Positions 1-64,000 of a DNA stretch of 64,000 nt are shown here, in pieces. Origin of the DNA: Armatimonadota bacterium (GTDB lineage Bacteria > Armatimonadota > UBA5829 > DTJY01); NCBI GenBank assembly GCA_029907255.1, contig JARYMF010000006.1, forward strand, positions 1-64,000. The letters are read 5' to 3'. The stretch's first letter is position 1; every line of letters starts with the position of its first letter. Position numbers and translations under genes: made by a program. The notes beneath the pieces are model-generated. The model had not been told where the DNA came from. It was given only the letters and a program-made list of their open reading frames with translations, and did not search any database.

Positions 1-511
1 CCAATATAGTCCCTAACCCTATCGCTATCGATAACGTCTCAGTCAATAACTTGCTCTCTAAATACATCACAGGCCCATACCCCATCACCAATACCATCCC
101 TACTACCCCAGCCCAATGCCCAAATATCCTCCTCCCTATCAAATACACCATCAATAGATTCCCTATTCCCAACACCGCCTGAATTACATAAACAACCCCA
201 TAATTATGACCAAATATCTTGTATATCCCTGCCAACACATACGGATATAGCGGCGCCATGTAAAACGGCTTCGCCCCATACCCCTCACCCCTTGCTACCC
301 TCTGAGCCCATAAATCGTAATATTGCGAATCCATCATGGGCGCCAAATAACACGGAGTATTGTTTTTGTATTGGAGAATATAGATTACCCTGATGATAAT
401 TGCTATGAGGAGAAGAGCGGTGACGACAAGCGCCTCGAAGCGTCTAGAAGTTGCTCCGCCTTTAGCCTGGTCATCCGAGGGGCGACCACACTTACCTGTT
501 TTGATAGTCAT
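1..511 (-). CDS. Membrane glycosyltransferase, GT39/PMT_2-like (N-terminal part, runs off the window)
   Basis: Reading the minus strand from ATG at 511 gives an uninterrupted 170-residue N-terminus that continues past base 1. A cytoplasmic, charged start of about 25 residues is followed by a first membrane segment (ALLLIAIIIRVIYIL). A luminal loop then carries an acidic residue and the run YDLWAQRVARGEGYG, followed by PFYMAPLYPYVLAGIYK. That order matches the dolichyl-phosphate-mannose-type glycosyltransferases (GT39/PMT_2, RgtA-D-like), which move a lipid-linked sugar onto a glycan or protein at the outer face of the inner membrane. Further hydrophobic helices follow. A purine-rich GGAGAGG lies 12 nt before the ATG. 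Codon choice changes abruptly about 70 residues in, to GGG, ATA, TTG and GTA (see findings). The acceptor substrate cannot be told. Confidence 0.75.
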   Translation of the reverse strand, partial: MTIKTGKCGRPSDDQAKGGATSRRFEALVVTALLLIAIIIRVIYILQYKNNTPCYLAPMMDSQYYDLWAQRVARGEGYGAKPFYMAPLYPYVLAGIYKIFGHNYGVVYVIQAVLGIGNLLMVYLIGRRIFGHWAGVVGMVLVMGYGPVMYLESKLLTETLSIAIGLGTIL

Positions 512-714
512 TTTAGCCGGATACCTCTCCGACACGAATGGAAAAGCGCTGATGATATAAGCTTCAGAAGTAGTGTAGTGTATGCGTGCCTGCGTTGTCA
601 ATTGAAATCCTTTACGTTACTATCCTTTGAAAGCCAGAAATTAGGAGCTGTTAGAAGGAACTTCGCCGCAGATGTGGAATAATGTTTATATAGAAATGCG
701 GCAGGAGGGGTACC

Positions 715-1587
715 ATGTCAGTACGCCATCCCGCTGTTGCTGGGATGTTCTACGAAGCCGGGCAGGCGGCATTAATAAAAGAAGTGGAATCCTGCTTCCT
801 TGGGCCTGGGGGCCCTGGGCGATTGCCTGACGTAAAAAAGGAAGGAGCGCGCCGAATTGTTGGTTTAGTCAGCCCTCATGCCGGCTTCGTATATTCAGGC
901 CCAGTTGCGGCACACGCCTACCTCCGACTTGCTGAAGACGGAATTCCCCCCAATATTGTGCTCATCGGTCCAAGCCATCGGCCGATAATGGCGCCAGTTG
1001 CCGTCGCCGACGATGAAGCATGGCGCACTCCACTAGGCAATGTTCCCATCAATACTACAATCGCTAGAAACATCGTTTCCGAATATCCAGCCGCCGTTCT
1101 GAATTCGCGCGCCCACCGTGCAGAACACTCAATTGAAGTTCAGCTGCCCTTTCTTCAGTACATCGCCTCCAAAACAGGCCAAGAAGTGAAAATTGTTCCA
1201 CTTATCATAGGCGTCTCAATATACGATCCAAACGCTTCAGAGTTCGTGCATACCCTTGGCAAAGCACTAGTAAAAATCCTACAAGGGGAAAATGTGGTCG
1301 TGATAGCAAGCACTGATTTTTCTCACTATGAACCTCAGCAATTAGCAAAGCGAAAGGACTTGGCAGCAATTGAGCAAATCCTAGCGCTCGATGCCGACGG
1401 ACTCATAAAAACAGTAAGAGAAATGGATATTTCAATGTGCGGCGTCGTTCCAACAGCAGTCACCATTGAGACTTGTAAAGGTTTAGGAGCAACATCATGC
1501 CATCAGCTGGCATATCGCACCTCTGGCGATGTAACCGGCGATTACCTTCAAGTAGTCGGATATGCTTCACTTGAGATAGGCAGGTAG
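715..1587 (+). CDS. amrB: AmmeMemoRadiSam system protein B (Memo family)
   Basis: This 290-residue protein is full length for the Memo family. Family features visible are the N-terminal VRHPAVAGMFYE, the VSPHAGFVYSGPVAAHAY segment, GPSH, the RAEHSIEVQLPFLQ block, and STDFSHYEP. The conserved histidines in these blocks correspond to the metal-site residues of the family, which resembles class III extradiol dioxygenases. Bacterial members often sit with an AMMECR1 protein and a radical SAM enzyme and are of unsettled function. Neither partner is in this window. The start is supported by AGGAGGGG just upstream. The cvpA-like gene follows after 8 nt, suggesting co-transcription. Confidence 0.9.
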   Translation: MSVRHPAVAGMFYEAGQAALIKEVESCFLGPGGPGRLPDVKKEGARRIVGLVSPHAGFVYSGPVAAHAYLRLAEDGIPPNIVLIGPSHRPIMAPVAVADDEAWRTPLGNVPINTTIARNIVSEYPAAVLNSRAHRAEHSIEVQLPFLQYIASKTGQEVKIVPLIIGVSIYDPNASEFVHTLGKALVKILQGENVVVIASTDFSHYEPQQLAKRKDLAAIEQILALDADGLIKTVREMDISMCGVVPTAVTIETCKGLGATSCHQLAYRTSGDVTGDYLQVVGYASLEIGR

Positions 1588-1595
1588 GTTTAGCA

Positions 1596-2105
1596 ATGGG
1601 CAACTGGATAGATTTGGCAACAATTATAATGCTTGCTTTGGCGGTGATAATAGAAACCAAGCGTGGTTTTGGCCGTGCCGTCTTTGACCTTGCCGCCGCT
1701 CTCGTGGCAGTACGAATCGCATATATGGTTGCTGACCCGCTTTCGGCATCAATCAAGGTTTCGGCGAATCCTGCAACAAACCAAACCATTGCATTTGTAG
1801 CGCCATTTATTGTCCTGTCAGCATTGCTTTGGTTTCTAGGTAAGCTTGTCTACGAAGCAACGCTCATATCCGCAGAGATTTTTGACCCTCTCCTCGGCGG
1901 AATTTGCGGCATATTGATTGGCATTACCATTGACCATGTGTTTGTTCGAACTATTGTGTTTGCCGCCGGTACGAAAGAGCTCCCTTCGCTCATTACAGAC
2001 TCAGCCTTGGGCAGGGAATTCCTCTATTTTGACACCTATCACCGAATCGTTCAGGCGCTTTACAACTTTCATAGACCAGATTCAGCTGTTGTTCCCGAAA
2101 AATAA
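1596..2105 (+). CDS. CvpA-like membrane protein
   Basis: The 169-residue product has four hydrophobic segments (roughly residues 6-20, 28-48, 65-85 and 100-125). It carries the N-terminal pattern of CvpA proteins: a short helix, then a basic turn (ETKRGFGRAVFDLAAAL) and a membrane-spanning helix with small residues. CvpA family proteins are inner-membrane proteins linked to colicin V production in E. coli and to envelope stress more widely. The biochemical role is unknown. An AGGTAGG sequence precedes the ATG. The gene is 8 nt after memo. The match rests on topology and the N-terminal motif, so it is moderate. Confidence 0.6.
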   Translation: MGNWIDLATIIMLALAVIIETKRGFGRAVFDLAAALVAVRIAYMVADPLSASIKVSANPATNQTIAFVAPFIVLSALLWFLGKLVYEATLISAEIFDPLLGGICGILIGITIDHVFVRTIVFAAGTKELPSLITDSALGREFLYFDTYHRIVQALYNFHRPDSAVVPEK

Positions 2106-2138
2106 CCTAGTATTTTTACCTGTTTTTCATTATAGGGG

Positions 2139-2167
2139 TTGACAAGACAGCGAAGAAGGTGTATTAT
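2139..2167 (+). promoter_or_regulatory. Sigma70-type promoter for the PEP-CTERM gene
   Basis: A perfect TTGACA (2139-2144) and TATTAT (2162-2167) are separated by 17 nt. The next start codon is at 2446, so transcription from here makes a leader of about 270 nt. Confidence 0.75.
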
Positions 2168-2209
2168 GCGCTTGTAACGGAAATCCTCTGACGCGTGCAC
2201 CAAGAAAAA

Positions 2210-2395
2210 CCTGCAAGTCAAGAAAATGCGGCCGAGAACAGTCGCAACTTGCGGGAGGTCTGATCAGCTCCAAGCACAGGAAGCACTCCGCAAAACTAGC
2301 CTAGCCAAAAGCGGGAATGATGCAAACAAATATTTGCATCTCAACCGCTAACCACCAAAAGCGAGAGAAGGAGGTGAAAATCCAAAGATCGCTAA
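2210..2395 (+). promoter_or_regulatory. Structured 5' leader of the PEP-CTERM gene
   Basis: Several helices can be read directly. Bases 2210-2218 pair with 2247-2255 (9 bp). Bases 2319-2326 pair with 2333-2340 (8 bp, 6-nt loop), inside an outer AGCGG/CCGCT helix (2310-2314 with 2345-2349). AGCGA near 2360 pairs with TCGCT near 2390. The loop of the last hairpin holds AAGGAGGTGA at 2368-2377, which has no usable start codon after it. TCCGC at 2287-2291 can also pair with the GCGG used by the outer helix, so two exclusive folds are possible. Cores of the c-di-GMP, cobalamin and SAM-I riboswitches were not found by eye. Confidence 0.45.
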
Positions 2396-2445
2396 GTCAA
2401 TCATAAACTAGATTGACGCACAATTGCAGCGTGAAGGAGAAAAAG

Positions 2446-3303
2446 ATGAAGAAGATATTAGTAGCCTTAACAGTTGTTGCAATGGCGCTCGCAATCGCCC
2501 CTGCATACGCATGGGACTTAGAAGTTACCGACGGCTTTGAGTCGGGAAATCTAGCCGCATGGAACATAGGTGCTTGGGGTACGTTCAGCGTAGGCACTGC
2601 GGCCCAGGGGTATCAGGTGAGAACTGGTTATTGGTCCGCACGCCAGGGCAACTCGACCGTTGACAGAATCGGGCGCAACTTCAACAACAACAGCCAGCAG
2701 TTCTGGTTCAAGGAAGGCCAGGCAGAGGCTTGGGTCTACGATGACATGACCTTCAGCCCGAACGACGACATGCGGTTGGGCGTAGTCACCACCAAGTGCA
2801 CCTCTTGGACTGCGACAAACTCACCAGCTGGCTACATCACAGGCGCAATTACCAACACCAGCACGGGTTGGGGTAGCACCGACTACTACTGCTTGATGTG
2901 GTCGTACACCTACGCCAAGCTGGACGGCGTGACTGTTCCAACATTTGCTGGCACCACGTGGACCGTTGGTTCAGCTGCTCCTAGGAGCCTAGGTTGGCAC
3001 AGGTGGAGAATAACCTGGTCATTCGACTATGACGCAGGTGTAGGCACAATCAAGTGGTATGTGGACAGCACCCTTGCGCCGAAGATGACAATGACCATGA
3101 ACAACACCTGCGCTCGGTGGGCTAACACAAGCACGCCAGCAACCCTAATCCTTGGCAACTGGTCAGCGGTAGCCCATGGCTACAACTACGTCGATGACGT
3201 CGTATGGCGCGGCACCTGGAACATGGTGCCTGAGCCAACAAGCTTGCTTGCGCTTGGCGCCGGCCTGTTCGGACTCGCCGGATTCATCCGACGCAGAAGG
3301 TAG
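2446..3303 (+). CDS. Secreted PEP-CTERM-sorted surface protein
   Basis: The 285-residue protein has a clean signal peptide (MKKILVALTVVAMALAIAPAYA) and a C-terminal PEP-CTERM tripartite signal: VPEPTS, a hydrophobic stretch of about 15 residues, then IRRRR. The middle is rich in Trp, Tyr, Asn and Thr and looks like a beta-sandwich (concanavalin/laminin-G-like) domain. I do not recognise a named family. PEP-CTERM proteins are exported, cleaved by an exosortase and anchored at the outer surface, often together with exopolysaccharide. No exosortase is in this window. I chose ATG 2446 because AAGGAG lies 6 nt upstream and the signal peptide begins there. An in-frame TTG at 2413 has no such support. 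The gene is monocistronic, with its own promoter, a long leader and terminators. Confidence 0.85.
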   Translation: MKKILVALTVVAMALAIAPAYAWDLEVTDGFESGNLAAWNIGAWGTFSVGTAAQGYQVRTGYWSARQGNSTVDRIGRNFNNNSQQFWFKEGQAEAWVYDDMTFSPNDDMRLGVVTTKCTSWTATNSPAGYITGAITNTSTGWGSTDYYCLMWSYTYAKLDGVTVPTFAGTTWTVGSAAPRSLGWHRWRITWSFDYDAGVGTIKWYVDSTLAPKMTMTMNNTCARWANTSTPATLILGNWSAVAHGYNYVDDVVWRGTWNMVPEPTSLLALGAGLFGLAGFIRRRR

Positions 3304-3313
3304 CCCCAAACAT

Positions 3314-3402
3314 AAAATCGGACGTCGGCTAACATAGTCGGCATCCGATTTTAAATCAAGAAGTTAAAAACCGCCGAGACTAAATCTCGGCGGTTTTCTT
3401 TT
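3314..3402 (+). terminator. Tandem hairpins ending the PEP-CTERM transcript
   Basis: The first hairpin pairs AAAATCGGA (3314-3322) with TCCGATTTT (3344-3352). The second is a textbook intrinsic terminator: CCGCCGAGA (3371-3379), a 5-nt loop, TCTCGGCGG (3385-3393) and then TTTTCTTTT. Confidence 0.9.
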
Positions 3403-3497
3403 CACTAAGCTAGAGTAAAAAACAAACACAGCCCTAGTGTGCCATGCTCTGCTAAAATTCCTCCAAAATATATTCCACAAAAATCTTTCCATCGCTA

Positions 3498-3526
3498 TTG
3501 CATATCTTCAGAAGCTAGTGTATAAT
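3498..3526 (+). promoter_or_regulatory. Promoter of the DUF4342-sigH pair
   Basis: TTGCAT (3498-3503) and TATAAT (3521-3526) are spaced by 17 nt. The predicted transcription start near 3533 lies only about 11 nt before the first codon, so the mRNA would be almost leaderless. Confidence 0.7.
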
Positions 3527-3543
3527 TTGGCGGGTGATGCCGC

Positions 3544-3909
3544 TTGGACAGTGAGCTCGAAAAGATAGATGCCATCCGTAACAGGCTAAGGGTAAGCTAT
3601 GCAGACGCACGAAAGGCACTCAATGAGGCTTCGGGCGATGTGGTAGCAGCCCTAGCCGCGCTTGAAGAAAAAAAGAAGCAAGACAGGGCAGACTTGATTG
3701 CCCTGGGCGTAGAAATGGCTGATGAGCTGCAAAAAATAACAAGCGGCGGACCGATTAGAAAGCTGAGAATCAGGTACGGCGATCGGACGCTCACCGAAAT
3801 GCCAGTGGTTCTTAGCGCTGCCACTGCGGTGGCCGTCGGACTCGCCGCCCTGCTGGTCAGCAAACTGGTCATAGAGGTGGAGAAGGACCAAGGAGAGGCT
3901 GCTAGCTAA
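3544..3909 (+). CDS. DUF4342 protein with UBA-like N-terminus
   Basis: The 121-residue product begins with a small three-helix UBA/TS-N-like unit (IDAIRNRLRVSYADARKALNEASGDVVAALAALEE). It continues with a basic linker and ends with IRYGDRTLTEMPVVLSAATAVAVGLAALLVSKLV, which is typical of DUF4342: a short beta segment followed by a single membrane helix. Function is not known. The UBA-like fold also occurs at the N-terminus of elongation factor Ts, so protein or RNA contact is possible but unproven. The start is TTG, with only a weak GGTGAT upstream. The stop overlaps the sigH start (TAATG), which implies translational coupling. A role as a membrane-tethered partner of the sigma factor is speculative. 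Confidence 0.7.
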   Translation: MDSELEKIDAIRNRLRVSYADARKALNEASGDVVAALAALEEKKKQDRADLIALGVEMADELQKITSGGPIRKLRIRYGDRTLTEMPVVLSAATAVAVGLAALLVSKLVIEVEKDQGEAAS

Positions 3910-4562
3910 TGGAATACGATCAGGACCTTGTGCCACAAAGGCATGCTCAATACGAAGGTATGTCGGACGCCGGAGTCGTCGAGCGTGCGCAGGCGGGTGA
4001 AGAGCAAGCCGCCGAGTATCTTCTCTATAAATACAGAAACCTTGTTCGCAACAAAGTGAGATCTTATTTCCTTGTGGGCGCAGAGAAAGAAGACCTTCTG
4101 CAGGTCGGGATGATTGGCCTCTGGCAAGCGGTGGTGGATTATAGAGCCGACAAAGCCATTTCATTCCCCGCATTTGCCAGAATCTGCATCCAGCGGCACA
4201 TTATTACCGCCATTAAGACCGCTACGCGCCAAAAGCAAATTCCGCTGAACACCTCTCTTTCGCTCGAGTCGCCGCCCGATGAGTCGAGTTCCGAATGGAC
4301 GCTTTCCGACATTCTTACTTCTGAGAATGTCGTCGACCCAGAAGAGGTGGTGCTCAGGCAGGAAGATTCGAATCAGCTGCAAGAGAGGCTTCAGCAAATG
4401 CTAAGCGACTTTGAATGGCGGGTGCTTTCTGGATATCGAGTCGGCAAGTCGTACAGGGAGATTGCGTCCGAGCTTCAGTGCAAAACAAAATCAGTGGATA
4501 ATGCTCTGGCGCGCATAAAACGAAAAGTATCTAATACACCACTCGATATGCTGGTAGGTTAA
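3909..4562 (+). CDS. sigH: RNA polymerase sigma factor, SigH type
   Basis: The 217-residue protein aligns along its whole length with Bacillus SigH. Region 2 reads YLLYKYRNLVRNKVRSYFLVGAEKEDLLQVGMIGLWQAV, followed by FPAFARICIQRHIITAIKTATRQKQIPLN. Region 4 carries the helix-turn-helix WRVLSGYRVGKSYREIASELQCKTKSVDNALARIKRK. SigH directs stationary-phase and early sporulation genes in Firmicutes. In non-sporulating phyla its regulon is unknown. The ATG overlaps the stop of the upstream DUF4342 gene, so the pair is probably one transcript from the promoter at 3498. No anti-sigma factor is seen unless DUF4342 acts as one. Confidence 0.92.
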   Translation: MEYDQDLVPQRHAQYEGMSDAGVVERAQAGEEQAAEYLLYKYRNLVRNKVRSYFLVGAEKEDLLQVGMIGLWQAVVDYRADKAISFPAFARICIQRHIITAIKTATRQKQIPLNTSLSLESPPDESSSEWTLSDILTSENVVDPEEVVLRQEDSNQLQERLQQMLSDFEWRVLSGYRVGKSYREIASELQCKTKSVDNALARIKRKVSNTPLDMLVG

Positions 4563-4630
4563 TCATCTTGCCCACAAGTCTGTCGTCCTCAGGCCGGGCA
4601 CAAAGTTGCGGCTACCTCGCGCACTTATAA

Positions 4631-5206
4631 ATGTCTCGGCTAAAGGAGAGATTTTTTGCCGGCGACCTACCACCGATGGCTTTTCAAATGAAGAAAAAAT
4701 ATTCACGAGTTCTAAGGGAATTGTGCGAAACTATCGTTATGACAGCGGTGGTGTTCGCATTCCTTGTAACATTTATAGTCCAAGGCTTCAAAGTATGTGG
4801 GCGTTGCATGGAGCCGCATCTTCGAAGTGGCGAGCGTCTTCTAGGCAACAAATTTATCTACAGGTTTGAGAAGCCTGTAAGAGGTGATATTATCGTATTC
4901 CGATTCCCGGCGGATCCTCGCAAGATATTCATCAAACGAATCATTGCTCTTCCGGGTGAAATAATTGAGATACGCTCGGGCAAGGTATTCATAAACAACA
5001 AAGAAATAAAAGAGCCGTATCTTTCATGCAATGCTCACGGCGACTTCCCGCCCCAAAAGGTGCCTGAGGGGTGCGTATTCGTGCTCGGAGACAACCGTGA
5101 CGAAAGCAACGACAGCAGGTTCTGGGGCGATCTGCCCATTAAGAACATTCAGGCAAAAGCATGGCTTCGTTACTGGCCTTTGTCTAGATTACATGTTTTC
5201 AAATAA
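4631..5206 (+). CDS. lepB: Signal peptidase I homologue with Cys in place of the catalytic Ser
   Basis: The 191-residue protein has an N-terminal membrane helix (about residues 34-52) and the signal peptidase I boxes. These are VCGRCMEPHL (box B), RGDIIVF, FIKRIIALPGE (box D, general-base Lys102) and GDNRDESNDSRFWG (box E). Box B normally reads G-x-S-M-x-P. Here the codon at 4805-4807 is TGC, giving Cys59 in place of the nucleophilic Ser, and the usual Thr after Pro is His. The other two signal peptidases in this window keep Ser. The enzyme may act as a thiol peptidase, have shifted specificity, or be inactive. No strong ribosome-binding site marks the start, and ATG 4676 or 4688 are alternatives. 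Confidence 0.85.
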   Translation: MSRLKERFFAGDLPPMAFQMKKKYSRVLRELCETIVMTAVVFAFLVTFIVQGFKVCGRCMEPHLRSGERLLGNKFIYRFEKPVRGDIIVFRFPADPRKIFIKRIIALPGEIIEIRSGKVFINNKEIKEPYLSCNAHGDFPPQKVPEGCVFVLGDNRDESNDSRFWGDLPIKNIQAKAWLRYWPLSRLHVFK

Positions 5207-5287
5207 TACCATTTAAAGCAAGCCAAATTGACCTTCATACGATTTCAATCACAAAAATGAATTAGGGTTGTCCTCAGGTTATATCAG

Positions 5288-6355
5288 ATGTTAAATACTC
5301 CTTTCATAAGACTGCAACAAGAAGAACTAGAGCGGCAGATTTTATCACCCTTTGCAACGCTGAGCGCTGAATCAAAAGGACGCGCAAAGCCGGAGGAGAA
5401 ATGTCCAATCCGCACAGACTTTCAGCGCGACCGTGACAGAATTATTCACTCAAAAGCCTTCCGCCGCCTGAAACACAAAACGCAAGTCTTCATCGACCCC
5501 GAAGAAGATCACTACCGCACTCGATTAACGCACACGCTTGAAGTTTCACAAATCGCACGCACCATCAGCCGAGGGCTGCGGCTAAATGAAGACCTTACCG
5601 AAGCCATCGCTCTCGGCCATGATCTTGGACACACACCATTCGGCCATGCAGGAGAAGAAGCACTTGACGAGGTATACCGCGAGTTCGTTCCTAATGCGCG
5701 TTTTCGGCATAACGAGCAAAGTTTGAGGGTCATTGATATAATCGAAAAAGACGGTTGTGGCTTAAACTTGACTGCTGAAGTTCGCGAGGGCATCGTTCAG
5801 CACTCAAAGGGAAGCGAAGACGTGGACCTTAACAGGCAAGGAAACGGCACGCTTGAAGGGCAAGTTGTACGCATTGCCGACCGAATTGCCTATATAAACC
5901 ACGACATTGACGACGCCATCAGAGCTGGAATTCTCCGAGAAACTGACCTGCCAAAAGATTGCACAAAAGTTCTCGGACGGCAGCCCTCCGAGCGCATTGC
6001 GATAATGGTGATTGACCTTGTCGAGAACAGCACTGGTAAGCCAGAGCTAGGCATGAGCGACGAAGTACTTGCGGCTGCCAACAAACTAAAAGATTTCTTA
6101 TTCGAACGCGTATACTATGTTGACACCCCCGTATTGCGAGAACTCAAAAAAGCGCAGAAAATTCTCAAAGAACTTTTTTACTTCTATATGGAGCATCCGG
6201 AACTTCTTCCCACCTGGTACAACGCAAAACTGCAGGATATTCCAGGAAGGGCACGCGCAGTATGCGACTTCATTGCTGGGATGACGGACAGATATGCGGA
6301 ACAGAAATATGAAGAATATTTCATGCCGCACTCGAACATATTTTCAACAAAATAA
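5288..6355 (+). CDS. dgt: Deoxyguanosinetriphosphate triphosphohydrolase-like HD protein
   Basis: The 355-residue protein has the dGTPase layout: FRRLKHKTQVF, then HD-domain metal ligands in RLTHTLEVSQIARTI and ALGHDLGHTPFGHAGE, then RHNEQSLRV. Later come GLNLTAEVREGIVQHSKG and VRIADRIAYINHDIDDAIRAG, where the distal Asp of the HD site lies. The family splits dNTPs into nucleoside and triphosphate and tunes dNTP pools. Members of about 350 residues usually belong to the dGTPase type 2 subfamily. The ribosome-binding site is weak. The gene stands between two transcription units and probably is read from its own promoter or from upstream. Confidence 0.9.
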   Translation: MLNTPFIRLQQEELERQILSPFATLSAESKGRAKPEEKCPIRTDFQRDRDRIIHSKAFRRLKHKTQVFIDPEEDHYRTRLTHTLEVSQIARTISRGLRLNEDLTEAIALGHDLGHTPFGHAGEEALDEVYREFVPNARFRHNEQSLRVIDIIEKDGCGLNLTAEVREGIVQHSKGSEDVDLNRQGNGTLEGQVVRIADRIAYINHDIDDAIRAGILRETDLPKDCTKVLGRQPSERIAIMVIDLVENSTGKPELGMSDEVLAAANKLKDFLFERVYYVDTPVLRELKKAQKILKELFYFYMEHPELLPTWYNAKLQDIPGRARAVCDFIAGMTDRYAEQKYEEYFMPHSNIFSTK

Positions 6356-6377
6356 TGACGCTTGAAAAGCTTTGGCA

Positions 6378-6407
6378 TTGGAAAAACCTCGGTAGCTATG
6401 TTATAAT
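6378..6407 (+). promoter_or_regulatory. Promoter of the zinc-ribbon gene
   Basis: TTGGAA (6378-6383) and TATAAT (6402-6407) are spaced by 18 nt, upstream of the ATG at 6500. Confidence 0.55.
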
Positions 6408-6499
6408 TAATTGCCAGTATGACTTCGCGCTTCTCCTCACTCCAGAGGCACGCGCGCGAGCATCGAGAGGTTCCAAATCTTCTCACGGAGGTGTATGCA

Positions 6500-6850
6500 A
6501 TGAGTACCAGACCCTTGATAAGATGCGACTGTGGGCAACGTATAATCGCAAAAGACGTCATGCAGACGGGCTATTACTTGCGCTTGTTTGGCCCGAGTTT
6601 CGTATACGTCAAGTATAGATGCTCGCGTTGCAAGAAGCTCGGAGAACAATTCATAAAACAAGAAGAGTGGGAAGATAGCATACTGAAGGATACTCCCTGC
6701 GAGATAATGGACGACGAACGGCAAAAGTTCCAGGCAATGGGAACAATTGATATCCATGAGGCAATTGATTTTCATTTCTCATTGGAAGAGCCGGATGCCC
6801 TCGCAAAGTTAAACGAGTATTTCCGAGAACAAAATAACGAAAAAACATAG
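6500..6850 (+). CDS. Small zinc-ribbon protein of unknown function
   Basis: The 116-residue product has one Cys-x-Cys pair (RCDCGQRI) and one Cys-x2-Cys pair (YRCSRCKKLG) about 30 residues apart, consistent with a zinc ribbon. An acidic C-terminal half ends in ALAKLNEYFREQNNEKT. I do not recognise the family. ATG 6500 is chosen because GGAGGTG (6487-6493) sits 6 nt upstream. A longer reading from 6419 has no ribosome-binding site and crosses the promoter. The gene has its own promoter and a strong hairpin downstream, so it appears monocistronic. Confidence 0.65.
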   Translation: MSTRPLIRCDCGQRIIAKDVMQTGYYLRLFGPSFVYVKYRCSRCKKLGEQFIKQEEWEDSILKDTPCEIMDDERQKFQAMGTIDIHEAIDFHFSLEEPDALAKLNEYFREQNNEKT

Positions 6851-6876
6851 AAAGTCTGCATAAAAACCGAAATTAT

Positions 6877-6906
6877 AAAGGGCTCGGAGGATTATCCGAG
6901 CCCTTT
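6877..6906 (+). terminator. Terminator-like 12-bp hairpin
   Basis: AAAGGGCTCGGA (6877-6888) pairs perfectly with TCCGAGCCCTTT (6895-6906) around a 6-nt loop. The following T-run is short, so termination may be partial. Confidence 0.7.
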
Positions 6907-6945
6907 AAACTTTATAAAACAAGATAATCCCAATTTTTAATTATG

Positions 6946-6974
6946 TTTACAGCCAGCAAGACGTGTGATAGAAT
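6946..6974 (+). promoter_or_regulatory. Promoter of the rhomboid gene
   Basis: TTTACA (6946-6951) and TAGAAT (6969-6974) are spaced by 17 nt, about 30 nt before the GTG start at 7005. Confidence 0.6.
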
Positions 6975-7004
6975 GCTTATAAATGTTTAAAGTGGAGGTC
7001 CTTA

Positions 7005-7718
7005 GTGATTCCTTTAAGGGATGAAAACCCCACTAGCACAACACCGCTCGTAGTCTATGGGCTAATCGCAGCCAACGTGCTAATATATCTCTACAACGGA
7101 CCGCTCAGACCAGGGATTCACAATCCACTTGCGGGATTCGAGCTCGTCCCATACGAACTAACAACCGGACGTGATGTCGGTCCCGTGACGCCTATTACCC
7201 CTTGGCTCACAATCTTCACTTCAGCGTTTATGCATGCAAATTGGCTCCATATTGCCGGCAACATGCTTTATTTATGGATATTTGGCAACAACGTAGAGGA
7301 TACATTTGGGCACTTTAGATTCTTGCTTTTTTACCTTTTATCTGGTGTTGGTGCGGCGCTCTTGCAGGTACTGGTTGCTCCATTTTCTACTATCCCAATG
7401 GTAGGAGCGAGCGGAGCAATTGCCGGAGTGCTAGGCGCATACTTGATTCTTTTTCCTCATGCAAGAATCATAACCTTAACGTTCTTCTTTTTCGTCCAAC
7501 TGGTAGAGTATCCGGCATCCATAGTGCTTGGCCTTTGGATATTAATTCAAATCATCAGTCTCAGTGGAATGGATGCAGCCGCTGGAGGGGTAGCATATGC
7601 CGCCCACGTTGGCGGCTTCATTACCGGAGTTTTCATCACATATCTTCTAGGTGGGCGAAAGCTCCTTCGTAGGAGACGCGCAGTTGGATATTGGTATTAT
7701 AGGCGACCATATTGGTAA
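7005..7718 (+). CDS. Rhomboid-family intramembrane serine protease
   Basis: The 237-residue protein has six or more membrane helices and the rhomboid signatures. HANWLHIAGNMLYLWIFG carries the conserved H and N. VGASGAIAGVLGAY carries the catalytic Ser136. AAHVGGFITG carries the catalytic His201. Rhomboids cut membrane-anchored substrates within the bilayer. A large extracytoplasmic loop between helices 1 and 2 (about residues 30-75) is usual for this bacterial subgroup. The GTG start is supported by GGAGGT 7 nt upstream. A gap of about 50 nt separates it from the DUF5693 gene, and the same transcript may continue. Confidence 0.92.
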   Translation: MIPLRDENPTSTTPLVVYGLIAANVLIYLYNGPLRPGIHNPLAGFELVPYELTTGRDVGPVTPITPWLTIFTSAFMHANWLHIAGNMLYLWIFGNNVEDTFGHFRFLLFYLLSGVGAALLQVLVAPFSTIPMVGASGAIAGVLGAYLILFPHARIITLTFFFFVQLVEYPASIVLGLWILIQIISLSGMDAAAGGVAYAAHVGGFITGVFITYLLGGRKLLRRRRAVGYWYYRRPYW

Positions 7719-7769
7719 AGACCGGCAAATTAGTCTTAAGCCGAAAAAAGCAACTGGGGGTACTGCCAA

Positions 7770-9686
7770 GTGCTTAAACGAAACTGGCTACTGCTTATTC
7801 TTATTATACCCGGCCTGCTGAGTGCTTTTGTCCTCGCAGACCGTCGGTACAAGCTAGAAATAGCAAACCGCAATGTTGAGCTTATTCTTGACTACCAAGA
7901 ACTCCAAAATGTTGCTTTGTCGGAATCAACGGCACTTTCGGACGTCCTAAGCAGTTTCCGCCAAGCAGGCGTGACCGGCATAGCAATCACCGAGCAAACC
8001 CTGGAGGACCTGGCATCAACAGGCCAAATTCGTTTTAGAGCAACCCTTTATAATAATGAACCGTGTACCGAGGTTATCATCCCTGATTCCACGCTGGCAA
8101 AACGTGTTTGGGAGGCGCTGCTCAAACGCAACTATTTGCACATCCATTTTGCTAATAAGCCAACTTGCTTTGTTATCAAGGCAACCCCAGAAACGCTCAA
8201 CACAATAGGCATAGGGCTACCTCCAGAAGCTGTAAATCTTATTAGGCAATGCGGCTTTGACGTTGTAGCCCGACTCCAAAACCACCCTGCGATAACCACA
8301 AAAGCAATAGATTCGGCAGCCAAGGAGCTGAGGCAAGATGGCATATCAAGGCTGATTTGTGCCGGCGACGAGGTGATTGGTTTCAGAGGACTCCTCTCCC
8401 ATGCCGCAAAACAACTTGAGAAAAACAGCCTAATCTACGGGTCAATTGAGTTTGCCAAACAGAAGGGCGATACTATAATGTGCAGGGAGCTTGAGGGGAA
8501 TTTCATCCGCGCCCACAGTATTCCCTACACTGAGATGGCTGGCATGGCTCCATCGGCAGCTATCGAGCGGTTTGCCCGCGCAGTAAAGGAACGCAACATA
8601 CGACTTTGCTATATACGCTTAATAGAATCATCCGGCCAGTCGGATATAGATAAAAATGTACAATTCGTTAGTTCAATACGCAAAGCCATCGAAAAAGCCG
8701 GCTACAAAATCGGCACTGCCAGGCCCTTTGGAACATCCTCACAACCGATAATACTCCTCTTGCTAATGGCGCTCTCCATCGCCTCAGCTGGGATTATACT
8801 TCTCGACTCAATAGTCACTCTGCCGGGAATATTTAAATATGGAATCCTAATACTCGCCTTTGCTGCATTCGCCGGCTTAATAGCCTCAAGCGAACTTGGC
8901 AAACAACTAGTTGCTCTTAAAGCTGCTATCATATTCCCGACCCTAGGAGTCGTTGGCGTGATAGGCCCACGCTTTGCGTGTAAAACAAACGAAAAGTCGC
9001 CAGCATTAACAGCAACAAAACTATTCATTGGAACATCAATTTTTACACTCATTGGCGCCTTTCACATCGCCGGGATGCTTGGGAACCGGCTATATATGGT
9101 CAAAGTCGAACAGTTTATAGGCATCAAGCTAGCGCATATTGTCCCACTTTTTGTAGTAATCTTCGTCATGGCAGCAGGGTTGCCAATGATAAATGAACCT
9201 CTTGGGCGTGTTTGGGCAAAGGTTCGTGAGAATCTTCACTCAGTGATGGCACATCCGCTTTTTGTATGGCATGCGATAGCGGTTAGCTTTGCACTAATCA
9301 TTCTTCTTATTGCACTCATGCGTACAGGAAACGATGCGGCAATTGGGGTATCAACAGTCGAACTCAAATTCCGAGCAATACTCGATAAAATCCTTTTCGT
9401 TCGCCCGCGAACAAAGGAGTTCCTAATCGGCCACCCCGCTATGTTCCTCGGCATTGCTCTTCTAGTGAGCAGGCGCCGTGCCTGGGGTCTACCACTAATC
9501 GCGCTTGGTACGCTCGGTCAGGTTTCTATGCTGAATACCTTCTGTCACATACACACCCCACTTGCGCTGTCGGCAATGCGCACCATTAATGGGCTGGTGC
9601 TCGGCTTTATACTTGGATTGGCCGCTTGGCTGATTTTCGGCAAGCGCAATACCGGGGTCTCACGTAAGTTAACCAGTGATAGCTAG
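7770..9686 (+). CDS. DUF5693 family polytopic membrane protein
   Basis: This 638-residue protein has one N-terminal membrane helix (about residues 5-24) and an extracytoplasmic domain of roughly 300 residues. The domain contains VTGIAITEQTLEDLASTGQI and later RAVKERNIRLCYIRLIESSG. About eight further membrane helices fill residues 325-630. That layout and the overlap with csaB match DUF5693, whose members sit next to csaB in Firmicutes and related phyla. No activity is established. A role in assembly or pyruvylation of a cell-wall polymer is inferred only from neighbourhood. The GTG start has GGGGGT upstream. The 3' end overlaps csaB by 11 nt. Confidence 0.75.
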   Translation: MLKRNWLLLILIIPGLLSAFVLADRRYKLEIANRNVELILDYQELQNVALSESTALSDVLSSFRQAGVTGIAITEQTLEDLASTGQIRFRATLYNNEPCTEVIIPDSTLAKRVWEALLKRNYLHIHFANKPTCFVIKATPETLNTIGIGLPPEAVNLIRQCGFDVVARLQNHPAITTKAIDSAAKELRQDGISRLICAGDEVIGFRGLLSHAAKQLEKNSLIYGSIEFAKQKGDTIMCRELEGNFIRAHSIPYTEMAGMAPSAAIERFARAVKERNIRLCYIRLIESSGQSDIDKNVQFVSSIRKAIEKAGYKIGTARPFGTSSQPIILLLLMALSIASAGIILLDSIVTLPGIFKYGILILAFAAFAGLIASSELGKQLVALKAAIIFPTLGVVGVIGPRFACKTNEKSPALTATKLFIGTSIFTLIGAFHIAGMLGNRLYMVKVEQFIGIKLAHIVPLFVVIFVMAAGLPMINEPLGRVWAKVRENLHSVMAHPLFVWHAIAVSFALIILLIALMRTGNDAAIGVSTVELKFRAILDKILFVRPRTKEFLIGHPAMFLGIALLVSRRRAWGLPLIALGTLGQVSMLNTFCHIHTPLALSAMRTINGLVLGFILGLAAWLIFGKRNTGVSRKLTSDS

Positions 9687-10740
9687 AAAACGTATAATTA
9701 TTTCAGGATACTACGGATTCTCCAACATGGGCGATGAGGCAGTTCTGTCTGCCATCGTCGCTGGCCTTAGGGAACACTCAAAAAAAGACATCGAGATTAC
9801 CGTAATCTCGGGCGCTCCCAAAGAAACCCAGCTACAGCATGGCGTTCGGGCGCTGTCAAGGCGCTCCATCGCCGAGGTACTCGCCGCGATTCGGGAGAGC
9901 GACCTAGTAATAAGCGGCGGCGGCAGTCTCATCCAAGATGCTACAAGCTTTCGCTCGCTTTTATATTATCTATGGGTTATCATGCAGGCACAGCGGTTTC
10001 GCCGCAAAGTAATGATTCTCGGCCAAGGAATAGGCCCTCTAAGGCGAAAAATATCTTGCATACTCGCCCGCCGCGTGCTTGATAGAGTTGATATCATAGC
10101 AGTTCGCGATCCAGACTCGGCCAATCTGCTTAAAAAAATTGGGGTAGCAAGGCCACCAATTTACGTGACTGCTGACCCCGCGTTTCTTCTCAAAGCCGAA
10201 CCAACGGAGCAATTCGAGGGAGATATTATAACCTTTGCCCTCCGCGAATGGCGTGAAGCGCCGTGGGTGGAACAATATGCAATCGAATCGCTAAAGCAGC
10301 TATCGAAAGAACTGCCAGCGAAAATATTTCTCATGGCAATGCACACACCAGGCGACCTGGAAATGGCTTCAAGAATTGGCAGGCAAGTCGGAGATTCCGT
10401 AATCGTTCAAAAAGAAAACCTAATGCCAGAGAAACTCTTGGGCATCATTTGCGCATCGAAAATGGTGGTGTCAATGCGGCTACATGCACTGATATTCGCC
10501 GCTGCTTCTGGCATTCCTATGCTCGGCATCACCTACGACCCAAAAGTCGAAAGCTTCCTAAAGTCTGTTGGTCAAGAAAATATGTCTCTTGAAGACTTGA
10601 AGTCTGGCAAACTTCCAAGAAGGGTATTAGATACATGGCACAAGCGCGATGTTCTTTCTGCACAATTAGCTGAAAAGGTGCCTGCAATCAAAGATGCTGC
10701 AAAAGAAAACATCCGCCTGGCGCTGGAGCTCTTGGAATAG
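9676..10740 (+). CDS. csaB: Polysaccharide pyruvyl transferase CsaB
   Basis: The 354-residue protein starts RIIISGYYGFSNMGDEAVL, the signature of the pyruvyl transferase fold. It continues with SDLVISGGGSLIQDATS, VMILGQGIGPL, VRDPDSANLL, VTADPAF and the C-terminal MRLHALIFAAASGIPMLGITYDPKV, all hallmarks of CsaB. CsaB adds ketal-linked pyruvate from phosphoenolpyruvate to a secondary cell-wall polysaccharide, which SLH-domain surface proteins then bind. The GTG start overlaps the end of the DUF5693 gene, so translation is coupled. No SLH-domain protein is in this window. Presence beside Lpt-like genes points to a diderm with an SLH-type envelope. Confidence 0.92.
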   Translation: MIARKRIIISGYYGFSNMGDEAVLSAIVAGLREHSKKDIEITVISGAPKETQLQHGVRALSRRSIAEVLAAIRESDLVISGGGSLIQDATSFRSLLYYLWVIMQAQRFRRKVMILGQGIGPLRRKISCILARRVLDRVDIIAVRDPDSANLLKKIGVARPPIYVTADPAFLLKAEPTEQFEGDIITFALREWREAPWVEQYAIESLKQLSKELPAKIFLMAMHTPGDLEMASRIGRQVGDSVIVQKENLMPEKLLGIICASKMVVSMRLHALIFAAASGIPMLGITYDPKVESFLKSVGQENMSLEDLKSGKLPRRVLDTWHKRDVLSAQLAEKVPAIKDAAKENIRLALELLE

Positions 10741-10772
10741 CTCTTATATTGTATAGAACGGAGGAATCCTCA

Positions 10773-12197
10773 ATGACAAAGCAAATGAAGCATTTTCTAG
10801 GTTTGCCAGCGATAATGCTTTTGGTTCTCACTGTTTTGCAGGGATGCGGTGGAGGACATAGGCCTAGGAGTGTGGTCAGCGGCACCGTTTCAGATATGAA
10901 CCAAAATGTTATTGTAGATGCCGAGGTTTATTACGATGGAGCGCGCAAAACAAGGTCACTTGTCACCGGCGTCTACCGCCTAGAAAATGTGCCAAGCGGA
11001 TGGCGTACTATTCGTGCAAGGACAACAATCAACGGTAAGACATGGATAGGTTGCACCGCGGCTGAAATTCTCAGAGACGAGCCGACTATGAATGTCAACA
11101 TAATTATCGCACCTGTGTCAAACACAACATCCATTGAAGGTATTGTATTCGATGACACCAACCATAGAGTCGAGGGAGCAAGAGTATTCCTGCTGCTCCA
11201 ACCCACAGGTGAGGGGCAAGTAGGCCCATATGGTTCTATAGTAGCGATTACCGACAGGAACGGGCATTACGTGCTTCAAGATGTGCCGACAGGCGTTCCT
11301 GCAGTAATTACCGCCTCGAAAGTTGGCTTTACAAATGACGAAGTAGAAATCGCAAATCTTACACCCTCAATTGATTTTATTAATTTTCACCTCATACGCT
11401 CGAACCTAAGAGAAGGACCGGAAGCCCCAAGATTGGACGCAATCGAAGCATACACCATGCCTGACTCTATTACACGAAGCGAAAACGCATTCGATGCAAT
11501 TAGGGCGTTCACGTCTCCAAGATTCCGAGCGGCTCTTGCAAAGAAGAAGCCCACAAGGATTGTAAGATCAACACCGCCAGGGTCGCTCATCGAAATTGAC
11601 CTATACTGGTCGGACCCTAACAATCCTTCGCGAGACATTGCTGGGTATGGCATCTATCGTGGGCAAAGCCCAACTGTCAGAGCAATTGATTTTGTGCGTG
11701 ATCCATACGCAACTTTTTATGGCGACACCGGTGTGGAAATAACTCCTGGCTTAAAGTACTACTATGCCGTCGCGTCGGTGGATGTAGAATTCTTAGATGA
11801 ATTCAATCAGCCTGATGAACGCGCAGTAAGCGAACTTAGCAATCTACTCGACGTTGTGCCTCTTGACCAGCTTCGTTCGATATCTCCGGCACACAGCGCA
11901 ACCATCAGCAGTCCACCGGTATTCAAATGGCAAGCTCTTGACAGAGCTGACAAATACTCTGTCTACATATATGATCGCTTTCCGACGCTTCCGCTTGACC
12001 CTGATGTAGATTACGGTACGGACCCTGCTGTACTAGTTGGCACTTTCCCAATATGGCACCGGACAGTTTCTGCTCCTGCCACCTCAATGATAGGACCGGC
12101 ATTAGGGCCAGGCAAATATTATTGGGTTGTACTTGCGCAGGACAATTCGGGAACAGCATTCTCATATGGGGATCTTCGGCCCTTCATTGTGCGGTGA
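10773..12197 (+). CDS. Lipoprotein with carboxypeptidase-regulatory-like and FN3-like domains
   Basis: The 474-residue product starts with a signal peptide ending in TVLQGC, a lipobox-like site with Cys near residue 26. Two carboxypeptidase-regulatory-like beta domains follow: VVSGTVSDMNQNVIVDAEVYY to about residue 100, then SIEGIVFDDTNHRVEGARVFLL to about 205. A central FN3-like domain contains IDLYWSDPNNPSRDIAGYGIYRG and YYYAVASVD. A last beta domain carries ISPAHSATISSPPVFKWQ and KYYWVVLAQD. These are adhesion or scaffold folds without visible catalytic residues. ATG 10773 has GGAGG upstream. An earlier in-frame ATG at 10749 lacks that. It follows csaB by 32 nt and precedes the lptC-like gene by 1 nt, placing it in an envelope operon. 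Confidence 0.75.
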   Translation: MTKQMKHFLGLPAIMLLVLTVLQGCGGGHRPRSVVSGTVSDMNQNVIVDAEVYYDGARKTRSLVTGVYRLENVPSGWRTIRARTTINGKTWIGCTAAEILRDEPTMNVNIIIAPVSNTTSIEGIVFDDTNHRVEGARVFLLLQPTGEGQVGPYGSIVAITDRNGHYVLQDVPTGVPAVITASKVGFTNDEVEIANLTPSIDFINFHLIRSNLREGPEAPRLDAIEAYTMPDSITRSENAFDAIRAFTSPRFRAALAKKKPTRIVRSTPPGSLIEIDLYWSDPNNPSRDIAGYGIYRGQSPTVRAIDFVRDPYATFYGDTGVEITPGLKYYYAVASVDVEFLDEFNQPDERAVSELSNLLDVVPLDQLRSISPAHSATISSPPVFKWQALDRADKYSVYIYDRFPTLPLDPDVDYGTDPAVLVGTFPIWHRTVSAPATSMIGPALGPGKYYWVVLAQDNSGTAFSYGDLRPFIVR

Positions 12198-12198
12198 A

Positions 12199-12774
12199 AT
12201 GTTGGCAATAAAATTGAAAAAGTGGCTTCCTTGGATAACTGGCGGCGTAGTCATTGCCGCTCTCATCTGGGCTTTCCTTTACTTAAAAGCTCTGCACCCA
12301 TTTGGAGCTATGGAAGCCAAACTTAAACAGGACGAACTTTCTGGCATTGGACTATTCTTTAGGGATGCCAATATAATAGGTCGCCAAGATGGAAAGAAAG
12401 TTTGGAGTTTCCGTGCAAAAAGCATAGAAGTAAGTCGGGATCGGAGACTCGTAACCTTCCAAAATATAATAAATGGCACTTTAATAAAAGATGGCAATGT
12501 AATAGCATCCCTTTCCGCCAAAAAAGTTATATATGATTCTTTAATCGGCAAAATATCAGCTCCAGGGTTGTCAGAAGTAAAAATTGTGAATGGCCCAACA
12601 CTCAAAGTAAAGAATATCTACTGGAACGGCCAGAAGTCGAAACTCGTATGCACTGGTGGCATTCGCGCAAACTTTGATGGGAGCACTTTGGAAGGCGAGC
12701 GGCTGACCGCAGACTTCGAAAAGAAAGAGATTACGATTAACAAAGTAAGAGGCACAATTCGAATTCCCGACTAG
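12199..12774 (+). CDS. lptC: LptC-like periplasmic protein
   Basis: The 191-residue product has one N-terminal membrane helix (about residues 9-27) and a beta-rich body of the LptC/OstA type. Visible blocks are DANIIGRQDGKKVWSFRAKSIEVSRD, LSAKKVIYDSLIGKIS, VKNIYWNGQKSKLVCTGGI and LEGERLTADFEKKEITI. LptC is anchored in the inner membrane and hands lipopolysaccharide from the LptBFG transporter to LptA. The call rests on fold pattern and on the next gene, also OstA-like. ATG 12199 lies 1 nt after the previous stop. A longer reading from 12127 would overlap the lipoprotein gene and remove the membrane start. Confidence 0.7.
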   Translation: MLAIKLKKWLPWITGGVVIAALIWAFLYLKALHPFGAMEAKLKQDELSGIGLFFRDANIIGRQDGKKVWSFRAKSIEVSRDRRLVTFQNIINGTLIKDGNVIASLSAKKVIYDSLIGKISAPGLSEVKIVNGPTLKVKNIYWNGQKSKLVCTGGIRANFDGSTLEGERLTADFEKKEITINKVRGTIRIPD

Positions 12775-12789
12775 ACAAGGATGATTTGT

Positions 12790-13590
12790 ATGACAAAACT
12801 ATTAAAGCAATATGCGGCGTTCAGCATAGCATCGGCCGCCCTGCTGGCCTTGATTCTCGCTTCAGTAGGTGGGGCTCAGCAGGGGAATACTTCGGCGAAA
12901 CCAACCGAGCCAATGTACAAGGAAGTTAAGTATTCAGCTGATAGCTCTACCTACCGCTGGGACGGTGAGGACCGTATTGTGGTCCTCAGAGGCAACGTGA
13001 TGTTTGTCCAAGGCGATACAACCCTTATAGCCGACAAAGTTGACTATAGTGAAAAGACCAAAACCGCCCAAGCCACCGGAAACCTAAAAATCTTCGACGA
13101 TAGGAACAATATCACAGCGGATATTTGTACGATAAACTTTGAAGAGAAAAAGGGCACTCTAACTGGAAACGTTCGCATGGTTGCCAAGCCAAAGCCCAAA
13201 AAGGAGACACAGGAAAAGAAAGATGCACCCAAATCCCTTAGCTCAGAGTGGAAAGACGAAGCAGTCATAACTTGCGATAAAATCGAGTATTACTATAAGC
13301 AAAAGAAGGCTATCGTTTCCGGCGGCTTAAAGATTGCCCAGAAAAACCGCATTGTCACCGCAGACTCTGCAACATACTTCGGCAAGGAAGATAGAGTTGA
13401 GCTTGTTGGTAACGTCAAAGGTTATGATGAGAAGGAAAAGCATTCCTTCTCCGCACCAAAGGTAATTATTTCGCTTAAAGAAGATGATGAATGGATAGAA
13501 GCCGAAAAAGCCAGCGGCACTTTTTATGTAAAAGAAGAGCAAGAGGAAACACAAGAAGTCAAACCTGCACAAGAAGCGGCGAGAAAATAA
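12790..13590 (+). CDS. lptA: LptA/OstA-like periplasmic protein
   Basis: The 266-residue product has a signal peptide (TM stretch IASAALLALILASVGGAQQ) followed by two OstA-like beta modules. The first reads IVVLRGNVMFVQGDTTLIADKVDYSEKTKTAQATGNLKI, with INFEEKKGTLTGNVRM after it. The second reads KIEYYYKQKKAIVSGGLKI and TADSATYFGKEDRVELVGNVKG. Such repeats build the periplasmic bridge that carries lipopolysaccharide to the outer membrane. A charged, Lys/Glu-rich linker (about residues 133-150) separates the modules, and the C-terminus is Glu-rich. I prefer ATG 12790, with AAGGATGAT upstream, over ATG 12781. It follows the lptC-like gene by 15 nt. The ATPase LptB is not in the window. Confidence 0.75.
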   Translation: MTKLLKQYAAFSIASAALLALILASVGGAQQGNTSAKPTEPMYKEVKYSADSSTYRWDGEDRIVVLRGNVMFVQGDTTLIADKVDYSEKTKTAQATGNLKIFDDRNNITADICTINFEEKKGTLTGNVRMVAKPKPKKETQEKKDAPKSLSSEWKDEAVITCDKIEYYYKQKKAIVSGGLKIAQKNRIVTADSATYFGKEDRVELVGNVKGYDEKEKHSFSAPKVIISLKEDDEWIEAEKASGTFYVKEEQEETQEVKPAQEAARK

Positions 13591-13684
13591 GCTACCTTAG
13601 GTTCCCATCTCACAATATTCGATGATAGGTTGATTTCGCTCCGACATGCGGTAAAACATTACAAATAATGCAAGGAGGTAAGCA

Positions 13685-13969
13685 ATGGCAAAACGAATTA
13701 TCTTAGGCGCTTTGCTAACGGATAGATTTAAAGAAGCGCTAGCGTTTCAGGAAGTCCTCACGAAATTTGGGTGCAATATAAAAACCCGAATTGGGCTACA
13801 CAATGTTACCGAGAATGCATGCTCAAACTCTGGCCTGATTCTGCTTGAGATGTTTGGCGATGAAAAGCAAATCAACCAGCTTGAGGACACCCTCCGACAA
13901 ATAGACGGCATCGTGGTCCAAAAAATGGTTTTCGAAGAACCAGACGGCGCAGTACATTGCCATTCTTGA
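13685..13969 (+). CDS. TM1266-like ACT-fold protein (putative hydrogenase-system regulator family)
   Basis: The 94-residue protein fits a ferredoxin-like ACT fold: IILGALLTDRF, a helix to about residue 28, KTRIGLHNV, GLILLEMFGDEKQINQLEDTLRQIDGIVVQKMVF. This pattern matches small proteins of the TM1266 type, named putative iron-only hydrogenase system regulators, which resemble the C-terminal domain of NikR. The C-terminus ends in HCHS, which could bind metal. No hydrogenase gene is in the window, so the named role may not apply. AAGGAGG lies 5 nt before the ATG. Confidence 0.5.
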   Translation: MAKRIILGALLTDRFKEALAFQEVLTKFGCNIKTRIGLHNVTENACSNSGLILLEMFGDEKQINQLEDTLRQIDGIVVQKMVFEEPDGAVHCHS

Positions 13970-14087
13970 ATCGCTAACATGCGAAAGCAACCGAATTCCT
14001 CATGAAACGGTTCAGACCGTCGAAGGTAATCATGGACCGCCTGTTTAATATTAATATCAAATCCTCCACGTATCCTCGAGGACAGCG

Positions 14088-14954
14088 ATGAGATACATAC
14101 TTCTCAGTATTCTAATAATAGCTATAGCCGGGCTCGTACTGGCTGACGAAGGAGACAAGCCTGTGAAAAAGATCAAGATTTATATCCACACAGATTTGGA
14201 AGGTGTCTCGGGCGTTGATGCATATGAAATGATGGACCAAACTACCGAAGGTTATCAGAAAGCACGCAGGCTTCTAATGGAAGACATTAACGCTGCAGTT
14301 GCTGGAGCTTTTGAAGGCGGTGCTGACGAAGTAACAGTTCTAGATAGTCATAACGGGGCCCACAATTTTATTCCCGAGATGCTTGACAAGCGGGCAGTGC
14401 AAGACCCTCGTGCAAACAAAAAATGGTGGGGTGCGTTGGATGAAACCTATTCCGGCACATTCTTTATAGGTGCGCATGCGATGGCTGGCACGCTTAACGG
14501 TTTTCTCGACCATACTCAATCATCCACGCACTGGCATGACTACTCAATCAATGGTCGCAAAATGGGTGAGCTGGCACAATGGGCGATTGTAGCTGGGAAT
14601 TTCGGCGTTCCTATGCTCATGGTAAGCGGTGACGAAGCTGCATGCAAAGAGGCAAGAGACTTCTTCGACCCAATAGAAACGGCTGTAGTAAAAAGGGGAA
14701 TTGGGCGAAACAAAGCAGAGCTCGTGCCCTTGGATGAAGCACGAGCTCGCATCCGTGAAGCAGCAAAAAAAGCTATTTCGCTTATCGGTAAAGCCAAACC
14801 CTTTATTCCCGAAAAGCCGATGACAATCGTACTTAAATATAATCGCTCGGACTATTGTGACTCAGCTGTGGAAAGGCTTAGCTACGTCGAACGCATAGAC
14901 GCCCGCACAATTCGGTGGGTTACAAGCGATCCATTGGCAATCCTGCCCAAATGA
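14088..14954 (+). CDS. Secreted M55-family D-aminopeptidase (DppA-like)
   Basis: The 288-residue product has a signal peptide (about residues 1-19) and the M55 signatures. These are IHTDLEGVSGVD, the DSHNGAHN block, FIGAHAMAGT, the STHWHDYSING segment with metal-binding His, and MLMVSGDEAACKEA. DppA-type enzymes are zinc aminopeptidases that cut D-alanine dipeptides from cell-wall peptides. Most bacterial members are cytoplasmic or linked to dipeptide transport, whereas this one carries an export signal, suggesting work in the periplasm on peptidoglycan fragments. GAGGACAG lies before the ATG. Convergent with the nitroreductase gene. Confidence 0.88.
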   Translation: MRYILLSILIIAIAGLVLADEGDKPVKKIKIYIHTDLEGVSGVDAYEMMDQTTEGYQKARRLLMEDINAAVAGAFEGGADEVTVLDSHNGAHNFIPEMLDKRAVQDPRANKKWWGALDETYSGTFFIGAHAMAGTLNGFLDHTQSSTHWHDYSINGRKMGELAQWAIVAGNFGVPMLMVSGDEAACKEARDFFDPIETAVVKRGIGRNKAELVPLDEARARIREAAKKAISLIGKAKPFIPEKPMTIVLKYNRSDYCDSAVERLSYVERIDARTIRWVTSDPLAILPK

Positions 14955-14994
14955 GTATTATATTGCAACCGTGCTTTGAAAAACTAAAAGCTTA

Positions 14995-15492
14995 TTAGCC
15001 CGAATACCTTTCCCAATGTAACACTTCGGACAATGGCTTCTTACCTGGGTTTGGAGTTTCAATTGGATAGCCTATGGATACTAGTGAGACTAATTTATAG
15101 TTCGGCGGCATCCCCAGCATTTCTCCTATTTTTGGTGCATATGCTTTCTTGTCACCTGCAACCCAGCACGAACCGAGCTCATGCGCTCGTGCCGCATTGA
15201 GGATATTCTGCGTTGCGGCACTCCCATCTTCAAGGTAATATTTGGTGTCCTGGCAAAAGACGGCTATACAAACTGGCGCTTGAGCTATAAACTTACCATA
15301 ATCGGTAGTATCGGCGATCTTTTTGCGCATCCCTGGGTCTTGCACCACGATGAACTGCCAAGGCTGAATATTAATCGCCGTTGCAGCAAGTCTTCCGCAG
15401 TCAACAATATCTTCGATGATTTCTCGAGGGATGGGTTTATCCTGATATACTCTAACACTTCGCCTAGTCTTCATGCATTCAATCGCATCCAT
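14995..15492 (-). CDS. Nitroreductase family FMN protein
   Basis: The 165-residue protein begins with the family start MDAIECMKTRRSVRVYQDKPIPREIIEDIVDCGRLAATAINIQPWQFIVV, where RRSVR and NIQPW contact FMN. It continues with AATQNILNAARAHELGSCWVAG, and ends PLSEVLHWERY. Such small nitroreductases use NAD(P)H to reduce nitro compounds, quinones or flavins as dimers. The natural substrate is unknown. ATG 15492 has an ideal AGGAGGTG 6 nt upstream. An earlier in-frame GTG lies inside that ribosome-binding site. The 12-bp palindrome at 15558 lies in its promoter region. Confidence 0.88.
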   Translation of the reverse strand: MDAIECMKTRRSVRVYQDKPIPREIIEDIVDCGRLAATAINIQPWQFIVVQDPGMRKKIADTTDYGKFIAQAPVCIAVFCQDTKYYLEDGSAATQNILNAARAHELGSCWVAGDKKAYAPKIGEMLGMPPNYKLVSLVSIGYPIETPNPGKKPLSEVLHWERYSG

Positions 15493-15557
15493 GTTCTCCA
15501 CCTCCTAAAATGTCGGTTCTATATTGTTGTAATTTATTCCTACCCCGCTGAGTTTCT

Positions 15558-15569
15558 TGTGTATACACA
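15558..15569. promoter_or_regulatory. Palindromic operator candidate upstream of the nitroreductase
   Basis: TGTGTATACACA is a perfect 12-bp inverted repeat. On the minus strand its TATACA forms a plausible -10 with TTGGAT 16 nt upstream, so a dimeric repressor bound here would cover the -10 of the nitroreductase promoter. Confidence 0.35.
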
Positions 15570-15687
15570 TAGTTCGTGAACATCCAATGCAACTTATGGA
15601 ATAATTCTGATGAAATCTAATAATACAGCATCCTAATATGTAGGCTATGGGCAAACTGCTTTGCCTTTTGTATCGGGGGTGGCAATT

Positions 15688-16038
15688 GTGGTTAGAAGGC
15701 GCATTGTTCGTGAGAACGCCGGTTTCACAATCATAGAAATAATGATTGTGATCTTGGTCGTTAGCATTCTAATGATGATAGCTGCTCCGTGCTTTATTCA
15801 CGCACAAAATACGTCTCGGACGAAGTCTTGTATTGAGAATATGAAACAGATTTACACAGCCAAAGAACAGTTTGCAATGGAGAACAACAAATCCAATGGT
15901 GACTCGGTAACATGGGATGACCTTGTGCCTGAATATATAAGGGAACAGCCTGAATGCCCGGCTGGTGGTAATTATAGTCTCCTAACTATCGGCGAAACGG
16001 TTTCCTGCTCAATAACCGGGCACGAGCTTAATATCTGA
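15688..16038 (+). CDS. Type IV prepilin-like protein
   Basis: The 116-residue product carries a class III/type IV prepilin leader: RENAGFTIIEIMIVILVVSILMMIAAP. Cleavage is expected between Gly and Phe, with Glu at +5 of the mature protein. A short soluble domain follows with MKQIYTAKEQFAMENN and two pairs of Cys (SCIENM, PECPAG, VSCSITG). This is the pattern of minor pseudopilins of type II secretion or type IV pili. GTG 15688 is chosen because GGGGGTGG lies 5 nt upstream. A TTG 27 nt earlier would add unsupported residues. No other pilus genes are near. It is convergent with the GH38 gene. Confidence 0.75.
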   Translation: MVRRRIVRENAGFTIIEIMIVILVVSILMMIAAPCFIHAQNTSRTKSCIENMKQIYTAKEQFAMENNKSNGDSVTWDDLVPEYIREQPECPAGGNYSLLTIGETVSCSITGHELNI

Positions 16039-16079
16039 CAATTCTTGACCCTCGCCACTGCATACTTATTTGGCGCCTG

Positions 16080-19000
16080 CTATGGCGAGATTAGTACCGT
16101 AGCCATGCCGTTCGGCCGGAGTGCTACCTTCAAAGTGCCTTTTGATATTGGAAGCGACTGCCCCACATCTTCCACCAGATTGCACTTCCACGCACGCTTG
16201 AACATCGCCGGCAATTGCAGGACTGCTTCGGCATCCCTGCCAGCAACTTCCCTGAGTCGAACAATAATTCCCTTGCCGGATTCCGCAGGCTTTAAAGCCT
16301 GGATGATGACATTCGAAGGCGCAACAGACACAAGGCTCAAAGTATGAACACCAGCCTTCCCCTTGCCTGCAACCTCGGCCGCGATTAGAGGGTTCCTAAC
16401 CGACCGTCCAAAGCGCGATGCCGCCGCTGGGTTATACTCAGCCATGCTAGTGAGTGAAAAGCGAAACGTGAATTGCCCACTCTGCGATGCTTTGTAGTTA
16501 GTAAACCAATAGTTATTGAATATATAAGCATACAAGTGGCCATTATCAATAGGGAGCGGCGACTTAAAAGTATCACGGTTGATGTCACCCAATGTGATTA
16601 GTGGGCTTTCAAGCGCCGTCCAAACAATAGTGCATCCTGGTTCAGTCGCTACAACAAAGTCTTGTGCACAATACCACTGCATGCATGCACCAGGGAGCAT
16701 ATCCTTACTTGGCTGGATAATGCCGTCAGGTATCTCAATGTGGAATTCAGGCTTCTCCAAGTTAAACGGGAAGGCGAAGTATCCCGCCTCCTTCATGTAA
16801 GTACCTTTTTTCCTAAGCGTATTGTTGAAGTCAATGCGCTTAATTTTATCCCAAAGCACAATTTCGGTAGTGAGCTCAGGGGTCATATATGCAGAGCTAT
16901 CGATTCGTATCACCCGCCGATGGGGAAGCACTGCTGTGCTTATCTTCACGGGCCTAGCGTCGGTATGAATGGTCATGGATTTGCCGTGGCCCGAGACGTA
17001 AAGATAACGGTTGAGACCATACGGCGACTTGGAATCAACCAAATCACGATTAAGTTCCTTGTCGATAAGGCTCTTCACAGCACCAGTGAGAGGATCAAGC
17101 TCTAAGCGATAGAATTGATTTTCAAATTTCGGGATGCTGATTTGAGAAGTTGTACTGACAGTCTGAAAAGTTCTGTCCATCGGGTTTGCAGTTGATAGCG
17201 GAAATACACGATACCCAAGAGGAGGCACATCCTCCGCCCAAAGTTCAACCAATTCGCCAGATTTATTCCTAGCATGCACCAACCCGCTTACAGAAACATC
17301 GAGCGGGTTAAATACCAGGAGCGAAGGTTTATCGGCTTTGACCGAACAGGCAAGGGAGCGAAGCCCAGCTTGGAGAACTTTCTTGGCTTGCCTCGAAGCG
17401 TCGTATGCAAAACGAGCCTTATAGACCCACTGCTTTGTCGTCTGTTCGCTCTTCGGCTGGCTAATACTGCAATGTGCGCCCCACGTGTGCTCATCATATA
17501 GGATTGCATTTTTCCAAGCCGCGTCGAGCTCATCCTTCGGATGCTTCTCCCCAAAGACTGTGGAAGCAAGAGAAAAGACTTTCTCAGCAGTAACAAGATC
17601 TTCCTTGGCGATGCGAACCAGAGCCGTTTCACGTGCAGAAGAACCGGCTCCGTCCTCCCAATATACGCCACCGTCGCCTTCTATTGTGGGTATTCTGTCC
17701 CTGAAACCATGCTCAATGTATTCGAAGAACTCGGGACCGCGGCAAAGAATTATGCGCGGATAAGCATAGCGGTCATTCCACTCCTGCACCGTCTTCGCAA
17801 GGCTCTCGCTGAGCCGCTGGTTGTCTCCATAACCGCCGAAACCGAGAACTGCATCGTATGGATAGTCGTCGCGGTCATACTCTCGCAGGAGCGACTCTAC
17901 GCCTGCTCTTGCGCGGTCTATGTCTATAGCCAGCCCCGAATGGACAGCCTTTGCATAGCCATTCATGTACCAGGTAAGAACTTTGCTGCCATCAGGTCCT
18001 TGCCAATAGAAAGGCGATTTACCAAAAAGCTTGTTAAACGAATCGCCCCGCGTGAGGTTCAATCCAGCGCTAAAGTATTTGATGCCACTTTGCGCCAAAA
18101 TTGTAGGCAGTGTCCATACCTGAGTTGGGACGTCGCTGCTCATTGCTATGTCAAATGGAATCCCATATTTTTGGGCAATCGAGTGAGCAAAATATAGGGT
18201 GCGTATAAAAGACTCATGCGAGCAGATTCCAGTGAGCATGTTCCCATAGACCGCCTGGCAACCTATCCGGCCCTCTTTCGCCGCCTTTAGGAAATCGTTC
18301 ACCTTTTCCGGCGGCATAAGAGAAAGATAATTGTCTTCAACCCATGCCGCCTCGGTGTTCCAGACAAAGCCGGGGTACTTCTTACAAAGAGAAAGCGCAA
18401 GCGACATATTGTCGTTGTGCAATTTAATTACTCTATCTTGAAAATCCGTGTAGCCGATGTCCACATGGGAGCTGGGCTGAAGGTAGAATAACCAATGCCT
18501 TTCTGGCTTGACCTCACATGATGCGGTTGCAGTCTTTTCGCCCACTTCTACGAATAGCTCTAACTTCGATGGTTCGTGCACCTCGGGAACCGCAAGTTCC
18601 TTGCGAAGAGTTCCCAAGAACGGCGGATTGAGCGTAACCGCGGTGCTCCACTTTCCCATCCTTAGAATTCCTTTGCAATCCGCTGGTGCATTTGTGAACT
18701 CAGCTTCGAGGTCCACTACTTGCATAAGAGCCCCGCCCGAGCGAACAAACCTAATCGTTGGGTGTAGCTCGATTCTCTTGACACTTGCCTCCACCACGCC
18801 CTCCGGGTCATTCTTAAGAATTACTGTATCATAGAGGAACCATGAGCCTTTTTCATTTAGAATCTCAATCTTATTTTCACCTTTGCGCAAAGTTGAAGCG
18901 GGCAATGAGGTATTAAACACATACTCCCTGCCAGCCCCAGGATTCACAAGCGAATCATCACCCGCACCCGCCGGAAGTTTGATTACGCCTGATTGACCAT

Positions 19001-19364
19001 TTATTGACAACTTGATTGCAGGCGGCGCCGAGGCATGAGTATCCACCATGTCAATCGTGAAAGAAAATACTCCCTTGGGTTGCCGTGGCAAGCTGAAAAT
19101 AATTGTGAATACGTGAGGCTTCGAGCCAGCCCATGAGTCCGACGGTCCCGGATGTATGAAGCTCCAAGCCCTTGAAGGATCGTCCTTATCAGGTTGGAAC
19201 ATGACATCCTTAGGGAATGCCTTCGCATAGCCATTGTAATTTCCAGCTAAAGCAAATTCGCCATAAGAATTATCAGCTTTCCCTATCCGCCAAACGACAG
19301 TTTCAAAAGCAAAAGCATGCGATGCTACAAGAAGTAGAAATAGCAACGAATGAACAGTTTTCAT
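16080..19364 (-). CDS. Secreted GH38-type alpha-mannosidase with N-terminal carbohydrate-binding domain
   Basis: The 1,094-residue protein starts with a signal peptide (about residues 1-19). Residues 20-200 form a beta-sandwich like the third domain of rhamnogalacturonan lyase (WRIGKADNSYGEFAL, then PRQPKGVFSFTIDMVDTH and LRKGENKIEI). An Ig-like linker follows. The GH38 catalytic domain begins near residue 290 with SSHVDIGYTDFQDRV, where His300 and Asp302 match the zinc-binding H-x-D. Asp411 in MSSDVPTQVW fits the nucleophile, and a distal His lies in DEHTWGAHCS. Middle and C-terminal beta domains fill the rest. GH38 enzymes release alpha-mannose from glycans. It is transcribed divergently from the DUF6259 gene, so both may respond to the same glycan. 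The ribosome-binding site is weak. Confidence 0.85.
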   Translation of the reverse strand: MKTVHSLLFLLLVASHAFAFETVVWRIGKADNSYGEFALAGNYNGYAKAFPKDVMFQPDKDDPSRAWSFIHPGPSDSWAGSKPHVFTIIFSLPRQPKGVFSFTIDMVDTHASAPPAIKLSINGQSGVIKLPAGAGDDSLVNPGAGREYVFNTSLPASTLRKGENKIEILNEKGSWFLYDTVILKNDPEGVVEASVKRIELHPTIRFVRSGGALMQVVDLEAEFTNAPADCKGILRMGKWSTAVTLNPPFLGTLRKELAVPEVHEPSKLELFVEVGEKTATASCEVKPERHWLFYLQPSSHVDIGYTDFQDRVIKLHNDNMSLALSLCKKYPGFVWNTEAAWVEDNYLSLMPPEKVNDFLKAAKEGRIGCQAVYGNMLTGICSHESFIRTLYFAHSIAQKYGIPFDIAMSSDVPTQVWTLPTILAQSGIKYFSAGLNLTRGDSFNKLFGKSPFYWQGPDGSKVLTWYMNGYAKAVHSGLAIDIDRARAGVESLLREYDRDDYPYDAVLGFGGYGDNQRLSESLAKTVQEWNDRYAYPRIILCRGPEFFEYIEHGFRDRIPTIEGDGGVYWEDGAGSSARETALVRIAKEDLVTAEKVFSLASTVFGEKHPKDELDAAWKNAILYDEHTWGAHCSISQPKSEQTTKQWVYKARFAYDASRQAKKVLQAGLRSLACSVKADKPSLLVFNPLDVSVSGLVHARNKSGELVELWAEDVPPLGYRVFPLSTANPMDRTFQTVSTTSQISIPKFENQFYRLELDPLTGAVKSLIDKELNRDLVDSKSPYGLNRYLYVSGHGKSMTIHTDARPVKISTAVLPHRRVIRIDSSAYMTPELTTEIVLWDKIKRIDFNNTLRKKGTYMKEAGYFAFPFNLEKPEFHIEIPDGIIQPSKDMLPGACMQWYCAQDFVVATEPGCTIVWTALESPLITLGDINRDTFKSPLPIDNGHLYAYIFNNYWFTNYKASQSGQFTFRFSLTSMAEYNPAAASRFGRSVRNPLIAAEVAGKGKAGVHTLSLVSVAPSNVIIQALKPAESGKGIIVRLREVAGRDAEAVLQLPAMFKRAWKCNLVEDVGQSLPISKGTLKVALRPNGMATVLISP

Positions 19365-19430
19365 TTTAGCCCCGAAATTAATTGAAAAAATCAAATTTCA
19401 TGCTTGGCATATGGTTCAACCCAAGAGGTG

Positions 19431-19446
19431 TAAAATCCTGCAGGAT
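19431..19446 (+). promoter_or_regulatory. Palindrome over a -10-like element between divergent glycan genes
   Basis: ATCCTGCAGGAT (19435-19446) is a perfect 12-bp palindrome that overlaps TAAAAT (19431-19436), a possible -10 for the DUF6259 gene. It lies in the 137-nt divergent spacer and could be an operator shared by both genes. Confidence 0.35.
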
Positions 19447-19501
19447 GTTCCCTTATCAACCCCACATGTGTTAAACTTTCACTTGCAAGGTGAGGATAAA
19501 T

Positions 19502-21679
19502 ATGAGGCGCAAGATAACATGCCATTACTTAATTATCATAACCACCATCCTAATCCCTATTTGCACAGTATGCGGAGCAATGGAGGCAGATATGAAAAAT
19601 AACAACCCCTCAGAAGACCCAATCGTTCTGAGGAATGAATACTTGAGTATTACTTTAGGCATTGAAGACGGCCGTTTACGCCTGAACAGTATCAAGGATT
19701 CCTCGGACCACGAGTTTCTCGGCGATGCCCAAGACAATACGTCAATTTGGCGAATTGTTTTCCGAAGCCCAAGTGGAGAATCGAAAGAGGTTGAAAGTAA
19801 CAAAGCATCGTTTTTAGGGCAACAGATGAATAAGTTCAAATGGATAGTGCCCCTTGGAGAAGTACAAGCCGAGGTTCACATGTCGGTGCGTCTTAATGAC
19901 AAGAGTCATCTTTCATACTGGTCAATTTCCGCTAAACTTCCTGACAGATGGAAAATCTATAGGGTAGATTTCCCAATAATACCCAACATAAAGCCCGAGA
20001 AGGGTTTAAGAATGGCCGCTCCATTTGGCTGGGGACTCGAATATGAGTTGAAACCCGGAGAAGCATACGATGCCACATACCCATCGCTTGTCGCTGCTAT
20101 GCAGTTCGTTGCATTTTACAACCGTGGGCACGGTCTCTATATTGGAACGCATGACCCGCAGGCGAACCACAAGCGTTTTAGCATGAAAGCCCGTCAAGAC
20201 GGCATCGGCTTTACAATAACTAACCTCCCAGCAATTCCCGAGAAAGGTGGCGGTGCATGGAAGCTTCCTTACGAGGCGGCAGTTGGTGTCTTTACGGGCG
20301 ATTACTACGATGCAGCACAGATTTACCGCGAATGGACATTCGACGCTCCATGGGGAAAAGGTGGACCGATATCCAAGCGAACAATCCCTCAGTGGTTGAA
20401 AGACACCGATTTATGGATTAGGGTTAAAGATGTTTGGAGCGATACCGAATCCGAGCCAGTTGAAAACCTCGAAATGGCCAAAGAGGCCGCCGATTTTTTC
20501 GGCATCCCTATTGCATTGCACTGGTATACCTGGCACCAAATTCCATTTGACACTCTTTATCCCGAATACTTCCCCGCAAAACCAAACTTCGCCGAAGGAG
20601 TAAAAGCACTCCAAGCAATTGGCTTCCATGTTATGCCCTACATCAACGGACGGCTATGCGACCCGAAATCAAAGACCTGGATCGAAGAGCGAGCCGACCG
20701 GTCGGCAGCTAGGAAGGAAGACGGAGAGCCATATACCGAGATTTATGGCTCAAAAGTCCCGCTCAACGTTATGTGTCCCTACACCCAGCAGTGGCAAGAA
20801 AAGATTACAGCGTTGGTTGACCGTTTAGTGAATGAATATAATGTGGATGGGGTTTATATCGACCAAATCAGCGCGGCTAGTTCAGTCCAGTGCTTCAATA
20901 GCGAACATAACCACCCAATAGGCGGTGGTAAGTTCTGGGCAGATGGCTACCGAAAGATGCTCGATATGGCAAGGTCACGTCTGCCCAAAGGAAAAATTTT
21001 GACTACCGAGGAAAATGCCGAGTGCTGGCTAGACCAATTTGACGCTTTGCTTCTTGTGAACACACCCGTTGGCACAAAGAAGGTCATCCCTCTATTCCCG
21101 GCTGTATACTCAGGCAGAACAATCACATTTGGATTTCAATACACACTTCCAGAAGACCTCCGAGATTCCGCTCCGTGGAGGGCAAAGATGGCGCAAGCAT
21201 TTGTATTTGGCTCACAGCTCGGCTGGGTGAGCCTAAGTGTTCTCATGGCACCAGAAGTTAGGCAGGAAGCTGAATTCCTGCGCACGCTTGCAAGATGCCG
21301 AAGATTTGCGCACGAATATGTTGTTACTGGGCGCTTCCTGGGAATGCTTAATGCGCAAGGAGACAATCCACTGTTACGAATTGAAGGTAAACCCTCATTC
21401 GGCAGTGGAACTTATGCCATGGAACTGCCATCGGTTCTCACATCCGCTTGGCTTGCGGAGAACGGAAGCTTGGGCATCCTTATGGTAAACCAATCAAATG
21501 AAGATCATAATGTGCAGGTGTGTCTCCCGCTTAACAAAGTGGGGATTCAAGCTGATAAAGGATTTTCTGTTGAGAAATTTGGTTCTGAAGGCAAGGAATC
21601 CGATTGGCAAAGTACAACAGCCATCCAAAAAGTAACAATCCCAGCCAGAAATGCAATTCTGCTTAAAATTAAAAAGTAA
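19502..21679 (+). CDS. Secreted DUF6259 protein, glycoside-hydrolase-like
   Basis: The 725-residue product has a signal peptide (about residues 1-25) and an N-terminal beta-sandwich of about 270 residues. A TIM-barrel-like middle follows, containing PIALHWYTWHQIPFDTLYPEYFP, FHVMPYINGRLCDP and NVDGVYIDQISAASSVQCFN (about residue 448). Acidic residues in the last block are typical of clan-D-like glycosidases. The pattern fits DUF6259, found in secreted proteins of planctomycete- and Bacteroides-type degraders. No substrate is known. ATG 19502 follows AAGGTGAGG with normal spacing. The GTG at 19490 lies within that site. It is divergent from the GH38 mannosidase. Confidence 0.7.
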   Translation: MRRKITCHYLIIITTILIPICTVCGAMEADMKNNNPSEDPIVLRNEYLSITLGIEDGRLRLNSIKDSSDHEFLGDAQDNTSIWRIVFRSPSGESKEVESNKASFLGQQMNKFKWIVPLGEVQAEVHMSVRLNDKSHLSYWSISAKLPDRWKIYRVDFPIIPNIKPEKGLRMAAPFGWGLEYELKPGEAYDATYPSLVAAMQFVAFYNRGHGLYIGTHDPQANHKRFSMKARQDGIGFTITNLPAIPEKGGGAWKLPYEAAVGVFTGDYYDAAQIYREWTFDAPWGKGGPISKRTIPQWLKDTDLWIRVKDVWSDTESEPVENLEMAKEAADFFGIPIALHWYTWHQIPFDTLYPEYFPAKPNFAEGVKALQAIGFHVMPYINGRLCDPKSKTWIEERADRSAARKEDGEPYTEIYGSKVPLNVMCPYTQQWQEKITALVDRLVNEYNVDGVYIDQISAASSVQCFNSEHNHPIGGGKFWADGYRKMLDMARSRLPKGKILTTEENAECWLDQFDALLLVNTPVGTKKVIPLFPAVYSGRTITFGFQYTLPEDLRDSAPWRAKMAQAFVFGSQLGWVSLSVLMAPEVRQEAEFLRTLARCRRFAHEYVVTGRFLGMLNAQGDNPLLRIEGKPSFGSGTYAMELPSVLTSAWLAENGSLGILMVNQSNEDHNVQVCLPLNKVGIQADKGFSVEKFGSEGKESDWQSTTAIQKVTIPARNAILLKIKK

Positions 21680-21736
21680 GCTAAGCGCCCTAGCTGATTT
21701 TATAAACCGTTGCCAGTTTTAAACCCAGCTACCTTT

Positions 21737-21943
21737 TTACGTTATAGGTTCTTTGCGTATCGCGCCTTCATCTGCGTAAATTCCAACTGCGGCACGGACG
21801 AGGACATCCGAGAAAATGCACAGATCAGGAAATCTGTGCCGAGCCAGTAACGCTTGCAAATTTTTGCTGTCATTTTTGGGAAGCATAGCAAGCAAGCTTT
21901 CCAAGTTCAGCTTCTTAATGTAATACAATGTGTAGTAGGGCAT
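21737..21943 (-). CDS. Possible small protein downstream of PiT
   Basis: A 68-codon reading frame starts inside the last codons of the phosphate transporter gene (29-nt overlap) and runs to 21737. It contains NLESLLAMLPKNDSKNLQALLARHRFPDLCIFSDVLVRAAVGIYADEG. Nothing is recognised and no ribosome-binding site is clear. It may be chance, but it fills the otherwise empty space after the transporter. Confidence 0.2.
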   Translation of the reverse strand: MPYYTLYYIKKLNLESLLAMLPKNDSKNLQALLARHRFPDLCIFSDVLVRAAVGIYADEGAIRKEPIT

Positions 21944-22925
21944 AGCTAATCATGCTAAGCAGCGCCGAAATAGGCAGCGTCATCAGCCAAGCTAGGACAA
22001 TTTGGCCGACGATCCCCCATCTTACTGCCGAAAGTCGTTTTGCCGAACCAACACCCATCACTGAGGATGATATCACATGAGTGGTGCTAACCGGTGCATG
22101 CCATAAGGTTGCGGAAAGAACTACCAACGCGGCTGCTGTCTCGGAGGCGAAACCGTGAACAGGTTGAAGCCCCATAATTTTTTTTCCAACAGTTTTAATA
22201 ATCCGCCAACCACCAGCTGCAGTTCCCAATGCCATCGCTGCCGCACATGTTACCTTCACCCAAAGTGGAACTTGCACAGTGGGTAAAAAACCGCCAACAA
22301 CCAACGCCATGGTAATAATTCCCATTGACTTCTGAGCATCGTTGGACCCATGGGTGAAAGCCATAAAATTGGCTGAGAGGACTTGGAGAACCTTGAAATA
22401 TCTATTAAGCTTCGAAGGGGCCTGCTGGGCAAAAATGTTCATCACCAAAATCATTAGCGTTGCGCCCGCCAGGAAGCCCACGATAGGAGACCCTATAAGG
22501 GAAATAAAGATTTTTTTAAGTCCTTCCTCGTTGAGCACGCCAATTCCTTTATATGCAACGGCAGCCCCCATAACCCCGCCTATTAACGCATGAGACGAGC
22601 TGCTAGGAAGGCCGAAGTACCATGTTATGAGATTCCACGTAATTGCTCCGACAAGTGCTGAAAGCACAAGAATCTGCCCGCCTTTGCCAGTAACCAGGCT
22701 TGGGTCTACAATACCCTTTCCTATCGTTTGCGCTACGCCTGTCCACATCATCGCTCCCACAAAATTTTGCATAGCAGAAAGAAATATCGCATTCCGAATG
22801 GAGAGCGCGCGAGTGAGAACCGAAGTAGCTATGGCGTTTGCTGTATCATGAAAGCCATTTATGAAGTCGAAAGCTAGTGCAAGAACAACTACTGTCCCGA
22901 GAAGTATAATTGTTGCATCAGGCAT
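21915..22925 (-). CDS. pit: Inorganic phosphate transporter, PiT family
   Basis: The 336-residue membrane protein has about ten helices and the two PiT signature repeats. These are DFINGFHDTANAIATSVLTRALS near residue 20 and FMAFTHGSNDAQKSMGIITMAL near residue 188. The second is preceded by GLPSSSSHALIGG and mirrored by APVSTTHVISSSVMGVG. PiT proteins import phosphate, often as a metal-phosphate complex, driven by cation gradients. The start overlaps the end of the upstream DUF47 gene by 8 nt, so translation is coupled. DUF47 proteins are known PiT partners. Confidence 0.93.
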   Translation of the reverse strand: MPDATIILLGTVVVLALAFDFINGFHDTANAIATSVLTRALSIRNAIFLSAMQNFVGAMMWTGVAQTIGKGIVDPSLVTGKGGQILVLSALVGAITWNLITWYFGLPSSSSHALIGGVMGAAVAYKGIGVLNEEGLKKIFISLIGSPIVGFLAGATLMILVMNIFAQQAPSKLNRYFKVLQVLSANFMAFTHGSNDAQKSMGIITMALVVGGFLPTVQVPLWVKVTCAAAMALGTAAGGWRIIKTVGKKIMGLQPVHGFASETAAALVVLSATLWHAPVSTTHVISSSVMGVGSAKRLSAVRWGIVGQIVLAWLMTLPISALLSMISYALLHIVLH

Positions 22926-23556
22926 TTTTCACCACTATGCTTTCCAAAACATTTGCCACATCTTCACACTTATCTGTGGCTAATTCTAATCTGTAGATAA
23001 TCTCCTGCCACTTGACTATATCGAGTGGCCTCGTCTTTTCCTTAAACAATCGGTTCAGTGCTTTCCTAAGCAACTTATCCGCGTCGTTTTCCAGCTCGTT
23101 TATTCTAACGCAAGGATTCAGTACTTGGTCAATCTGCCGAAGATTTGAAAGCGCCTTGATGCCTATTTGAATTTGCTCAGTTGCCTGGACAAGGATAGCA
23201 GATATCTCCGCCGTCTCAGGCACTTCCGCTGCCGGGTCCTCAACACCATAAAGCTTCATGCGGTCGGCAGATGCCTCTATATAATCCAGAACCTCATCCA
23301 TTGAAACCGCAAGGTTGTGTATATCTTCCCGGTCAATTGGCGTTACGAAGCTAATATTCAATCGATCGCATATTCCACCAGTCGCTCGGTCTATCCGCTT
23401 CTCCATCTCACGAAGTAAGTGAGTTTTATGCTCAATGTCCTCGTAATTAGTGATTAATTCGTGGAGCACCTTGGCGGCTTCGACAAGGGCTTGGGCTATT
23501 TCCTCAAAAAGCTCAAAAAAGTTTTCTTCCGTAGGCATGAAGCGAAAGCGTTTCAT
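22918..23556 (-). CDS. DUF47 (PhoU-like) PiT accessory protein, copy 2
   Basis: The 212-residue helical protein has the PhoU-like DUF47 layout: FFELFEEIAQALVEAAKVLHEL, then DIEHKTHLLREMEKRIDRATGGICDRL, FVTPIDREDIHNLAVSMDEVLDYIEASADRMKLYGV, and IVKWQEIIYRLELATDKCEDVANVLE. Such proteins bind metal clusters through E-x3-D motifs and work with PiT permeases. It lies 13 nt after copy 1 and overlaps the pit gene by 8 nt, forming a three-gene phosphate unit. Confidence 0.88.
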   Translation of the reverse strand: MKRFRFMPTEENFFELFEEIAQALVEAAKVLHELITNYEDIEHKTHLLREMEKRIDRATGGICDRLNISFVTPIDREDIHNLAVSMDEVLDYIEASADRMKLYGVEDPAAEVPETAEISAILVQATEQIQIGIKALSNLRQIDQVLNPCVRINELENDADKLLRKALNRLFKEKTRPLDIVKWQEIIYRLELATDKCEDVANVLESIVVKNA

Positions 23557-23569
23557 TTTTCATCCCGCG

Positions 23570-24193
23570 TTAAGCATTTTTCAGGCAAGTTGACTCAATT
23601 ATATCGGCAACATCTTCGCACTTATCAATTGCTGTCTCAATATGATCATAGATTTCACGCCATTTGAGAGCCTCAATTGGCTTATCATGCATTTGGAATA
23701 GCTTTGCAAGAGCGGCACGATTTACTTGATCGCCTTGATTTTCTAGACGATTTATCAAAATGCACGCTTCGCGCACCGGCGCCGAGCGTTTGATATCCCT
23801 AAGACATCCAACAGCTTGAACGGTCTGTTCAGTGGCTTCAGCAAGAATCTTCGAAAGCTTGGCCCCCGCCTCCGTAGGCTGAGTGATCTCGTATAGAAGT
23901 ATTCGGTCGGCTGCAGCCTCAATATAATCCATGATGTCGTCGAGAGCGCTTGTGAGGGCATGAATGTCCTCGCGGTCAAGTGGGGTGACAAAAGTAGTAT
24001 TCAATTTCCGAATTACCTCATGGGTTAGCTCATCTGCGTCATGCTCCATTGCTCTTATCTTGAAGGCAATGTCTTCGGCATCACGGCAATCGGCCATCAG
24101 CTGGACAAGAATATGGGCTGCTTCGTTTACCATCTGAACCTGTTTCTCAAGTAAATCGTAGAATGACTCCTGCTTAGGTAAAAGGCGTATCAT
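23570..24193 (-). CDS. DUF47 (PhoU-like) PiT accessory protein, copy 1
   Basis: The 207-residue paralogue of the next gene has FYDLLEKQVQMVNEAAHILVQL, DAEDIAFKIRAMEHDADELTHEVIRKL, FVTPLDREDIHALTSALDDIMDYIEAAADRILLYEI and ALKWREIYDHIETAIDKCEDVADIIEST. Both copies share the same length, ends (LPxxExFxxL at the start) and motif spacing, so they arose by tandem duplication and may form a heterodimer. GGGAGG lies 9 nt before the ATG. It is first in the unit. Confidence 0.88.
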   Translation of the reverse strand: MIRLLPKQESFYDLLEKQVQMVNEAAHILVQLMADCRDAEDIAFKIRAMEHDADELTHEVIRKLNTTFVTPLDREDIHALTSALDDIMDYIEAAADRILLYEITQPTEAGAKLSKILAEATEQTVQAVGCLRDIKRSAPVREACILINRLENQGDQVNRAALAKLFQMHDKPIEALKWREIYDHIETAIDKCEDVADIIESTCLKNA

Positions 24194-24274
24194 GCGATAA
24201 ATCCTCCCGATCTAAGAAGCGATCGTTCACCGTACTTAAAAAGTGACCGTAGTCCTGGATGAGCAGTAAAAAAT

Positions 24275-24307
24275 AAAAGGTCAGCACTGCTTCTTTGCTG
24301 ACCTTTT
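24275..24307 (-). terminator. Intrinsic terminator after the Gmd/Rmd unit
   Basis: AAAAGGTCAGC (24275-24285) pairs with GCTGACCTTTT (24297-24307), 11 bp. Read on the minus strand the stem is followed by TTTTATTTTTT, placing termination just before the DUF47-PiT unit starts. Confidence 0.85.
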
Positions 24308-24488
24308 AGATTAAGATTTTCCAAATGTATCTCACTTGTTGAAACCACCAACACACCGCGTTAAGAAAACCGAATTATTATATCAGTGGTGGCAAAAGAT
24401 GTCAATTGCTTATCCCTCAATAACCTAGAAGGTTCGATTCTATATTACTGCTAAAACGACATATTTTCTAAAAACCATAAAACTCTGT

Positions 24489-25448
24489 TCAGGATACCCT
24501 CGCACGCCAGAAATTCAGAAGATCTTTGAGTGTCTGGGCGAGCGAAATTTCGGGAGCCCAACCTGTTTCAGCATGGAACTTTGAGCAATCACCTACAAGT
24601 ATTGGGAGATCCGACGGACGCATGCGGTCGGGTTCCTGGACAACCTCAATCTGAACAGATGTCAAAGTAAGAAGCTGGTCTAACACTTCACGTATGCTTA
24701 CTGCCTTGCCAGAGCAAATATTGTATACATCTCCAGGCGAACACCTCTCTGCTGCTAACACATATGCACGAACGATATCTCTAACATCAGTAAAATCACG
24801 TTTTGCATCAAGGTTACCAACCATCAGCTTTGGGGGACGAATTCCAGCTTCGATTTCAGCAATTTGACGTGCAAAGTTTGATGCCACAAAAGCGTCCGAT
24901 TGCCCAGGCCCAATATGGTTGAACGGCCGCAACCTAATTACCGGGACTTGGAATATGCGGAAATATTGAACTCCAAGCAGGTCCGCACAAGCCTTACTGC
25001 ATGCATATGGATTAGCAGGGTCAAGGGATGCCCTTTCGGTAATGGGAAGGTCAGATTCGGAAACTATGCCATACACTTCGGCTGAACTTATTAACACCAA
25101 CACTCTCAAATTTGGCAGGCCCCTTAGCGATTCCAACAAATGAAGTGTTCCCATCACGTTCGTTTTGAAGGTCCCAATGGGATCGCTTAGTGAACGTGAA
25201 ACCGAGCTTTGAGCCGCCAGATGATACACAACCGAAGGCTGTACGCTATTTATTACTTCCTCGACATTGGACTGGTTTTCAAGATGGCAAACCATCAGCT
25301 CGACGCCGGGAATTGGATTGTCTGAGGATACTTCCTCAGGCGAAAGTATTGTTCCATATACGAAGGCGCCTGATTTGACTAATAGCTCGGCAAGATGTCG
25401 CCCGACGAAACCGCCAACTCCCGTTATCAGCGTCGTCTCATGGGGCAT
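24489..25448 (-). CDS. rmd: GDP-4-keto-6-deoxymannose reductase-like epimerase (Rmd type)
   Basis: The 319-residue short-chain dehydrogenase has the NAD(P)-binding GVGGFVGRHL, the SSAEVYG motif and the catalytic NPYACSKAC (Tyr-x3-Lys). It then has RLRPFNHIGPGQSDAFVASNFARQIAEIEAG, which is characteristic of Rmd. Rmd reduces the Gmd product to GDP-D-rhamnose, a donor for surface glycans. The gene overlaps the upstream gmd-like gene by 11 nt. Both proteins share DAKRDFTDVRDIVRAYVLAAE-type segments, so one arose from the other or from a common parent. Precise product stereochemistry is inferred. Confidence 0.75.
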   Translation of the reverse strand: MPHETTLITGVGGFVGRHLAELLVKSGAFVYGTILSPEEVSSDNPIPGVELMVCHLENQSNVEEVINSVQPSVVYHLAAQSSVSRSLSDPIGTFKTNVMGTLHLLESLRGLPNLRVLVLISSAEVYGIVSESDLPITERASLDPANPYACSKACADLLGVQYFRIFQVPVIRLRPFNHIGPGQSDAFVASNFARQIAEIEAGIRPPKLMVGNLDAKRDFTDVRDIVRAYVLAAERCSPGDVYNICSGKAVSIREVLDQLLTLTSVQIEVVQEPDRMRPSDLPILVGDCSKFHAETGWAPEISLAQTLKDLLNFWRARVS

Positions 25449-26412
25449 TTTGTCGCTGAACCTCCTCCCTCCAATGGTTCAGCAGATCAGCTAGCGTTTG
25501 CTCCAGTGGAATCGTCGGCTCCCATCCTGTTTGGGCTCTGAATTTGGAGGCATCACCTTGAAGTACCATGACATCAGAAGGCCGCATTCTTGCTGGATCT
25601 TCTCGTATTTCAACCTTGACTGTTGACATATCAAGCAACATGTTTAGCATTTCTTCAACACTATAGCACTTGCCTGACGCTATTACATAGACTTCGCCAG
25701 GAATGCATTTGTTAACCGCAAGCCAATAGGCACGAACCACGTCTCGGACGTCGCTCCAATCTCGCTTGGCTTTTAGGTTGCCAACGTAAATCACAGGCTC
25801 CTGCTTCCCGGCCTCTATCAGTGCAATTTGTTTGGCAAAGTTGCTTGTTACGAAAACATCGCCACGACGAGGACCTTCATGGTTGAATGCGCGCGTGCGA
25901 ATTGTCTTCAACCCATGGCTTTTATAATACTGATATGCCATCATATCTTGCGTTACCTTGCTAACGGCATAAGGGCTCAATGGCCTCAGCGGGTTATCCT
26001 CGTTAATTGGCAGTTCATTAGGATAAACCATACCGTATTCTTCCGAGCTTAAGGCAACCTGAATCGGACAATCTATGCCTAGGAGCAACATTGCCTCGAA
26101 TAAATTTATTTGCATCCTGGGATTTTCTAGCATGGTCGCAGTCGGCGAACTCCAGCTGGCAAGGACATAGCTCTGAGCGGCAAGATGGAATATGAAATCA
26201 GGTTTGGAGATTTCTAACGCTCTGACGGTATTGCTAAAATCCGTCAGCTCACATTGGATGAGATTTATTTTGCCCTCGAGATGAGCAACATTCTCCATGC
26301 GGCTACGCCAGCGAAAAGTACCGTATATTTCAATTTTTTCAGGGAGTGAAAGCAGATAGTCCGCCAAATGGCTGCCTGCCATTCCTGTAATTCCAGTGAT
26401 GAGTACCCTCAT
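25438..26412 (-). CDS. gmd: GDP-mannose 4,6-dehydratase-like protein
   Basis: The 324-residue protein has GITGMAGSHLADYLL, then the Gmd-like GTFRWRSRMENV. It also has ALSSEEYGMV, with the catalytic Ser/Glu, and SPYAVSKVTQDMMAYQYY, with Tyr and Lys. Later it has RTRAFNHEGPRRGDVFVTSNFAKQIALIEAG and KAKRDWSDVRDVVRAYWLA. Gmd turns GDP-mannose into GDP-4-keto-6-deoxymannose. With the overlapping rmd-like gene this makes a two-step route to GDP-D-rhamnose. CGGAGG lies upstream of the ATG. The sequence is shorter than classic Gmd (about 350-370), so another NDP-hexose dehydratase is possible. Confidence 0.7.
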   Translation of the reverse strand: MRVLITGITGMAGSHLADYLLSLPEKIEIYGTFRWRSRMENVAHLEGKINLIQCELTDFSNTVRALEISKPDFIFHLAAQSYVLASWSSPTATMLENPRMQINLFEAMLLLGIDCPIQVALSSEEYGMVYPNELPINEDNPLRPLSPYAVSKVTQDMMAYQYYKSHGLKTIRTRAFNHEGPRRGDVFVTSNFAKQIALIEAGKQEPVIYVGNLKAKRDWSDVRDVVRAYWLAVNKCIPGEVYVIASGKCYSVEEMLNMLLDMSTVKVEIREDPARMRPSDVMVLQGDASKFRAQTGWEPTIPLEQTLADLLNHWREEVQRQNAP

Positions 26413-26588
26413 GCAGTGCCTCCGATGACTAATATGGTCTTACAAAGTAATTGTCGGGATGATTGGTCTAGAACTAAATGTTCTAATCGGTCACCCTGGC
26501 TCTAGCCAATTCTAACCCTAGCGCCAAAAGATGTCAATTTGATGACATCTTTTCAAAAAATGATAACAGACTTAGGTTACCAACCCTA

Positions 26589-27029
26589 TTATCCTTCATT
26601 GTTGGTCTTAATCCCCGTCAACTCTTCAACTAGCTTTTTTACCTTCGCTTTAATCCGGTCTCGAATCTCGCGGACTTTCTCAATAGGCTGACCTTCGGGA
26701 TCTTCAATGCCCCAATCTTCGGATTCGACAAATACAACCGGGCACACAGCACTATTGCGGCCTGCGTCACCCATATTCACCCCACAGCCCATTGTAATTA
26801 CCCTATCCGCACTCTTAATCATGTCTAGCGTCAAAACCTTTGGATAGTGGCCACTCATATCATAGCCTATCTCTTCCATCACTTGAACGACCGATGGATT
26901 AATAGTTTTTGCAGGCGATGTTCCGGCTGACTCGGCAATGATTTTGCCCTTGCCAAATTCCTTTGCGAAAGCCTCGGCCATCTGACTTCGCCCCGAATTG
27001 TGAATACAAACAAAAAGAACTTTTTTCAC
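26589..27029 (-). CDS. arsC: Arsenate reductase, thioredoxin-coupled type
   Basis: The 146-residue protein has the low-molecular-weight phosphatase loop VCIHNSGRS with Cys8 and Arg14, and the general acid Asp110 in IEDPEG. Two more cysteines (Cys82 in MGCGV and Cys96 in AVCP) match the redox relay of thioredoxin-linked ArsC, which plain tyrosine phosphatases lack. The enzyme reduces arsenate to arsenite for export. No arsenite pump or ArsR is nearby, so detoxification would need partners elsewhere. It is separated from its neighbours by 46 and 177 nt. Confidence 0.85.
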   Translation of the reverse strand: MKKVLFVCIHNSGRSQMAEAFAKEFGKGKIIAESAGTSPAKTINPSVVQVMEEIGYDMSGHYPKVLTLDMIKSADRVITMGCGVNMGDAGRNSAVCPVVFVESEDWGIEDPEGQPIEKVREIRDRIKAKVKKLVEELTGIKTNNEG

Positions 27030-27074
27030 TTGAAAAACTCCTTCTTGAAATTATAAAAACTTTTTCATGCGTGA

Positions 27075-28385
27075 CTAAGCCTGTGCTGTAACAACACTCC
27101 TGGCGCTAAGGAATATCAAGCCGCTCGCATGGTCATATTCCAATAACTCAGCATATCGACCCCACTCGATGATCAAATCAAGCTGACGTTTGGCTTCCCG
27201 CGGCGGAAATTCCAATTCAAGCGCTGCAATTGCAACGTCCCGCTCAATTTGGTGCTTATCTGCTGCATCAAGCATTCTAAGCAACCATTGAAATAGCGGT
27301 AACCTGCGTATGCGCGTTGCAAATATCTCTTTTCGGGTGTTGATTCGGGCTTCGGCAAATGCCTCACCCAGTGGGGTTAAAGTAATATCGCCTTGAGAAA
27401 GAGTTGCAAACCCTAGGAGCTCCGCCGCATCAGTAACCCTTAGCAAACGATCTGAATCAACTCGCAGTTCCTCCGCAAGCCTGAATATATCAGCAGTATG
27501 ATTGGGCATTTCTATTAGCCGCTCAAGCACGCCTGCTAGGTCAGCTATCGCCACGTTGGGCAAAGCTCGAGTGTGCCCTGGCTCTCCAGGCGCCGTGCCA
27601 AGCTCGATATGCTCGGGCTGCGTCTGACCTGCAAGTATTGAATAGACACGGTCTACTAAGTTCGCAAAACTTGGAGATTTACGTTGGCGAGGCTGCGGTA
27701 AATCCACGACTACATCCGCCACTATTCTACCAGGCTCCTTTTCCATTACAACAATCCTATCTGCCAGAAAAACGGCTTCTTCTATATTATGCGTAACCAT
27801 CAGTATCGCCTTCGTAGGAATGCCCCCACTCAACCAGAGCTCAAGTAGCTCGCCGCGCAATGATTCAGCACTCAGCACATCCAGTGCTGAGAAGGGTTCG
27901 TCTAGACATAATAATTCTGGCTCAACCGCCATTGCCCGTGCAAATCCAACTTTTTGGCGCATACCTCCTGAAAGCTCGCGTGGATACGCCGTTTCAAAAC
28001 CATCTAGTCCCACACGGTCAAGGAGTTCGATGGTTCTGCGAATGCGGTCAGGACCTGGAACACCACGAGCTTTAAGAACAACCTCCACATTTTGCTGGAC
28101 AGTCAGCCATGGGAAAAGCGCAAATGTTTGAAAGACAATCGTTGCATGAGGGTTTACACCTACGACAGGCTGTCCACGGTAAAAAACTTCTCCTTCGGTT
28201 GGTTTTTGCAAGCCAGTAACAATCCTCAACAAAGTGCTCTTTCCACAACCCGAAGGCCCAACGAGCACAACAAATTCGCCATCGTATACAGTAAGGCTTA
28301 CATCGCGAATAGCAATGAATTCTTTTTTGCCCGTAAAATATTTCTGAGTCACCCTATCAAGCTTGACCAACGCTTCAACTGCCAT
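27075..28385 (-). CDS. NitT/TauT-type ABC transporter ATPase with C-terminal AAA-associated domain
   Basis: The 436-residue protein has a full ABC domain: Walker A GPSGCGKST, Q-loop VFQTFALFPWLTV, signature LSGGMRQKVGFARAMAVEPELLCLDEPFSALD and H-loop MVTHNIEEAV. After about residue 250 comes an extra domain of roughly 150 residues (ALPNVAIADLAGVLERLIEM to the end) of the AAA-associated C-terminal type. That domain occurs in ATPases paired with double-length nitrate/sulfonate-type permeases. It starts 4 nt after the permease gene. The substrate is unknown, because no binding protein is encoded beside it. Confidence 0.88.
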   Translation of the reverse strand: MAVEALVKLDRVTQKYFTGKKEFIAIRDVSLTVYDGEFVVLVGPSGCGKSTLLRIVTGLQKPTEGEVFYRGQPVVGVNPHATIVFQTFALFPWLTVQQNVEVVLKARGVPGPDRIRRTIELLDRVGLDGFETAYPRELSGGMRQKVGFARAMAVEPELLCLDEPFSALDVLSAESLRGELLELWLSGGIPTKAILMVTHNIEEAVFLADRIVVMEKEPGRIVADVVVDLPQPRQRKSPSFANLVDRVYSILAGQTQPEHIELGTAPGEPGHTRALPNVAIADLAGVLERLIEMPNHTADIFRLAEELRVDSDRLLRVTDAAELLGFATLSQGDITLTPLGEAFAEARINTRKEIFATRIRRLPLFQWLLRMLDAADKHQIERDVAIAALELEFPPREAKRQLDLIIEWGRYAELLEYDHASGLIFLSARSVVTAQA

Positions 28386-28389
28386 AGGC

Positions 28390-30111
28390 TTACTCCAATT
28401 TATACCTATCTGCGGCTATCCGATAAAGGCGCCGCCAAAACAATCGGTTTATAAGCACGACTGCCAGAATCATGCTGATTGTAGATGCTAGCAGAAGCGG
28501 GAAGTTTCCCGTGGCAGTCGCACGCGCAATAGTGGAACCTATACCGGTTGTAAAAATAGTTTTCTTGCCGAACTCAACGTATTCGGCAACAATGCTAGCA
28601 TTCCACGCTCCGCCACTTGCTGTTATTGCTCCTGTGATAATATAGGGAAACAACGCAGGAAGCGTAAGTGTTCGCCACTGCTCCCATTTGTTTAATCCCA
28701 ATAAAATTGATGTATACTTAAGGTCCTGCGGGATCTCGCTTGCTCCAGCAATCACATTAAAAAGAAGATACCACTGGGTGCCCATCAGCATTAGAAGAAC
28801 CGCCGCAAAATTAATTCCACCTTTCAGACCGATTAGCAACATAACTAGAATGGGGAAGAAAGCAGTAGCAGGAATTGACGCCATCACCTGAACCACTGGC
28901 TGAATCCAAGTTGCCAGCTTTCGGTTAGTTCCCAAAATGGTTCCCACGGGTATTGTCCACGCAAGAGCCACAACGAGCGAAATTGCCACGCGTGCTAACG
29001 TTGCAAGCACACCTATGCCTATATCCAACCATTCTGCCAACGATAATTCGACAAGCATTTCCGACGCACGATATACACCATACGCAAGCCCGCCTATTAA
29101 AATCGCAAACACAGCGATAGCCATGGAAGGCCTGCGATGACTTTCAGCTTTTTTGATATCGGCCGGGAAGTGCCGCAATGACCAAGCATCGAGTTTTTCC
29201 CCAAGTGGCTGCAATACGCTGCTATTGAACCGCTTAACAAGTAATGAATTATGTAAAACATCGTAAAACCAAGAATGAGGCTCAGGAGCGCCAGTAACCA
29301 TTTCCAATCTGAAACGTTTAGCCCATACCAGAAGAGGACGCCAAACAAGCTGGTCCAAAGCAACTATAACCAAAACTAAGGTCAAAATTCCCAGTAAAAT
29401 AGAGCGCACGTTGCCTTCGTTTGCGGCGGTCTGTAGGTAACTACCTAGCCCAGGCAGCCGAAAATCGCGGTTGCCAACCGTGAATATCTCCGCTGCCATT
29501 AAGAAAAACCAACCGCCTGCCCAGCTCATCATACTATTCCAAATTAGGCTAATAGCGGCAAACGGAAGCTCTAGAACCTTAAGGCGAAACCAGGTGTTAA
29601 ATCGAAAGATCGCACTGACCTCGCTGAGCTCGCTTGGAATTGTCGTAAGCGATTGATACCAAGCGAATGTTAGGTTCCAAACTTGGCTGGTGAATATTAG
29701 CACGATAGATGCCAACCCAGCAGCTATTTTTTCTGGCATTATCGCAGAAAGACTTAGTAAAACGACCGGAAGAAAAGAAAGTATTGGCACACTTTGAAAG
29801 ACATCGAGAAGCGGTATCATTATCCATTCGGCACTTCGGTTTCTCGCGGCGATATAACCATACACAATCGTGAATAACATAGATAGTATGTATGCGGCAG
29901 CCATTCTTGCAGTAGATAACACAGCGTACAGCGCCAATGCAGACGGTTCAAGGGATATCTTAGGCCCGCTAATTACCCTAGGCGCACCTCTTGCTAACTC
30001 AACCCCTATATAAATTAAAACGCCGATTCCAACTATGATGATAACATCCGCCCACGTAGCAAATCTGCTTGGCGGCCATACAAGACCAAAAATTCGAGGC
30101 TGACGGTTCAT
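28390..30111 (-). CDS. Fused double permease of the NitT/TauT-type ABC transporter
   Basis: The 573-residue protein contains two BPD_transp_1 modules in tandem. The first (about residues 60-260) includes PLLDVFQSVPILSFLPVVLL and a TVGNRDFRLPGLGSYLQTA loop. The second (about residues 340-565) includes WIQPVVQVMASIPATAFFPILVMLL and VAEYVEFGKKTIFTTGIGSTI. Each holds the EAA-type loop that docks on the ATPase. Normal permeases have one module and dimerise, so this chain can form the whole channel. ATG 30111 has GGGGAGATG 5 nt upstream. An in-frame TTG further up has no support. No periplasmic binding protein is adjacent. Confidence 0.88.
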   Translation of the reverse strand: MNRQPRIFGLVWPPSRFATWADVIIIVGIGVLIYIGVELARGAPRVISGPKISLEPSALALYAVLSTARMAAAYILSMLFTIVYGYIAARNRSAEWIMIPLLDVFQSVPILSFLPVVLLSLSAIMPEKIAAGLASIVLIFTSQVWNLTFAWYQSLTTIPSELSEVSAIFRFNTWFRLKVLELPFAAISLIWNSMMSWAGGWFFLMAAEIFTVGNRDFRLPGLGSYLQTAANEGNVRSILLGILTLVLVIVALDQLVWRPLLVWAKRFRLEMVTGAPEPHSWFYDVLHNSLLVKRFNSSVLQPLGEKLDAWSLRHFPADIKKAESHRRPSMAIAVFAILIGGLAYGVYRASEMLVELSLAEWLDIGIGVLATLARVAISLVVALAWTIPVGTILGTNRKLATWIQPVVQVMASIPATAFFPILVMLLIGLKGGINFAAVLLMLMGTQWYLLFNVIAGASEIPQDLKYTSILLGLNKWEQWRTLTLPALFPYIITGAITASGGAWNASIVAEYVEFGKKTIFTTGIGSTIARATATGNFPLLLASTISMILAVVLINRLFWRRLYRIAADRYKLE

Positions 30112-30351
30112 TAGAACATCTCCCCTGGTTTCAGCGTATAAATGATACGTTCCTTTCAACTAGCCAACTTTAAGGGTAACCTCGTGCAAATTCAAACGAT
30201 ATTGCTACCATTCCCTAATTCATTAATCACCAATCCAAATATCAATCAAAACTTGCAATTTCCTGTAAAAATCTAATAGGGCTGGCAATTCAACGCCTAA
30301 AATTGTCGCAAACAGCAATAATACTCGTAGCAGCTCTGAGGCATTGAAATA

Positions 30352-30390
30352 AAAAGCCCCCGGCTAGTTCCGAATTCTCCGGGGGCTTTT
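30352..30390 (-). terminator. Intrinsic terminator after ftsY
   Basis: AAAAGCCCCCGG (30352-30363) pairs perfectly with CCGGGGGCTTTT (30379-30390). On the minus strand the stem is followed by TTTTTATTTC. The rest of the 367-nt gap (30112-30477) is AT-rich; I see no convincing promoter or small gene in it. Confidence 0.9.
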
Positions 30391-30477
30391 CGCCAATTTT
30401 AGCTAAATTATGTGTACTTACTCGCGACTGTGCTTTTTGGCGCCTCTTAAATAACTAAGTTGAAAGGAAATCAATTT

Positions 30478-31353
30478 CTATAAAAGAGACTCCACGAAGT
30501 CATTGCAGTTAAACTCTTCCAAGTCTTCAAGTTTCTCTCCAGTACCAACAAGCTTGATAGGTATACCCAATTCGTCCTTTATTGTTACAACAATTCCGCC
30601 CTTTGCAGTACCGTCAAGCTTTGCCAGCACAATTCCAGTAACCTTAACGGCGCTTAGAAACTCTCTAGCCTGGCTGATTGCGTTCTGGCCGGTGGTCGCA
30701 TCAAGCACCAGCAGCGTTTCATCGGCGGGGCGGCCTAGCTCACGTTCAATTACTCGACTAATTTTTTTCAGTTCTTCCATAAGATTGCTTCTTGTGTGAA
30801 GGCGACCTGCTGTATCAGCAATCAGAACATCGGCTTTCCTCGATTTTGCCGCCTGAATAGCATCATAGACTACTGCTGCTGGGTCGGCACCTTCGCGCTG
30901 TCTAATGAGGTCAACTCCAATTCGATTCGCCCATATCTCGAGTTGGTCAATTGCCGCCGCACGGAAGGTGTCTGCCGCGGCTAGGATTACACGCTTCCCC
31001 TGCGATTTGAATCTGTGCGCAAGTTTCGCAATCGAAGTCGTCTTCCCCGTGCCATTTACGCCAACTATAAGGTAGGCAGAAAGCCCATCAGAACTACGCA
31101 GTGCAGGACCCTCTCCTTGGGATAATATTTCAGCCAGCTGCTGCTTGAGCCTTTCGCGCACCTGCTCTGGTTCTGAGATTCGCTCTTTTCGAGCGTCTTC
31201 CCTCAGGCCAGAAACTATGCGCATTGTAGTGTGGACGTTTAAGTCGGCCTGTATGAGCGCCTCCTCAAGTTCATCAAAAAACTCGTCATCCACAAGCCTG
31301 CCACGAGAAAGAAGCTGGTCAACTTTTTGAAATAATCCTTTGAACAACCTCAT
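30478..31353 (-). CDS. ftsY: Signal recognition particle receptor FtsY
   Basis: The 291-residue protein has the N domain (about residues 1-85, VDDEFFDELEEALIQADLNV) and the SRP GTPase G domain. The G1 loop is VGVNGTGKTTSIAKLA. DTFRAAAIDQLEIW follows, then G3 ADTAGRLHTRSNLMEEL, G4 LAKLDGTAKGG and closing GIPIKLVGTGEKLEDLEEF. It lacks the long acidic A domain of E. coli FtsY, as in many phyla. FtsY receives ribosome-SRP complexes at the membrane; the partner Ffh is encoded at 40926-42257. The gene stands alone behind a terminator-like hairpin in its leader. No strong ribosome-binding site is seen before the ATG. Confidence 0.97.
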   Translation of the reverse strand: MRLFKGLFQKVDQLLSRGRLVDDEFFDELEEALIQADLNVHTTMRIVSGLREDARKERISEPEQVRERLKQQLAEILSQGEGPALRSSDGLSAYLIVGVNGTGKTTSIAKLAHRFKSQGKRVILAAADTFRAAAIDQLEIWANRIGVDLIRQREGADPAAVVYDAIQAAKSRKADVLIADTAGRLHTRSNLMEELKKISRVIERELGRPADETLLVLDATTGQNAISQAREFLSAVKVTGIVLAKLDGTAKGGIVVTIKDELGIPIKLVGTGEKLEDLEEFNCNDFVESLL

Positions 31354-31379
31354 TTAGCAATCAATCCCGACTTTACGCA

Positions 31380-31405
31380 ATAAAAATACCCCGACTATGT
31401 CGGGG
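31380..31405 (-). promoter_or_regulatory. Terminator-like hairpin in the ftsY leader
   Basis: CCCCGAC and GTCGGGG (31389-31395 and 31399-31405) form a 7-bp stem with a 3-nt loop. On the minus strand it is followed by TATTTTTATT, only about 27 nt before the ftsY ATG. It could be an attenuator, or a terminator protecting ftsY from read-through. Confidence 0.5.
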
Positions 31406-31535
31406 CGTTTTATATAAAATTTAACATGATTTTACGACGCCGTCAAGCACGCCGTCCTTTTATACCTAATAAGCTTCCTCATGAACTCGGCGCGATTTCC
31501 AAACACATTTATTGTCTTCCGCGAAATCTAAACTA

Positions 31536-31565
31536 TTGATTATTTTGTACCACATGTGGTATAAT
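31536..31565 (+). promoter_or_regulatory. tRNA-Lys promoter containing a 14-bp palindrome
   Basis: TTGATT (31536-31541) and TATAAT (31560-31565) are 18 nt apart. TACCACATGTGGTA (31548-31561) is a perfect palindrome that fills the spacer and enters the -10. Confidence 0.6.
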
Positions 31566-31582
31566 TATGTGTTCGCCAACGT

Positions 31583-31658
31583 GGGCCCGTAGCTCAGTCG
31601 GCAGAGCAACGCCCTTTTAAGGCGTGGGTCGTGCGTTCGATTCGCACCGGGCTCACCA
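31583..31658 (+). tRNA. tRNA-Lys (anticodon TTT)
   Basis: The 76-nt gene folds as a cloverleaf. The acceptor strands are GGGCCCG and CGGGCTC. The D-arm lies in AGCTCAGTCGGCAGAGCA, and the anticodon stem ACGCC/GGCGT encloses loop CTTTTAA with anticodon TTT at 31616-31618. The T-arm is CGTGCGTTCGATTCGCACC, written here as GTGCG and CGCAC around TTCGATT. The 3' CCA is encoded (31656-31658). It has its own promoter and no adjacent tRNA. Confidence 0.96.
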
Positions 31659-31766
31659 TTTCTCTAATCAACTAGCCTACAAACTAGTCAACAAACCCCC
31701 AATTCAGCCACCTCAAAAACAAATACTTGCAGCATTCCATAAAGCCTCATGTCTCATTAGCCGGCA

Positions 31767-31796
31767 TTGTATATACCGACAATTCCATAATATAAT
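31767..31796 (+). promoter_or_regulatory. Promoter of the YedE-TusA-DUF3343 cluster
   Basis: TTGTAT (31767-31772) and a perfect TATAAT (31791-31796) are 18 nt apart. Transcription would start near 31803, leaving a leader of about 220 nt before the YedE-like gene. Confidence 0.65.
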
Positions 31797-31825
31797 AGTG
31801 CCAAATTAAATCCCGCAAACCCATC

Positions 31826-32019
31826 CGGAAGGAGGTCGGAAACCGTGCCAGCATATAGAAAGACTTGATATGCCTCAACAACGGCGCACGTGTTGCGCTC
31901 AAAAATTGGATTACAGAATAATGCTGCCGTTTCCGGCCGAATACCCTTCCTCTTAAGTTAAACAACCTCTCGCTCCTTTCGTGCCGGTTGTGGCAGCCTA
32001 AACCTAATTTGAAAGGAGC
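31826..32019 (+). promoter_or_regulatory. Candidate riboswitch or leader-peptide attenuator of the YedE cluster
   Basis: A closing helix P1 pairs 31834-31843 with 31929-31938 (10 bp, one G-U). Inside it are P2 (31851-31856 with 31868-31873, 6 bp) and P3 (31883-31888 with 31894-31899, 6 bp with one G-U), making a three-way junction. Downstream, GCTCCTTTC (31972-31980) pairs perfectly with GAAAGGAGC (32011-32019), hiding the ribosome-binding site of the YedE-like gene. AAGGAG at 31829-31834 copies that site and could bind CTCCTT at 31973-31978, freeing the real one. The same AAGGAGGT also stands 8 nt before a seven-codon ORF (GTG at 31845, stop at 31868, reading MPAYRKT), so a leader-peptide mechanism is equally possible. 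Confidence 0.55.
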
Positions 32020-32025
32020 CAAGCT

Positions 32026-33159
32026 ATGCTTTCTTTTCGTCGGTTTCTAAGTTCTAGCTCAGGACCAATCATCACAGGTATTGCCGTTGGGGTACTCGCT
32101 CCAGTATTGGTAAGAAGTGGCAACCCTGGCAATATGGGAATTTGTGTTGCATGCTTCACTCGCGACATTGCCGGTTCTCTTGGGCTCCATCGAGCATCGG
32201 TGGTTCAGTATATCCGCCCGGAAATAATAGGTTTCATTCTCGGGTCATTGGTCGCCGCTTTAGTCTTCCGAGAATTCAAACCACGGACCGGCTCTTCACC
32301 CATTGTGCGTTTTTTTCTCGGAGCGTTTTCAATGATAGGGGCGCTTATGTTCCTTGGATGCCCATGGCGCGCATACCTAAGGCTTTCCGGCGGCGATTGG
32401 AATGCAATTTTTGGAATTGCAGGGCTATTTGCTGGGGTACTGCTCGGCACAGCCTTCGTGAAATCTGGATTCAACCTTGGAAGGAGCAAACCAGCGCCAG
32501 TAGCCTTGGGATGGATGATGCCGCTGGTTGCAATTGGATTGCTTGTACTTTTAATTACCGAACCTAAGCTGGGCTTCGACCCCAGTGGGAAACCGACTGG
32601 CCCCGTGTTTTTCTCCGCGGAAGGACCCGGGAGCATGCATGCGCCCATTCTCATCTCTCTTGGGGTAGGAGCTCTTATCGGACTACTTGCCCAGCGGTCG
32701 AGATTCTGTACGGTTGGTGCACTACGAGACCTTGTTCTTCTTAGGGATGCACATCTCTTTAGTGGAATATTGGCACTTATTGCCACTGCGTTCATAACCA
32801 ATGTAGTGCTTGGGCAGTTCAAGCCAGGGTTCGCCCAGCAACCAGTAGCGCATACAAATCAACTTTTCAACTTTGGCGGGATGCTCCTAGCAGGATTGTC
32901 GTTCACACTTGCAGGTGGGTGCCCAGGACGCCAAATTTTCCTCTCCGGGGAGGGCGATGGTGATGCTGGCATTTTTGTACTCGGGATGTTGGTGGGAGCT
33001 GGCTTTGCACATAACTTCTCACTCGCCAGCTCGCCAAAAGGACCAGGTGCATTTGGACTTTGGGCGCTCGTCATCGGACTAGTATTTTGCGTTGTTATTG
33101 GCCTGACGATGCGCGAAGTAAAAAATCCAAGGAGGATCTTTAATGAGCGACTTGATTAA
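32026..33159 (+). CDS. yedE: YedE-family (YeeE/YedE) putative selenium/sulfur transporter
   Basis: The 377-residue polytopic protein has about nine or ten membrane helices. It also has the conserved Cys motifs of the YeeE/YedE family: NMGICVACFTRDIAG near residue 37, MFLGCPWRAYLRLSGGDW near residue 110, QRSRFCTVGALRDL near residue 225 and LAGGCPGRQIFLSGEGD near residue 300. The last motif and the neighbours fit the selenium-metabolism YedE subfamily. Relatives such as YeeE import thiosulfate. Selenium or sulfur import is therefore likely, but the ion is not settled. The next gene (TusA-like) starts 17 nt inside this one. The ribosome-binding site is enclosed in a hairpin, implying translational control. 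Confidence 0.85.
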   Translation: MLSFRRFLSSSSGPIITGIAVGVLAPVLVRSGNPGNMGICVACFTRDIAGSLGLHRASVVQYIRPEIIGFILGSLVAALVFREFKPRTGSSPIVRFFLGAFSMIGALMFLGCPWRAYLRLSGGDWNAIFGIAGLFAGVLLGTAFVKSGFNLGRSKPAPVALGWMMPLVAIGLLVLLITEPKLGFDPSGKPTGPVFFSAEGPGSMHAPILISLGVGALIGLLAQRSRFCTVGALRDLVLLRDAHLFSGILALIATAFITNVVLGQFKPGFAQQPVAHTNQLFNFGGMLLAGLSFTLAGGCPGRQIFLSGEGDGDAGIFVLGMLVGAGFAHNFSLASSPKGPGAFGLWALVIGLVFCVVIGLTMREVKNPRRIFNERLD

Positions 33160-33364
33160 ACTTGATGCACGCGGGCTATCTTGTCCGATGCCTGCAATGA
33201 TGGCAAAAAAGGCAATCAAGGGTCGTGAACGTGGAAAAATAGAGATAATAGTTGACTCATACGCTGCACGCGATAACGTGGAGCGAATCGCCAAAAGTTC
33301 TGGATGGAATGTTATCATCGAAGACATTGGCTCTGGCGAATTCCGATTAACCATATCAAAATGA
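33143..33364 (+). CDS. TusA/SirA-family sulfur (selenium) carrier protein
   Basis: The 73-residue protein is a complete TusA-like domain: LIKLDARGLSCPMPAMMAKKAI with the active Cys14 of the CPxP motif, VDSYAARDNVERIAKSSGW and the terminal EFRLTISK. TusA proteins carry persulfide (or selenide) on this Cys. Overlap with the YedE-like gene by 17 nt and an AGGAGG upstream support coupled translation. In the selenium-linked YedF proteins a TusA domain is fused to a second domain; here it stands alone. Confidence 0.9.
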   Translation: MSDLIKLDARGLSCPMPAMMAKKAIKGRERGKIEIIVDSYAARDNVERIAKSSGWNVIIEDIGSGEFRLTISK

Positions 33365-33404
33365 CCCGTAGCACAGCTAAAGCAATCTAAAAGGAGAAAC
33401 AAAA

Positions 33405-33635
33405 TTGGAAAAATACGGGGTGGTACTCTTTCACAGTCAGTCCTCAGCATTCCGCGCCGAGAAGATTCTCCTTAAGGCTGGGATTGAGTGCCGCCTCATT
33501 CCCATACCACGCAGTTTATCAAGCGACTGCGGTGTGGCAGCACGATTCGAATGGGCACGAGTTGCTGATGTCGAACGAGCGCTCAATGCTGCGGATGTTG
33601 AAATCCAAGGGATTCATCCAATGCCCTCACGGTAA
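33405..33635 (+). CDS. DUF3343 putative Se/S carrier-like protein
   Basis: The 76-residue protein fits DUF3343 from end to end: GVVLFHSQSSAFRAEKILLKAGIECRLIPIPRSLSSDCGVAARFEW, then a helix (VADVERALNAADVEIQGI). The single Cys in SDCGVA is the conserved residue proposed to carry selenium or sulfur. Members occur beside YedE and TusA proteins. The start is TTG with GGAG upstream. No selD, selA or other selenium-insertion gene is in the window, so whether the cluster serves selenium or sulfur cannot be told here. Confidence 0.85.
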   Translation: MEKYGVVLFHSQSSAFRAEKILLKAGIECRLIPIPRSLSSDCGVAARFEWARVADVERALNAADVEIQGIHPMPSR

Positions 33636-33748
33636 ATCGAATAAGCGGCGTGTTTTTGAAACCGTGGGGCAAGCCAACTCGTCATAGCTAATAGAAATAG
33701 ACTTTATTTTGCGTGCCGCTAAGAAATTTTTAATTCAAAGGAAACCAA

Positions 33749-35047
33749 GTGAAGCCTATGTCCAAAACACAAAAAGTAAGTGTCGTTATTGTCGCCATTG
33801 TAGCTATTTTGGGGGTCTTTCATTACTTCAAAGCCCAAAAAATTAAAGAGAAAACACGAGAATATTTTCGCCTTGCTCTTGAGGCAGAACCCCAAGAAGC
33901 CGAAAGGTTAATGCGTGAGTGTCTTAAAATTCAACCGCGCAACCCCAGCGTATATTTTCTGCTAGGTGAATCGCTTGCACAGCAAGGAAAGCACAAGGCA
34001 GCCATAGGGGTATTCAAAAGTGGTTTGAAGTTTTCTGAATCTAGCAAGGAATCCGCGTTTATTAAGAGACGAATCAACTCGGCTTTAGCAGAATTGTATG
34101 AGGACTTGGGCGACTACGACGCAGCAATAGACTATTACACTAGAAACTTGACCTCAGGTTTTACTTCTGCCAGGCAGGGTTTTTTGCGAGTAAGGCTCGC
34201 CGAACTTTACCGCAAGAAGGGAGATTACTCCTCCGCGGCTCGCGAGTATGAGAAAGCAATTAAGTATAAAGCCGCGGTACGTAGGCCTGAAATATACTTT
34301 GATGCCGCGGTTTGCAAAGCACGCGATGGGGAAGCTGGCAAGGCATTCGAATATCTATCTAGCCTTTTCAACCATCCATTCATGATTGGCGTAGGCGCCG
34401 GGGACGGAAGCCAAAATGTCCGCATTCAAGGATGGATTAATGCCGCAACAAATAGCAGGCTTTTTGAGAAAGTTCGCACTTTGCCTGGATTCGACAAGCT
34501 GATAGAAAAAGCTAATCAACATGCAAAAGCTAGGAGCATAGCCACAAAAATATACTGCGCCCAAATCACAGTTCCTGGTTTTAGACGCGAATTTCCGCTA
34601 TCATATGAGTTTGCACAAATAAATGCACATCACGCCGGTTTTTCTCGCGATGTTCTTCTAGCTTACGCCAATGATTGCATGGTATCAGCTGATTATGAAG
34701 TCGGCGATCCACGTAGGTTTGAATACGGCTTTGTCGCATGCTATTACTTTTTCTCCACCGTTGACCATGCTAAATGGGCAGTTTCCGCGCTAAGAAAGCT
34801 TTCCCTCCCGGGCGCCGAGTGGTCCTCATTCCCATGGGCCAACCACTCTCTTGAAGGAAGAATAATTGGAGACGAAACATATTCCGCCGACGACAAAAAC
34901 GGTAACATCCGCCTAATTTTTCGCAAAGGTAACTTCGTGGCAGTCCTCTACTCAGGAGACTTTGAGCACAAACGCTTTGAGAAAGTTCCACCCAACATTG
35001 CCCCTGCCATGGACTCTCTTGCTCAACAAGTCTTGCGTGTGCTTTAG
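33749..35047 (+). CDS. Membrane-anchored TPR protein
   Basis: The 432-residue product has one N-terminal membrane helix (about residues 8-26) and then tetratricopeptide repeats. They include FRLALEAEPQEAERLMRECLKIQPRNPSVYFLLGESLAQQGKHKAAIGVFKSGL and ALAELYEDLGDYDAAIDYYTRNL. ELYRKKGDYSSAAREYEKAIKYKA follows, ending near residue 200. The C-terminal 200 residues are not recognised; they include EFAQINAHHAGFSRDVLLAYAND and a beta-rich tail (GNIRLIFRKGNFVAVLYSGDFEHKRF). TPRs bind partner proteins. The start may be GTG 33749 (AAAGGA upstream) or ATG 33758. Confidence 0.75.
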   Translation: MKPMSKTQKVSVVIVAIVAILGVFHYFKAQKIKEKTREYFRLALEAEPQEAERLMRECLKIQPRNPSVYFLLGESLAQQGKHKAAIGVFKSGLKFSESSKESAFIKRRINSALAELYEDLGDYDAAIDYYTRNLTSGFTSARQGFLRVRLAELYRKKGDYSSAAREYEKAIKYKAAVRRPEIYFDAAVCKARDGEAGKAFEYLSSLFNHPFMIGVGAGDGSQNVRIQGWINAATNSRLFEKVRTLPGFDKLIEKANQHAKARSIATKIYCAQITVPGFRREFPLSYEFAQINAHHAGFSRDVLLAYANDCMVSADYEVGDPRRFEYGFVACYYFFSTVDHAKWAVSALRKLSLPGAEWSSFPWANHSLEGRIIGDETYSADDKNGNIRLIFRKGNFVAVLYSGDFEHKRFEKVPPNIAPAMDSLAQQVLRVL

Positions 35048-35125
35048 TAAGCGTTTTATCTCTTTTTTATCCCAATACTTTTAACCGACGGCAGAACCTT
35101 AAGCTGGCGGTTTATGAAAGGGGTA

Positions 35126-35353
35126 TCACTTATTCAATAGGAGCTGTATAATCTCGAAAAATCCTATTGTAATGACAAAGGCGAGGATGACAACAACGGC
35201 AAGAGCGCGCAGGCGTGTCTTGCGGCGGCGAAGCTTCGCCTCATGGGGCATCCAGAACTCATAATCATATTCATTCTCTGTACTCTCATTAACTCCGTAG
35301 ACATCTTCTTCTTCAGGCAGCCGTTCCTTCCCTTCTCGAACTTCATAGTTCAT
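35126..35353 (-). CDS. Small single-helix membrane protein at the end of the ffh operon
   Basis: The 75-residue product has an acidic N-terminal half (GKERLPEEEDVYGVNESTENEYDYEFWMPHEAK), a basic patch (KLRRRKTRLR) and one membrane helix near the C-terminus (ALAVVVILAFVITIGFFEIIQLLL). It lies 2 nt after the UPF0102 gene. No family is recognised. Confidence 0.6.
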   Translation of the reverse strand: MNYEVREGKERLPEEEDVYGVNESTENEYDYEFWMPHEAKLRRRKTRLRALAVVVILAFVITIGFFEIIQLLLNK

Positions 35354-35355
35354 GC

Positions 35356-35727
35356 TCAGCGGTCCTCCATAAAAGCGCCCTTGATAACCTCTATCCTTAC
35401 TAGTTTCCCTTTTTCAAAATAGACTTCTACAATGTCAAAGCGTGCGCCAACCTCCCCCAGGTTGCGGTCGGCAAGATATATCTCTGCTGAGCGTATCAAC
35501 TTCGCTTGTTTCAATGAGTCAACAGCCTCAGAAGGATAGCCAAATGAAGTACCTCGTCTGGCTTTGACCTCAATGAATACCAGGTCGCTTCCGTCGTAGG
35601 CGATTGCGTCAATTTCGCCGCTGCTGCATCGGAAATTTCTCTCAACAACCTTATAGCCAATTGACTCCAAATGCCTTATAGCTCTTTCTTCGCCTGCTCT
35701 GCCGAGAGCAGATCTTGCCGTGCCCAT
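35356..35727 (-). CDS. yraN: UPF0102 (YraN) endonuclease-fold protein
   Basis: The 123-residue protein starts GRAGEERAIRHLESIGYKVVERNFRC and has the restriction-endonuclease-like core: SGEIDAIAYDGSDLVFIEVKARRGTSFGYPSEAV. The D-(x)n-E-x-K arrangement fits a metal-dependent nuclease site. YraN/UPF0102 proteins occur next to rnhB in many phyla and have no settled role. The gene overlaps the 3' end of rnhB by 52 nt in another frame, an unusually long overlap. Confidence 0.88.
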   Translation of the reverse strand: MGTARSALGRAGEERAIRHLESIGYKVVERNFRCSSGEIDAIAYDGSDLVFIEVKARRGTSFGYPSEAVDSLKQAKLIRSAEIYLADRNLGEVGARFDIVEVYFEKGKLVRIEVIKGAFMEDR

Positions 35728-36356
35728 AGAAGGTTTAACTCCTCCGCCACTGGACCGAACGTTTTCCTATGGATATCGCAAGGTCCGTAAATGGCAAGGT
35801 TTCGCAAATGCTCTTCCGTAGGATAGCCTTTGTGTTTAGCAAAGCCATATTGAGGATACAATCTGTCATAGTTCAGCATAATGCGGTCTCTCGTAACTTT
35901 TGCGATTATAGAAGCAGCTGCTATACTTGCGCTCTTGCAATCGCCGTCAATTATTCCGACTTGTGGAAATTCAAAATTGCGAATTGGATAACCATCCACC
36001 AGAAAGATATCGGCAGCAGTGGTCAGCTTGCCAATGGCAATTCGCATTGCCTGATAGGTAGCTTGAAGGATATTTAAGCGGTCTATTTCGTCGGCATCCA
36101 CTATGCCAACCCCAACACCTAAAGCAATGCTTAGAATTTTATCGTAAGCGGCCTCGCGATTTGCTGGAGAAAGCTGCTTTGAATCGTATATGCCGCCGAT
36201 ATCACATTCGAAAGGAAGAATTACCGCAGCCGCAACCACCGGTCCAGCAAGCGGCCCTCGGCCTGATTCATCAACGCCGGCGACAACGCGATAACCCTGT
36301 GCCCGGACTGCTCGCTCGTAATGCCACAAGTCTGCAGAATCTTGGCTTTCCTCCAT
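35676..36356 (-). CDS. rnhB: Ribonuclease HII
   Basis: The protein has the RNase HII signatures: VAGVDESGRGPLAGPVVAAAVIL with catalytic Asp and Glu, DSKQLSPANREAAYDKI, VDADEIDRLNILQATYQAMR, IFLVDGYPI and IIDGDCKSASIAAASIIAKVTRDR. It removes ribonucleotides and RNA from RNA-DNA hybrids. I prefer ATG 36356. A TTG at 36380 would add eight residues and has only a weak ribosome-binding site. The 3' end overlaps yraN by 52 nt. Confidence 0.93.
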   Translation of the reverse strand: MEESQDSADLWHYERAVRAQGYRVVAGVDESGRGPLAGPVVAAAVILPFECDIGGIYDSKQLSPANREAAYDKILSIALGVGVGIVDADEIDRLNILQATYQAMRIAIGKLTTAADIFLVDGYPIRNFEFPQVGIIDGDCKSASIAAASIIAKVTRDRIMLNYDRLYPQYGFAKHKGYPTEEHLRNLAIYGPCDIHRKTFGPVAEELNLLWARQDLLSAEQAKKEL

Positions 36357-36439
36357 CCCTAGCTTATCATCCTTGCCCAAATTTTCTCATTTTGCGTTAG
36401 TCTTTCAACTATACGTAGCAATAGGGTTTTATTGGCAAC

Positions 36440-37060
36440 TTATTTTATTATTCTCGCTCGGTTAGGTGGCCAAAATATGGCTATTGATTTCCCCAGAACT
36501 CGTTTCAAATCTAGCAAGCCTTCTTTTACGCTATCATTACTGTTGTTTCGATTGTCCCCCATCACGAAGAGCTTGCCGCGGGGCACACGAATCGGGTCCA
36601 TTTCGTAGTTCATTGGCTCTTTGATATATGGTTCGTCTACAGGTTTTCCATTTCGTAACAGTTTTCCATTTTTAACGGCTATTAGGTCACCAGGCACACC
36701 AACAAGTCTCTTTATAAATTCCCGCTCGGTCCCGTCAGCAGTCCAACTTTTGGGTGCTCTAAATACAATTATTTCTCCATCCCTTGGCGGCCGCAAGCGA
36801 TAGACAAGTTTATTTAGAAGTATGTGGTCGCCTTCGCGAAGCGTTGGCTCCATGGAAGCCGACCGAATGGTGTAAACCTGAATAAAAAACGGACGGATAA
36901 TGAGGAAAACAAGGATTATTGCTACGAGGGCAGATTCAACTACTTCGGCGGCCGATTTACCAATGGGAGTCTTATAACGTGCAAGCCACAGCCGCGCGAT
37001 GAAAAGTATGACAATTGCCGCGACAACATATTCAATTCTGACATTTGCAAGCCAGTCCAT
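36440..37060 (-). CDS. lepB: Signal peptidase I, tandem copy 2
   Basis: The 206-residue enzyme has two N-terminal membrane helices (about residues 9-26 and 43-62). Box B is TIRSASMEPTLREGDHIL with the nucleophilic Ser. Next comes RDGEIIVFRAP. Box D is FIKRLVGVPGDLIAV with the general-base Lys, and box E is VMGDNRNNSNDS. Box E continues VKEGLLDL instead of the common SRxWG, so it has lost the last part of that motif. It follows a near-identical-length copy, and the two arose by tandem duplication. AGGAG lies 10 nt before the ATG. Confidence 0.92.
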   Translation of the reverse strand: MDWLANVRIEYVVAAIVILFIARLWLARYKTPIGKSAAEVVESALVAIILVFLIIRPFFIQVYTIRSASMEPTLREGDHILLNKLVYRLRPPRDGEIIVFRAPKSWTADGTEREFIKRLVGVPGDLIAVKNGKLLRNGKPVDEPYIKEPMNYEMDPIRVPRGKLFVMGDNRNNSNDSVKEGLLDLKRVLGKSIAIFWPPNRARIIK

Positions 37061-37132
37061 TGTCCGTGGGCTCCTGCTTTTACAACCGCCTTCGGCTAGT
37101 TGGCCTCCAGCTAGACGAGCGGAGCGAGGTTT

Positions 37133-37753
37133 TCAGCGGGGAATTCCGATTCGGCTGGGCGGCCAGAAGATTACTAACGCCTTGCCGAGAACACGGTTTC
37201 GATCGAGTGGGCCCCACCTATGGCTGTCGTTGCTGTCATTGCGGTTGTCACCCATAACGAAAAGCATTCCTTTCGGAACCTTAAACGGCGGCATCTCATA
37301 ATCCATTGGCTCTTTGATGTATGGCTCGCGGACGGGTTTGCCATTCCTATAAAGTATACCATTGCGAACCTCTATTACGTCACCTGGCAAGCCAATGAGC
37401 CGTTTAATGTAGTCTCGCTCCACTCCATCGGTAGTAGCATTCTCCGGCGCCTTGAAAACGATTATATCCCCCCGCTGAGGTTCCTTGAATCGATAAATGA
37501 ATTTATTGACCAAAATGTGGTCATGCACCAAAAGGGTAGGCTCCATCGATCCCGATGGAATGAAAAACGCCTGGATTATGAATGGCCGGATAATCAAGAA
37601 GACGAGTACGATGGCAATTAGCACCGACTCGACTATTTCAGCGGCCGACTTTGCCACCACGGTTTTGTAGCGGCCAAGCCATAGGCGAAGTATAAGTAAA
37701 ACAACGGATATGATTATGACATATTCGATTTTTAGGTTAGCCAGCCACTCCAT
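37133..37753 (-). CDS. lepB: Signal peptidase I, tandem copy 1
   Basis: The 206-residue enzyme has two membrane helices and complete motifs: AFFIPSGSMEPTLLVHDHILVNK with the nucleophilic Ser, RGDIIVFKAP, YIKRLIGLPGDVIEV with the Lys base, and VMGDNRNDSNDSHRWGPL. It matches copy 2 along its length (same start MxWLANxxIEYV). The ATG overlaps the rplS stop by 1 nt (TAATG). Signal peptidase genes downstream of rplS are common in Firmicutes-type operons. Confidence 0.94.
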   Translation of the reverse strand: MEWLANLKIEYVIIISVVLLILRLWLGRYKTVVAKSAAEIVESVLIAIVLVFLIIRPFIIQAFFIPSGSMEPTLLVHDHILVNKFIYRFKEPQRGDIIVFKAPENATTDGVERDYIKRLIGLPGDVIEVRNGILYRNGKPVREPYIKEPMDYEMPPFKVPKGMLFVMGDNRNDSNDSHRWGPLDRNRVLGKALVIFWPPSRIGIPR

Positions 37754-38106
37754 TATCCGCGGTTCTTATCTTCCTTTATCCGTGTCGCTTTTCCTACCTT
37801 CTCTCTCAGATAGAAGAGCTTTGCGCGACGCACCTTTCCTTTGCGCACCACCTCGATTTTAGCAATCCTGGGGCTATGTAGTAAGAAAGTGCGTTCAACT
37901 CCAATGCCATGAGAGATTTTACGAACCGTAAAAGTTTCCCGCACTGAATCATGGCGCTTTGCGATGACAATGCCCTCGAAAACCTGTATTCGTTCTTTAC
38001 CGGCTTCGACGACCCGAACATGGACTCGAACTGTGTCGCCAACGTTAATTTCTGGCTTTTCAGCTTTCAGTTGTTCCTTCTCAATCTCTTGTATTACTGT
38101 AGACAT
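37753..38106 (-). CDS. rplS: 50S ribosomal protein L19
   Basis: The 117-residue protein has the full L19 pattern: [83 protein letters not shown], given here only as a description of the conserved body (residues 20-105). L19 sits at the subunit interface. AAAGGAG lies upstream of the ATG. Order trmD-rplS is the conserved one. Confidence 0.98.
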
Positions 38107-38197
38107 TCCAACTACTCCTTTTGCTAGTACTGCGTTTAGTATGGCAGAGGAGCCTTTTAAATAAAAAGACTCTTACTTCCGGCTAGTTTTGCCGATT

Positions 38198-38950
38198 TTA
38201 CCTTGAATCCTTTGACCTCCTCAGTTCATCAAGGATTCGCAAATCTTCCTCAGTAAGATGTGCCTTTTCCAAAAGGTCTGGCCTACGCTCTAGCGTTCGT
38301 TTCAACGATTGAAAGCGACGCCACTTCTGAATTTCCGCATGATGTCCAGATAGAAGGACATCTGGCACCCGCCAGCCTCGAAATTCTACCGGCCTAGTAT
38401 ACTGTGGGTATTCGAGCAAACCCTCCGAGAACGATTCCTCAAGAGCAGACTGCTCCCTCCCCAACACACCCGGAATCAACCTTGCCACTGCATCGAGTAT
38501 GACAAGTGCAGGCAGTTCACCGCCAGTCAAAATATAATCTCCGATTGATAGCTCATCTGTTACTAGATGCTCTCGAACACGTTCATCCACGCCTTCGTAA
38601 TGGCCACAGATAAAAACCAAATGAGGACATTTTGATAGCTCGGCAGCTTTTTCTTGATTAAAAAGCTGTCCTTGAGGCGTGGTCAGGATTATCCTGCTTT
38701 GGTCAGTCCAGTATTCGGCTTTTACATGTTCTGCAGCTTTAAAGATTGGCTCAGGTTTCATTACCATGCCGGCGCCCCCGCCATATGGCGGCTCGTCGGT
38801 GGTTTTGTGTTTATCCTCCGCAAAATCTCTGATATTATGTACGCAAACCGTGAGAAGATTGTTCTCTTGGGCGCGTTTAAGAATGCTATAATCCACCCCA
38901 CAGCGCACCATTTCCGGAAAGATGGTGAGAACATCAACTCTCATTTTCAT
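38198..38950 (-). CDS. trmD: tRNA (guanine-N1)-methyltransferase TrmD
   Basis: The 250-residue protein carries the SPOUT/TrmD motifs: [42 protein letters not shown] and the knot region [22 protein letters not shown]. It also has the C-terminal [32 protein letters not shown]. It methylates G37 of tRNAs to prevent frameshifting. It overlaps rimM by 17 nt. ATG 38950 or ATG 38944 are both possible. Confidence 0.98.
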
Positions 38951-39455
38951 TTTCCTCGACCATTCCTGGAATAGGGCGCACGACCATTCGCTTTTCGCGG
39001 AGGTCGATACTCACAACGAACTCCTTCACGGCCGGGATCATCGCTCGCTCAGTTACGTACACATCATTCGCTGGCCCACGAATGACCTCCTTAATCTTGC
39101 CAAGGCTCTTCCCCTCGGGGGTAACCACTTCAAGTCCGATTATGTCATGAATGTAATACTCGTCTTTTCCAAGCGGTACTAAATCTTTTTCGCGAATATA
39201 AAGCTTTGCTCCCCTAAGCCGCTCTGCAGCCGAAATATCGTTGAAACCTTCAAACTTCACGAGCAGTAGGTTTTTATGCTGTCGAACTGCTTCAATTTTC
39301 AGGTTTTGCTCTTCTGTGGCGCGGTCTGGCCGAACTTCCTTAAGCTCAAAAAAGTGCTCTGGGTAATCGGTGTAGGGGAGCACCTTCACTTCTCCCCTAC
39401 GTCCAAACGGTGCAACCACTTCGCCAATAAGAACGTTCCACTCGTCGCTTGTCAT
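38934..39455 (-). CDS. rimM: Ribosome maturation factor RimM
   Basis: The 173-residue protein has the N-terminal RimM barrel ([26 protein letters not shown]) and the PRC-barrel C-terminal half. The latter includes [37 protein letters not shown] and ending [15 protein letters not shown]-like sequence. RimM helps assemble the 30S head with protein S19. It overlaps ylqD by 1 nt (TGATG) and trmD by 17 nt. Confidence 0.96.
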
Positions 39456-39859
39456 CAGGGGTTGCGTATTTCCTTGACAAAGCCGTCTTCAACAATTACT
39501 TCAGTGGCACAAAGCTTTTCATTAATGTTGTCGCCTATATTTATCTCCACTAACCCCTCAACCGTCCCTTGGGGGTGCTCAGCACCCAACTCAAGCATTC
39601 GGACTTTTGAGAGCTCCTCGTCTAGCCGCGCTCTTACCGCCTCCTGCTTGCGCTTCTGGCGCTCGAGTTTTTTAGCGAAAGCTACTGCTTGCGTTGGATC
39701 CCTTCCTTCTAGCTCTGCAAGATATCGCGTACCTTGAGTTTCAATCTGCTGTTGTGTGCGTTTTACCTCTTGAAGAGCCTGCTCCAACCGCGAAATCAGT
39801 TGCTTCTTGAACTTCTCAGTAACTACCGCCTTTATAATAACTCTGCGTTTGACTAGCAT
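39455..39859 (-). CDS. ylqD: YlqD family protein
   Basis: The 134-residue product has a short basic N-terminus, a long coiled-coil-like helix (TEKFKKQLISRLEQALQEVKRTQQQIET and FAKKLERQKRKQEAVRARLDEELSKVRMLE) and a C-terminal beta part (GTVEGLVEINIGDNI, EVIVEDGFVKEI). YlqD is a conserved gene of unknown role between khpA and rimM in Firmicutes-type operons, and the position here is the same. The hairpin at 39874-39894 lies just upstream. Confidence 0.88.
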   Translation of the reverse strand: MLVKRRVIIKAVVTEKFKKQLISRLEQALQEVKRTQQQIETQGTRYLAELEGRDPTQAVAFAKKLERQKRKQEAVRARLDEELSKVRMLELGAEHPQGTVEGLVEINIGDNINEKLCATEVIVEDGFVKEIRNP

Positions 39860-39873
39860 TTTGGCAGCAATTC

Positions 39874-39894
39874 GCCTGCCAATAGGCGGCAGGC
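39874..39894 (-). other. Intercistronic hairpin between khpA and ylqD
   Basis: GCCTGCC (39874-39880) pairs with GGCAGGC (39888-39894) around 7 nt. There is no T-tract, so it is more likely an RNA processing or stability element than a terminator. Confidence 0.4.
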
Positions 39895-39951
39895 ACTATT
39901 AGTCCTTCTCTACCATTTTCGCAATGGCCGAATTATACAGCGATATGCTTC

Positions 39952-40182
39952 TTAGGGGATGATTTCTAGATAGACTCGCTTTTTTTCACGCATTGCCGCA
40001 GCTTTGGCTACGGTACGGAGCGCATTTGCAATTTTGCCTTGTTTGCCAATCACCTTGCCTAGGTCGTTTGGTGCCACGCGAATTTCAAACGTGGTGGATT
40101 CTTCGCCAACGACTTCCCTGATATCCACCTGCGCGGGCTCATCAACCAACGCTTTGACTAGATACTCTATCAATTCCTTCAA
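39952..40182 (-). CDS. khpA: KH-domain RNA-binding protein KhpA (YlqC)
   Basis: The 76-residue protein is a single KH domain: KELIEYLVKALVDEPAQVDI, FEIRVAPNDLGKVIGKQGKIANALRTVAKAAA with the GxxG loop inside IGKQGK, and the final strand VYLEIIP. KhpA binds RNA, often with KhpB, and affects cell elongation in some Firmicutes. The start is a TTG (40180-40182) with AAAGGAG 8 nt upstream; a longer in-frame reading overlaps rpsP and is rejected. The ribosome-binding site is part of an 8-bp hairpin. Confidence 0.93.
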   Translation of the reverse strand: MKELIEYLVKALVDEPAQVDIREVVGEESTTFEIRVAPNDLGKVIGKQGKIANALRTVAKAAAMREKKRVYLEIIP

Positions 40183-40192
40183 TCTGAACACT

Positions 40193-40216
40193 CCTTTCAG
40201 ACGCAGGGCTGAAAGG
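40193..40216 (-). promoter_or_regulatory. Hairpin sequestering the khpA ribosome-binding site
   Basis: CCTTTCAG (40193-40200) and CTGAAAGG (40209-40216) form a perfect 8-bp stem with an 8-nt loop. On the mRNA one arm contains the AAAGG of the khpA ribosome-binding site, so translation may need unfolding by the upstream ribosome or a factor. Confidence 0.5.
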
Positions 40217-40306
40217 AAGCAAGACGCAGGCACGCGACATGAAACACCTTTTAGACGTGGCATGCCGGTGGCCATTACGGCCTGTATCTCTGTCCCGTAG
40301 CCCCTG

Positions 40307-40840
40307 CTATCCAGTTGTCTCTTTTTCGTCTGCGGCCTCAGCGTTGCCAATAGTTTCTGTTTCGGTCGCAGAAGGCGCAGTTTCTGTATCAGCTCCCTCG
40401 TCTTCCGAAGAAGCCTTCTTTTTGCGAGTAGACCTAGTTTTTGATTCAGGCTCAACTTCCGTTTCTACCGCCGGCTCAGCCTCCGCAACCGTTCCCTTGA
40501 CTGCCTCAGAAGCAGCCTCTGCTTTAAGCTCCCCAGCGGCCGGTTTAGCTGGACTTTCTGGTTCTTCCTTCGTTCGCTCTTTATTTCCTAGGGCTTTATG
40601 AGAAATACCCACTTTTTTTAGTAGCGCCGCAGCTGTATCCGTTGGTTGAGCTCCGCGATTTAGCCACAAAAGAACCTTCTCTGCATTTACATTTATCACC
40701 GGCGGTTCAGCTCGTGGGTCATAATATCCCACCATTTCGATGAACCGACCATCACGTGGCGACCGGCTGTCCGCTACCACCAACCTATAGAACGGCTTGC
40801 TGCGAGCTCCCATCCTCCTAAGTCTTATCTTTACTGCCAA
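40307..40840 (-). CDS. rpsP: 30S ribosomal protein S16 with long acidic C-terminal extension
   Basis: Residues 1-85 are ordinary S16 ([62 protein letters not shown]). The next 90 residues are a low-complexity tail rich in Glu, Ala, Thr and Lys with one basic island ([12 protein letters not shown]). S16 normally ends near residue 80-100, so the tail doubles the protein. Ala/Glu-rich tails on S16 occur in some actinobacteria and others, and their role is unknown. Second gene of the ffh operon. Confidence 0.95.
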
Positions 40841-40925
40841 AGCCTAACCTCCTCGGTGTTTACAAATTTTTCACTACCATATGTTTAATCGTGCCCATAT
40901 TCTAACGGCAACGAAATCTATTATA

Positions 40926-42257
40926 TCAGAAGGGCCATGAAATTGCTTTTCGTCGGCGTCCCCCTTGTTCAATTTCAGCAAAACCTCTTATCATTTTCTT
41001 CATTTCTTCAAATTGTTTTATCAAGCGGTTTACTTCCTGAATGCTGGTGCCGCTCCCATTTGCTATCCGGCGCCTTCTGCTGCCATTTAGTATCTCTGGG
41101 TGCCGACGCTCTTGCTTGGTCATAGAACGAATAATCGCTTCGGTCCGCGCCAACTGCCGCTCGTCAATTTCCATACCTTGCATTGCACGTGCGTTGAACC
41201 CTGGAAGCATGCTGAGAATTTGATCAAGCGGCCCCATTTTCCTCATCTGTTGAAGCTGATCGAGATAGTCCTCAAAATCAAATTTGTTCTCCTTAAGCTT
41301 GCGTTCAAGGTCTTCTGCTTTTTGTTTATCAAGAACAGCCTCGGCTTTCTCAATTAGGCTAAGCACGTCGCCCATGCCCAGAATCCGCGACGCCATTCTT
41401 TCGGGATGGAACGTCTCAAGAGCATCAAGCTTCTCACCCACGCCTACAAGTTTGATGGGCTTGCCTGTAACAGCCTTTATAGAGAGCGCTGCACCACCTC
41501 GTGCATCCCCATCAAGCTTGGTCAGGATGAAACCGGTTACCCCAAGAGCATTGTTAAACTGCTCTGCAATGTTTACAGCATCCTGCCCTGTCATCGCATC
41601 TACAACAAGAAGAATTTCCTTCGGGGAAACAGCGTCGCGGATGCGTGAAAGTTCGCCCATCAGCTCTTCATCAATGTGCAGCCGGCCTGCCGTATCCATA
41701 ATTACCACGTCTTGGCCTGCGTTTGCCGCTGAACTCACTGCCGCCTTTGCTATGTCTACGGGATCGTGCTTGTCACCTAATGCAAATACTGGTATGCCCA
41801 ATTGATCTCCTAGCACCTGCAGCTGCTTTACAGCTGCCGGTCGGTATACATCAAGTGCGACAAGGAGCGGTTTTCGGTTTTGTTTACGCACCATGTTTGC
41901 AAGCTTGGCGGCGCTTGTCGTCTTGCCCGATCCATGGAGACCGACAAGCATTACAACAGCCGGTTTGCCAGCTAAGTCAAGCCCAACTTCTGAACCACCC
42001 AGCAGACTCGTCAATTCTTCGTTAACGATTTTAATTACCTGCTGTGTTGGCGTTAGGCTCTTGAGGACATCCTGGCCAATTGCTCGCTCCCTCACAGTGT
42101 TTGTAAAATCTTTTACAACCTTATAATTGACATCTGCCTCAAGCAAAACGAGCCGTATCTCTCGCAAGGCATCTGCGACATCTTGCTCGGAGAGCGTGCC
42201 CTTGCCACGCAGCTTTTTGAAAACATTCTGAAGTTTTTCGGTAAGGCTCTCAAACAT
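40926..42257 (-). CDS. ffh: Signal recognition particle protein Ffh
   Basis: The 443-residue protein has the N domain (FESLTEKLQNVFKKLRGKGTLSEQDVADALREIRLVLLEADVN) and the G domain. The latter shows VGLHGSGKTTSAAKLA, DVYRPAAVKQLQVLGDQL, MDTAGRLHIDEELMGEL, LTKLDGDARGG and KLVGVGEKLDALETFHPERMASRILGMGD. The C-terminal M domain binds signal peptides and SRP RNA (about residues 320-430, with the conserved RRxRIANGSGTSxQEVNRLIKQFEEMKKM). ATG 42257 fits the family start. A strong promoter lies 36-64 nt upstream. First gene of the long minus-strand operon. Confidence 0.97.
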   Translation of the reverse strand: MFESLTEKLQNVFKKLRGKGTLSEQDVADALREIRLVLLEADVNYKVVKDFTNTVRERAIGQDVLKSLTPTQQVIKIVNEELTSLLGGSEVGLDLAGKPAVVMLVGLHGSGKTTSAAKLANMVRKQNRKPLLVALDVYRPAAVKQLQVLGDQLGIPVFALGDKHDPVDIAKAAVSSAANAGQDVVIMDTAGRLHIDEELMGELSRIRDAVSPKEILLVVDAMTGQDAVNIAEQFNNALGVTGFILTKLDGDARGGAALSIKAVTGKPIKLVGVGEKLDALETFHPERMASRILGMGDVLSLIEKAEAVLDKQKAEDLERKLKENKFDFEDYLDQLQQMRKMGPLDQILSMLPGFNARAMQGMEIDERQLARTEAIIRSMTKQERRHPEILNGSRRRRIANGSGTSIQEVNRLIKQFEEMKKMIRGFAEIEQGGRRRKAISWPF

Positions 42258-42292
42258 TTTGTTGCAAGCTTCCAAAAGATGGACAGAAGTAA

Positions 42293-42321
42293 AGTATACA
42301 AAAATAAAGGTTCTCTGTCAA
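42293..42321 (-). promoter_or_regulatory. Promoter of the ffh-to-yraN operon
   Basis: On the minus strand TTGACA (complement of 42316-42321) and TATACT (complement of 42293-42298) are 17 nt apart, placing the start about 29 nt before the ffh ATG. Confidence 0.8.
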
Positions 42322-42539
42322 ACTTTACTTCAATACCTTAGTAAATTTTCCTTAGCGATAGCTTCAAAAAGAAGAAAACAAAAATTATCATCGAGTGTTT
42401 CTTGTATGGAATTACATTAAAACGAATCCCCAACTTGCTTGCAAAGTAGCAGAATTGGCGAGAATCGCATCAAAGATTGTTCAAGTAGCATCTTCCTCAT
42501 CAAAAAATCACTAAATTTTTTATTTCCAGAAAAAAACTA

Positions 42540-42568
42540 TTGCAGTTTTCTTAATTAAATGCTAGCAT
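42540..42568 (+). promoter_or_regulatory. Probable promoter of the giant secreted protein gene
   Basis: TTGCAG (42540-42545) and TAGCAT (42563-42568) are 17 nt apart. The remaining part of the ffh-giant gene spacer (42322-42539) is AT-rich and shows no gene. Confidence 0.45.
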
Positions 42569-42656
42569 ATCACCCAATAATTTCCCCCATAGAAGTTTAA
42601 GGATGTGCACCTTGTTAGTTTTTGGCTCGGCCACCAGCCAGTAGCGAGGTTGTTTG

Positions 42657-42754
42657 GTTCTCCAAAGTGCCAAATCTTGCAAAAAACTGTCGGGGGAAGG
42701 AGGTGTTTTGCAAGATAAAAGATGCCGACATTTGCCATTGGTTTTTTGGAGAAC
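42657..42754 (+). promoter_or_regulatory. Structured 5' leader of the giant secreted protein gene
   Basis: An outer 10-bp helix pairs 42657-42666 with 42745-42754. An inner perfect 11-bp helix pairs 42674-42684 with 42706-42716. The 21-nt loop of the inner helix (42685-42705) holds GGGGGAAGGAGGTG, an ideal ribosome-binding site. An in-frame TTG at 42708, inside the stem, could act as an alternative start and add 26 residues before the signal peptide. Confidence 0.55.
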
Positions 42755-42785
42755 AACAACCGTGAAAAAGGAAAGGAGCAAAGGA

Positions 42786-45700
42786 ATGGCGAGATCATGG
42801 GTGCTGATGTCGCTGCTGGTGGCTGTAGTGCTACTGGTGGCGGCAAACATACCCCCTGCCTTCTGTTATGAAGGCGAAGTTTGTGCTTCGTTGGTTCCCG
42901 CTCCACCAGGGCGTTGGAACCAACCGCTCATGCCACTCTTCGAAGCAGCCGCTGAGCGACACAACGTTCCCTTACCTTTGTTGCTCACATTGGGATACTT
43001 TGGCAGCAACTTTGAAAACCGAGGTGATGCGCCAACCATCGAAGGCGGTTACGGCGTAATGGCACTCCGTGAAAACAACAAATGGGGATGCAACTCGCTT
43101 TTAGAGGGCGCAGACCTTATAAAAATGCCACCAGGGCTTCTCAAAGTTCATGCTGCCGGCAACATCAACGCTGCGGCAGCTGTGCTATCGGCCTATGCGA
43201 ACAAGTTCAAAATTGACCGTAGCAAAGGACTCGAAGCATGGCTTGAGCCTATTATCAAGTATGCTGGATTGGATGAGGAGAACAGCCGCTTCTTTGCTGC
43301 TGAGGTTTATGAAAAACTCCTCACTGGCATGGACTACACAAACTCTGCAGGGGAACGGTTTTATTTCCCACCTCAGGAGATAGGGGCAATAGATCTTTCT
43401 GATCTCTTCCCCAAGGAGGGCGTTGGAAGACAAAAAGAATCAGGAAGCCTCGCGGATGCAGAAGCAACAGGGAATGGTGGTGCAAGTGTCTTATCCACCG
43501 ACTATGGCCCAGCAATTTGGGACCCTGCACCTAGCTGCAACTTCTCTTATTCGCAGTACAACAAGACCACGGTTGTAATCCACACCATTGAGGGCACTGC
43601 AGCAGGTGCTCGGGCGTGGATGAAAAACTGTGACTCCAACGTAACCTCCCACTATGTCGTCTCCGAAGCCGGAGGCGTGTGGCAGATGGTGCGAGAGATA
43701 TACACGGCCTGGCACTGCGGATGTGCGAACTCTTACTCCCTTGGCATTGAGAACGAGGGATATGCCGCATCTTCCTCTCATCCAAAGACCTTGTATGATG
43801 CAGCCGGCCTGTTGACGCGCGACATGTGCAACGACTGGGGAATCGTAAAGGAGCATCGCTCTTGTCCTCCTGGTGTCCTTGGCCACAAGGATATAAATGT
43901 ATGCGTTTGCGGTGGCGACCACTGGGATCCAGGCAACGGCTGGGATTGGAACTACTTCATGAGCGTAGTGAAGGGTACGCCAACAACGCCGACCTGGGCT
44001 GCCAGCTACAAAGCGCAGTCTTATCCGTCCAGCATGGTCGCTGGGTCAACCGCCATCGCATGGGTGGAGTTTACAAACACCGGCACAGGCACCTGGACCC
44101 ATGGGAACACCCGACTTGGAACCTCGAGTCCACAAGACAGAGCGAGCCCATTCTACAACTCCTCAAACTGGATTAGCAGCAATAGGCCCACTGATGTGGA
44201 CCAAAGCAGTGTTACCAATGGACAGGTTGGACGCTTCACCTTCATATTGAAGGCGCCCACCACCCCAGGCACGTACACCGAAAAATACAGGCTGGTCCAG
44301 GAAGGAGTAACGTGGTTTGGCCCTGAAATTACGTGGACTATTACGGTTACTGCCGCTACTGGAAACATCACTGGCACCGTCACCAACTCAGTTACAGGAG
44401 CAGCAATTTCGGGAGCCACGGTAGCTGTAACAGGCGGTCCGTCAACTACCACAAATACCTCGGGCGTTTACAACATCACTGGCCTGAGCGCTGGAACTTA
44501 CACAGTAACCGTAAGCAAGTCGGGCTACACCGCGAAGAGCGCATCAGTTACCGTAACCGCTGGTGCGACGACCACAAAGAACTTTGCTTTGGTGCCGACT
44601 GACACAACACCGCCGAGCACACCAACCAACCTCGTAGCTCGCGCAACCGCGCCGACAAGGATTAGCCTAACCTGGACGGCATCAACGGACAATACAGGGG
44701 TGGCTGGTTACAAGATTTACCGTGGCGGCACTCTCATAGGAACGGCGCCAAACGCAAGCGGCTACACGGACACCACTTGTTCCGCAAGCACCAGCTATAC
44801 CTATACGGTGAGCGCATATGATGCCTCCGGAAATGAATCCTCCCAGAGCTCGCCTGCTTCAGCAACGACTCCGCCAGCGGAGATAATTATTGACAATCCA
44901 TCCGCCGAATTCACTGGCGTGTGGACTACAGCCACTTCGTCTACCGACAAGTATGGCGCAGACTATGCATTCGCAAGCACGGCTGAGACTGAGGGCAAGA
45001 CCGCAATATGGCGGCCAAACCTGGCATACGGCGGCACGTACGACATCTACGTCTGGTACCCACAGGGGTCCAATAGATCTACCGCCTCACCGTTCACCGT
45101 GTTCTACTATGGCGGAAACGAGACCGTAAGGGTGAATCAGCAGACAAACGGCGGCCGATGGAACCTCCTGCGGTCAGGGAATGTTTTCGCCACAGGTACA
45201 TCGGGTTATGTAAAGCTGGGCAATGGCACAGGTAGCACAGGTTATATCGTTGTGGCGGATGCAGTCCGCTTTGTGACTATCTCAGTTGACACCGGCCCTG
45301 ATACAATTCCGCCGAGCGTTCCGACCAACCTAGTGGCGACCAGGGTATCGCTAAACCAAGTAAACCTAACCTGGACAGCCTCGACCGACAACGTAGGAGT
45401 CGTCGGATATAAGATTTACCGAAACGGCGCTCTCCTAGCCCAAAAGGCAGGTGGACCCAGCTACTCAGACACGACAGTTCAGCCGAATGTTACTTATACC
45501 TACACAGTGAGCGCATATGACGCCGCGAATAACGAGTCGGCGCAGAGTGCTCCAGCAACAACCGAGGGCATGAACGAATTCCGTGCTTTCTGGGTAGACG
45601 CTTGGGGATCCGGTTATGAGAATTCCTCAGCCACTACAACTATGCTGGACTATGTGCAGTCGTGCAATGCAAATGCAGTCTTGGTTGAGATGAGAAAACG

Positions 45701-48700
45701 CGGAGACGCATATTACACATCCTCATATGAGCCAACGGGAACTAATATAACCCCCGAGCCTGGCTACGACTGTCTTGCAGATATAGTCACGAAGGCACAT
45801 AACCGGAATATCGAGGTGCATGCTTGGGTGGTCGTGAACCGCGTATGGACTAGCCAAACTCCTCCGCCTCAAACGACACCCAACCATGTGTTCAACACCC
45901 ACCCGGAGTGGTTCTCGCTAAGCTCCACTGGGTCGATGTTCTATGGAGACGACAGTTGGCTCGACCCAGGCCATCCAGATGTCGAGAACTACCACAAGAA
46001 CGTCTTCATGGAAATAGTCCAGAACTACGACATTGATGGCTTAACTTTGGACTATATCCGATATCCGAGCACGAGCTTTGGTTATAATCCAACTGCAGTC
46101 GCCCGATATAATGCTGAGTATGGCACTTCAGGCAACCCATCCACAACGGATACACGCTGGCTGAACTGGAGAAGAGACCAGGTTACCAACATGGTGAAAA
46201 GGATCTATCTCGAAGCCAAAGCCATCAAGCCATACATCAAAATAGGCGCTGCTGTTTGGAGCCCGGCATCGACTGGAAATGCAAGCTACCTGCAGAATTG
46301 GGATCAGTGGATGAGCAACCACTGGCTTGACTATGTCTGCCCAATGAACTACACCGACAACAACAACGTCTTCGATGGTGACAACCAGGACAGCATAGGA
46401 AGACAGTACGGACGCCACATCTACCCCGCCCAGGGCAGCTACCTGAATACAATCAGCAACTCAATGACCCAGATTCTTTCGGTACAGAATCTAGGCTTCC
46501 CGGGTGTAACCCTGTATGACTACCGGCGAACTAATAGCGGCACGGTCGACAGACCTGCCTTCAGGGATGCTCTGATTGGCACAGGTGGGCCATTCTCGGC
46601 ACCCCGCACTGTTTCGCCAATGTACTGGATTGATGCGCCAACAACCGGCATGCTCAAGGGCTTTATCAAGACCAGCTCTGGCACGGCGATCTATCCGGCA
46701 ACAGTTACCATCCAGGGCAAATCAACGAAGAACAGCGGAACCGGCTTCTATGGATTCGTTGACTTGACTCCGGGAACCTACACTGTCACAGCAAGCGCTC
46801 CGGGATATGTTGCCAATTCTGCCCAGGTGACAATAACTGAAGGAGTGGTAACAACGCAGGACATAATCCTTGGCGTTGACAACACTCCGCCTGTCATTAC
46901 GAACGTGGAAACAAAGAATGTCTGGGGGACCAATGCCCAGGTTGTATGGGATACAAATGAGCCTGCAACCAGCCAGGTCGAGTATGGGTTGACGCAATCC
47001 TATGGCAACCAGACTGCAGAAGACAACCAGCTCGTAACAGACCATACCGTTCAGCTTGTCAATCTCACGCAGAATACCCTATACCACTATCGCGTGAAGA
47101 GCAGGGACGGTGCAGGTAATCTGGCTACTTCCTCCGACTACACGTTCACCACTATTGGGAACGATGTCGTTGCCGATATAATCATTGACAACCCGCAGGC
47201 AACGCTTGTTGGTTCTTGGTTTACCGGTACTTCTTCCACCGATAAGTACGGGGCAGACTACTACTACTGCACGACTCAGCAGACTGAAGATAAGTCGGCA
47301 AGGTGGACGCCTAACATCATAGTTGCTGGCAGTTACGATGTCTTCGTTTGGTATCCTCAAGGCACCAACCGCTCGCAGAAGGCGCCATTCACCATTTATT
47401 ACAATGGTGGCTCGAAGACATATAACGTGAACCAGCAGACAAACGGCGGCAAATGGAACCTGCTTGGCAGGCATCCATTCGCAACTGGCACGTCTGGCTA
47501 CATTAAACTTGGCAATGGCACAGGCGAAAGCTCGCTAAACGTAATGGCAGATGCCGTCAAGCTCTCTTATGCCGACACTACCAAACCCAGCGTACCTACC
47601 GACCTCGTGGCAACGGCTGTTTCCGAAACCCAGGCGAATCTGAGCTGGACAGCTTCGAGCGATAACATCGGAGTTGCTGGCTACAAGATTTACCGAGATG
47701 ATACGCAGATAGGCACCAGCTCCACAAACAGCTACTCTGACACAACCTGTGAGGCTGGAATGTCTTACACATACGAGGTTTCGGCTTATGACGCAGCAGG
47801 AAACGAGTCGGATAGAAGCGTTCCCGCCGAGATAACCATGCCTGGCGGCGACAGAATTCCGCCGAGTGTACCTCAAATCATTAAGGCGGACGGGAAGTCG
47901 CCATCGCAAATAGACATTGCGTGGACAACTTCAACCGACAACGTAGAGGTCGTTGGGTATAAGGTCTATCGCAACGGCAACCAGATTGCAACGACAACCA
48001 ATACCTCTTACAGCGATACTGGACTGGCTGAACTTACGACTTATACCTACGAGGTGTCAGCATCCGACGCCGCAAATAACGAGTCATCCAGGAGTGCCCC
48101 TTATGAAGGCAGGACACTTGATGGCACACCTCCTAGCGTGCCTACGGGGCTGACCGCGACTCCCATATCCGAAAGTCGAATTGACCTGAGCTGGAATGCC
48201 TCAACTGATAATGTTGGGGTAACCAACTACAGGCTATATCGAAACGGCGTTGAAATCGCCGTACCGGTGACGACGACTTACTCGGATACAAACCTCGTCC
48301 CATCAACTACTTACACCTATCAGGTAGCGGCCGAGGATGCAGACCATAACGTGTCAGCCTTGTGTTCGCCTGTGACTGCCACCACGAATCAGGATTCGAC
48401 TCCGCCGAGTGTGCCAACAAACTTGACTACCACGGCAGTATCGCGGTCGCAGATTAACCTGTCGTGGACAGCTTCCACAGACAACGTTGGTGTGGCAGGG
48501 TATAAGATCTATAGGAATTCCGTCCAGATCGGCACAAGCACCACGACTAGCTACTCTGACACCACCTGCTGGGGGAACACAACCTATACCTACAAGGTAA
48601 GCGCCTACGACGCTCGAGGCAACGAATCGGCGCAAAGCTCAGCCTCGGTACGAACAACCCCAGCTGTTACAGACATTATCATGGACAACACCGCAGCCAC

Positions 48701-49754
48701 GCTTGTAGGAGCCTGGACCTCAGGAACTTCTACAACAGGCAAGTACGGTGCGGACTATATTTACCGAAGCACTGCGGTGACAGAAACAGGCTCGGCGACG
48801 TGGACCCCGCCTATTGACGTGTCAGGCTACTACACTGTCTACTGCTGGTATACCCAGGGCTCCAACAGGGCGACTAATGCACCCTATGTAGTCACCTGGT
48901 ATAATGGCTCGCAAACAGTGAACATCAACCAGCAGTCCGGCGGAGGTACATGGGTCACGCTGGTTACTAGGAAAGTATACATGCAAGGCATCAGCGGCTC
49001 AGTAAAGCTACACAACGGCACCGGCTCGACCGGCTACATCGTTGTTGCAGATGCAGTGCGCTTCCAGATGACCTCGTCTGACCTTACACCGCCGAGCACA
49101 CCAACCAACCTTACTGCCACGGCTGTTTCGAAGAGCCAGATTAACCTAAGCTGGACCGCATCCACGGATAACGTCGGCGTAGCTGGCTACAAGATTTACA
49201 GGAACGGCACGTACCTGACATCCGTAACCGGCACTAGTTACTCGAATACTGGGCTTCCAGAGAAGACAACCTATTCATACAAAGTGTCGGCATACGATGC
49301 GGCTGAAAACGAGTCTAGCCAGAGCAATCAGGCAACCGCAACTACATGGGAATCCCAAGTGATCGTAGACAACTCCGACGCTGGATTCTCCGCATCGGCC
49401 AACTGGTCCACAGGTACTTCCTCCACAGACAAGTATGGGTCGAACTACCGCTGGAGACCCACTGCCGCCACCAGCGACCATGCAGTATGGAACTTCAGCC
49501 TCATAGGTCCGGGAAGCTTTACCGTCTACGCGTGGTGGACGGTTGGAACAAACCGGTCTACTCAAGCCCCATACATCGTCTACTATAGTGGCGGAAATAC
49601 AACCATAAAGGTAAACCAGCAGACCAATGGTGGAAAGTGGAACTCCCTTACAACGAAGACATTCGCAGGAGGGAGCAACCACGTCAACCTCTCTTGCTGG
49701 GCGACCACCGGCTACATAGTAGTTGCTGATGCCATAAAGCTGGTTCGGCAGTAG
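42786..49754 (+). CDS. Giant secreted modular protein: lysozyme-like, amidase, GHL10, FN3 and golvesin domains
   Basis: The 2,322-residue chain has a signal peptide (residues 1-27). A lysozyme-like helical domain follows (about 35-205). Next is an Amidase_2 domain (240-395) with likely zinc ligands His266, His367 and Asp381. An NBR1-like Ig domain (400-520) and a carboxypeptidase-regulatory domain follow. Then come FN3, golvesin/Xly-type domain 1 (698-833) and FN3. A GHL10 TIM barrel (929-1282) contains FRAFWVDAWG and DGLTLDYIRYP. A second regulatory domain, a phosphatase-N-like FN3, golvesin 2, four FN3, golvesin 3, FN3 and golvesin 4 complete it. Amidase_2 enzymes cut peptide stems from peptidoglycan; GHL10 proteins are thought to cut glycans. 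No membrane anchor is seen, so repeats probably bind surfaces. ATG 42786 has AAAGGAG 7 nt upstream. Confidence 0.9.
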   Translation: MARSWVLMSLLVAVVLLVAANIPPAFCYEGEVCASLVPAPPGRWNQPLMPLFEAAAERHNVPLPLLLTLGYFGSNFENRGDAPTIEGGYGVMALRENNKWGCNSLLEGADLIKMPPGLLKVHAAGNINAAAAVLSAYANKFKIDRSKGLEAWLEPIIKYAGLDEENSRFFAAEVYEKLLTGMDYTNSAGERFYFPPQEIGAIDLSDLFPKEGVGRQKESGSLADAEATGNGGASVLSTDYGPAIWDPAPSCNFSYSQYNKTTVVIHTIEGTAAGARAWMKNCDSNVTSHYVVSEAGGVWQMVREIYTAWHCGCANSYSLGIENEGYAASSSHPKTLYDAAGLLTRDMCNDWGIVKEHRSCPPGVLGHKDINVCVCGGDHWDPGNGWDWNYFMSVVKGTPTTPTWAASYKAQSYPSSMVAGSTAIAWVEFTNTGTGTWTHGNTRLGTSSPQDRASPFYNSSNWISSNRPTDVDQSSVTNGQVGRFTFILKAPTTPGTYTEKYRLVQEGVTWFGPEITWTITVTAATGNITGTVTNSVTGAAISGATVAVTGGPSTTTNTSGVYNITGLSAGTYTVTVSKSGYTAKSASVTVTAGATTTKNFALVPTDTTPPSTPTNLVARATAPTRISLTWTASTDNTGVAGYKIYRGGTLIGTAPNASGYTDTTCSASTSYTYTVSAYDASGNESSQSSPASATTPPAEIIIDNPSAEFTGVWTTATSSTDKYGADYAFASTAETEGKTAIWRPNLAYGGTYDIYVWYPQGSNRSTASPFTVFYYGGNETVRVNQQTNGGRWNLLRSGNVFATGTSGYVKLGNGTGSTGYIVVADAVRFVTISVDTGPDTIPPSVPTNLVATRVSLNQVNLTWTASTDNVGVVGYKIYRNGALLAQKAGGPSYSDTTVQPNVTYTYTVSAYDAANNESAQSAPATTEGMNEFRAFWVDAWGSGYENSSATTTMLDYVQSCNANAVLVEMRKRGDAYYTSSYEPTGTNITPEPGYDCLADIVTKAHNRNIEVHAWVVVNRVWTSQTPPPQTTPNHVFNTHPEWFSLSSTGSMFYGDDSWLDPGHPDVENYHKNVFMEIVQNYDIDGLTLDYIRYPSTSFGYNPTAVARYNAEYGTSGNPSTTDTRWLNWRRDQVTNMVKRIYLEAKAIKPYIKIGAAVWSPASTGNASYLQNWDQWMSNHWLDYVCPMNYTDNNNVFDGDNQDSIGRQYGRHIYPAQGSYLNTISNSMTQILSVQNLGFPGVTLYDYRRTNSGTVDRPAFRDALIGTGGPFSAPRTVSPMYWIDAPTTGMLKGFIKTSSGTAIYPATVTIQGKSTKNSGTGFYGFVDLTPGTYTVTASAPGYVANSAQVTITEGVVTTQDIILGVDNTPPVITNVETKNVWGTNAQVVWDTNEPATSQVEYGLTQSYGNQTAEDNQLVTDHTVQLVNLTQNTLYHYRVKSRDGAGNLATSSDYTFTTIGNDVVADIIIDNPQATLVGSWFTGTSSTDKYGADYYYCTTQQTEDKSARWTPNIIVAGSYDVFVWYPQGTNRSQKAPFTIYYNGGSKTYNVNQQTNGGKWNLLGRHPFATGTSGYIKLGNGTGESSLNVMADAVKLSYADTTKPSVPTDLVATAVSETQANLSWTASSDNIGVAGYKIYRDDTQIGTSSTNSYSDTTCEAGMSYTYEVSAYDAAGNESDRSVPAEITMPGGDRIPPSVPQIIKADGKSPSQIDIAWTTSTDNVEVVGYKVYRNGNQIATTTNTSYSDTGLAELTTYTYEVSASDAANNESSRSAPYEGRTLDGTPPSVPTGLTATPISESRIDLSWNASTDNVGVTNYRLYRNGVEIAVPVTTTYSDTNLVPSTTYTYQVAAEDADHNVSALCSPVTATTNQDSTPPSVPTNLTTTAVSRSQINLSWTASTDNVGVAGYKIYRNSVQIGTSTTTSYSDTTCWGNTTYTYKVSAYDARGNESAQSSASVRTTPAVTDIIMDNTAATLVGAWTSGTSTTGKYGADYIYRSTAVTETGSATWTPPIDVSGYYTVYCWYTQGSNRATNAPYVVTWYNGSQTVNINQQSGGGTWVTLVTRKVYMQGISGSVKLHNGTGSTGYIVVADAVRFQMTSSDLTPPSTPTNLTATAVSKSQINLSWTASTDNVGVAGYKIYRNGTYLTSVTGTSYSNTGLPEKTTYSYKVSAYDAAENESSQSNQATATTWESQVIVDNSDAGFSASANWSTGTSSTDKYGSNYRWRPTAATSDHAVWNFSLIGPGSFTVYAWWTVGTNRSTQAPYIVYYSGGNTTIKVNQQTNGGKWNSLTTKTFAGGSNHVNLSCWATTGYIVVADAIKLVRQ

Positions 49755-49811
49755 GAAAAGCAGTGCTGTACTAAAAGACCAGCATGACTCTCTCCACCGA
49801 GAGTGAGATAT

Positions 49812-49844
49812 GGGCCGGCGAAAGCCGGCCCCCTCTTTTTTTTT
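49812..49844 (+). terminator. Intrinsic terminator of the giant protein gene
   Basis: GGGCCGGC (49812-49819), loop GAAA, GCCGGCCC (49824-49831), followed by a T-rich run to 49844. A smaller ACTCTC/GAGAGT hairpin precedes it. Confidence 0.95.
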
Positions 49845-50047
49845 CAAGCATTCTGAAAATATGGCAGTTACCCAAAAGCCTTCAAGAAATTGTTCGTGGT
49901 TGGCATGGCGATTAAGTGGAGTAAAAACAGTTGGATGGAGGATATCTTTTTAATCGAGGTGCAGCCGCATCATAAAAAACAACACAATAAACAGCTAGTT
50001 AGCATAGTAAATCCTGAGAAGAACACAAAAACACATCTCAGCAGCCT

Positions 50048-50536
50048 TTAGCGCTTCTTGCGATATATCTGATGTGAGACTTTGAAATATATCTGTTGGA
50101 CGTCTTCGACTGGAATCCCTTTTTCCTCTGCAACGGATTGGAATGCCTTTGCCTCAGGGATTATTACATCCAAAGACATATCTTCCGGCTGGGGTGAATA
50201 CTCGTTTTGCAGTTTGCGCATTTTGCGGACGACAGCAGAAAATACTTCGCGCTCAAAGGGGAGTATTTCTGGCGTGCGGTAGTTCCCTCGAGAATCCATC
50301 GATGTGTCGTACTCGCCAACAAATTCATGCGCGCCTCTCATTCTATCATATAAACCCGAAGATACTACCCCTACCGCCATTCCACCTACTATCGCAACAA
50401 ACAGAAAAGTTATAACAAGCTTACTTCGCAAGCTGCGGGGCGATGACCAAAGAAAGAAAAAGCCTAAAGGGAATATGACTAATGCAGGTATAATAACCCA
50501 TAATCGATGCCACGGCTTTATTCTCGATTTTCTCAT
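50048..50536 (-). CDS. Two-helix membrane protein of unknown function
   Basis: The 162-residue protein has two membrane helices (about residues 12-29 and 38-60) and an external tail of about 100 residues. The tail contains FEREVFSAVVRKMRKLQNEYSPQPEDMSLDVIIPEAKAFQSVAEEKGIPVEDVQQIYFKVSHQIY. The tail looks helical and resembles a small partner-binding domain, but no family is recognised. It has its own promoter (50581-50610). The 190 nt between it and the giant gene terminator hold nothing recognisable. Confidence 0.6.
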   Translation of the reverse strand: MRKSRIKPWHRLWVIIPALVIFPLGFFFLWSSPRSLRSKLVITFLFVAIVGGMAVGVVSSGLYDRMRGAHEFVGEYDTSMDSRGNYRTPEILPFEREVFSAVVRKMRKLQNEYSPQPEDMSLDVIIPEAKAFQSVAEEKGIPVEDVQQIYFKVSHQIYRKKR

Positions 50537-50580
50537 ATTTGTTTCCTGTTTCGAAGCATCAGATGCAGCAAAGCGCAGTA

Positions 50581-50610
50581 ATTATATCATATATATCGGA
50601 CATTTAGCAA
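50581..50610 (-). promoter_or_regulatory. Promoter of the two-helix membrane protein
   Basis: On the minus strand TTGCTA (complement of 50605-50610) and TATAAT (complement of 50581-50586) are 18 nt apart, about 45-75 nt before the ATG at 50536. Confidence 0.6.
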
Positions 50611-50748
50611 CTCAACACAAGACTCAACAATACACTCCACCAAAAACTTCTCAAATAAAAGTCACAACCTTGTGAAGAAATGTCTCTGTTTTCCAATAAT
50701 CGAAAACGAGGGGCAATGCACCCAAGTTTCATACTAACCAATCGGTAT

Positions 50749-50806
50749 CGCCGGCAGTCGCCATAAAAAATCCTAGCGCCGCTTGGCAAATGTGGGGCTG
50801 TCGGCG
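50749..50806 (+). promoter_or_regulatory. Structured leader of the response regulator-glgA unit
   Basis: CGCCGGCAG (50749-50757) pairs with CTGTCGGCG (50798-50806), 9 bp with one G-U. Inside, GCCA and TGGC can pair. It ends about 40 nt before the TTG start at 50848. The rest of the 312-nt spacer has a GCATC/GATGC hairpin near 50560 and no gene. Confidence 0.4.
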
Positions 50807-50847
50807 AATTCAAAAACTCGCTGCGAATTACAAAAGAGGTAAACAGA

Positions 50848-51225
50848 TTGAGCAAAAGGGTGCTTGTTGTAAATGATTCTTTCGCCGACCGAATGATTTT
50901 AAGGGACCTTCTTGCGTCCCTCGGCTACTCAGTTGTCGGTGAGGCGAAGGATGGGCAGGAATCGCTCGATAAGTACAAAGAACTCCAGCCCGATTTGGTC
51001 ATTGTTGATGTAGCCATGCGCGACATGGATGGCCCCAGCACTGTGAGAGAGCTTACACGCATTGACCCAAACGCAGTAATTCTAATGTGCGCAAGCCAGG
51101 GACAGCGAGTACTGGCAATGGAGTCATTGCAGGCAGGCGCAAAGGATTTTATTACAAAGCCTATAAACCCAAGGCGCCTCTTGAAAATCCTAACGGAACT
51201 CCTTAAGGAGCGCATGGCAGCATAA
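50848..51225 (+). CDS. Single-domain response regulator (CheY-like)
   Basis: The 125-residue protein is a bare receiver domain. It shows the acidic pair in VLVVNDSFADRMIL (one position is Asn-Asp, not the usual Asp-Asp), the phospho-acceptor Asp54 in LVIVDVAMRDMDG, Ser/Thr switch in ILMCASQGQ and Lys in DFITKPI. It has no output domain. The TTG start has AGAGGT upstream. It lies 25 nt before glgA, so the two are probably co-transcribed, suggesting that a two-component signal touches glycogen metabolism. No cognate kinase is nearby. Confidence 0.9.
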   Translation: MSKRVLVVNDSFADRMILRDLLASLGYSVVGEAKDGQESLDKYKELQPDLVIVDVAMRDMDGPSTVRELTRIDPNAVILMCASQGQRVLAMESLQAGAKDFITKPINPRRLLKILTELLKERMAA

Positions 51226-51250
51226 ATCCCTAAAAAGTCAGGAGCAGAAA

Positions 51251-52753
51251 ATGTCCAAGATGCTAAAGGTTCTATTTGTTTCCGCAGAGGTATCACCATT
51301 TGCAAAAGTAGGCGGTCTTGCAGATGTGGCAGGGTCGCTTCCAAAAGCACTCAAGGCAATGGGGCATGACGTGCGAATTGCCATGCCAGGCTACAAGATG
51401 GTGAAAGATAACCCAGCATATAATATCTCTGAGCGCTTAAAGAACCTAAATGTAACACTTGGCTGGCGAAATGTGGGCACTTCCATAAAAGAAACAACTC
51501 TGGGAGACGCCATTCCAGTGTACCTTATTTGCGCTCCATACTTTGAGCAGTGTGTAGATTCAAAAAGCATTTATATTCCTGGCAGCGAGCCTTACGCTTT
51601 CTTTGCCAAGGCAGTGCTGGACACAATTTGTGCAATGAAACCCACATGGAAGCCCGACATAATCCACTGCAACGACTGGCACACTGGACTGCTTCCGGTA
51701 TATCGGAGCGTCTACTACGACAATGACCACGTGCTGGGGAAAGCGGCGTCGGTTTTTACCATTCACAACTTAGCCTACCAAGGTGAGTTCGATGCCTCAA
51801 TCCTGCCGGACTATGGCCTTCCGGAATCGCTCTATACAATGGACAAACTCGAGTGCTATGGAAAGGTCAACTTCCTAAAAGCTGGCATAGTCTTCTCGGA
51901 CCTTGTGACCACCGTAAGTCCAACATATTCCTGCGAAATCCAGACCTCCGAATATGGGTGCCGGCTGGAAGGACTACTCTTTTATATGAACAGTTTGGGA
52001 CGCCTTCGCGGTATACTTAACGGCATTGATTATGAAGAATTCGACCCCGCCACAGACAAACGAATACGCTTCAACTATAGCGCAAGCAATCCCGAAGGTA
52101 AGGCAAAAAACAAGGCAGAGCTCCAATCAGAACTAGGCCTACCGATGGATCCAAACATCCCATTAATTGGATTGGTATCAAGACTCGCTGACCAGAAGGG
52201 CCTTGACCTCATCAGGGGAGCAGCGTCAAGGATTATGAAGCTTGGTGTGCAGTTGGTTGTTCTAGGCACGGGTGACCGCAAATACGAGAAATTCCTAACT
52301 CAATTGGAAGAAAAATACCCATCACAAGTCAAGGCAAATATTGGCTTTGATGTTAAGCTTGCACAAAGAATCTACGCTGGTTGTGATATGTTCCTTATGC
52401 CATCGAGGTTCGAGCCCTGTGGGCTTGGACAGCTAATCAGCTTGAGGTATGGAACAATTCCAATCGTCCGCAGTACAGGTGGCTTAGCAGACACAATAAT
52501 CGGCTACGAACCATCAAATCCTAATTCGAATGGGTTCTGCTTTTGCGAATATAGCCCTACAGCACTACTCAAAGCAGTAAAGCAAGCAGTGGAAGTATAC
52601 AAAGACAAGGCTGAATGGGACAAACTAGTTCGGAGAGCGCTTTCTAGTGACTACTCATGGAACACATCAGCACAAAAATACGTAAAACTCTATTGGGAAG
52701 CAGTTTCTTTGCGAAGACGAAATTGCATGGGTGAAGTACGTTCAGCGGCATGA
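51251..52753 (+). CDS. glgA: Glycogen synthase, ADP-glucose type (GT5)
   Basis: The 500-residue enzyme begins KVLFVSAEVSPFAKVGGLADVAGSLPKAL with the K-x-G-G-L ADP-glucose motif. It contains DIIHCNDWHTGLLPVY, FTIHNLAYQGEF, NGIDYEEFDP and the C-terminal site FLMPSRFEPCGLGQLISLRYGTIPIVRSTGGLADTI. It extends alpha-1,4-glucan using ADP-glucose. Length and motifs are those of bacterial GlgA. CAGGAG precedes the ATG. A strong terminator follows. Confidence 0.97.
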   Translation: MSKMLKVLFVSAEVSPFAKVGGLADVAGSLPKALKAMGHDVRIAMPGYKMVKDNPAYNISERLKNLNVTLGWRNVGTSIKETTLGDAIPVYLICAPYFEQCVDSKSIYIPGSEPYAFFAKAVLDTICAMKPTWKPDIIHCNDWHTGLLPVYRSVYYDNDHVLGKAASVFTIHNLAYQGEFDASILPDYGLPESLYTMDKLECYGKVNFLKAGIVFSDLVTTVSPTYSCEIQTSEYGCRLEGLLFYMNSLGRLRGILNGIDYEEFDPATDKRIRFNYSASNPEGKAKNKAELQSELGLPMDPNIPLIGLVSRLADQKGLDLIRGAASRIMKLGVQLVVLGTGDRKYEKFLTQLEEKYPSQVKANIGFDVKLAQRIYAGCDMFLMPSRFEPCGLGQLISLRYGTIPIVRSTGGLADTIIGYEPSNPNSNGFCFCEYSPTALLKAVKQAVEVYKDKAEWDKLVRRALSSDYSWNTSAQKYVKLYWEAVSLRRRNCMGEVRSAA

Positions 52754-52783
52754 TTAGCATTGGTACATAATCTCGACGGCCAC

Positions 52784-52822
52784 CCGGGTCGGTAGACTTT
52801 GGTCTCCGGCCCGGCTTTTTTT
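52784..52822 (+). terminator. Intrinsic terminator after glgA
   Basis: CCGGGTCGG (52784-52792) pairs with CCGGCCCGG (52806-52814), 9 bp with one G-U, followed by CTTTTTTT. Confidence 0.92.
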
Positions 52823-52904
52823 CTATTTAGAAAAACGTCTTTAATTTTTTGCCTTGGCAAACGAAATATGCAATTTCTTTACAGATTATGGAAAAGTTTA
52901 ATTG

Positions 52905-52932
52905 TTGACATAGAATATGATTGTGGTATACA
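52905..52932 (+). promoter_or_regulatory. Promoter of the FliA/WhiG-type sigma gene
   Basis: TTGACA (52905-52910) and TATACA (52927-52932) are 16 nt apart. The leader to ATG 53076 is about 135 nt. Confidence 0.7.
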
Positions 52933-53066
52933 ATTTTGCACAGTGGGTAGCCGGCAGATGGGGTTACGCACGACGAGCAAGCAATTTTGCAATCTGTGGG
53001 GTTACATTTACTCGAAGAAATGTCAACAATTTTATTTACATAGTTCCTCCGTAGAGGAACCCACTG
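52931..53066 (+). promoter_or_regulatory. Structured, internally repeated leader of the FliA/WhiG-type sigma gene
   Basis: CAATTTTGCA and TGGGGTTAC each occur twice in the same order (52931-52967 and 52982-53005). Hairpins are ACATTT/AAATGT (53004-53009 with 53018-53023) and GTTCCTC/GAGGAAC (53043-53049 with 53054-53060). CAGTGGGT (52941-52948) matches ACCCACTG (53059-53066) over 8 bp, closing the whole leader. The only ribosome-binding-site-like sequence (AGAGGA) is inside the second hairpin. Confidence 0.5.
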
Positions 53067-53075
53067 CCTATTCTC

Positions 53076-53870
53076 ATGCGTAATAAAGATAGCAAAACAA
53101 CTACGGTCCCGGATATCAAGGAGCTCTGGAGGAAGTATAAGCAAGGCGGGGACCAAAACGCACGAGACGCGCTAATCAATCAGTATTCCTACCTCGTCAA
53201 GATTACGGCGGGGAGAGTGGTAACTAGCTTACCTCCCAACGTCGAACGAGACGATTTGGTTAGCGCGGGGGTCGTCGGCCTCATCAAAGCCGTTGACCAA
53301 TATGACCTTGACAGAAAAGTTAAGTTCGAAACGTACGCTATCGCTTTAATCCGAGGCGCCATACTCGAAATGCTCCGCGAGGAAGATTGGGTGCCGCGGT
53401 CGGTAAGAGAGCGAGTTAAGAATCTAGAGCGAACGTATCTACAGCTTGAAATGAAGCTGGGAAGGCCGGCCACCGAAGAAGAAGTTGCAAACGCTCTTGG
53501 AATCGAACTGGATGACCTACATTCACTATTAGGCGATAGTGGTCGGGCCACACTCCTTTCGCTAGATGATGTAATCGTAAGCACAGATGGCAATGAACGA
53601 ATCCATTTGTCTGATGTGATAAACGACCAGGCTGCAGCGCCATTAGCGGAAGTCGAACTAAAGGAGATGCAGAGGTCTTTGGCAGCTGCAATAGACAGAC
53701 TTCCAGAGCGCGAAAGGCTGGTCATTGCCCTATACTATTATGAAGGGCTTACATTCAAAGAAATTGGTAAGGTTCTATCGGTATCAGAATCCAGGGTGTA
53801 TCAACTTCACACTCAGGCGGTGCTGAGACTCCGTGGTTACCTTGCCAGAGACGTTGCTCTTTTCCATTAA
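53076..53870 (+). CDS. RNA polymerase sigma factor, FliA/WhiG family
   Basis: The 264-residue factor reads LWRKYKQGGDQNARDALINQYSYLVKITAGRV and NVERDDLVSAGVVGLIKAVDQYDLDRKVKFETYAIALIRGAILEMLREEDWVPRSVRERVKNLE (regions 2 and 3), then LGRPATEEEVANALGI. Region 4 ends LPERERLVIALYYYEGLTFKEIGKVLSVSESRVYQLHTQAVLRLR. FliA/SigD controls motility genes and WhiG controls spore development; which applies is unknown here, as no flagellar gene is in the window. The ATG has no ribosome-binding site at normal distance. Confidence 0.93.
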   Translation: MRNKDSKTTTVPDIKELWRKYKQGGDQNARDALINQYSYLVKITAGRVVTSLPPNVERDDLVSAGVVGLIKAVDQYDLDRKVKFETYAIALIRGAILEMLREEDWVPRSVRERVKNLERTYLQLEMKLGRPATEEEVANALGIELDDLHSLLGDSGRATLLSLDDVIVSTDGNERIHLSDVINDQAAAPLAEVELKEMQRSLAAAIDRLPERERLVIALYYYEGLTFKEIGKVLSVSESRVYQLHTQAVLRLRGYLARDVALFH

Positions 53871-53936
53871 ACAAAAAAAATTGCCGCAAAAATTGAGAAT
53901 AGCGGCCAAAAACCGAGAGGAGAGAAAAATAAGGGT

Positions 53937-54920
53937 ATGAATCATGCGCAAAAGAAAGCATTAATTCTGGCGATTGTGGGCCTGATATTCGCAGGTATAA
54001 TAAGCGGATGCGGTCGCGCAGCGGTCGCCAAAGTCAATGGCCACAAAATCACCAGGCAAGATTATTACAACAGGTTGGAGCGAACACTGATTGACACCCC
54101 GAACGGGCAGCAAGAAGTGGGTCTTTTAGTGCTACGCGATCTTATCAACGAACAACTGCTACTTGGGCTCGCTGAAAAAGAACACGTACCTCCCACCGAC
54201 AAACAGGTTGAAGAACGCTACAATCATGCAAAAAAACAGCCATTCTTTATGAATAGGCTACGAGCGGCTGGCGTTACCCAAGAGCAAGCGAGGGACCTTC
54301 TTAGAGTTCAACAAGCACATTTCAACCTCGTGACTCGCGGAGTCAAAGTTACCGATAAGGAAGTTCGCGAATACTACGAAAAGCATAAAGACACCATATA
54401 TACCCAACCTGAATATGCATTGGTTGCCGCCATATTTACAGATGACAAGAAGACCGCCGATGAAGCCTATGCACTTCTTCAAAAGGGAGTAGACTTTGGG
54501 ACGGTTGCGCTGCAAAAGTCTACTGACCGCGTATCTGCCGCAGTTGGCGGGCGGCTAAGAAAAGCAATTGTCCGCGGTGACCCTGAGCTTCCTAAGGAAG
54601 TACAAGACGCCGTCCTCAGCAAAAAGAAAGGCGAATATACAAAGCCAATATTTGGCGGCAATGGATACGTGATATTCAAGGTACTTGAAAAGAAGCCAAA
54701 GCAGGTCCAGCCGTTCGAACAAGTAAAATACGGTATTTGGAACCAGCTGATGATAGAGCGAGGCTCAAAGAAGAACGACCTTGAAGCAATGCTCAATAAG
54801 TTCCGCGAGGAATCGGATATCAAGATTAACATCGAACGATATAGGCGGTTCTTACAGCCACCGAAGGCTCAGCCTATTCCAGGACAGCAGACACCAAACC
54901 CTGCGGCTCAGAAGAAGTAG
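53937..54920 (+). CDS. SurA/PrsA-like peptidyl-prolyl isomerase lipoprotein
   Basis: The 327-residue product has a signal peptide with lipobox GIISGC, so it is a lipoprotein. A SurA N-type helical region follows (VAKVNGHKITRQDYYNRLER, LLVLRDLINEQLLLGLAEKEHV, then KQVEERYNHAKKQPFFMNRLRAAGVT). A parvulin (PpiC) domain reads EYALVAAIFTDDKKTADEAYALLQKGVDFGTVALQKSTD, then VGGRLRKAIVRGDPELPKEVQDAVLSKKKGEYTKPIFGGNGYVIFKVLEKKP. Such proteins fold exported proteins. The last Pro/Gln-rich residues are a tail. Its stop overlaps the next start by 1 nt, and the spacer to the sigma gene is 66 nt. Confidence 0.88.
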   Translation: MNHAQKKALILAIVGLIFAGIISGCGRAAVAKVNGHKITRQDYYNRLERTLIDTPNGQQEVGLLVLRDLINEQLLLGLAEKEHVPPTDKQVEERYNHAKKQPFFMNRLRAAGVTQEQARDLLRVQQAHFNLVTRGVKVTDKEVREYYEKHKDTIYTQPEYALVAAIFTDDKKTADEAYALLQKGVDFGTVALQKSTDRVSAAVGGRLRKAIVRGDPELPKEVQDAVLSKKKGEYTKPIFGGNGYVIFKVLEKKPKQVQPFEQVKYGIWNQLMIERGSKKNDLEAMLNKFREESDIKINIERYRRFLQPPKAQPIPGQQTPNPAAQKK

Positions 54921-55600
54921 TGATTACTGTAGTTGGCCTTGGGCCATCCGACTATAAACAAATCTCGGTGGGTGCGCGGAAAGCTCTCCGGTCTGCACCC
55001 ACTGTTTTTGTGCGCACATCCAGGCATCCTGCCATAGATGGTCTAGCAAAGGATGGCATTAAATTCATTTCCTTCGATAATATTTATGAATCAGCGAAAA
55101 GCTTTGATGAAGTGTATTCGCGCATTGCCAAACTAGTACTCGAAGAGGCTAATCGTTCGGCTGAAGTAGTATACGCAGTGCCGGGTCACCCACTAATCGG
55201 TGAAGAATCAGTGCGAATCCTCCTGCGCGAGGCTTCCAATAAAAGAATACCTATAAGGATAGTTGGCTCAGAAAGTTTTATCGAAGCATCTTTAGAGGCA
55301 CTTGGGATTGTTCTTGGCGAGGGTCTAAAAATCCTCGATGCCTTAGCTATTGGCAAGGTTAGGCCTGACCTTGACACGGGTAATCTAATTTACCAAGTTT
55401 ACGACAAGCTAATTGCATCCGAGGTAAAGCTCGCTCTTATGGAAGTGTATCCAGACGACTATCAGATTAACATCATCTCCGCCGCTGGAACGCCAGAACA
55501 AAAGGTGCGCGAAATCCCACTTTTTGAGCTTGACAGATATGAATTCGATCACCTGACAACAGTATATATTCCGCCAATGGGAGACCAAAGTGAACGATAA
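54920..55600 (+). CDS. Tetrapyrrole-methylase-fold protein (YabN N-terminal half)
   Basis: The 226-residue protein has the SAM-dependent methylase fold: ITVVGLGPSDYKQISVGARKAL, then VVYAVPGHPLIGEESVRILLREA, IVGSESFIEASLEALGI and a conserved DALAIGKVRPDLDTGNLIYQVYDK. In Bacillus YabN this domain is fused in front of MazG. Here it is a separate gene whose end overlaps mazG by 11 nt. The GTG start overlaps the stop of the isomerase gene. Its methyl acceptor is unknown. Confidence 0.9.
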   Translation: MITVVGLGPSDYKQISVGARKALRSAPTVFVRTSRHPAIDGLAKDGIKFISFDNIYESAKSFDEVYSRIAKLVLEEANRSAEVVYAVPGHPLIGEESVRILLREASNKRIPIRIVGSESFIEASLEALGIVLGEGLKILDALAIGKVRPDLDTGNLIYQVYDKLIASEVKLALMEVYPDDYQINIISAAGTPEQKVREIPLFELDRYEFDHLTTVYIPPMGDQSER

Positions 55601-56381
55601 TGTAGGAACATCCTTCGAGAAACTCGTCAGCATAATGGCAAAACTTAGAGCGCCGGATGGTTGCCCATGGGATCGGGAGCAAACTCATCAGACGCTGAAA
55701 AAATACCTACTCGAAGAAACATACGAGGTGCTAGAAGCAATTGATGCTGGCAACATGGCTGAATTAAAAACTGAACTAGGCGACCTAATGCTTCAGATTC
55801 TTTTTCACGCCCAGATTGCCGCCGAAAAGGGGGTATTCAACATCAAGGATGTGCTCGAGGCAATCTCCGAAAAGCTTATTCGTCGCCATCCACACGTTTT
55901 TGGCGATGCAAAAGTTGCCTGCGCGGAAGAGGTTCTCCATCGGTGGGAGGAAATCAAAGCCTGCGAGCCTGGGTATGAAAAAAGGAAATCAATTCTAGAC
56001 GGTGTGCCTAAAACGCTTCCAGCCCTCGCACGCGCTATGGAAATCTCAAAACGTGCCGCCGGCGCAGGGTTCGAGTGGCCTGATATGCATGCCGTCCTTG
56101 AAAAAGTTCGTGAGGAAATTTCCGAGTTAGAAAACGAGATACAAATCGGGAATAAAGAAAGAATCGCCGACGAAATTGGCGACCTCCTCTTTACTGTAGT
56201 AAACGTCGCTAGGTGGGCAAAAGTCGATCCTGAAGATGCGTTGAGGCGAATGATTGACCGCTTCATCGAGCGATTCAAACAAATCGAAGAAGTCGCACAA
56301 TCAAGTGGCAGACAACTAAGTCAAATGAGTATTGAAGAAATGGATGCCATTTGGGACAGAGCAAAAACGCAACCTAATTAG
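55590..56381 (+). CDS. mazG: Nucleoside triphosphate pyrophosphohydrolase MazG
   Basis: The 263-residue protein has two MazG modules. The first is LRAPDGCPWDREQTHQTLKKYLLEETYEVLEAID with ELGDLMLQILFHAQIA, carrying the E-x2-E and E-x2-D metal ligands. The second is VLEKVREEISELENEI and IADEIGDLLFTVVNVARWAKVDPEDALRRMIDRFIERF. It hydrolyses NTPs to NMPs and pyrophosphate, cleaning nucleotide pools. The GTG start has GGGAGA upstream and overlaps the methylase gene by 11 nt, so the pair is coupled. Confidence 0.96.
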   Translation: MNDNVGTSFEKLVSIMAKLRAPDGCPWDREQTHQTLKKYLLEETYEVLEAIDAGNMAELKTELGDLMLQILFHAQIAAEKGVFNIKDVLEAISEKLIRRHPHVFGDAKVACAEEVLHRWEEIKACEPGYEKRKSILDGVPKTLPALARAMEISKRAAGAGFEWPDMHAVLEKVREEISELENEIQIGNKERIADEIGDLLFTVVNVARWAKVDPEDALRRMIDRFIERFKQIEEVAQSSGRQLSQMSIEEMDAIWDRAKTQPN

Positions 56382-56393
56382 GGGGTGCCTGTA

Positions 56394-57233
56394 ATGTCAT
56401 CAAAATTTGTACCTTGGGTCGCCATCCTTCTATGGGTGTCTACGGCTGTGTTCGCCCAATCGAGGGAATTCTTCTCAGCAAGCGAGATTTCCGACATCAA
56501 AGCAACCGTGTTGAGCATTCGCCGAATGGAGTTTCCGCGTGCAAAGCTCGAACTTCGGGTTAATTCAAGCTCAAACCACAAAGTACTCAACCCATCGTAT
56601 GGAGCACGGATTATTACAGCAGAAAACTACCTCTGGAAAAGTGGCGGTCAGATTGATTACAAGGATAGTCGAAATATAGACTCTTTGGCAGCTTACTACC
56701 TGTTGCCCGGAGATGAGATACGTGCTAAACTAATGTCCGGTGTCATTCAGGGGTGCGAATGGCTAATTTATGGGATAAGCCGTAGCATGGAATACATACC
56801 AGCTCCCATCCCAAATCCGACGCCAAGTACACCGCCAAAAAGTACAAGCATGCATGGCAATATAATGTTAACCTTAGAGGCTGATAAGGAAACCTACCAG
56901 AAAGGTCAACCGGTAACGCTCACCTTCACAATCACAAACGTAGGTACCGCACCGGTGACATATAACTTCTCTTCAAGCCAAATGTATGACTTCGTCATCA
57001 CTCAAGGCGGACGCGAAGTCTGGCGTTGGTCAAAAGGCAAAGCCTTCACTCAAGCGTTTGTATCGCTGACCCTGCAAGCTGGAGAATCGAAGAGCTTTCG
57101 AGAAACCTGGCGGCAAACAGGAAGCCAAGGAACCCAGCTGACGGCGGGTGAGTATTCGGTCACTGCAGTACTTACATTAGCCGACCGAAATGCAAGGCCA
57201 AGCGCAGGACCGATTAAAATTACCATACAATAA
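56394..57233 (+). CDS. Secreted BsuPI-domain protein
   Basis: The 279-residue product has a signal peptide (ending VFAQS). An N-terminal domain of unknown type (residues 25-135) precedes a Pro/Ser linker. A BsuPI domain follows (about residues 160-279): IMLTLEADKETYQKGQPVTLTFTITNVGTAPVTYNFSSSQMYDFVI, EVWRWSKGKAFTQAF and LTAGEYSVTAVLTL. BsuPI was named for a Bacillus intracellular proteinase inhibitor; in exported proteins its role is unclear. ATG 56394 has GGGGGTG 6 nt upstream. An earlier GTG at 56385 lies in that site. Confidence 0.8.
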   Translation: MSSKFVPWVAILLWVSTAVFAQSREFFSASEISDIKATVLSIRRMEFPRAKLELRVNSSSNHKVLNPSYGARIITAENYLWKSGGQIDYKDSRNIDSLAAYYLLPGDEIRAKLMSGVIQGCEWLIYGISRSMEYIPAPIPNPTPSTPPKSTSMHGNIMLTLEADKETYQKGQPVTLTFTITNVGTAPVTYNFSSSQMYDFVITQGGREVWRWSKGKAFTQAFVSLTLQAGESKSFRETWRQTGSQGTQLTAGEYSVTAVLTLADRNARPSAGPIKITIQ

Positions 57234-57339
57234 GCTGGCGGCAGAAATATCGACTGCCGAACGGATAACATAAATGCCAGCATGCATCAGCTAATGATGC
57301 GCATATCCAATTTTAAATAAAAACTAAGGAGGATGACTC

Positions 57340-60021
57340 ATGTCTAACAAGAAACGCGTTTACCTATTCCGCGAGGGCAACGCGAAGATGAGGGACCTCC
57401 TCGGCGGCAAAGGGGCCAACCTTTGTGAAATGACAAATATCGGCCTACCTGTCCCGCCCGGGTTCGTCATCACAACCGAAACATGCAACGAGTATCTCAA
57501 GCTTGGCCGCCTTCCCGATGGCCTTTGGGAAGAGGTCATGGCCGCTCTCGCCGAGGTCGAGAAGGATATGGGCAAAAAGTTGGGCGATCCAAACAACCCG
57601 CTGCTCGTATCCGTCCGCTCCGGCGCAAAGTTTTCAATGCCCGGCATGATGGACACAGTTCTCAACCTCGGTCTGAACGATGATACCCTTCAGGGGCTTA
57701 TCAAGGCGACTGGCAACGAGCGCTTTGGCTATGACGCTTACCGTCGCTTTATAATGATGTTCTCCGATATCGTTCTCTCTAGCGAATATCCCAGGCTTAA
57801 AAAAGAAAACTTTGAGAAAATCTTCAACGAACTGAAAAAGAAGCTTGGAGCAAAAGTAGACACGGATGTGGATGCTGCTGGCCTTAAAGAGCTTGTCAGC
57901 CAATTCAAAGCATATTTTAAAGAGGTTACAGGGCGAGATTTTCCCAGCGATCCTCTCGAACAGCTTCGTTTGGCGATTATCGCAGTATTCAAGAGCTGGA
58001 ACAACGAAAGAGCGATAATCTACAGAAACCGCGAAAAAATACCTCATGACCTTGGCACCGCCGTCAACATCCAAGCTATGGTCTTCGGAAATATGGGCGA
58101 CGACAGCGGTACCGGCGTGGCATTCACACGTAACCCAGCTACCGGCGAAAACAAACTCTTCGGAGAGTTCTTAAAGAACGCCCAGGGAGAAGACGTCGTT
58201 GCCGGCGTGCGCACTCCCGAATCAATTGAGCAGATGGAACGCGAATTTCCGCATATTCATGATCAATTCCAAGAGATAGCTCGCAAACTAGAGCAGCACT
58301 ATCGGGAGATGCAGGACATCGAGTTTACCATTGAAAAAGGCCGGCTTTTTATTCTTCAGTGTCGCGCTGGCAAGCGAACCGGCGTTGCGGCTGTGAAAAT
58401 TGCCGTTGACATGGTAAATGAGGGACTCATCACGAAGGAGCAAGCACTTATGCGAGTTGCCCCTGAAGCGCTCGAACAGCTCCTTAACCCGAGAATCAAA
58501 GCTGCCCCCAGCGAGCGTCCAAAGCCGCTTGCCAGGGGACTTAACGCAGGGCCAGGCGGCGCTTCCGGAAGGGTAGCGCTTGATTCGAAGACGGCTATCA
58601 AAATGGCTGAAGCAGGCGAAAAAGTCATCCTTGTCCGCGAGGAAACCAACCCCGATGACCTTGGCGGCATGCTTGCTTCGGTCGGCGTTTTGACAGCGCG
58701 CGGAGGACGTACGAGCCACGCCGCCCTAGTTGCTCGCCAATATGGTATACCTACAATCTGCGGATGCAGCGCCCTCCACATAGACGAAGCTAAGCGTGAG
58801 ATTCACGTAGACGGCACAGTCATCAAAGAAGGCGATGTAATTACAATCGACGGCACACTGGGCGAAGTATACAACACTGCGCTCGAAACAGAGCCTGCAA
58901 GTGTTACGGGCGATTTTGGCACCTTTATGGCATGGGTAGACGAGGTACGCAGACTCGGTGTGCGTGCAAACGCAGATACGCCAGAACATGCGGCAGATGC
59001 AGTCGCTCTCGGGGCGGAAGGCATCGGCCTATGTCGCACCGAGCATATGTTTCTCGGCGACCGCGTGCCTTTGGTGCGCGAAATGATTTTGGCTGAGGAT
59101 GAAGAAACTCGCCAAAAGGCTCTTGACCGCCTCGAGCCACTCCAGCGCAAAGACTTTGTCGGCATTTTCAAAGCAATGGGCGGTCGGCCAGTTACTATCC
59201 GCCTAATTGACCCGCCACTTCATGAATTCCTTCCACCGATGGACGAATTGCTAGTCGAAGTAACCGAGCTGAGGTGCAAAGATCCAAACAACCCAGAGCT
59301 TCCGGAAAAAGAAAAACTGCTTCGAAAAGTATCGGAAATGCACGAGGCAAACCCAATGCTCGGACTACGAGGATGTCGCCTCTCAATTTACTTCCCCGGT
59401 ATCGTGAGCATGCAGACTGCCGCAATCATAGGCGCGGCATGCGAAGTCAAGAAAGAGGGCATAGACGTTCATCCAGAAATAATGATACCACTGGTGGGAG
59501 TTGTGAACGAGCTGGTTTGGATAAAAGAGAGGCTCGATAAAGTCGCAAAAGATACGATGGCAAAAGAAGGAATAGAAGTGGATTATTCGTTTGGCACAAT
59601 GATTGAAGTCCCGCGCGCTGCTTTAACCGCTGATGAGATAGCAAAGGAAGCTGCGTTCTTCAGCTTCGGGACAAACGACCTTACTCAAATGGGTTACGGC
59701 ATCTCGCGCGATGACGCTGGCCGATTCCTGCCAGTCTATCTCAAGGAAGGTATTTTCAAAACCGACCCAACAGAGACCATCGACCAAAAAGGCATCGGCC
59801 GAATGATGAAGATATGCGTGGAAGATGCAAAAGCCGTCAACCCGAACATTAAGTTGGGCATTTGCGGAGAGCACGGCGGTGAGCCAGAAAGCGTGAAATT
59901 CTGTCATAAAATTGGCCTTAATTACGTATCGTGCTCGCCAAGGCGCATCCCTGTTGCCCGCCTAGCCGCCGCACAAGCAGTTATTGAGGAGCGCGGCGGA
60001 GGCGAAGCCCGAGATAAATAA
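57340..60021 (+). CDS. ppdK: Pyruvate, phosphate dikinase
   Basis: The 893-residue enzyme is full length. It has the N-terminal nucleotide-binding part (LLGGKGANLCEMTNIGLPVPPGFVI, SVRSGAKFSMPGMMDTVLNLG). The phosphohistidine domain has catalytic His460 (GGRTSHAALVARQYGIPTICG). The PEP-binding barrel has LGAEGIGLCRTEHMF, MLGLRGCRL, and near the end FGTNDLTQMGYGISRDDA and GICGEHGGEPESVKFCH. It interconverts pyruvate, ATP and phosphate with PEP, AMP and pyrophosphate. It may serve gluconeogenesis or pyrophosphate-linked glycolysis. AAGGAGGATG precedes the ATG; a terminator follows. Confidence 0.98.
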   Translation: MSNKKRVYLFREGNAKMRDLLGGKGANLCEMTNIGLPVPPGFVITTETCNEYLKLGRLPDGLWEEVMAALAEVEKDMGKKLGDPNNPLLVSVRSGAKFSMPGMMDTVLNLGLNDDTLQGLIKATGNERFGYDAYRRFIMMFSDIVLSSEYPRLKKENFEKIFNELKKKLGAKVDTDVDAAGLKELVSQFKAYFKEVTGRDFPSDPLEQLRLAIIAVFKSWNNERAIIYRNREKIPHDLGTAVNIQAMVFGNMGDDSGTGVAFTRNPATGENKLFGEFLKNAQGEDVVAGVRTPESIEQMEREFPHIHDQFQEIARKLEQHYREMQDIEFTIEKGRLFILQCRAGKRTGVAAVKIAVDMVNEGLITKEQALMRVAPEALEQLLNPRIKAAPSERPKPLARGLNAGPGGASGRVALDSKTAIKMAEAGEKVILVREETNPDDLGGMLASVGVLTARGGRTSHAALVARQYGIPTICGCSALHIDEAKREIHVDGTVIKEGDVITIDGTLGEVYNTALETEPASVTGDFGTFMAWVDEVRRLGVRANADTPEHAADAVALGAEGIGLCRTEHMFLGDRVPLVREMILAEDEETRQKALDRLEPLQRKDFVGIFKAMGGRPVTIRLIDPPLHEFLPPMDELLVEVTELRCKDPNNPELPEKEKLLRKVSEMHEANPMLGLRGCRLSIYFPGIVSMQTAAIIGAACEVKKEGIDVHPEIMIPLVGVVNELVWIKERLDKVAKDTMAKEGIEVDYSFGTMIEVPRAALTADEIAKEAAFFSFGTNDLTQMGYGISRDDAGRFLPVYLKEGIFKTDPTETIDQKGIGRMMKICVEDAKAVNPNIKLGICGEHGGEPESVKFCHKIGLNYVSCSPRRIPVARLAAAQAVIEERGGGEARDK

Positions 60022-60051
60022 GCCGAAAGTAAGAAACTAGGAATAAAAACC

Positions 60052-60083
60052 AAGGGCGGGCCTTCTTACCCGCCCTTTTCTTC
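60052..60083 (+). terminator. Intrinsic terminator of ppdK
   Basis: AAGGGCGGG (60052-60060) pairs with CCCGCCCTT (60069-60077), followed by TTCTTC. Confidence 0.9.
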
Positions 60084-60141
60084 AAATATAGGTCAATAAA
60101 AGCTAAAAACAACACACAGAGGGTTCAAGTAAACAATAACC

Positions 60142-60396
60142 ATGAGCATCTTTGAAATGATTATGCTTCTATGCTTCGGAGCAAGTTGGCCATTTTCCCT
60201 ATACAAGACAATCAAAACGAAAAATGTTGGCGGAAAAAGCGCTATTTTCCTAACGCTTATCACCATCGGCTATCTTTCCGGCATAGCTCACAAAATAATC
60301 TACAACCCAGACCCTGTAATTGCTCTATATGCTCTGAATGCAATTATGGTCGGCGCTGATTTGGCTCTTTGGATGCGATACCGCAATCAAACCTAA
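60142..60396 (+). CDS. SemiSWEET-like PQ-loop membrane protein
   Basis: The 84-residue protein has three membrane helices: MIMLLCFGASWPFSLYKTI with a Pro in the PQ-loop position, AIFLTLITIGYLSGIAHKIIY, and LYALNAIMVGADLALWMRYRN. This single triple-helix unit is the SemiSWEET size; such proteins dimerise to move sugars. Substrate is unknown. No strong ribosome-binding site is visible. Confidence 0.75.
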   Translation: MSIFEMIMLLCFGASWPFSLYKTIKTKNVGGKSAIFLTLITIGYLSGIAHKIIYNPDPVIALYALNAIMVGADLALWMRYRNQT

Positions 60397-60414
60397 CCAA
60401 TTTTTGTTTTTCTA

Positions 60415-60444
60415 TTGCCCTTAACATCAAATATCTGGTACACT
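60415..60444 (+). promoter_or_regulatory. Promoter of the metzincin gene
   Basis: TTGCCC (60415-60420) and TACACT (60439-60444) are 18 nt apart. Confidence 0.45.
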
Positions 60445-60495
60445 TTGAGCGGTGGCAGGGATAGCCCTGGAAAGATTCCTTATTGCTGAGAAAAA

Positions 60496-61194
60496 ATGTC
60501 TAAGCGCATACCGAGAAGCTTTCTCGCAATCGCCCTCTTTGTAATACTGCCATACCTTGCTGGGTGTGGCGGAGGCAGTTCAACTCCCCCACCAATAAAC
60601 GACCAGTTATTTGTGCCAAATTATGTGTCTTCGCTCGAAGGCCTTTTTCATTGGAACCATTTGCCAATGACTGTTGCTGTCTACCTTCCAACTAACTGGG
60701 CGCAGATTTACCCATCGAATCAGAACCTTTACATTGATGCAGCAAACGAGTGGAACCAGCCCGGAATGCAACCTCTAGTCAAAGTCGTGCCTCCAGGGAG
60801 CCCAGCCGATGCCACTATTACATTTGTCAAACAGAGCGAGCTCGGAGGCAATACCCTTGGTCGCACGGAATGTAAGGTCGATTCGTCAAATACCCTTCAC
60901 TCAGCTTCAATTAAGATTGCAATTGACTTGCCTAGTGGAGGGTATGCATCCTCTGCTGACGTTCAAGAGACAATAGCCCATGAGCTTGGCCATGCGCTAG
61001 GAATTTATGGACACAGTCCATACCCTGAGGATTTGCTTTATTCAACGATAACTCTCGGCAAGCCACAAACCGTTACAATCCGAGACCTAAACACTATTAT
61101 GACCGCCTATCCATCGTATTTTGGCCGCACCCTCACACTCTCAGAACCCAGCCGCTCGATGCCAAGCACCATACGTACTGTAACCATTGAATAA
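60496..61194 (+). CDS. Matrixin-like metzincin protease lipoprotein
   Basis: The 232-residue product has a signal peptide with lipobox LPYLAGC. The mature part has MTVAVYLPTNW, INIDAANEWNQ-like and ADATITFVKQSE segments. The zinc motif is ETIAHELGHALGIYGHS, matching H-E-x2-H-x2-G-x2-G/N-x-H of metzincins. The Met-turn is not obvious after it. The sequence after the zinc site is short. The protein is likely a surface-anchored metalloprotease. The ribosome-binding site is weak. Confidence 0.8.
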   Translation: MSKRIPRSFLAIALFVILPYLAGCGGGSSTPPPINDQLFVPNYVSSLEGLFHWNHLPMTVAVYLPTNWAQIYPSNQNLYIDAANEWNQPGMQPLVKVVPPGSPADATITFVKQSELGGNTLGRTECKVDSSNTLHSASIKIAIDLPSGGYASSADVQETIAHELGHALGIYGHSPYPEDLLYSTITLGKPQTVTIRDLNTIMTAYPSYFGRTLTLSEPSRSMPSTIRTVTIE

Positions 61195-61206
61195 GTTACG
61201 CAGCCC

Positions 61207-61236
61207 TTGCACAAAAATCGGTTTTCTACATATAAT
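61207..61236 (+). promoter_or_regulatory. Promoter of the 5'-nucleotidase-like gene
   Basis: TTGCAC (61207-61212) and TATAAT (61231-61236) are 18 nt apart, about 45 nt before the TTG start. Confidence 0.65.
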
Positions 61237-61280
61237 GCACATGGAAAACTGCTAAATTATCATGACATTCGGAGGTAAAA

Positions 61281-62312
61281 TTGAGGTCTAAACGCAATAT
61301 CTGCTTCTTACTCTTCGTTCTCTTAATTATCTCGGCCGCTACCGCATCTGCTGAAAAACCACGATATTTAGAAATTACGTTCATTTCCACAAATGATTTG
61401 CACTTGCATGACTTGCCATTCACTTTGCCAGCTGACGCGAAAAGTAACAGACCCGCAATAGAAGATGTAGGCGGCATGGCTCGTATAGCTACTATTATCA
61501 ACAAAACACGTGCTGAGAAACGAACACCAGTTCTTGTCGTTGATTCTGGCGATACCACCCACGGCTCCGGCGCCCTGGCAAGAGCCTTCCGTGGCGGCTC
61601 GATTGTGGCTGTAATGAATGCAATTGGCTATGATGCGATGGTACCTGGAAATCATGACTTCCAGTGGCACTCAGGTGATTTGCTTAGGAACCTGCGTGAA
61701 TCGACATTTCCTTGGGTCTGCGCAAACGTTGTCTATAAGGACACCGGTAAACCGTTTACAGAACCATACGTAATCAAGGAAGTTGATGGCGTAAGGATAG
61801 CAATTTTTGGGCTCACAAACAACCTAGTGGAAACACAGCCTAATATATATTTATCTGGCCCCGAGCTTGGATTAAAGGCGCTTGACCCAACAGAAGTAGC
61901 CTCAAAGCTTGTACCAGAACTCAGAGAGAAAGCCGATATAGTTGTATTATTGAGTCACCTCGGATTTTCAAAAGACAAAGCCCTTGCAAAAGCGGTTCCC
62001 GGTATTGATATTATTCTTGGCGGCCACACCCACACCAAACTCGACAAACCAGAAATGACCGCTGTCGGCCAGCCAACTGCGTTTTGGATAGGGGCTGTTC
62101 CAATCACACAAGCATGGTACTACGGAATATATGTCGGGAAAACGCGCCTCATTTTCCATCGAGACAGAACTACAAACCGCTACACCTTAATGAGTTGTAA
62201 AGGAGAGCTAGTGCCCATCAACAACTCAATCCCAGAAGACCCAAAAATCACAGGGATAATCCGCAATTTCCAAAAGCGCATTCCCAAACCCCCGGCTCCT
62301 GCAAGTAAGTAA
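61281..62312 (+). CDS. Secreted 5'-nucleotidase-like metallophosphatase (catalytic domain only)
   Basis: The 343-residue product has a signal peptide ending near TASA. Its calcineurin-type metallophosphatase site includes STNDLHLHD (the usual H-x-N-D-x-H changed in order), VVDSGDTTHGS, YDAMVPGNHDF, LLSHLGFSKD and LGGHTHTKL. 5'-nucleotidases of the UshA type carry a C-terminal substrate-binding domain of about 200 residues. It is absent here, so specificity is uncertain. The TTG start has GGAGGT upstream. A terminator follows. Confidence 0.87.
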   Translation: MRSKRNICFLLFVLLIISAATASAEKPRYLEITFISTNDLHLHDLPFTLPADAKSNRPAIEDVGGMARIATIINKTRAEKRTPVLVVDSGDTTHGSGALARAFRGGSIVAVMNAIGYDAMVPGNHDFQWHSGDLLRNLRESTFPWVCANVVYKDTGKPFTEPYVIKEVDGVRIAIFGLTNNLVETQPNIYLSGPELGLKALDPTEVASKLVPELREKADIVVLLSHLGFSKDKALAKAVPGIDIILGGHTHTKLDKPEMTAVGQPTAFWIGAVPITQAWYYGIYVGKTRLIFHRDRTTNRYTLMSCKGELVPINNSIPEDPKITGIIRNFQKRIPKPPAPASK

Positions 62313-62317
62313 TGACG

Positions 62318-62340
62318 AGGGCGGGAATAACCCGCCCTTT
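62318..62340 (+). terminator. Intrinsic terminator between convergent genes
   Basis: AGGGCGGG (62318-62325) pairs with CCCGCCCT (62331-62338) around AATAA, followed by TT and a pyrimidine-rich run. Confidence 0.75.
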
Positions 62341-62376
62341 GACTCTTATCTCTGCAACTGTGGGTTGTGGTTTTAC

Positions 62377-62871
62377 TTAGGCCGCTATCGCCTTAGATGC
62401 AATTATTCCAACGGCAAGCGAAGTTAACTCATTGTCAATCTTTTGCTCATCATACAATGCGTCTGCCATCATGCTAGCTATGTTCTGCATGCCAAGCTTA
62501 TCGGCGAAGATTCGCATATTACTATAGGCCGCAATCTCATAGTGCTTCATCTTTTGAACCTCGGAAATTATGGCTGCGTCCTTAACTTCCGGGTCCGCCG
62601 CATGCTCGACCATATAGTCCGCCTGCTTAATTAGTCCTTCCATGCCCTTGCATTCCTCAACCTCAAGAGGCTGACCCATCATCATAAATGCTTGTCGGAG
62701 CCTCTCCACCTGCTTTTGGGAATCGTTGGCAAAGCTTTGGAGGCTGTCCTTCAAGCAACCATTCGAAGCCTCGGCCGCCAGCTTTGAAAGCTCATTACCG
62801 AGCATTTGCTCTGCTGTATATAAGTCCCTCATCTCTTCCCAGAAAAGATCGTTCATCGTCTTTAGATGCAT
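62377..62871 (-). CDS. DUF892 (YciF-like) ferritin-like protein
   Basis: The 164-residue protein is a helical bundle with MNDLFWEEMRDLYTAEQMLGNEL, FANDSQKQVERLRQAFMMMGQPLEVEECKGMEGLI, EVQKMKHYEIAAYSNMRIFADKL and ALYDEQKIDNELTSLA. Glu and His residues in the helices match the ferritin-like di-iron pattern of DUF892/YciF, induced by stress in enterobacteria. GGAGGG precedes ATG 62871. A longer in-frame reading to 62988 overlaps the sulfatase end and is rejected. Confidence 0.88.
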   Translation of the reverse strand: MHLKTMNDLFWEEMRDLYTAEQMLGNELSKLAAEASNGCLKDSLQSFANDSQKQVERLRQAFMMMGQPLEVEECKGMEGLIKQADYMVEHAADPEVKDAAIISEVQKMKHYEIAAYSNMRIFADKLGMQNIASMMADALYDEQKIDNELTSLAVGIIASKAIAA

Positions 62872-62944
62872 AGCAATCCCTCCGCGGAAATTTTCCTGCT
62901 GAAGGATACCCATGATTAGCATATGCGAAACTGAAAACAGCCTA

Positions 62945-64000
62945 CTAATCCACTCTCCCCGGCGGCCTGCGGTTTTTGCCAATTGCACCCGTCAATGAAT
63001 CACCAAGGTCTTCACGAGCGCGTTCGGCATATGCTTGCAGGCGCTTGACGATGGTTGGGTACATAGCCGAGACATCGGTTGTCTCACTAATATCTTCTTC
63101 CAAATTATAAAGAGAAAGAGGTATATTCTCCTTTGTGCCTACTTCCTGCCTAGATAGCACAAGCTTCCACTTGCCGCACCGTATGGCTTCTAGCCGCTCG
63201 ACGCGATACATATAAAACACCTCGTACGGCGAAATCGCATCCTTATCGCCCCTCATGAGTGGCCAAATATCTTTGCCATCAATGACACGGTCACTTGGCA
63301 CATGGGTTCCTGCAAGCCGCGCGAAGGTGGGCAAAAAATCCATAACAGTCGCAAGCTCATTGCAAGTCGTTCCAGCAGGAATTCGTCCAGGCCAGCGCAT
63401 TATGCAAGGCACACGCATTCCACCCTCCCAGGTTGACCCCTTGCCATTGCGCAGGGGGAATGCAGAACCGCCGTGGTCTTTCTTTGCCAGCCACGGACCG
63501 TTATCGGAGGTAAAGACAACTAATGTGTTTTTATCCAATCCAAGCTTTGCAAGCGTATCTAATATTTCGCCAGTGCTCCAATCAATGCACTCGACAACGT
63601 CGCCATACAGCCCTCTTTTTGACTTGCCTGCAAACTTTTCTGAGACATGGAGCGGAACGTGTGGGAAGGTGTGCGCAAGATATAAGAAAAATGGCCGGTC
63701 CTTGTTCTCCTTAATAAATCTGACTGCCTCGGCAGTGTAGCGCTCGGTAAGAGTTTCTTGCACTGCAGGCTGCTCGATAATCTTCTCATTTCGAATTAGC
63801 GGCACAGGAAAACCATTATATGACATGTCATTGCTGTAAGGAAGGCCAAAATAATAGTCAAAACTGTGTCGAGTCGGAAGAAACTGTTTCTGCCAGCCAA
63901 GATGCCATTTGCCAATGCATGCCGTCGCATAACCTCGAGATTTCAACAACTCGGCAATGGTTGTTTCATCCGAGCTGATGCCTATCTTACTATGATAGTT
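62945..64000 (-). CDS. Sulfatase (N-terminus lies beyond the window)
   Basis: The visible 351 residues run from the window edge without a start codon being needed (first codons read NYHSKIGISSDETTIAELLK). Family motifs are GYATACIGKWHLG, PFFLYLAHTFPHVPLHV, VVFTSDNGPW, KGSTWEGGMRVPCIMRWPG and DFLPTFARLAG. These are typical of the arylsulfatase-like S1 family. The formylglycine site (C/S-x-P-x-R) would lie upstream of the window, so activity cannot be checked. Such enzymes desulfate glycans, in keeping with the GH38 and DUF6259 genes. Signal peptide not visible. Confidence 0.93.
   Translation of the reverse strand, partial: NYHSKIGISSDETTIAELLKSRGYATACIGKWHLGWQKQFLPTRHSFDYYFGLPYSNDMSYNGFPVPLIRNEKIIEQPAVQETLTERYTAEAVRFIKENKDRPFFLYLAHTFPHVPLHVSEKFAGKSKRGLYGDVVECIDWSTGEILDTLAKLGLDKNTLVVFTSDNGPWLAKKDHGGSAFPLRNGKGSTWEGGMRVPCIMRWPGRIPAGTTCNELATVMDFLPTFARLAGTHVPSDRVIDGKDIWPLMRGDKDAISPYEVFYMYRVERLEAIRCGKWKLVLSRQEVGTKENIPLSLYNLEEDISETTDVSAMYPTIVKRLQAYAERAREDLGDSLTGAIGKNRRPPGRVD

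Follow-up and report, generated by a model that had tools for sequence, protein, structure and literature searches.

The window, a 64,000-nt stretch of the genome of an Armatimonadota bacterium, contains yedE, encoding a putative selenium transporter, at 32026..33159 (TIGR04112, 492 bits), followed by genes for a TusA-family protein related to the N-terminus of YedF at 33143..33364 (PF01206) and for a DUF3343/Se_S_carrier protein at 33405..33635 (PF11823). All three lie on the plus strand, as do the leader features described below, and the profile matches agree with the gene order YedE-TusA-DUF3343 that an earlier, sequence-only reading had named downstream of a presumed regulatory leader. The leader transcript possibly starts near 31803, judging from a TATAAT at 31791..31796 that could serve as a −10 box; this is a weak sequence reading, identical in the same-genus genome G001, and a consensus promoter scan returned nothing, the putative TATAAT at 31791-31796 included. 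A tRNA gene (31583-31655, Rfam 68.5 bits) ends about 150 nt before the probable leader start, and elsewhere in the window two adjacent, similar ORFs on the minus strand (36440-37060 and 37133-37753) resemble type I signal peptidases of the LepB kind. A repeat or mobile element was considered as the identity of the leader and rejected, as the leader is single-copy in its own genome.

The leader carries a short upstream ORF (uORF) at 31845..31868, GTG-CCA-GCA-TAT-AGA-AAG-ACT-TGA, in which seven codons (VPAYRKT) precede a UGA at 31866..31868. Its Shine-Dalgarno (SD) sequence, AAGGAGG, lies at 31829..31835 and corresponds to the consensus GAAAGGAGGTGA in related leaders. The second copy of the SD that had been taken for a decoy (AAGGAG, 31829-31834) is indeed there, but its role is that of the uORF start site. 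For comparison, as much as 500 nt was taken from in front of each of about 80 yedE relatives, and a common layout recurs in this set: an SD, an ATG or GTG, 6-10 codons, a UGA, and a hairpin whose loop is 17-25 nt farther on. This layout stands 141-185 nt (in one case 265) before yedE in 28 leaders from Chloroflexota and Armatimonadota, and it is also found in Synergistota. Levilinea saccharolytica and Acetomicrobium hydrogeniformans are two named strains with the leader in their genomes. The leader of G001 is nearly identical, its uORF and hairpin core almost unchanged, and the same-class G015/L014 leader has an identical 16-nt hairpin, roughly as far from yedE. In an alignment of related leaders the uORFs differ in length by whole codons; many of the peptides in Chloroflexota and Armatimonadota end in RRT or RKT, and the terminal codon of the curated uORFs is UGA in 37/37 leaders, with no other stop. 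The translatable leader ORF with a sensor codon that is expected of a ribosome-mediated attenuator is thus present here as an SD, a start codon, a conserved uORF and the UGA. In four leaders (L030, L163, L164, and L166) the second of two nearby UGAs was chosen as the sensor, which is a judgment call; these have UGA-NNN-UGA in frame, with the second UGA at the usual distance of about 20 nt from the SECIS loop, and the tandem arrangement could possibly make for a sharper switch.

We propose that the invariant UGA is a selenocysteine (Sec) codon. The host genome encodes SelB (404 bits) and tRNA-Sec (69 bits), and from these genes the uORF UGA is probably readable as Sec in this cell. The hairpin GGCGCA-CGUGU-UGCGCU follows at 31883..31899. 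The model of the bacterial SECIS given in a 2026 review has an apical loop of 3-9 nt, an upper stem of 4-16 bp, at least one G at loop positions 1 and 2, a UGA-to-loop distance of 16-37 nt, and an MFE of −7.5 kcal/mol or lower (PMC13188914). The window hairpin combines a 5-nt loop with a 6-bp stem, has a G in its CGUGU loop (at position 2 in 25/25 aligned leaders), lies with its loop 20 nt from the UGA (17-25 nt in the Chloroflexota and Armatimonadota leaders), and folds, as a 23-nt segment, with an MFE of −8.0 kcal/mol, all within the model. Compensatory changes, looked for across relatives in this stem (the P3 of the sequence-only reading), were found on both sides at 6/6 pairs in 25 leaders; 96.7% of the alignment cells are paired, and the covariation is 0.629, compared with 0.301 for shuffled alignments. 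By published criteria, applied to the sequence, the leader hairpin is a bacterial SECIS. A second such element in the host supplies a close parallel: SelD (L109, G000:C4:193321-194247) has one in-frame UGA, in HGGG-U-ACK, and is itself a selenoprotein, and the 5′ stem of its SECIS, GGCGCA-GGUUC-UGCGCC, is identical to that of the leader. The SelD SECIS of Longilinea (L015) has the loop CGUGC, which also occurs as the loop of several leaders, and a UGA is present in the best SelD match of nearly all genomes tested.

A good SECIS hairpin could act without any decoding of the UGA, as a site at which SelB-GTP-Sec-tRNA represses in cis with no readthrough. There is a precedent of sorts in E. coli, where a SECIS-like element in the selAB 5′ region reportedly regulates by binding SelB (Thanbichler and Bock, 2002), and the window leader resembles it in placing a SECIS in the leader of a selenium gene. 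The window leader has, in addition, a uORF that would serve as the sensor and alternative folds of the anti-SD strand, neither of which is known for the E. coli element. We regard repression of this sort as quite improbable, because it leaves unexplained the conserved SD and start codon, the invariant in-frame UGA, the open frame beyond it, and the alternating strands described below.

The frame past the UGA is open. In the window it runs from 31869 to 31961, with 30 sense codons before a TAA at 31959-31961. Within 22 codons of the UGA there are no stops in this frame in 28/28 leaders, versus 22 and 20 stops in the other two frames (Fisher p 4e-8); the 12 leaders found later repeat the pattern, with none in the uORF frame (12/12 open) versus 17. 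This contrast between frames suggests that the leader UGA is meant for readthrough. Most leaders stay open for 22-36 codons past the UGA, and the readthrough stop mostly falls 51-91 nt upstream of yedE. A frame of such length might encode a small selenoprotein that functions in trans, but the peptide has no visible conservation after the SECIS-encoded residues, its length varies, and Desulfobacteraceae forms end after 10 codons; we consider a functional product very improbable.

Four strands of the leader, which we call A to D, can pair in alternative ways. Strand A (31826..31855) contains the uORF SD and start codon and pairs with strand B (31921..31951) in a duplex of −32.3 kcal/mol. This duplex extends the P1 helix of the sequence-only reading (31834-31843 with 31929-31938), which is present with one G-U pair and a pair probability of 0.6-1.0. 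Strand C (31972..31998) has two partners: 31972-31981 is an anti-SD arm that forms 10 bp with 32010-32019, that is, with strand D (32010..32019), the YedE SD region hidden in C:D, and 31977-31998 forms 16 pairs with 31922-31942 of strand B. The B:C pairing had gone unnoticed before. Since both B:C and C:D need 31977-31981, they are mutually exclusive in the window. The 9-bp stem earlier placed over the YedE ribosome-binding site (31972-31980/32011-32019) proved perfect, with a probability of about 1; C:D covers the yedE SD, in support of the proposal that YedE translation is controlled through a hidden SD.

The folding of the complete leader is no better than that of shuffled sequences (z −0.95). 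The individual elements of the window do stand out, with z scores of −3.06 for the anti-SD hairpin, −2.8 for A:B and −3.4 for B:C. Over 33 leaders the duplex z scores are −2.2 for A:B, −2.65 for B:C and −2.57 for C:D, compared with +0.14 for the control pairing A:C; the corresponding values in the 12 later-found leaders are −1.8, −3.4, −3.3, and −0.1. The exclusive 1:2, 2:3, and 3:4 pairings of an attenuator thus have counterparts in A:B, B:C, and C:D, each of which exceeds shuffles, as A:C does not. In L014 the uORF and SECIS are present and B:C and C:D are weak.

The previous interpretation of these helices was a three-way junction that binds a ligand, with P1 enclosing two hairpins. P1 and P3 exist (P3 with a probability of about 0.8-0.94), and the yedE SD is sequestered as a riboswitch would have it. 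The other inner hairpin, P2 (31851-31873), is no more than a pair of complementary segments inside the uORF, with a pairing probability of about 0.04, and in G001 one of the six pairs cannot form. With P2 neither predicted nor conserved the junction falls away, and no conserved aptamer was found. Conservation follows the uORF and the SECIS, which leaves a small-molecule ligand unsupported, and Rfam holds no match. A ligand-binding riboswitch therefore seems to us extremely improbable. The guess of a selenium connection holds up, in that a leader with a SECIS and a UGA precedes selenium genes.

No transcription terminator was detected when one was sought within the leader, and attenuation is for this reason taken to be translational. 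We think it probable that the leader senses selenocysteine and acts as a translational attenuator mediated by the ribosome, the sensed quantity being most likely selenocysteyl-tRNA, through decoding of the UGA. A ribosome would initiate on the short uORF ending in UGA, and the SECIS hairpin would let SelB bring Sec-tRNA-Sec to that codon. When Sec-tRNA is scarce, termination at the UGA would keep strand A occupied and leave strand B free; B would then join C, the anti-SD strand could no longer cover the yedE SD, and the transporter would be made. When Sec-tRNA is plentiful, the UGA would be decoded, and the ribosome would traverse B and halt short of C, typically by 10-15 nt and in the window by 13 nt, after which, with B cleared, C:D would form and turn yedE off. 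With no ribosome on the leader, A:B and C:D would give a default off state.

Folding of the window RNA under ribosome constraints is consistent with this scheme. With a ribosome modeled at the UGA, B:C forms with 16 bp and C:D is absent, for every 3′ end tested; with the ribosome at the readthrough stop, C:D forms with 10 bp. Plain equilibrium accessibility of the SD differed weakly between states, and we therefore used the cost of opening the yedE SD, which in the window is 9.2 kcal/mol with no ribosome, 3.4 with a ribosome at the UGA, and 13.9 after readthrough. The means of 27 leaders are 7.1, 3.9, and 7.1 kcal/mol, respectively (UGA versus readthrough state, p 0.005), with 7/27 leaders reversed. 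Among the 12 further leaders the UGA state has no such advantage (mean 5.6 versus 4.6 kcal/mol), since in several of them part of C falls under the footprint assumed for the ribosome after readthrough, and all of these opening costs depend on an assumed 12-nt footprint. Given the seven reversed leaders, the off-pattern mean of the 12, and the assumed footprint, we infer the polarity from the modeling with less certainty than the parts of the leader themselves.

The opposite polarity would have the Se-replete readthrough ribosome open the anti-SD strand, so that YedE synthesis would require a supply of Sec, which would make sense as feed-forward or if YedE is an overflow valve. In several leaders the readthrough stop is near enough for the ribosome to invade C, and with the 12-nt footprint the SD opens more easily in the readthrough state in L027, L034, L037, L038, and L077, as well as in L148, L151, L159, L168, and L173 of the 12 further leaders. 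Between the readthrough stop and the C:D (anti-SD) helix, however, the median distance is 12 nt, mostly 8-19 nt in the clear cases; in the window (13 nt) and most leaders with a clear C:D it is about 10-15 nt, and a ribosome stopped there would abut the helix without opening it. Induction by Sec would also leave the conserved B:C pairing with no role, and we judge it unlikely.

The distribution of the leader was traced with a covariance model of its core, R1, which has a single match in the window. On 81 loci R1 gives scores of at least 28.9 bits to 31 yedE leaders, most of which had trained the model, and the next match scores 17.7. A search across the phylum for the exact 14-mer of the loop hairpin returned, within the class, three yedE leaders only, and elsewhere matches at chance level. 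On 291 Armatimonadota genomes R1 yielded four new leaders, all from members of the class that lack this YedE (L145, L146, L148, and L151, in G024, G026, G017, and G008), each with a UGA and a SECIS. All four precede a gene for a double-cubane-cluster anaerobic reductase, identified by NF040772 for the three genes tested and by sequence, as a close homologue, for the fourth. Genes of this type also occur near yedE in six deltaproteobacterial loci (L056, L061, L065, L068, L071, and L079), and together these placements suggest that the reductase is an unrecognized gene of the selenium regulon. Of 396 Anaerolineae genomes 22 were matched, once each; the new leaders there precede seven yedE genes and one YedF-like gene (TIGR03527, partial), and L173 (G472:C2:624262-624339) precedes the gene for a putative selenate ABC transporter substrate-binding protein (TIGR04553, 374 bits). 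Two R1 matches, at the start of rpmF in G240 and at a small heat-shock protein gene (L172), lack a UGA and were discarded as false. A second model, R2, was trained on Chloroflexota leaders only, with no Armatimonadota; its top match in the 64 kb is still the window leader (E 8e-4), and it also recovers the reductase and Synergistota leaders. The presence or absence of SelB does not separate yedE genes with the leader from those without, and the leader is missing from many yedE genes of SelB-bearing genomes.

In trp and his attenuators a short leader ORF with a sensor codon is followed by alternating 1:2, 2:3, and 3:4 pairings, and the position of the ribosome picks the fold; in translational attenuation of the erm and cat type the output comes through sequestration of the SD. 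The window leader shares the sensor-codon ORF, the alternating strands, and the SD-sequestration output with these systems. It differs from them in that the proposed sensor is a UGA recoded to selenocysteine with a SECIS, and in that Sec shortage would lead to termination at the UGA and not to stalling at a sense codon. The leader element agrees with the bSECIS of selenoprotein genes in the size of its loop, the length of its stem, the G in the loop, the distance from the UGA, and stability, but it comes after a 6-10 codon ORF and before genes not read as selenoproteins. With good confidence, we regard these leaders as a class of recoding-based attenuators, in which a leader ORF with a UGA and a SECIS gauges the level of charged Sec-tRNA and governs a selenium regulon of YedE, a selenate ABC transporter, a YedF-like protein, and the double-cubane-cluster reductase. 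The class would extend over at least Chloroflexota, Armatimonadota, and Synergistota, and Desulfobacterota would have a divergent form of it. If this is correct, it would be the first natural attenuator known to us in which sensing relies on a stop codon and the 21st amino acid.

No family of Rfam release 15 matches the window leader or the related YedE loci scanned, in keeping with the earlier impression that the leader is undescribed. A term search of selenium papers from 2015, 2022, and 2026 gave no mention of such a leader, nor did searches limited largely to openly accessible papers turn up a description; the leader is likely new to the literature. A sensor that resembles a stop codon in an untranslated leader is a reason for annotation to overlook such features. 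Little is understood of the way in which bacteria sense selenium and regulate its uptake, and the 2015 comparative study described the selenium regulatory network as not fully understood (PMC5322559). The leader offers a concrete RNA mechanism, one that would read the end product directly as charged Sec-tRNA at the UGA. In several phyla it would connect the supply of selenocysteine with YedE, which is annotated as a selenium transporter, and it adds the double-cubane-cluster reductase to the candidate genes of the selenium regulon.

Other arrangements are seen upstream of yedE in Deltaproteobacteria. In Desulfobacteraceae (L048, L071, and L082) a uORF, MYQFFGFT-UGA, and a hairpin lie about 200 nt before yedE, and the frame past the UGA ends at a TAG after 10 codons, within the hairpin; these uORFs are either a divergent variant or part of another mechanism. 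Deltaproteobacterial yedE genes with no uORF (L031, L036, L044-L047, L051, L062-L064, L070, and L074) share, about 100 nt before the gene, a block that resembles a promoter, TTTGACATAT or a variant of it, which perhaps reflects control by a transcription factor.
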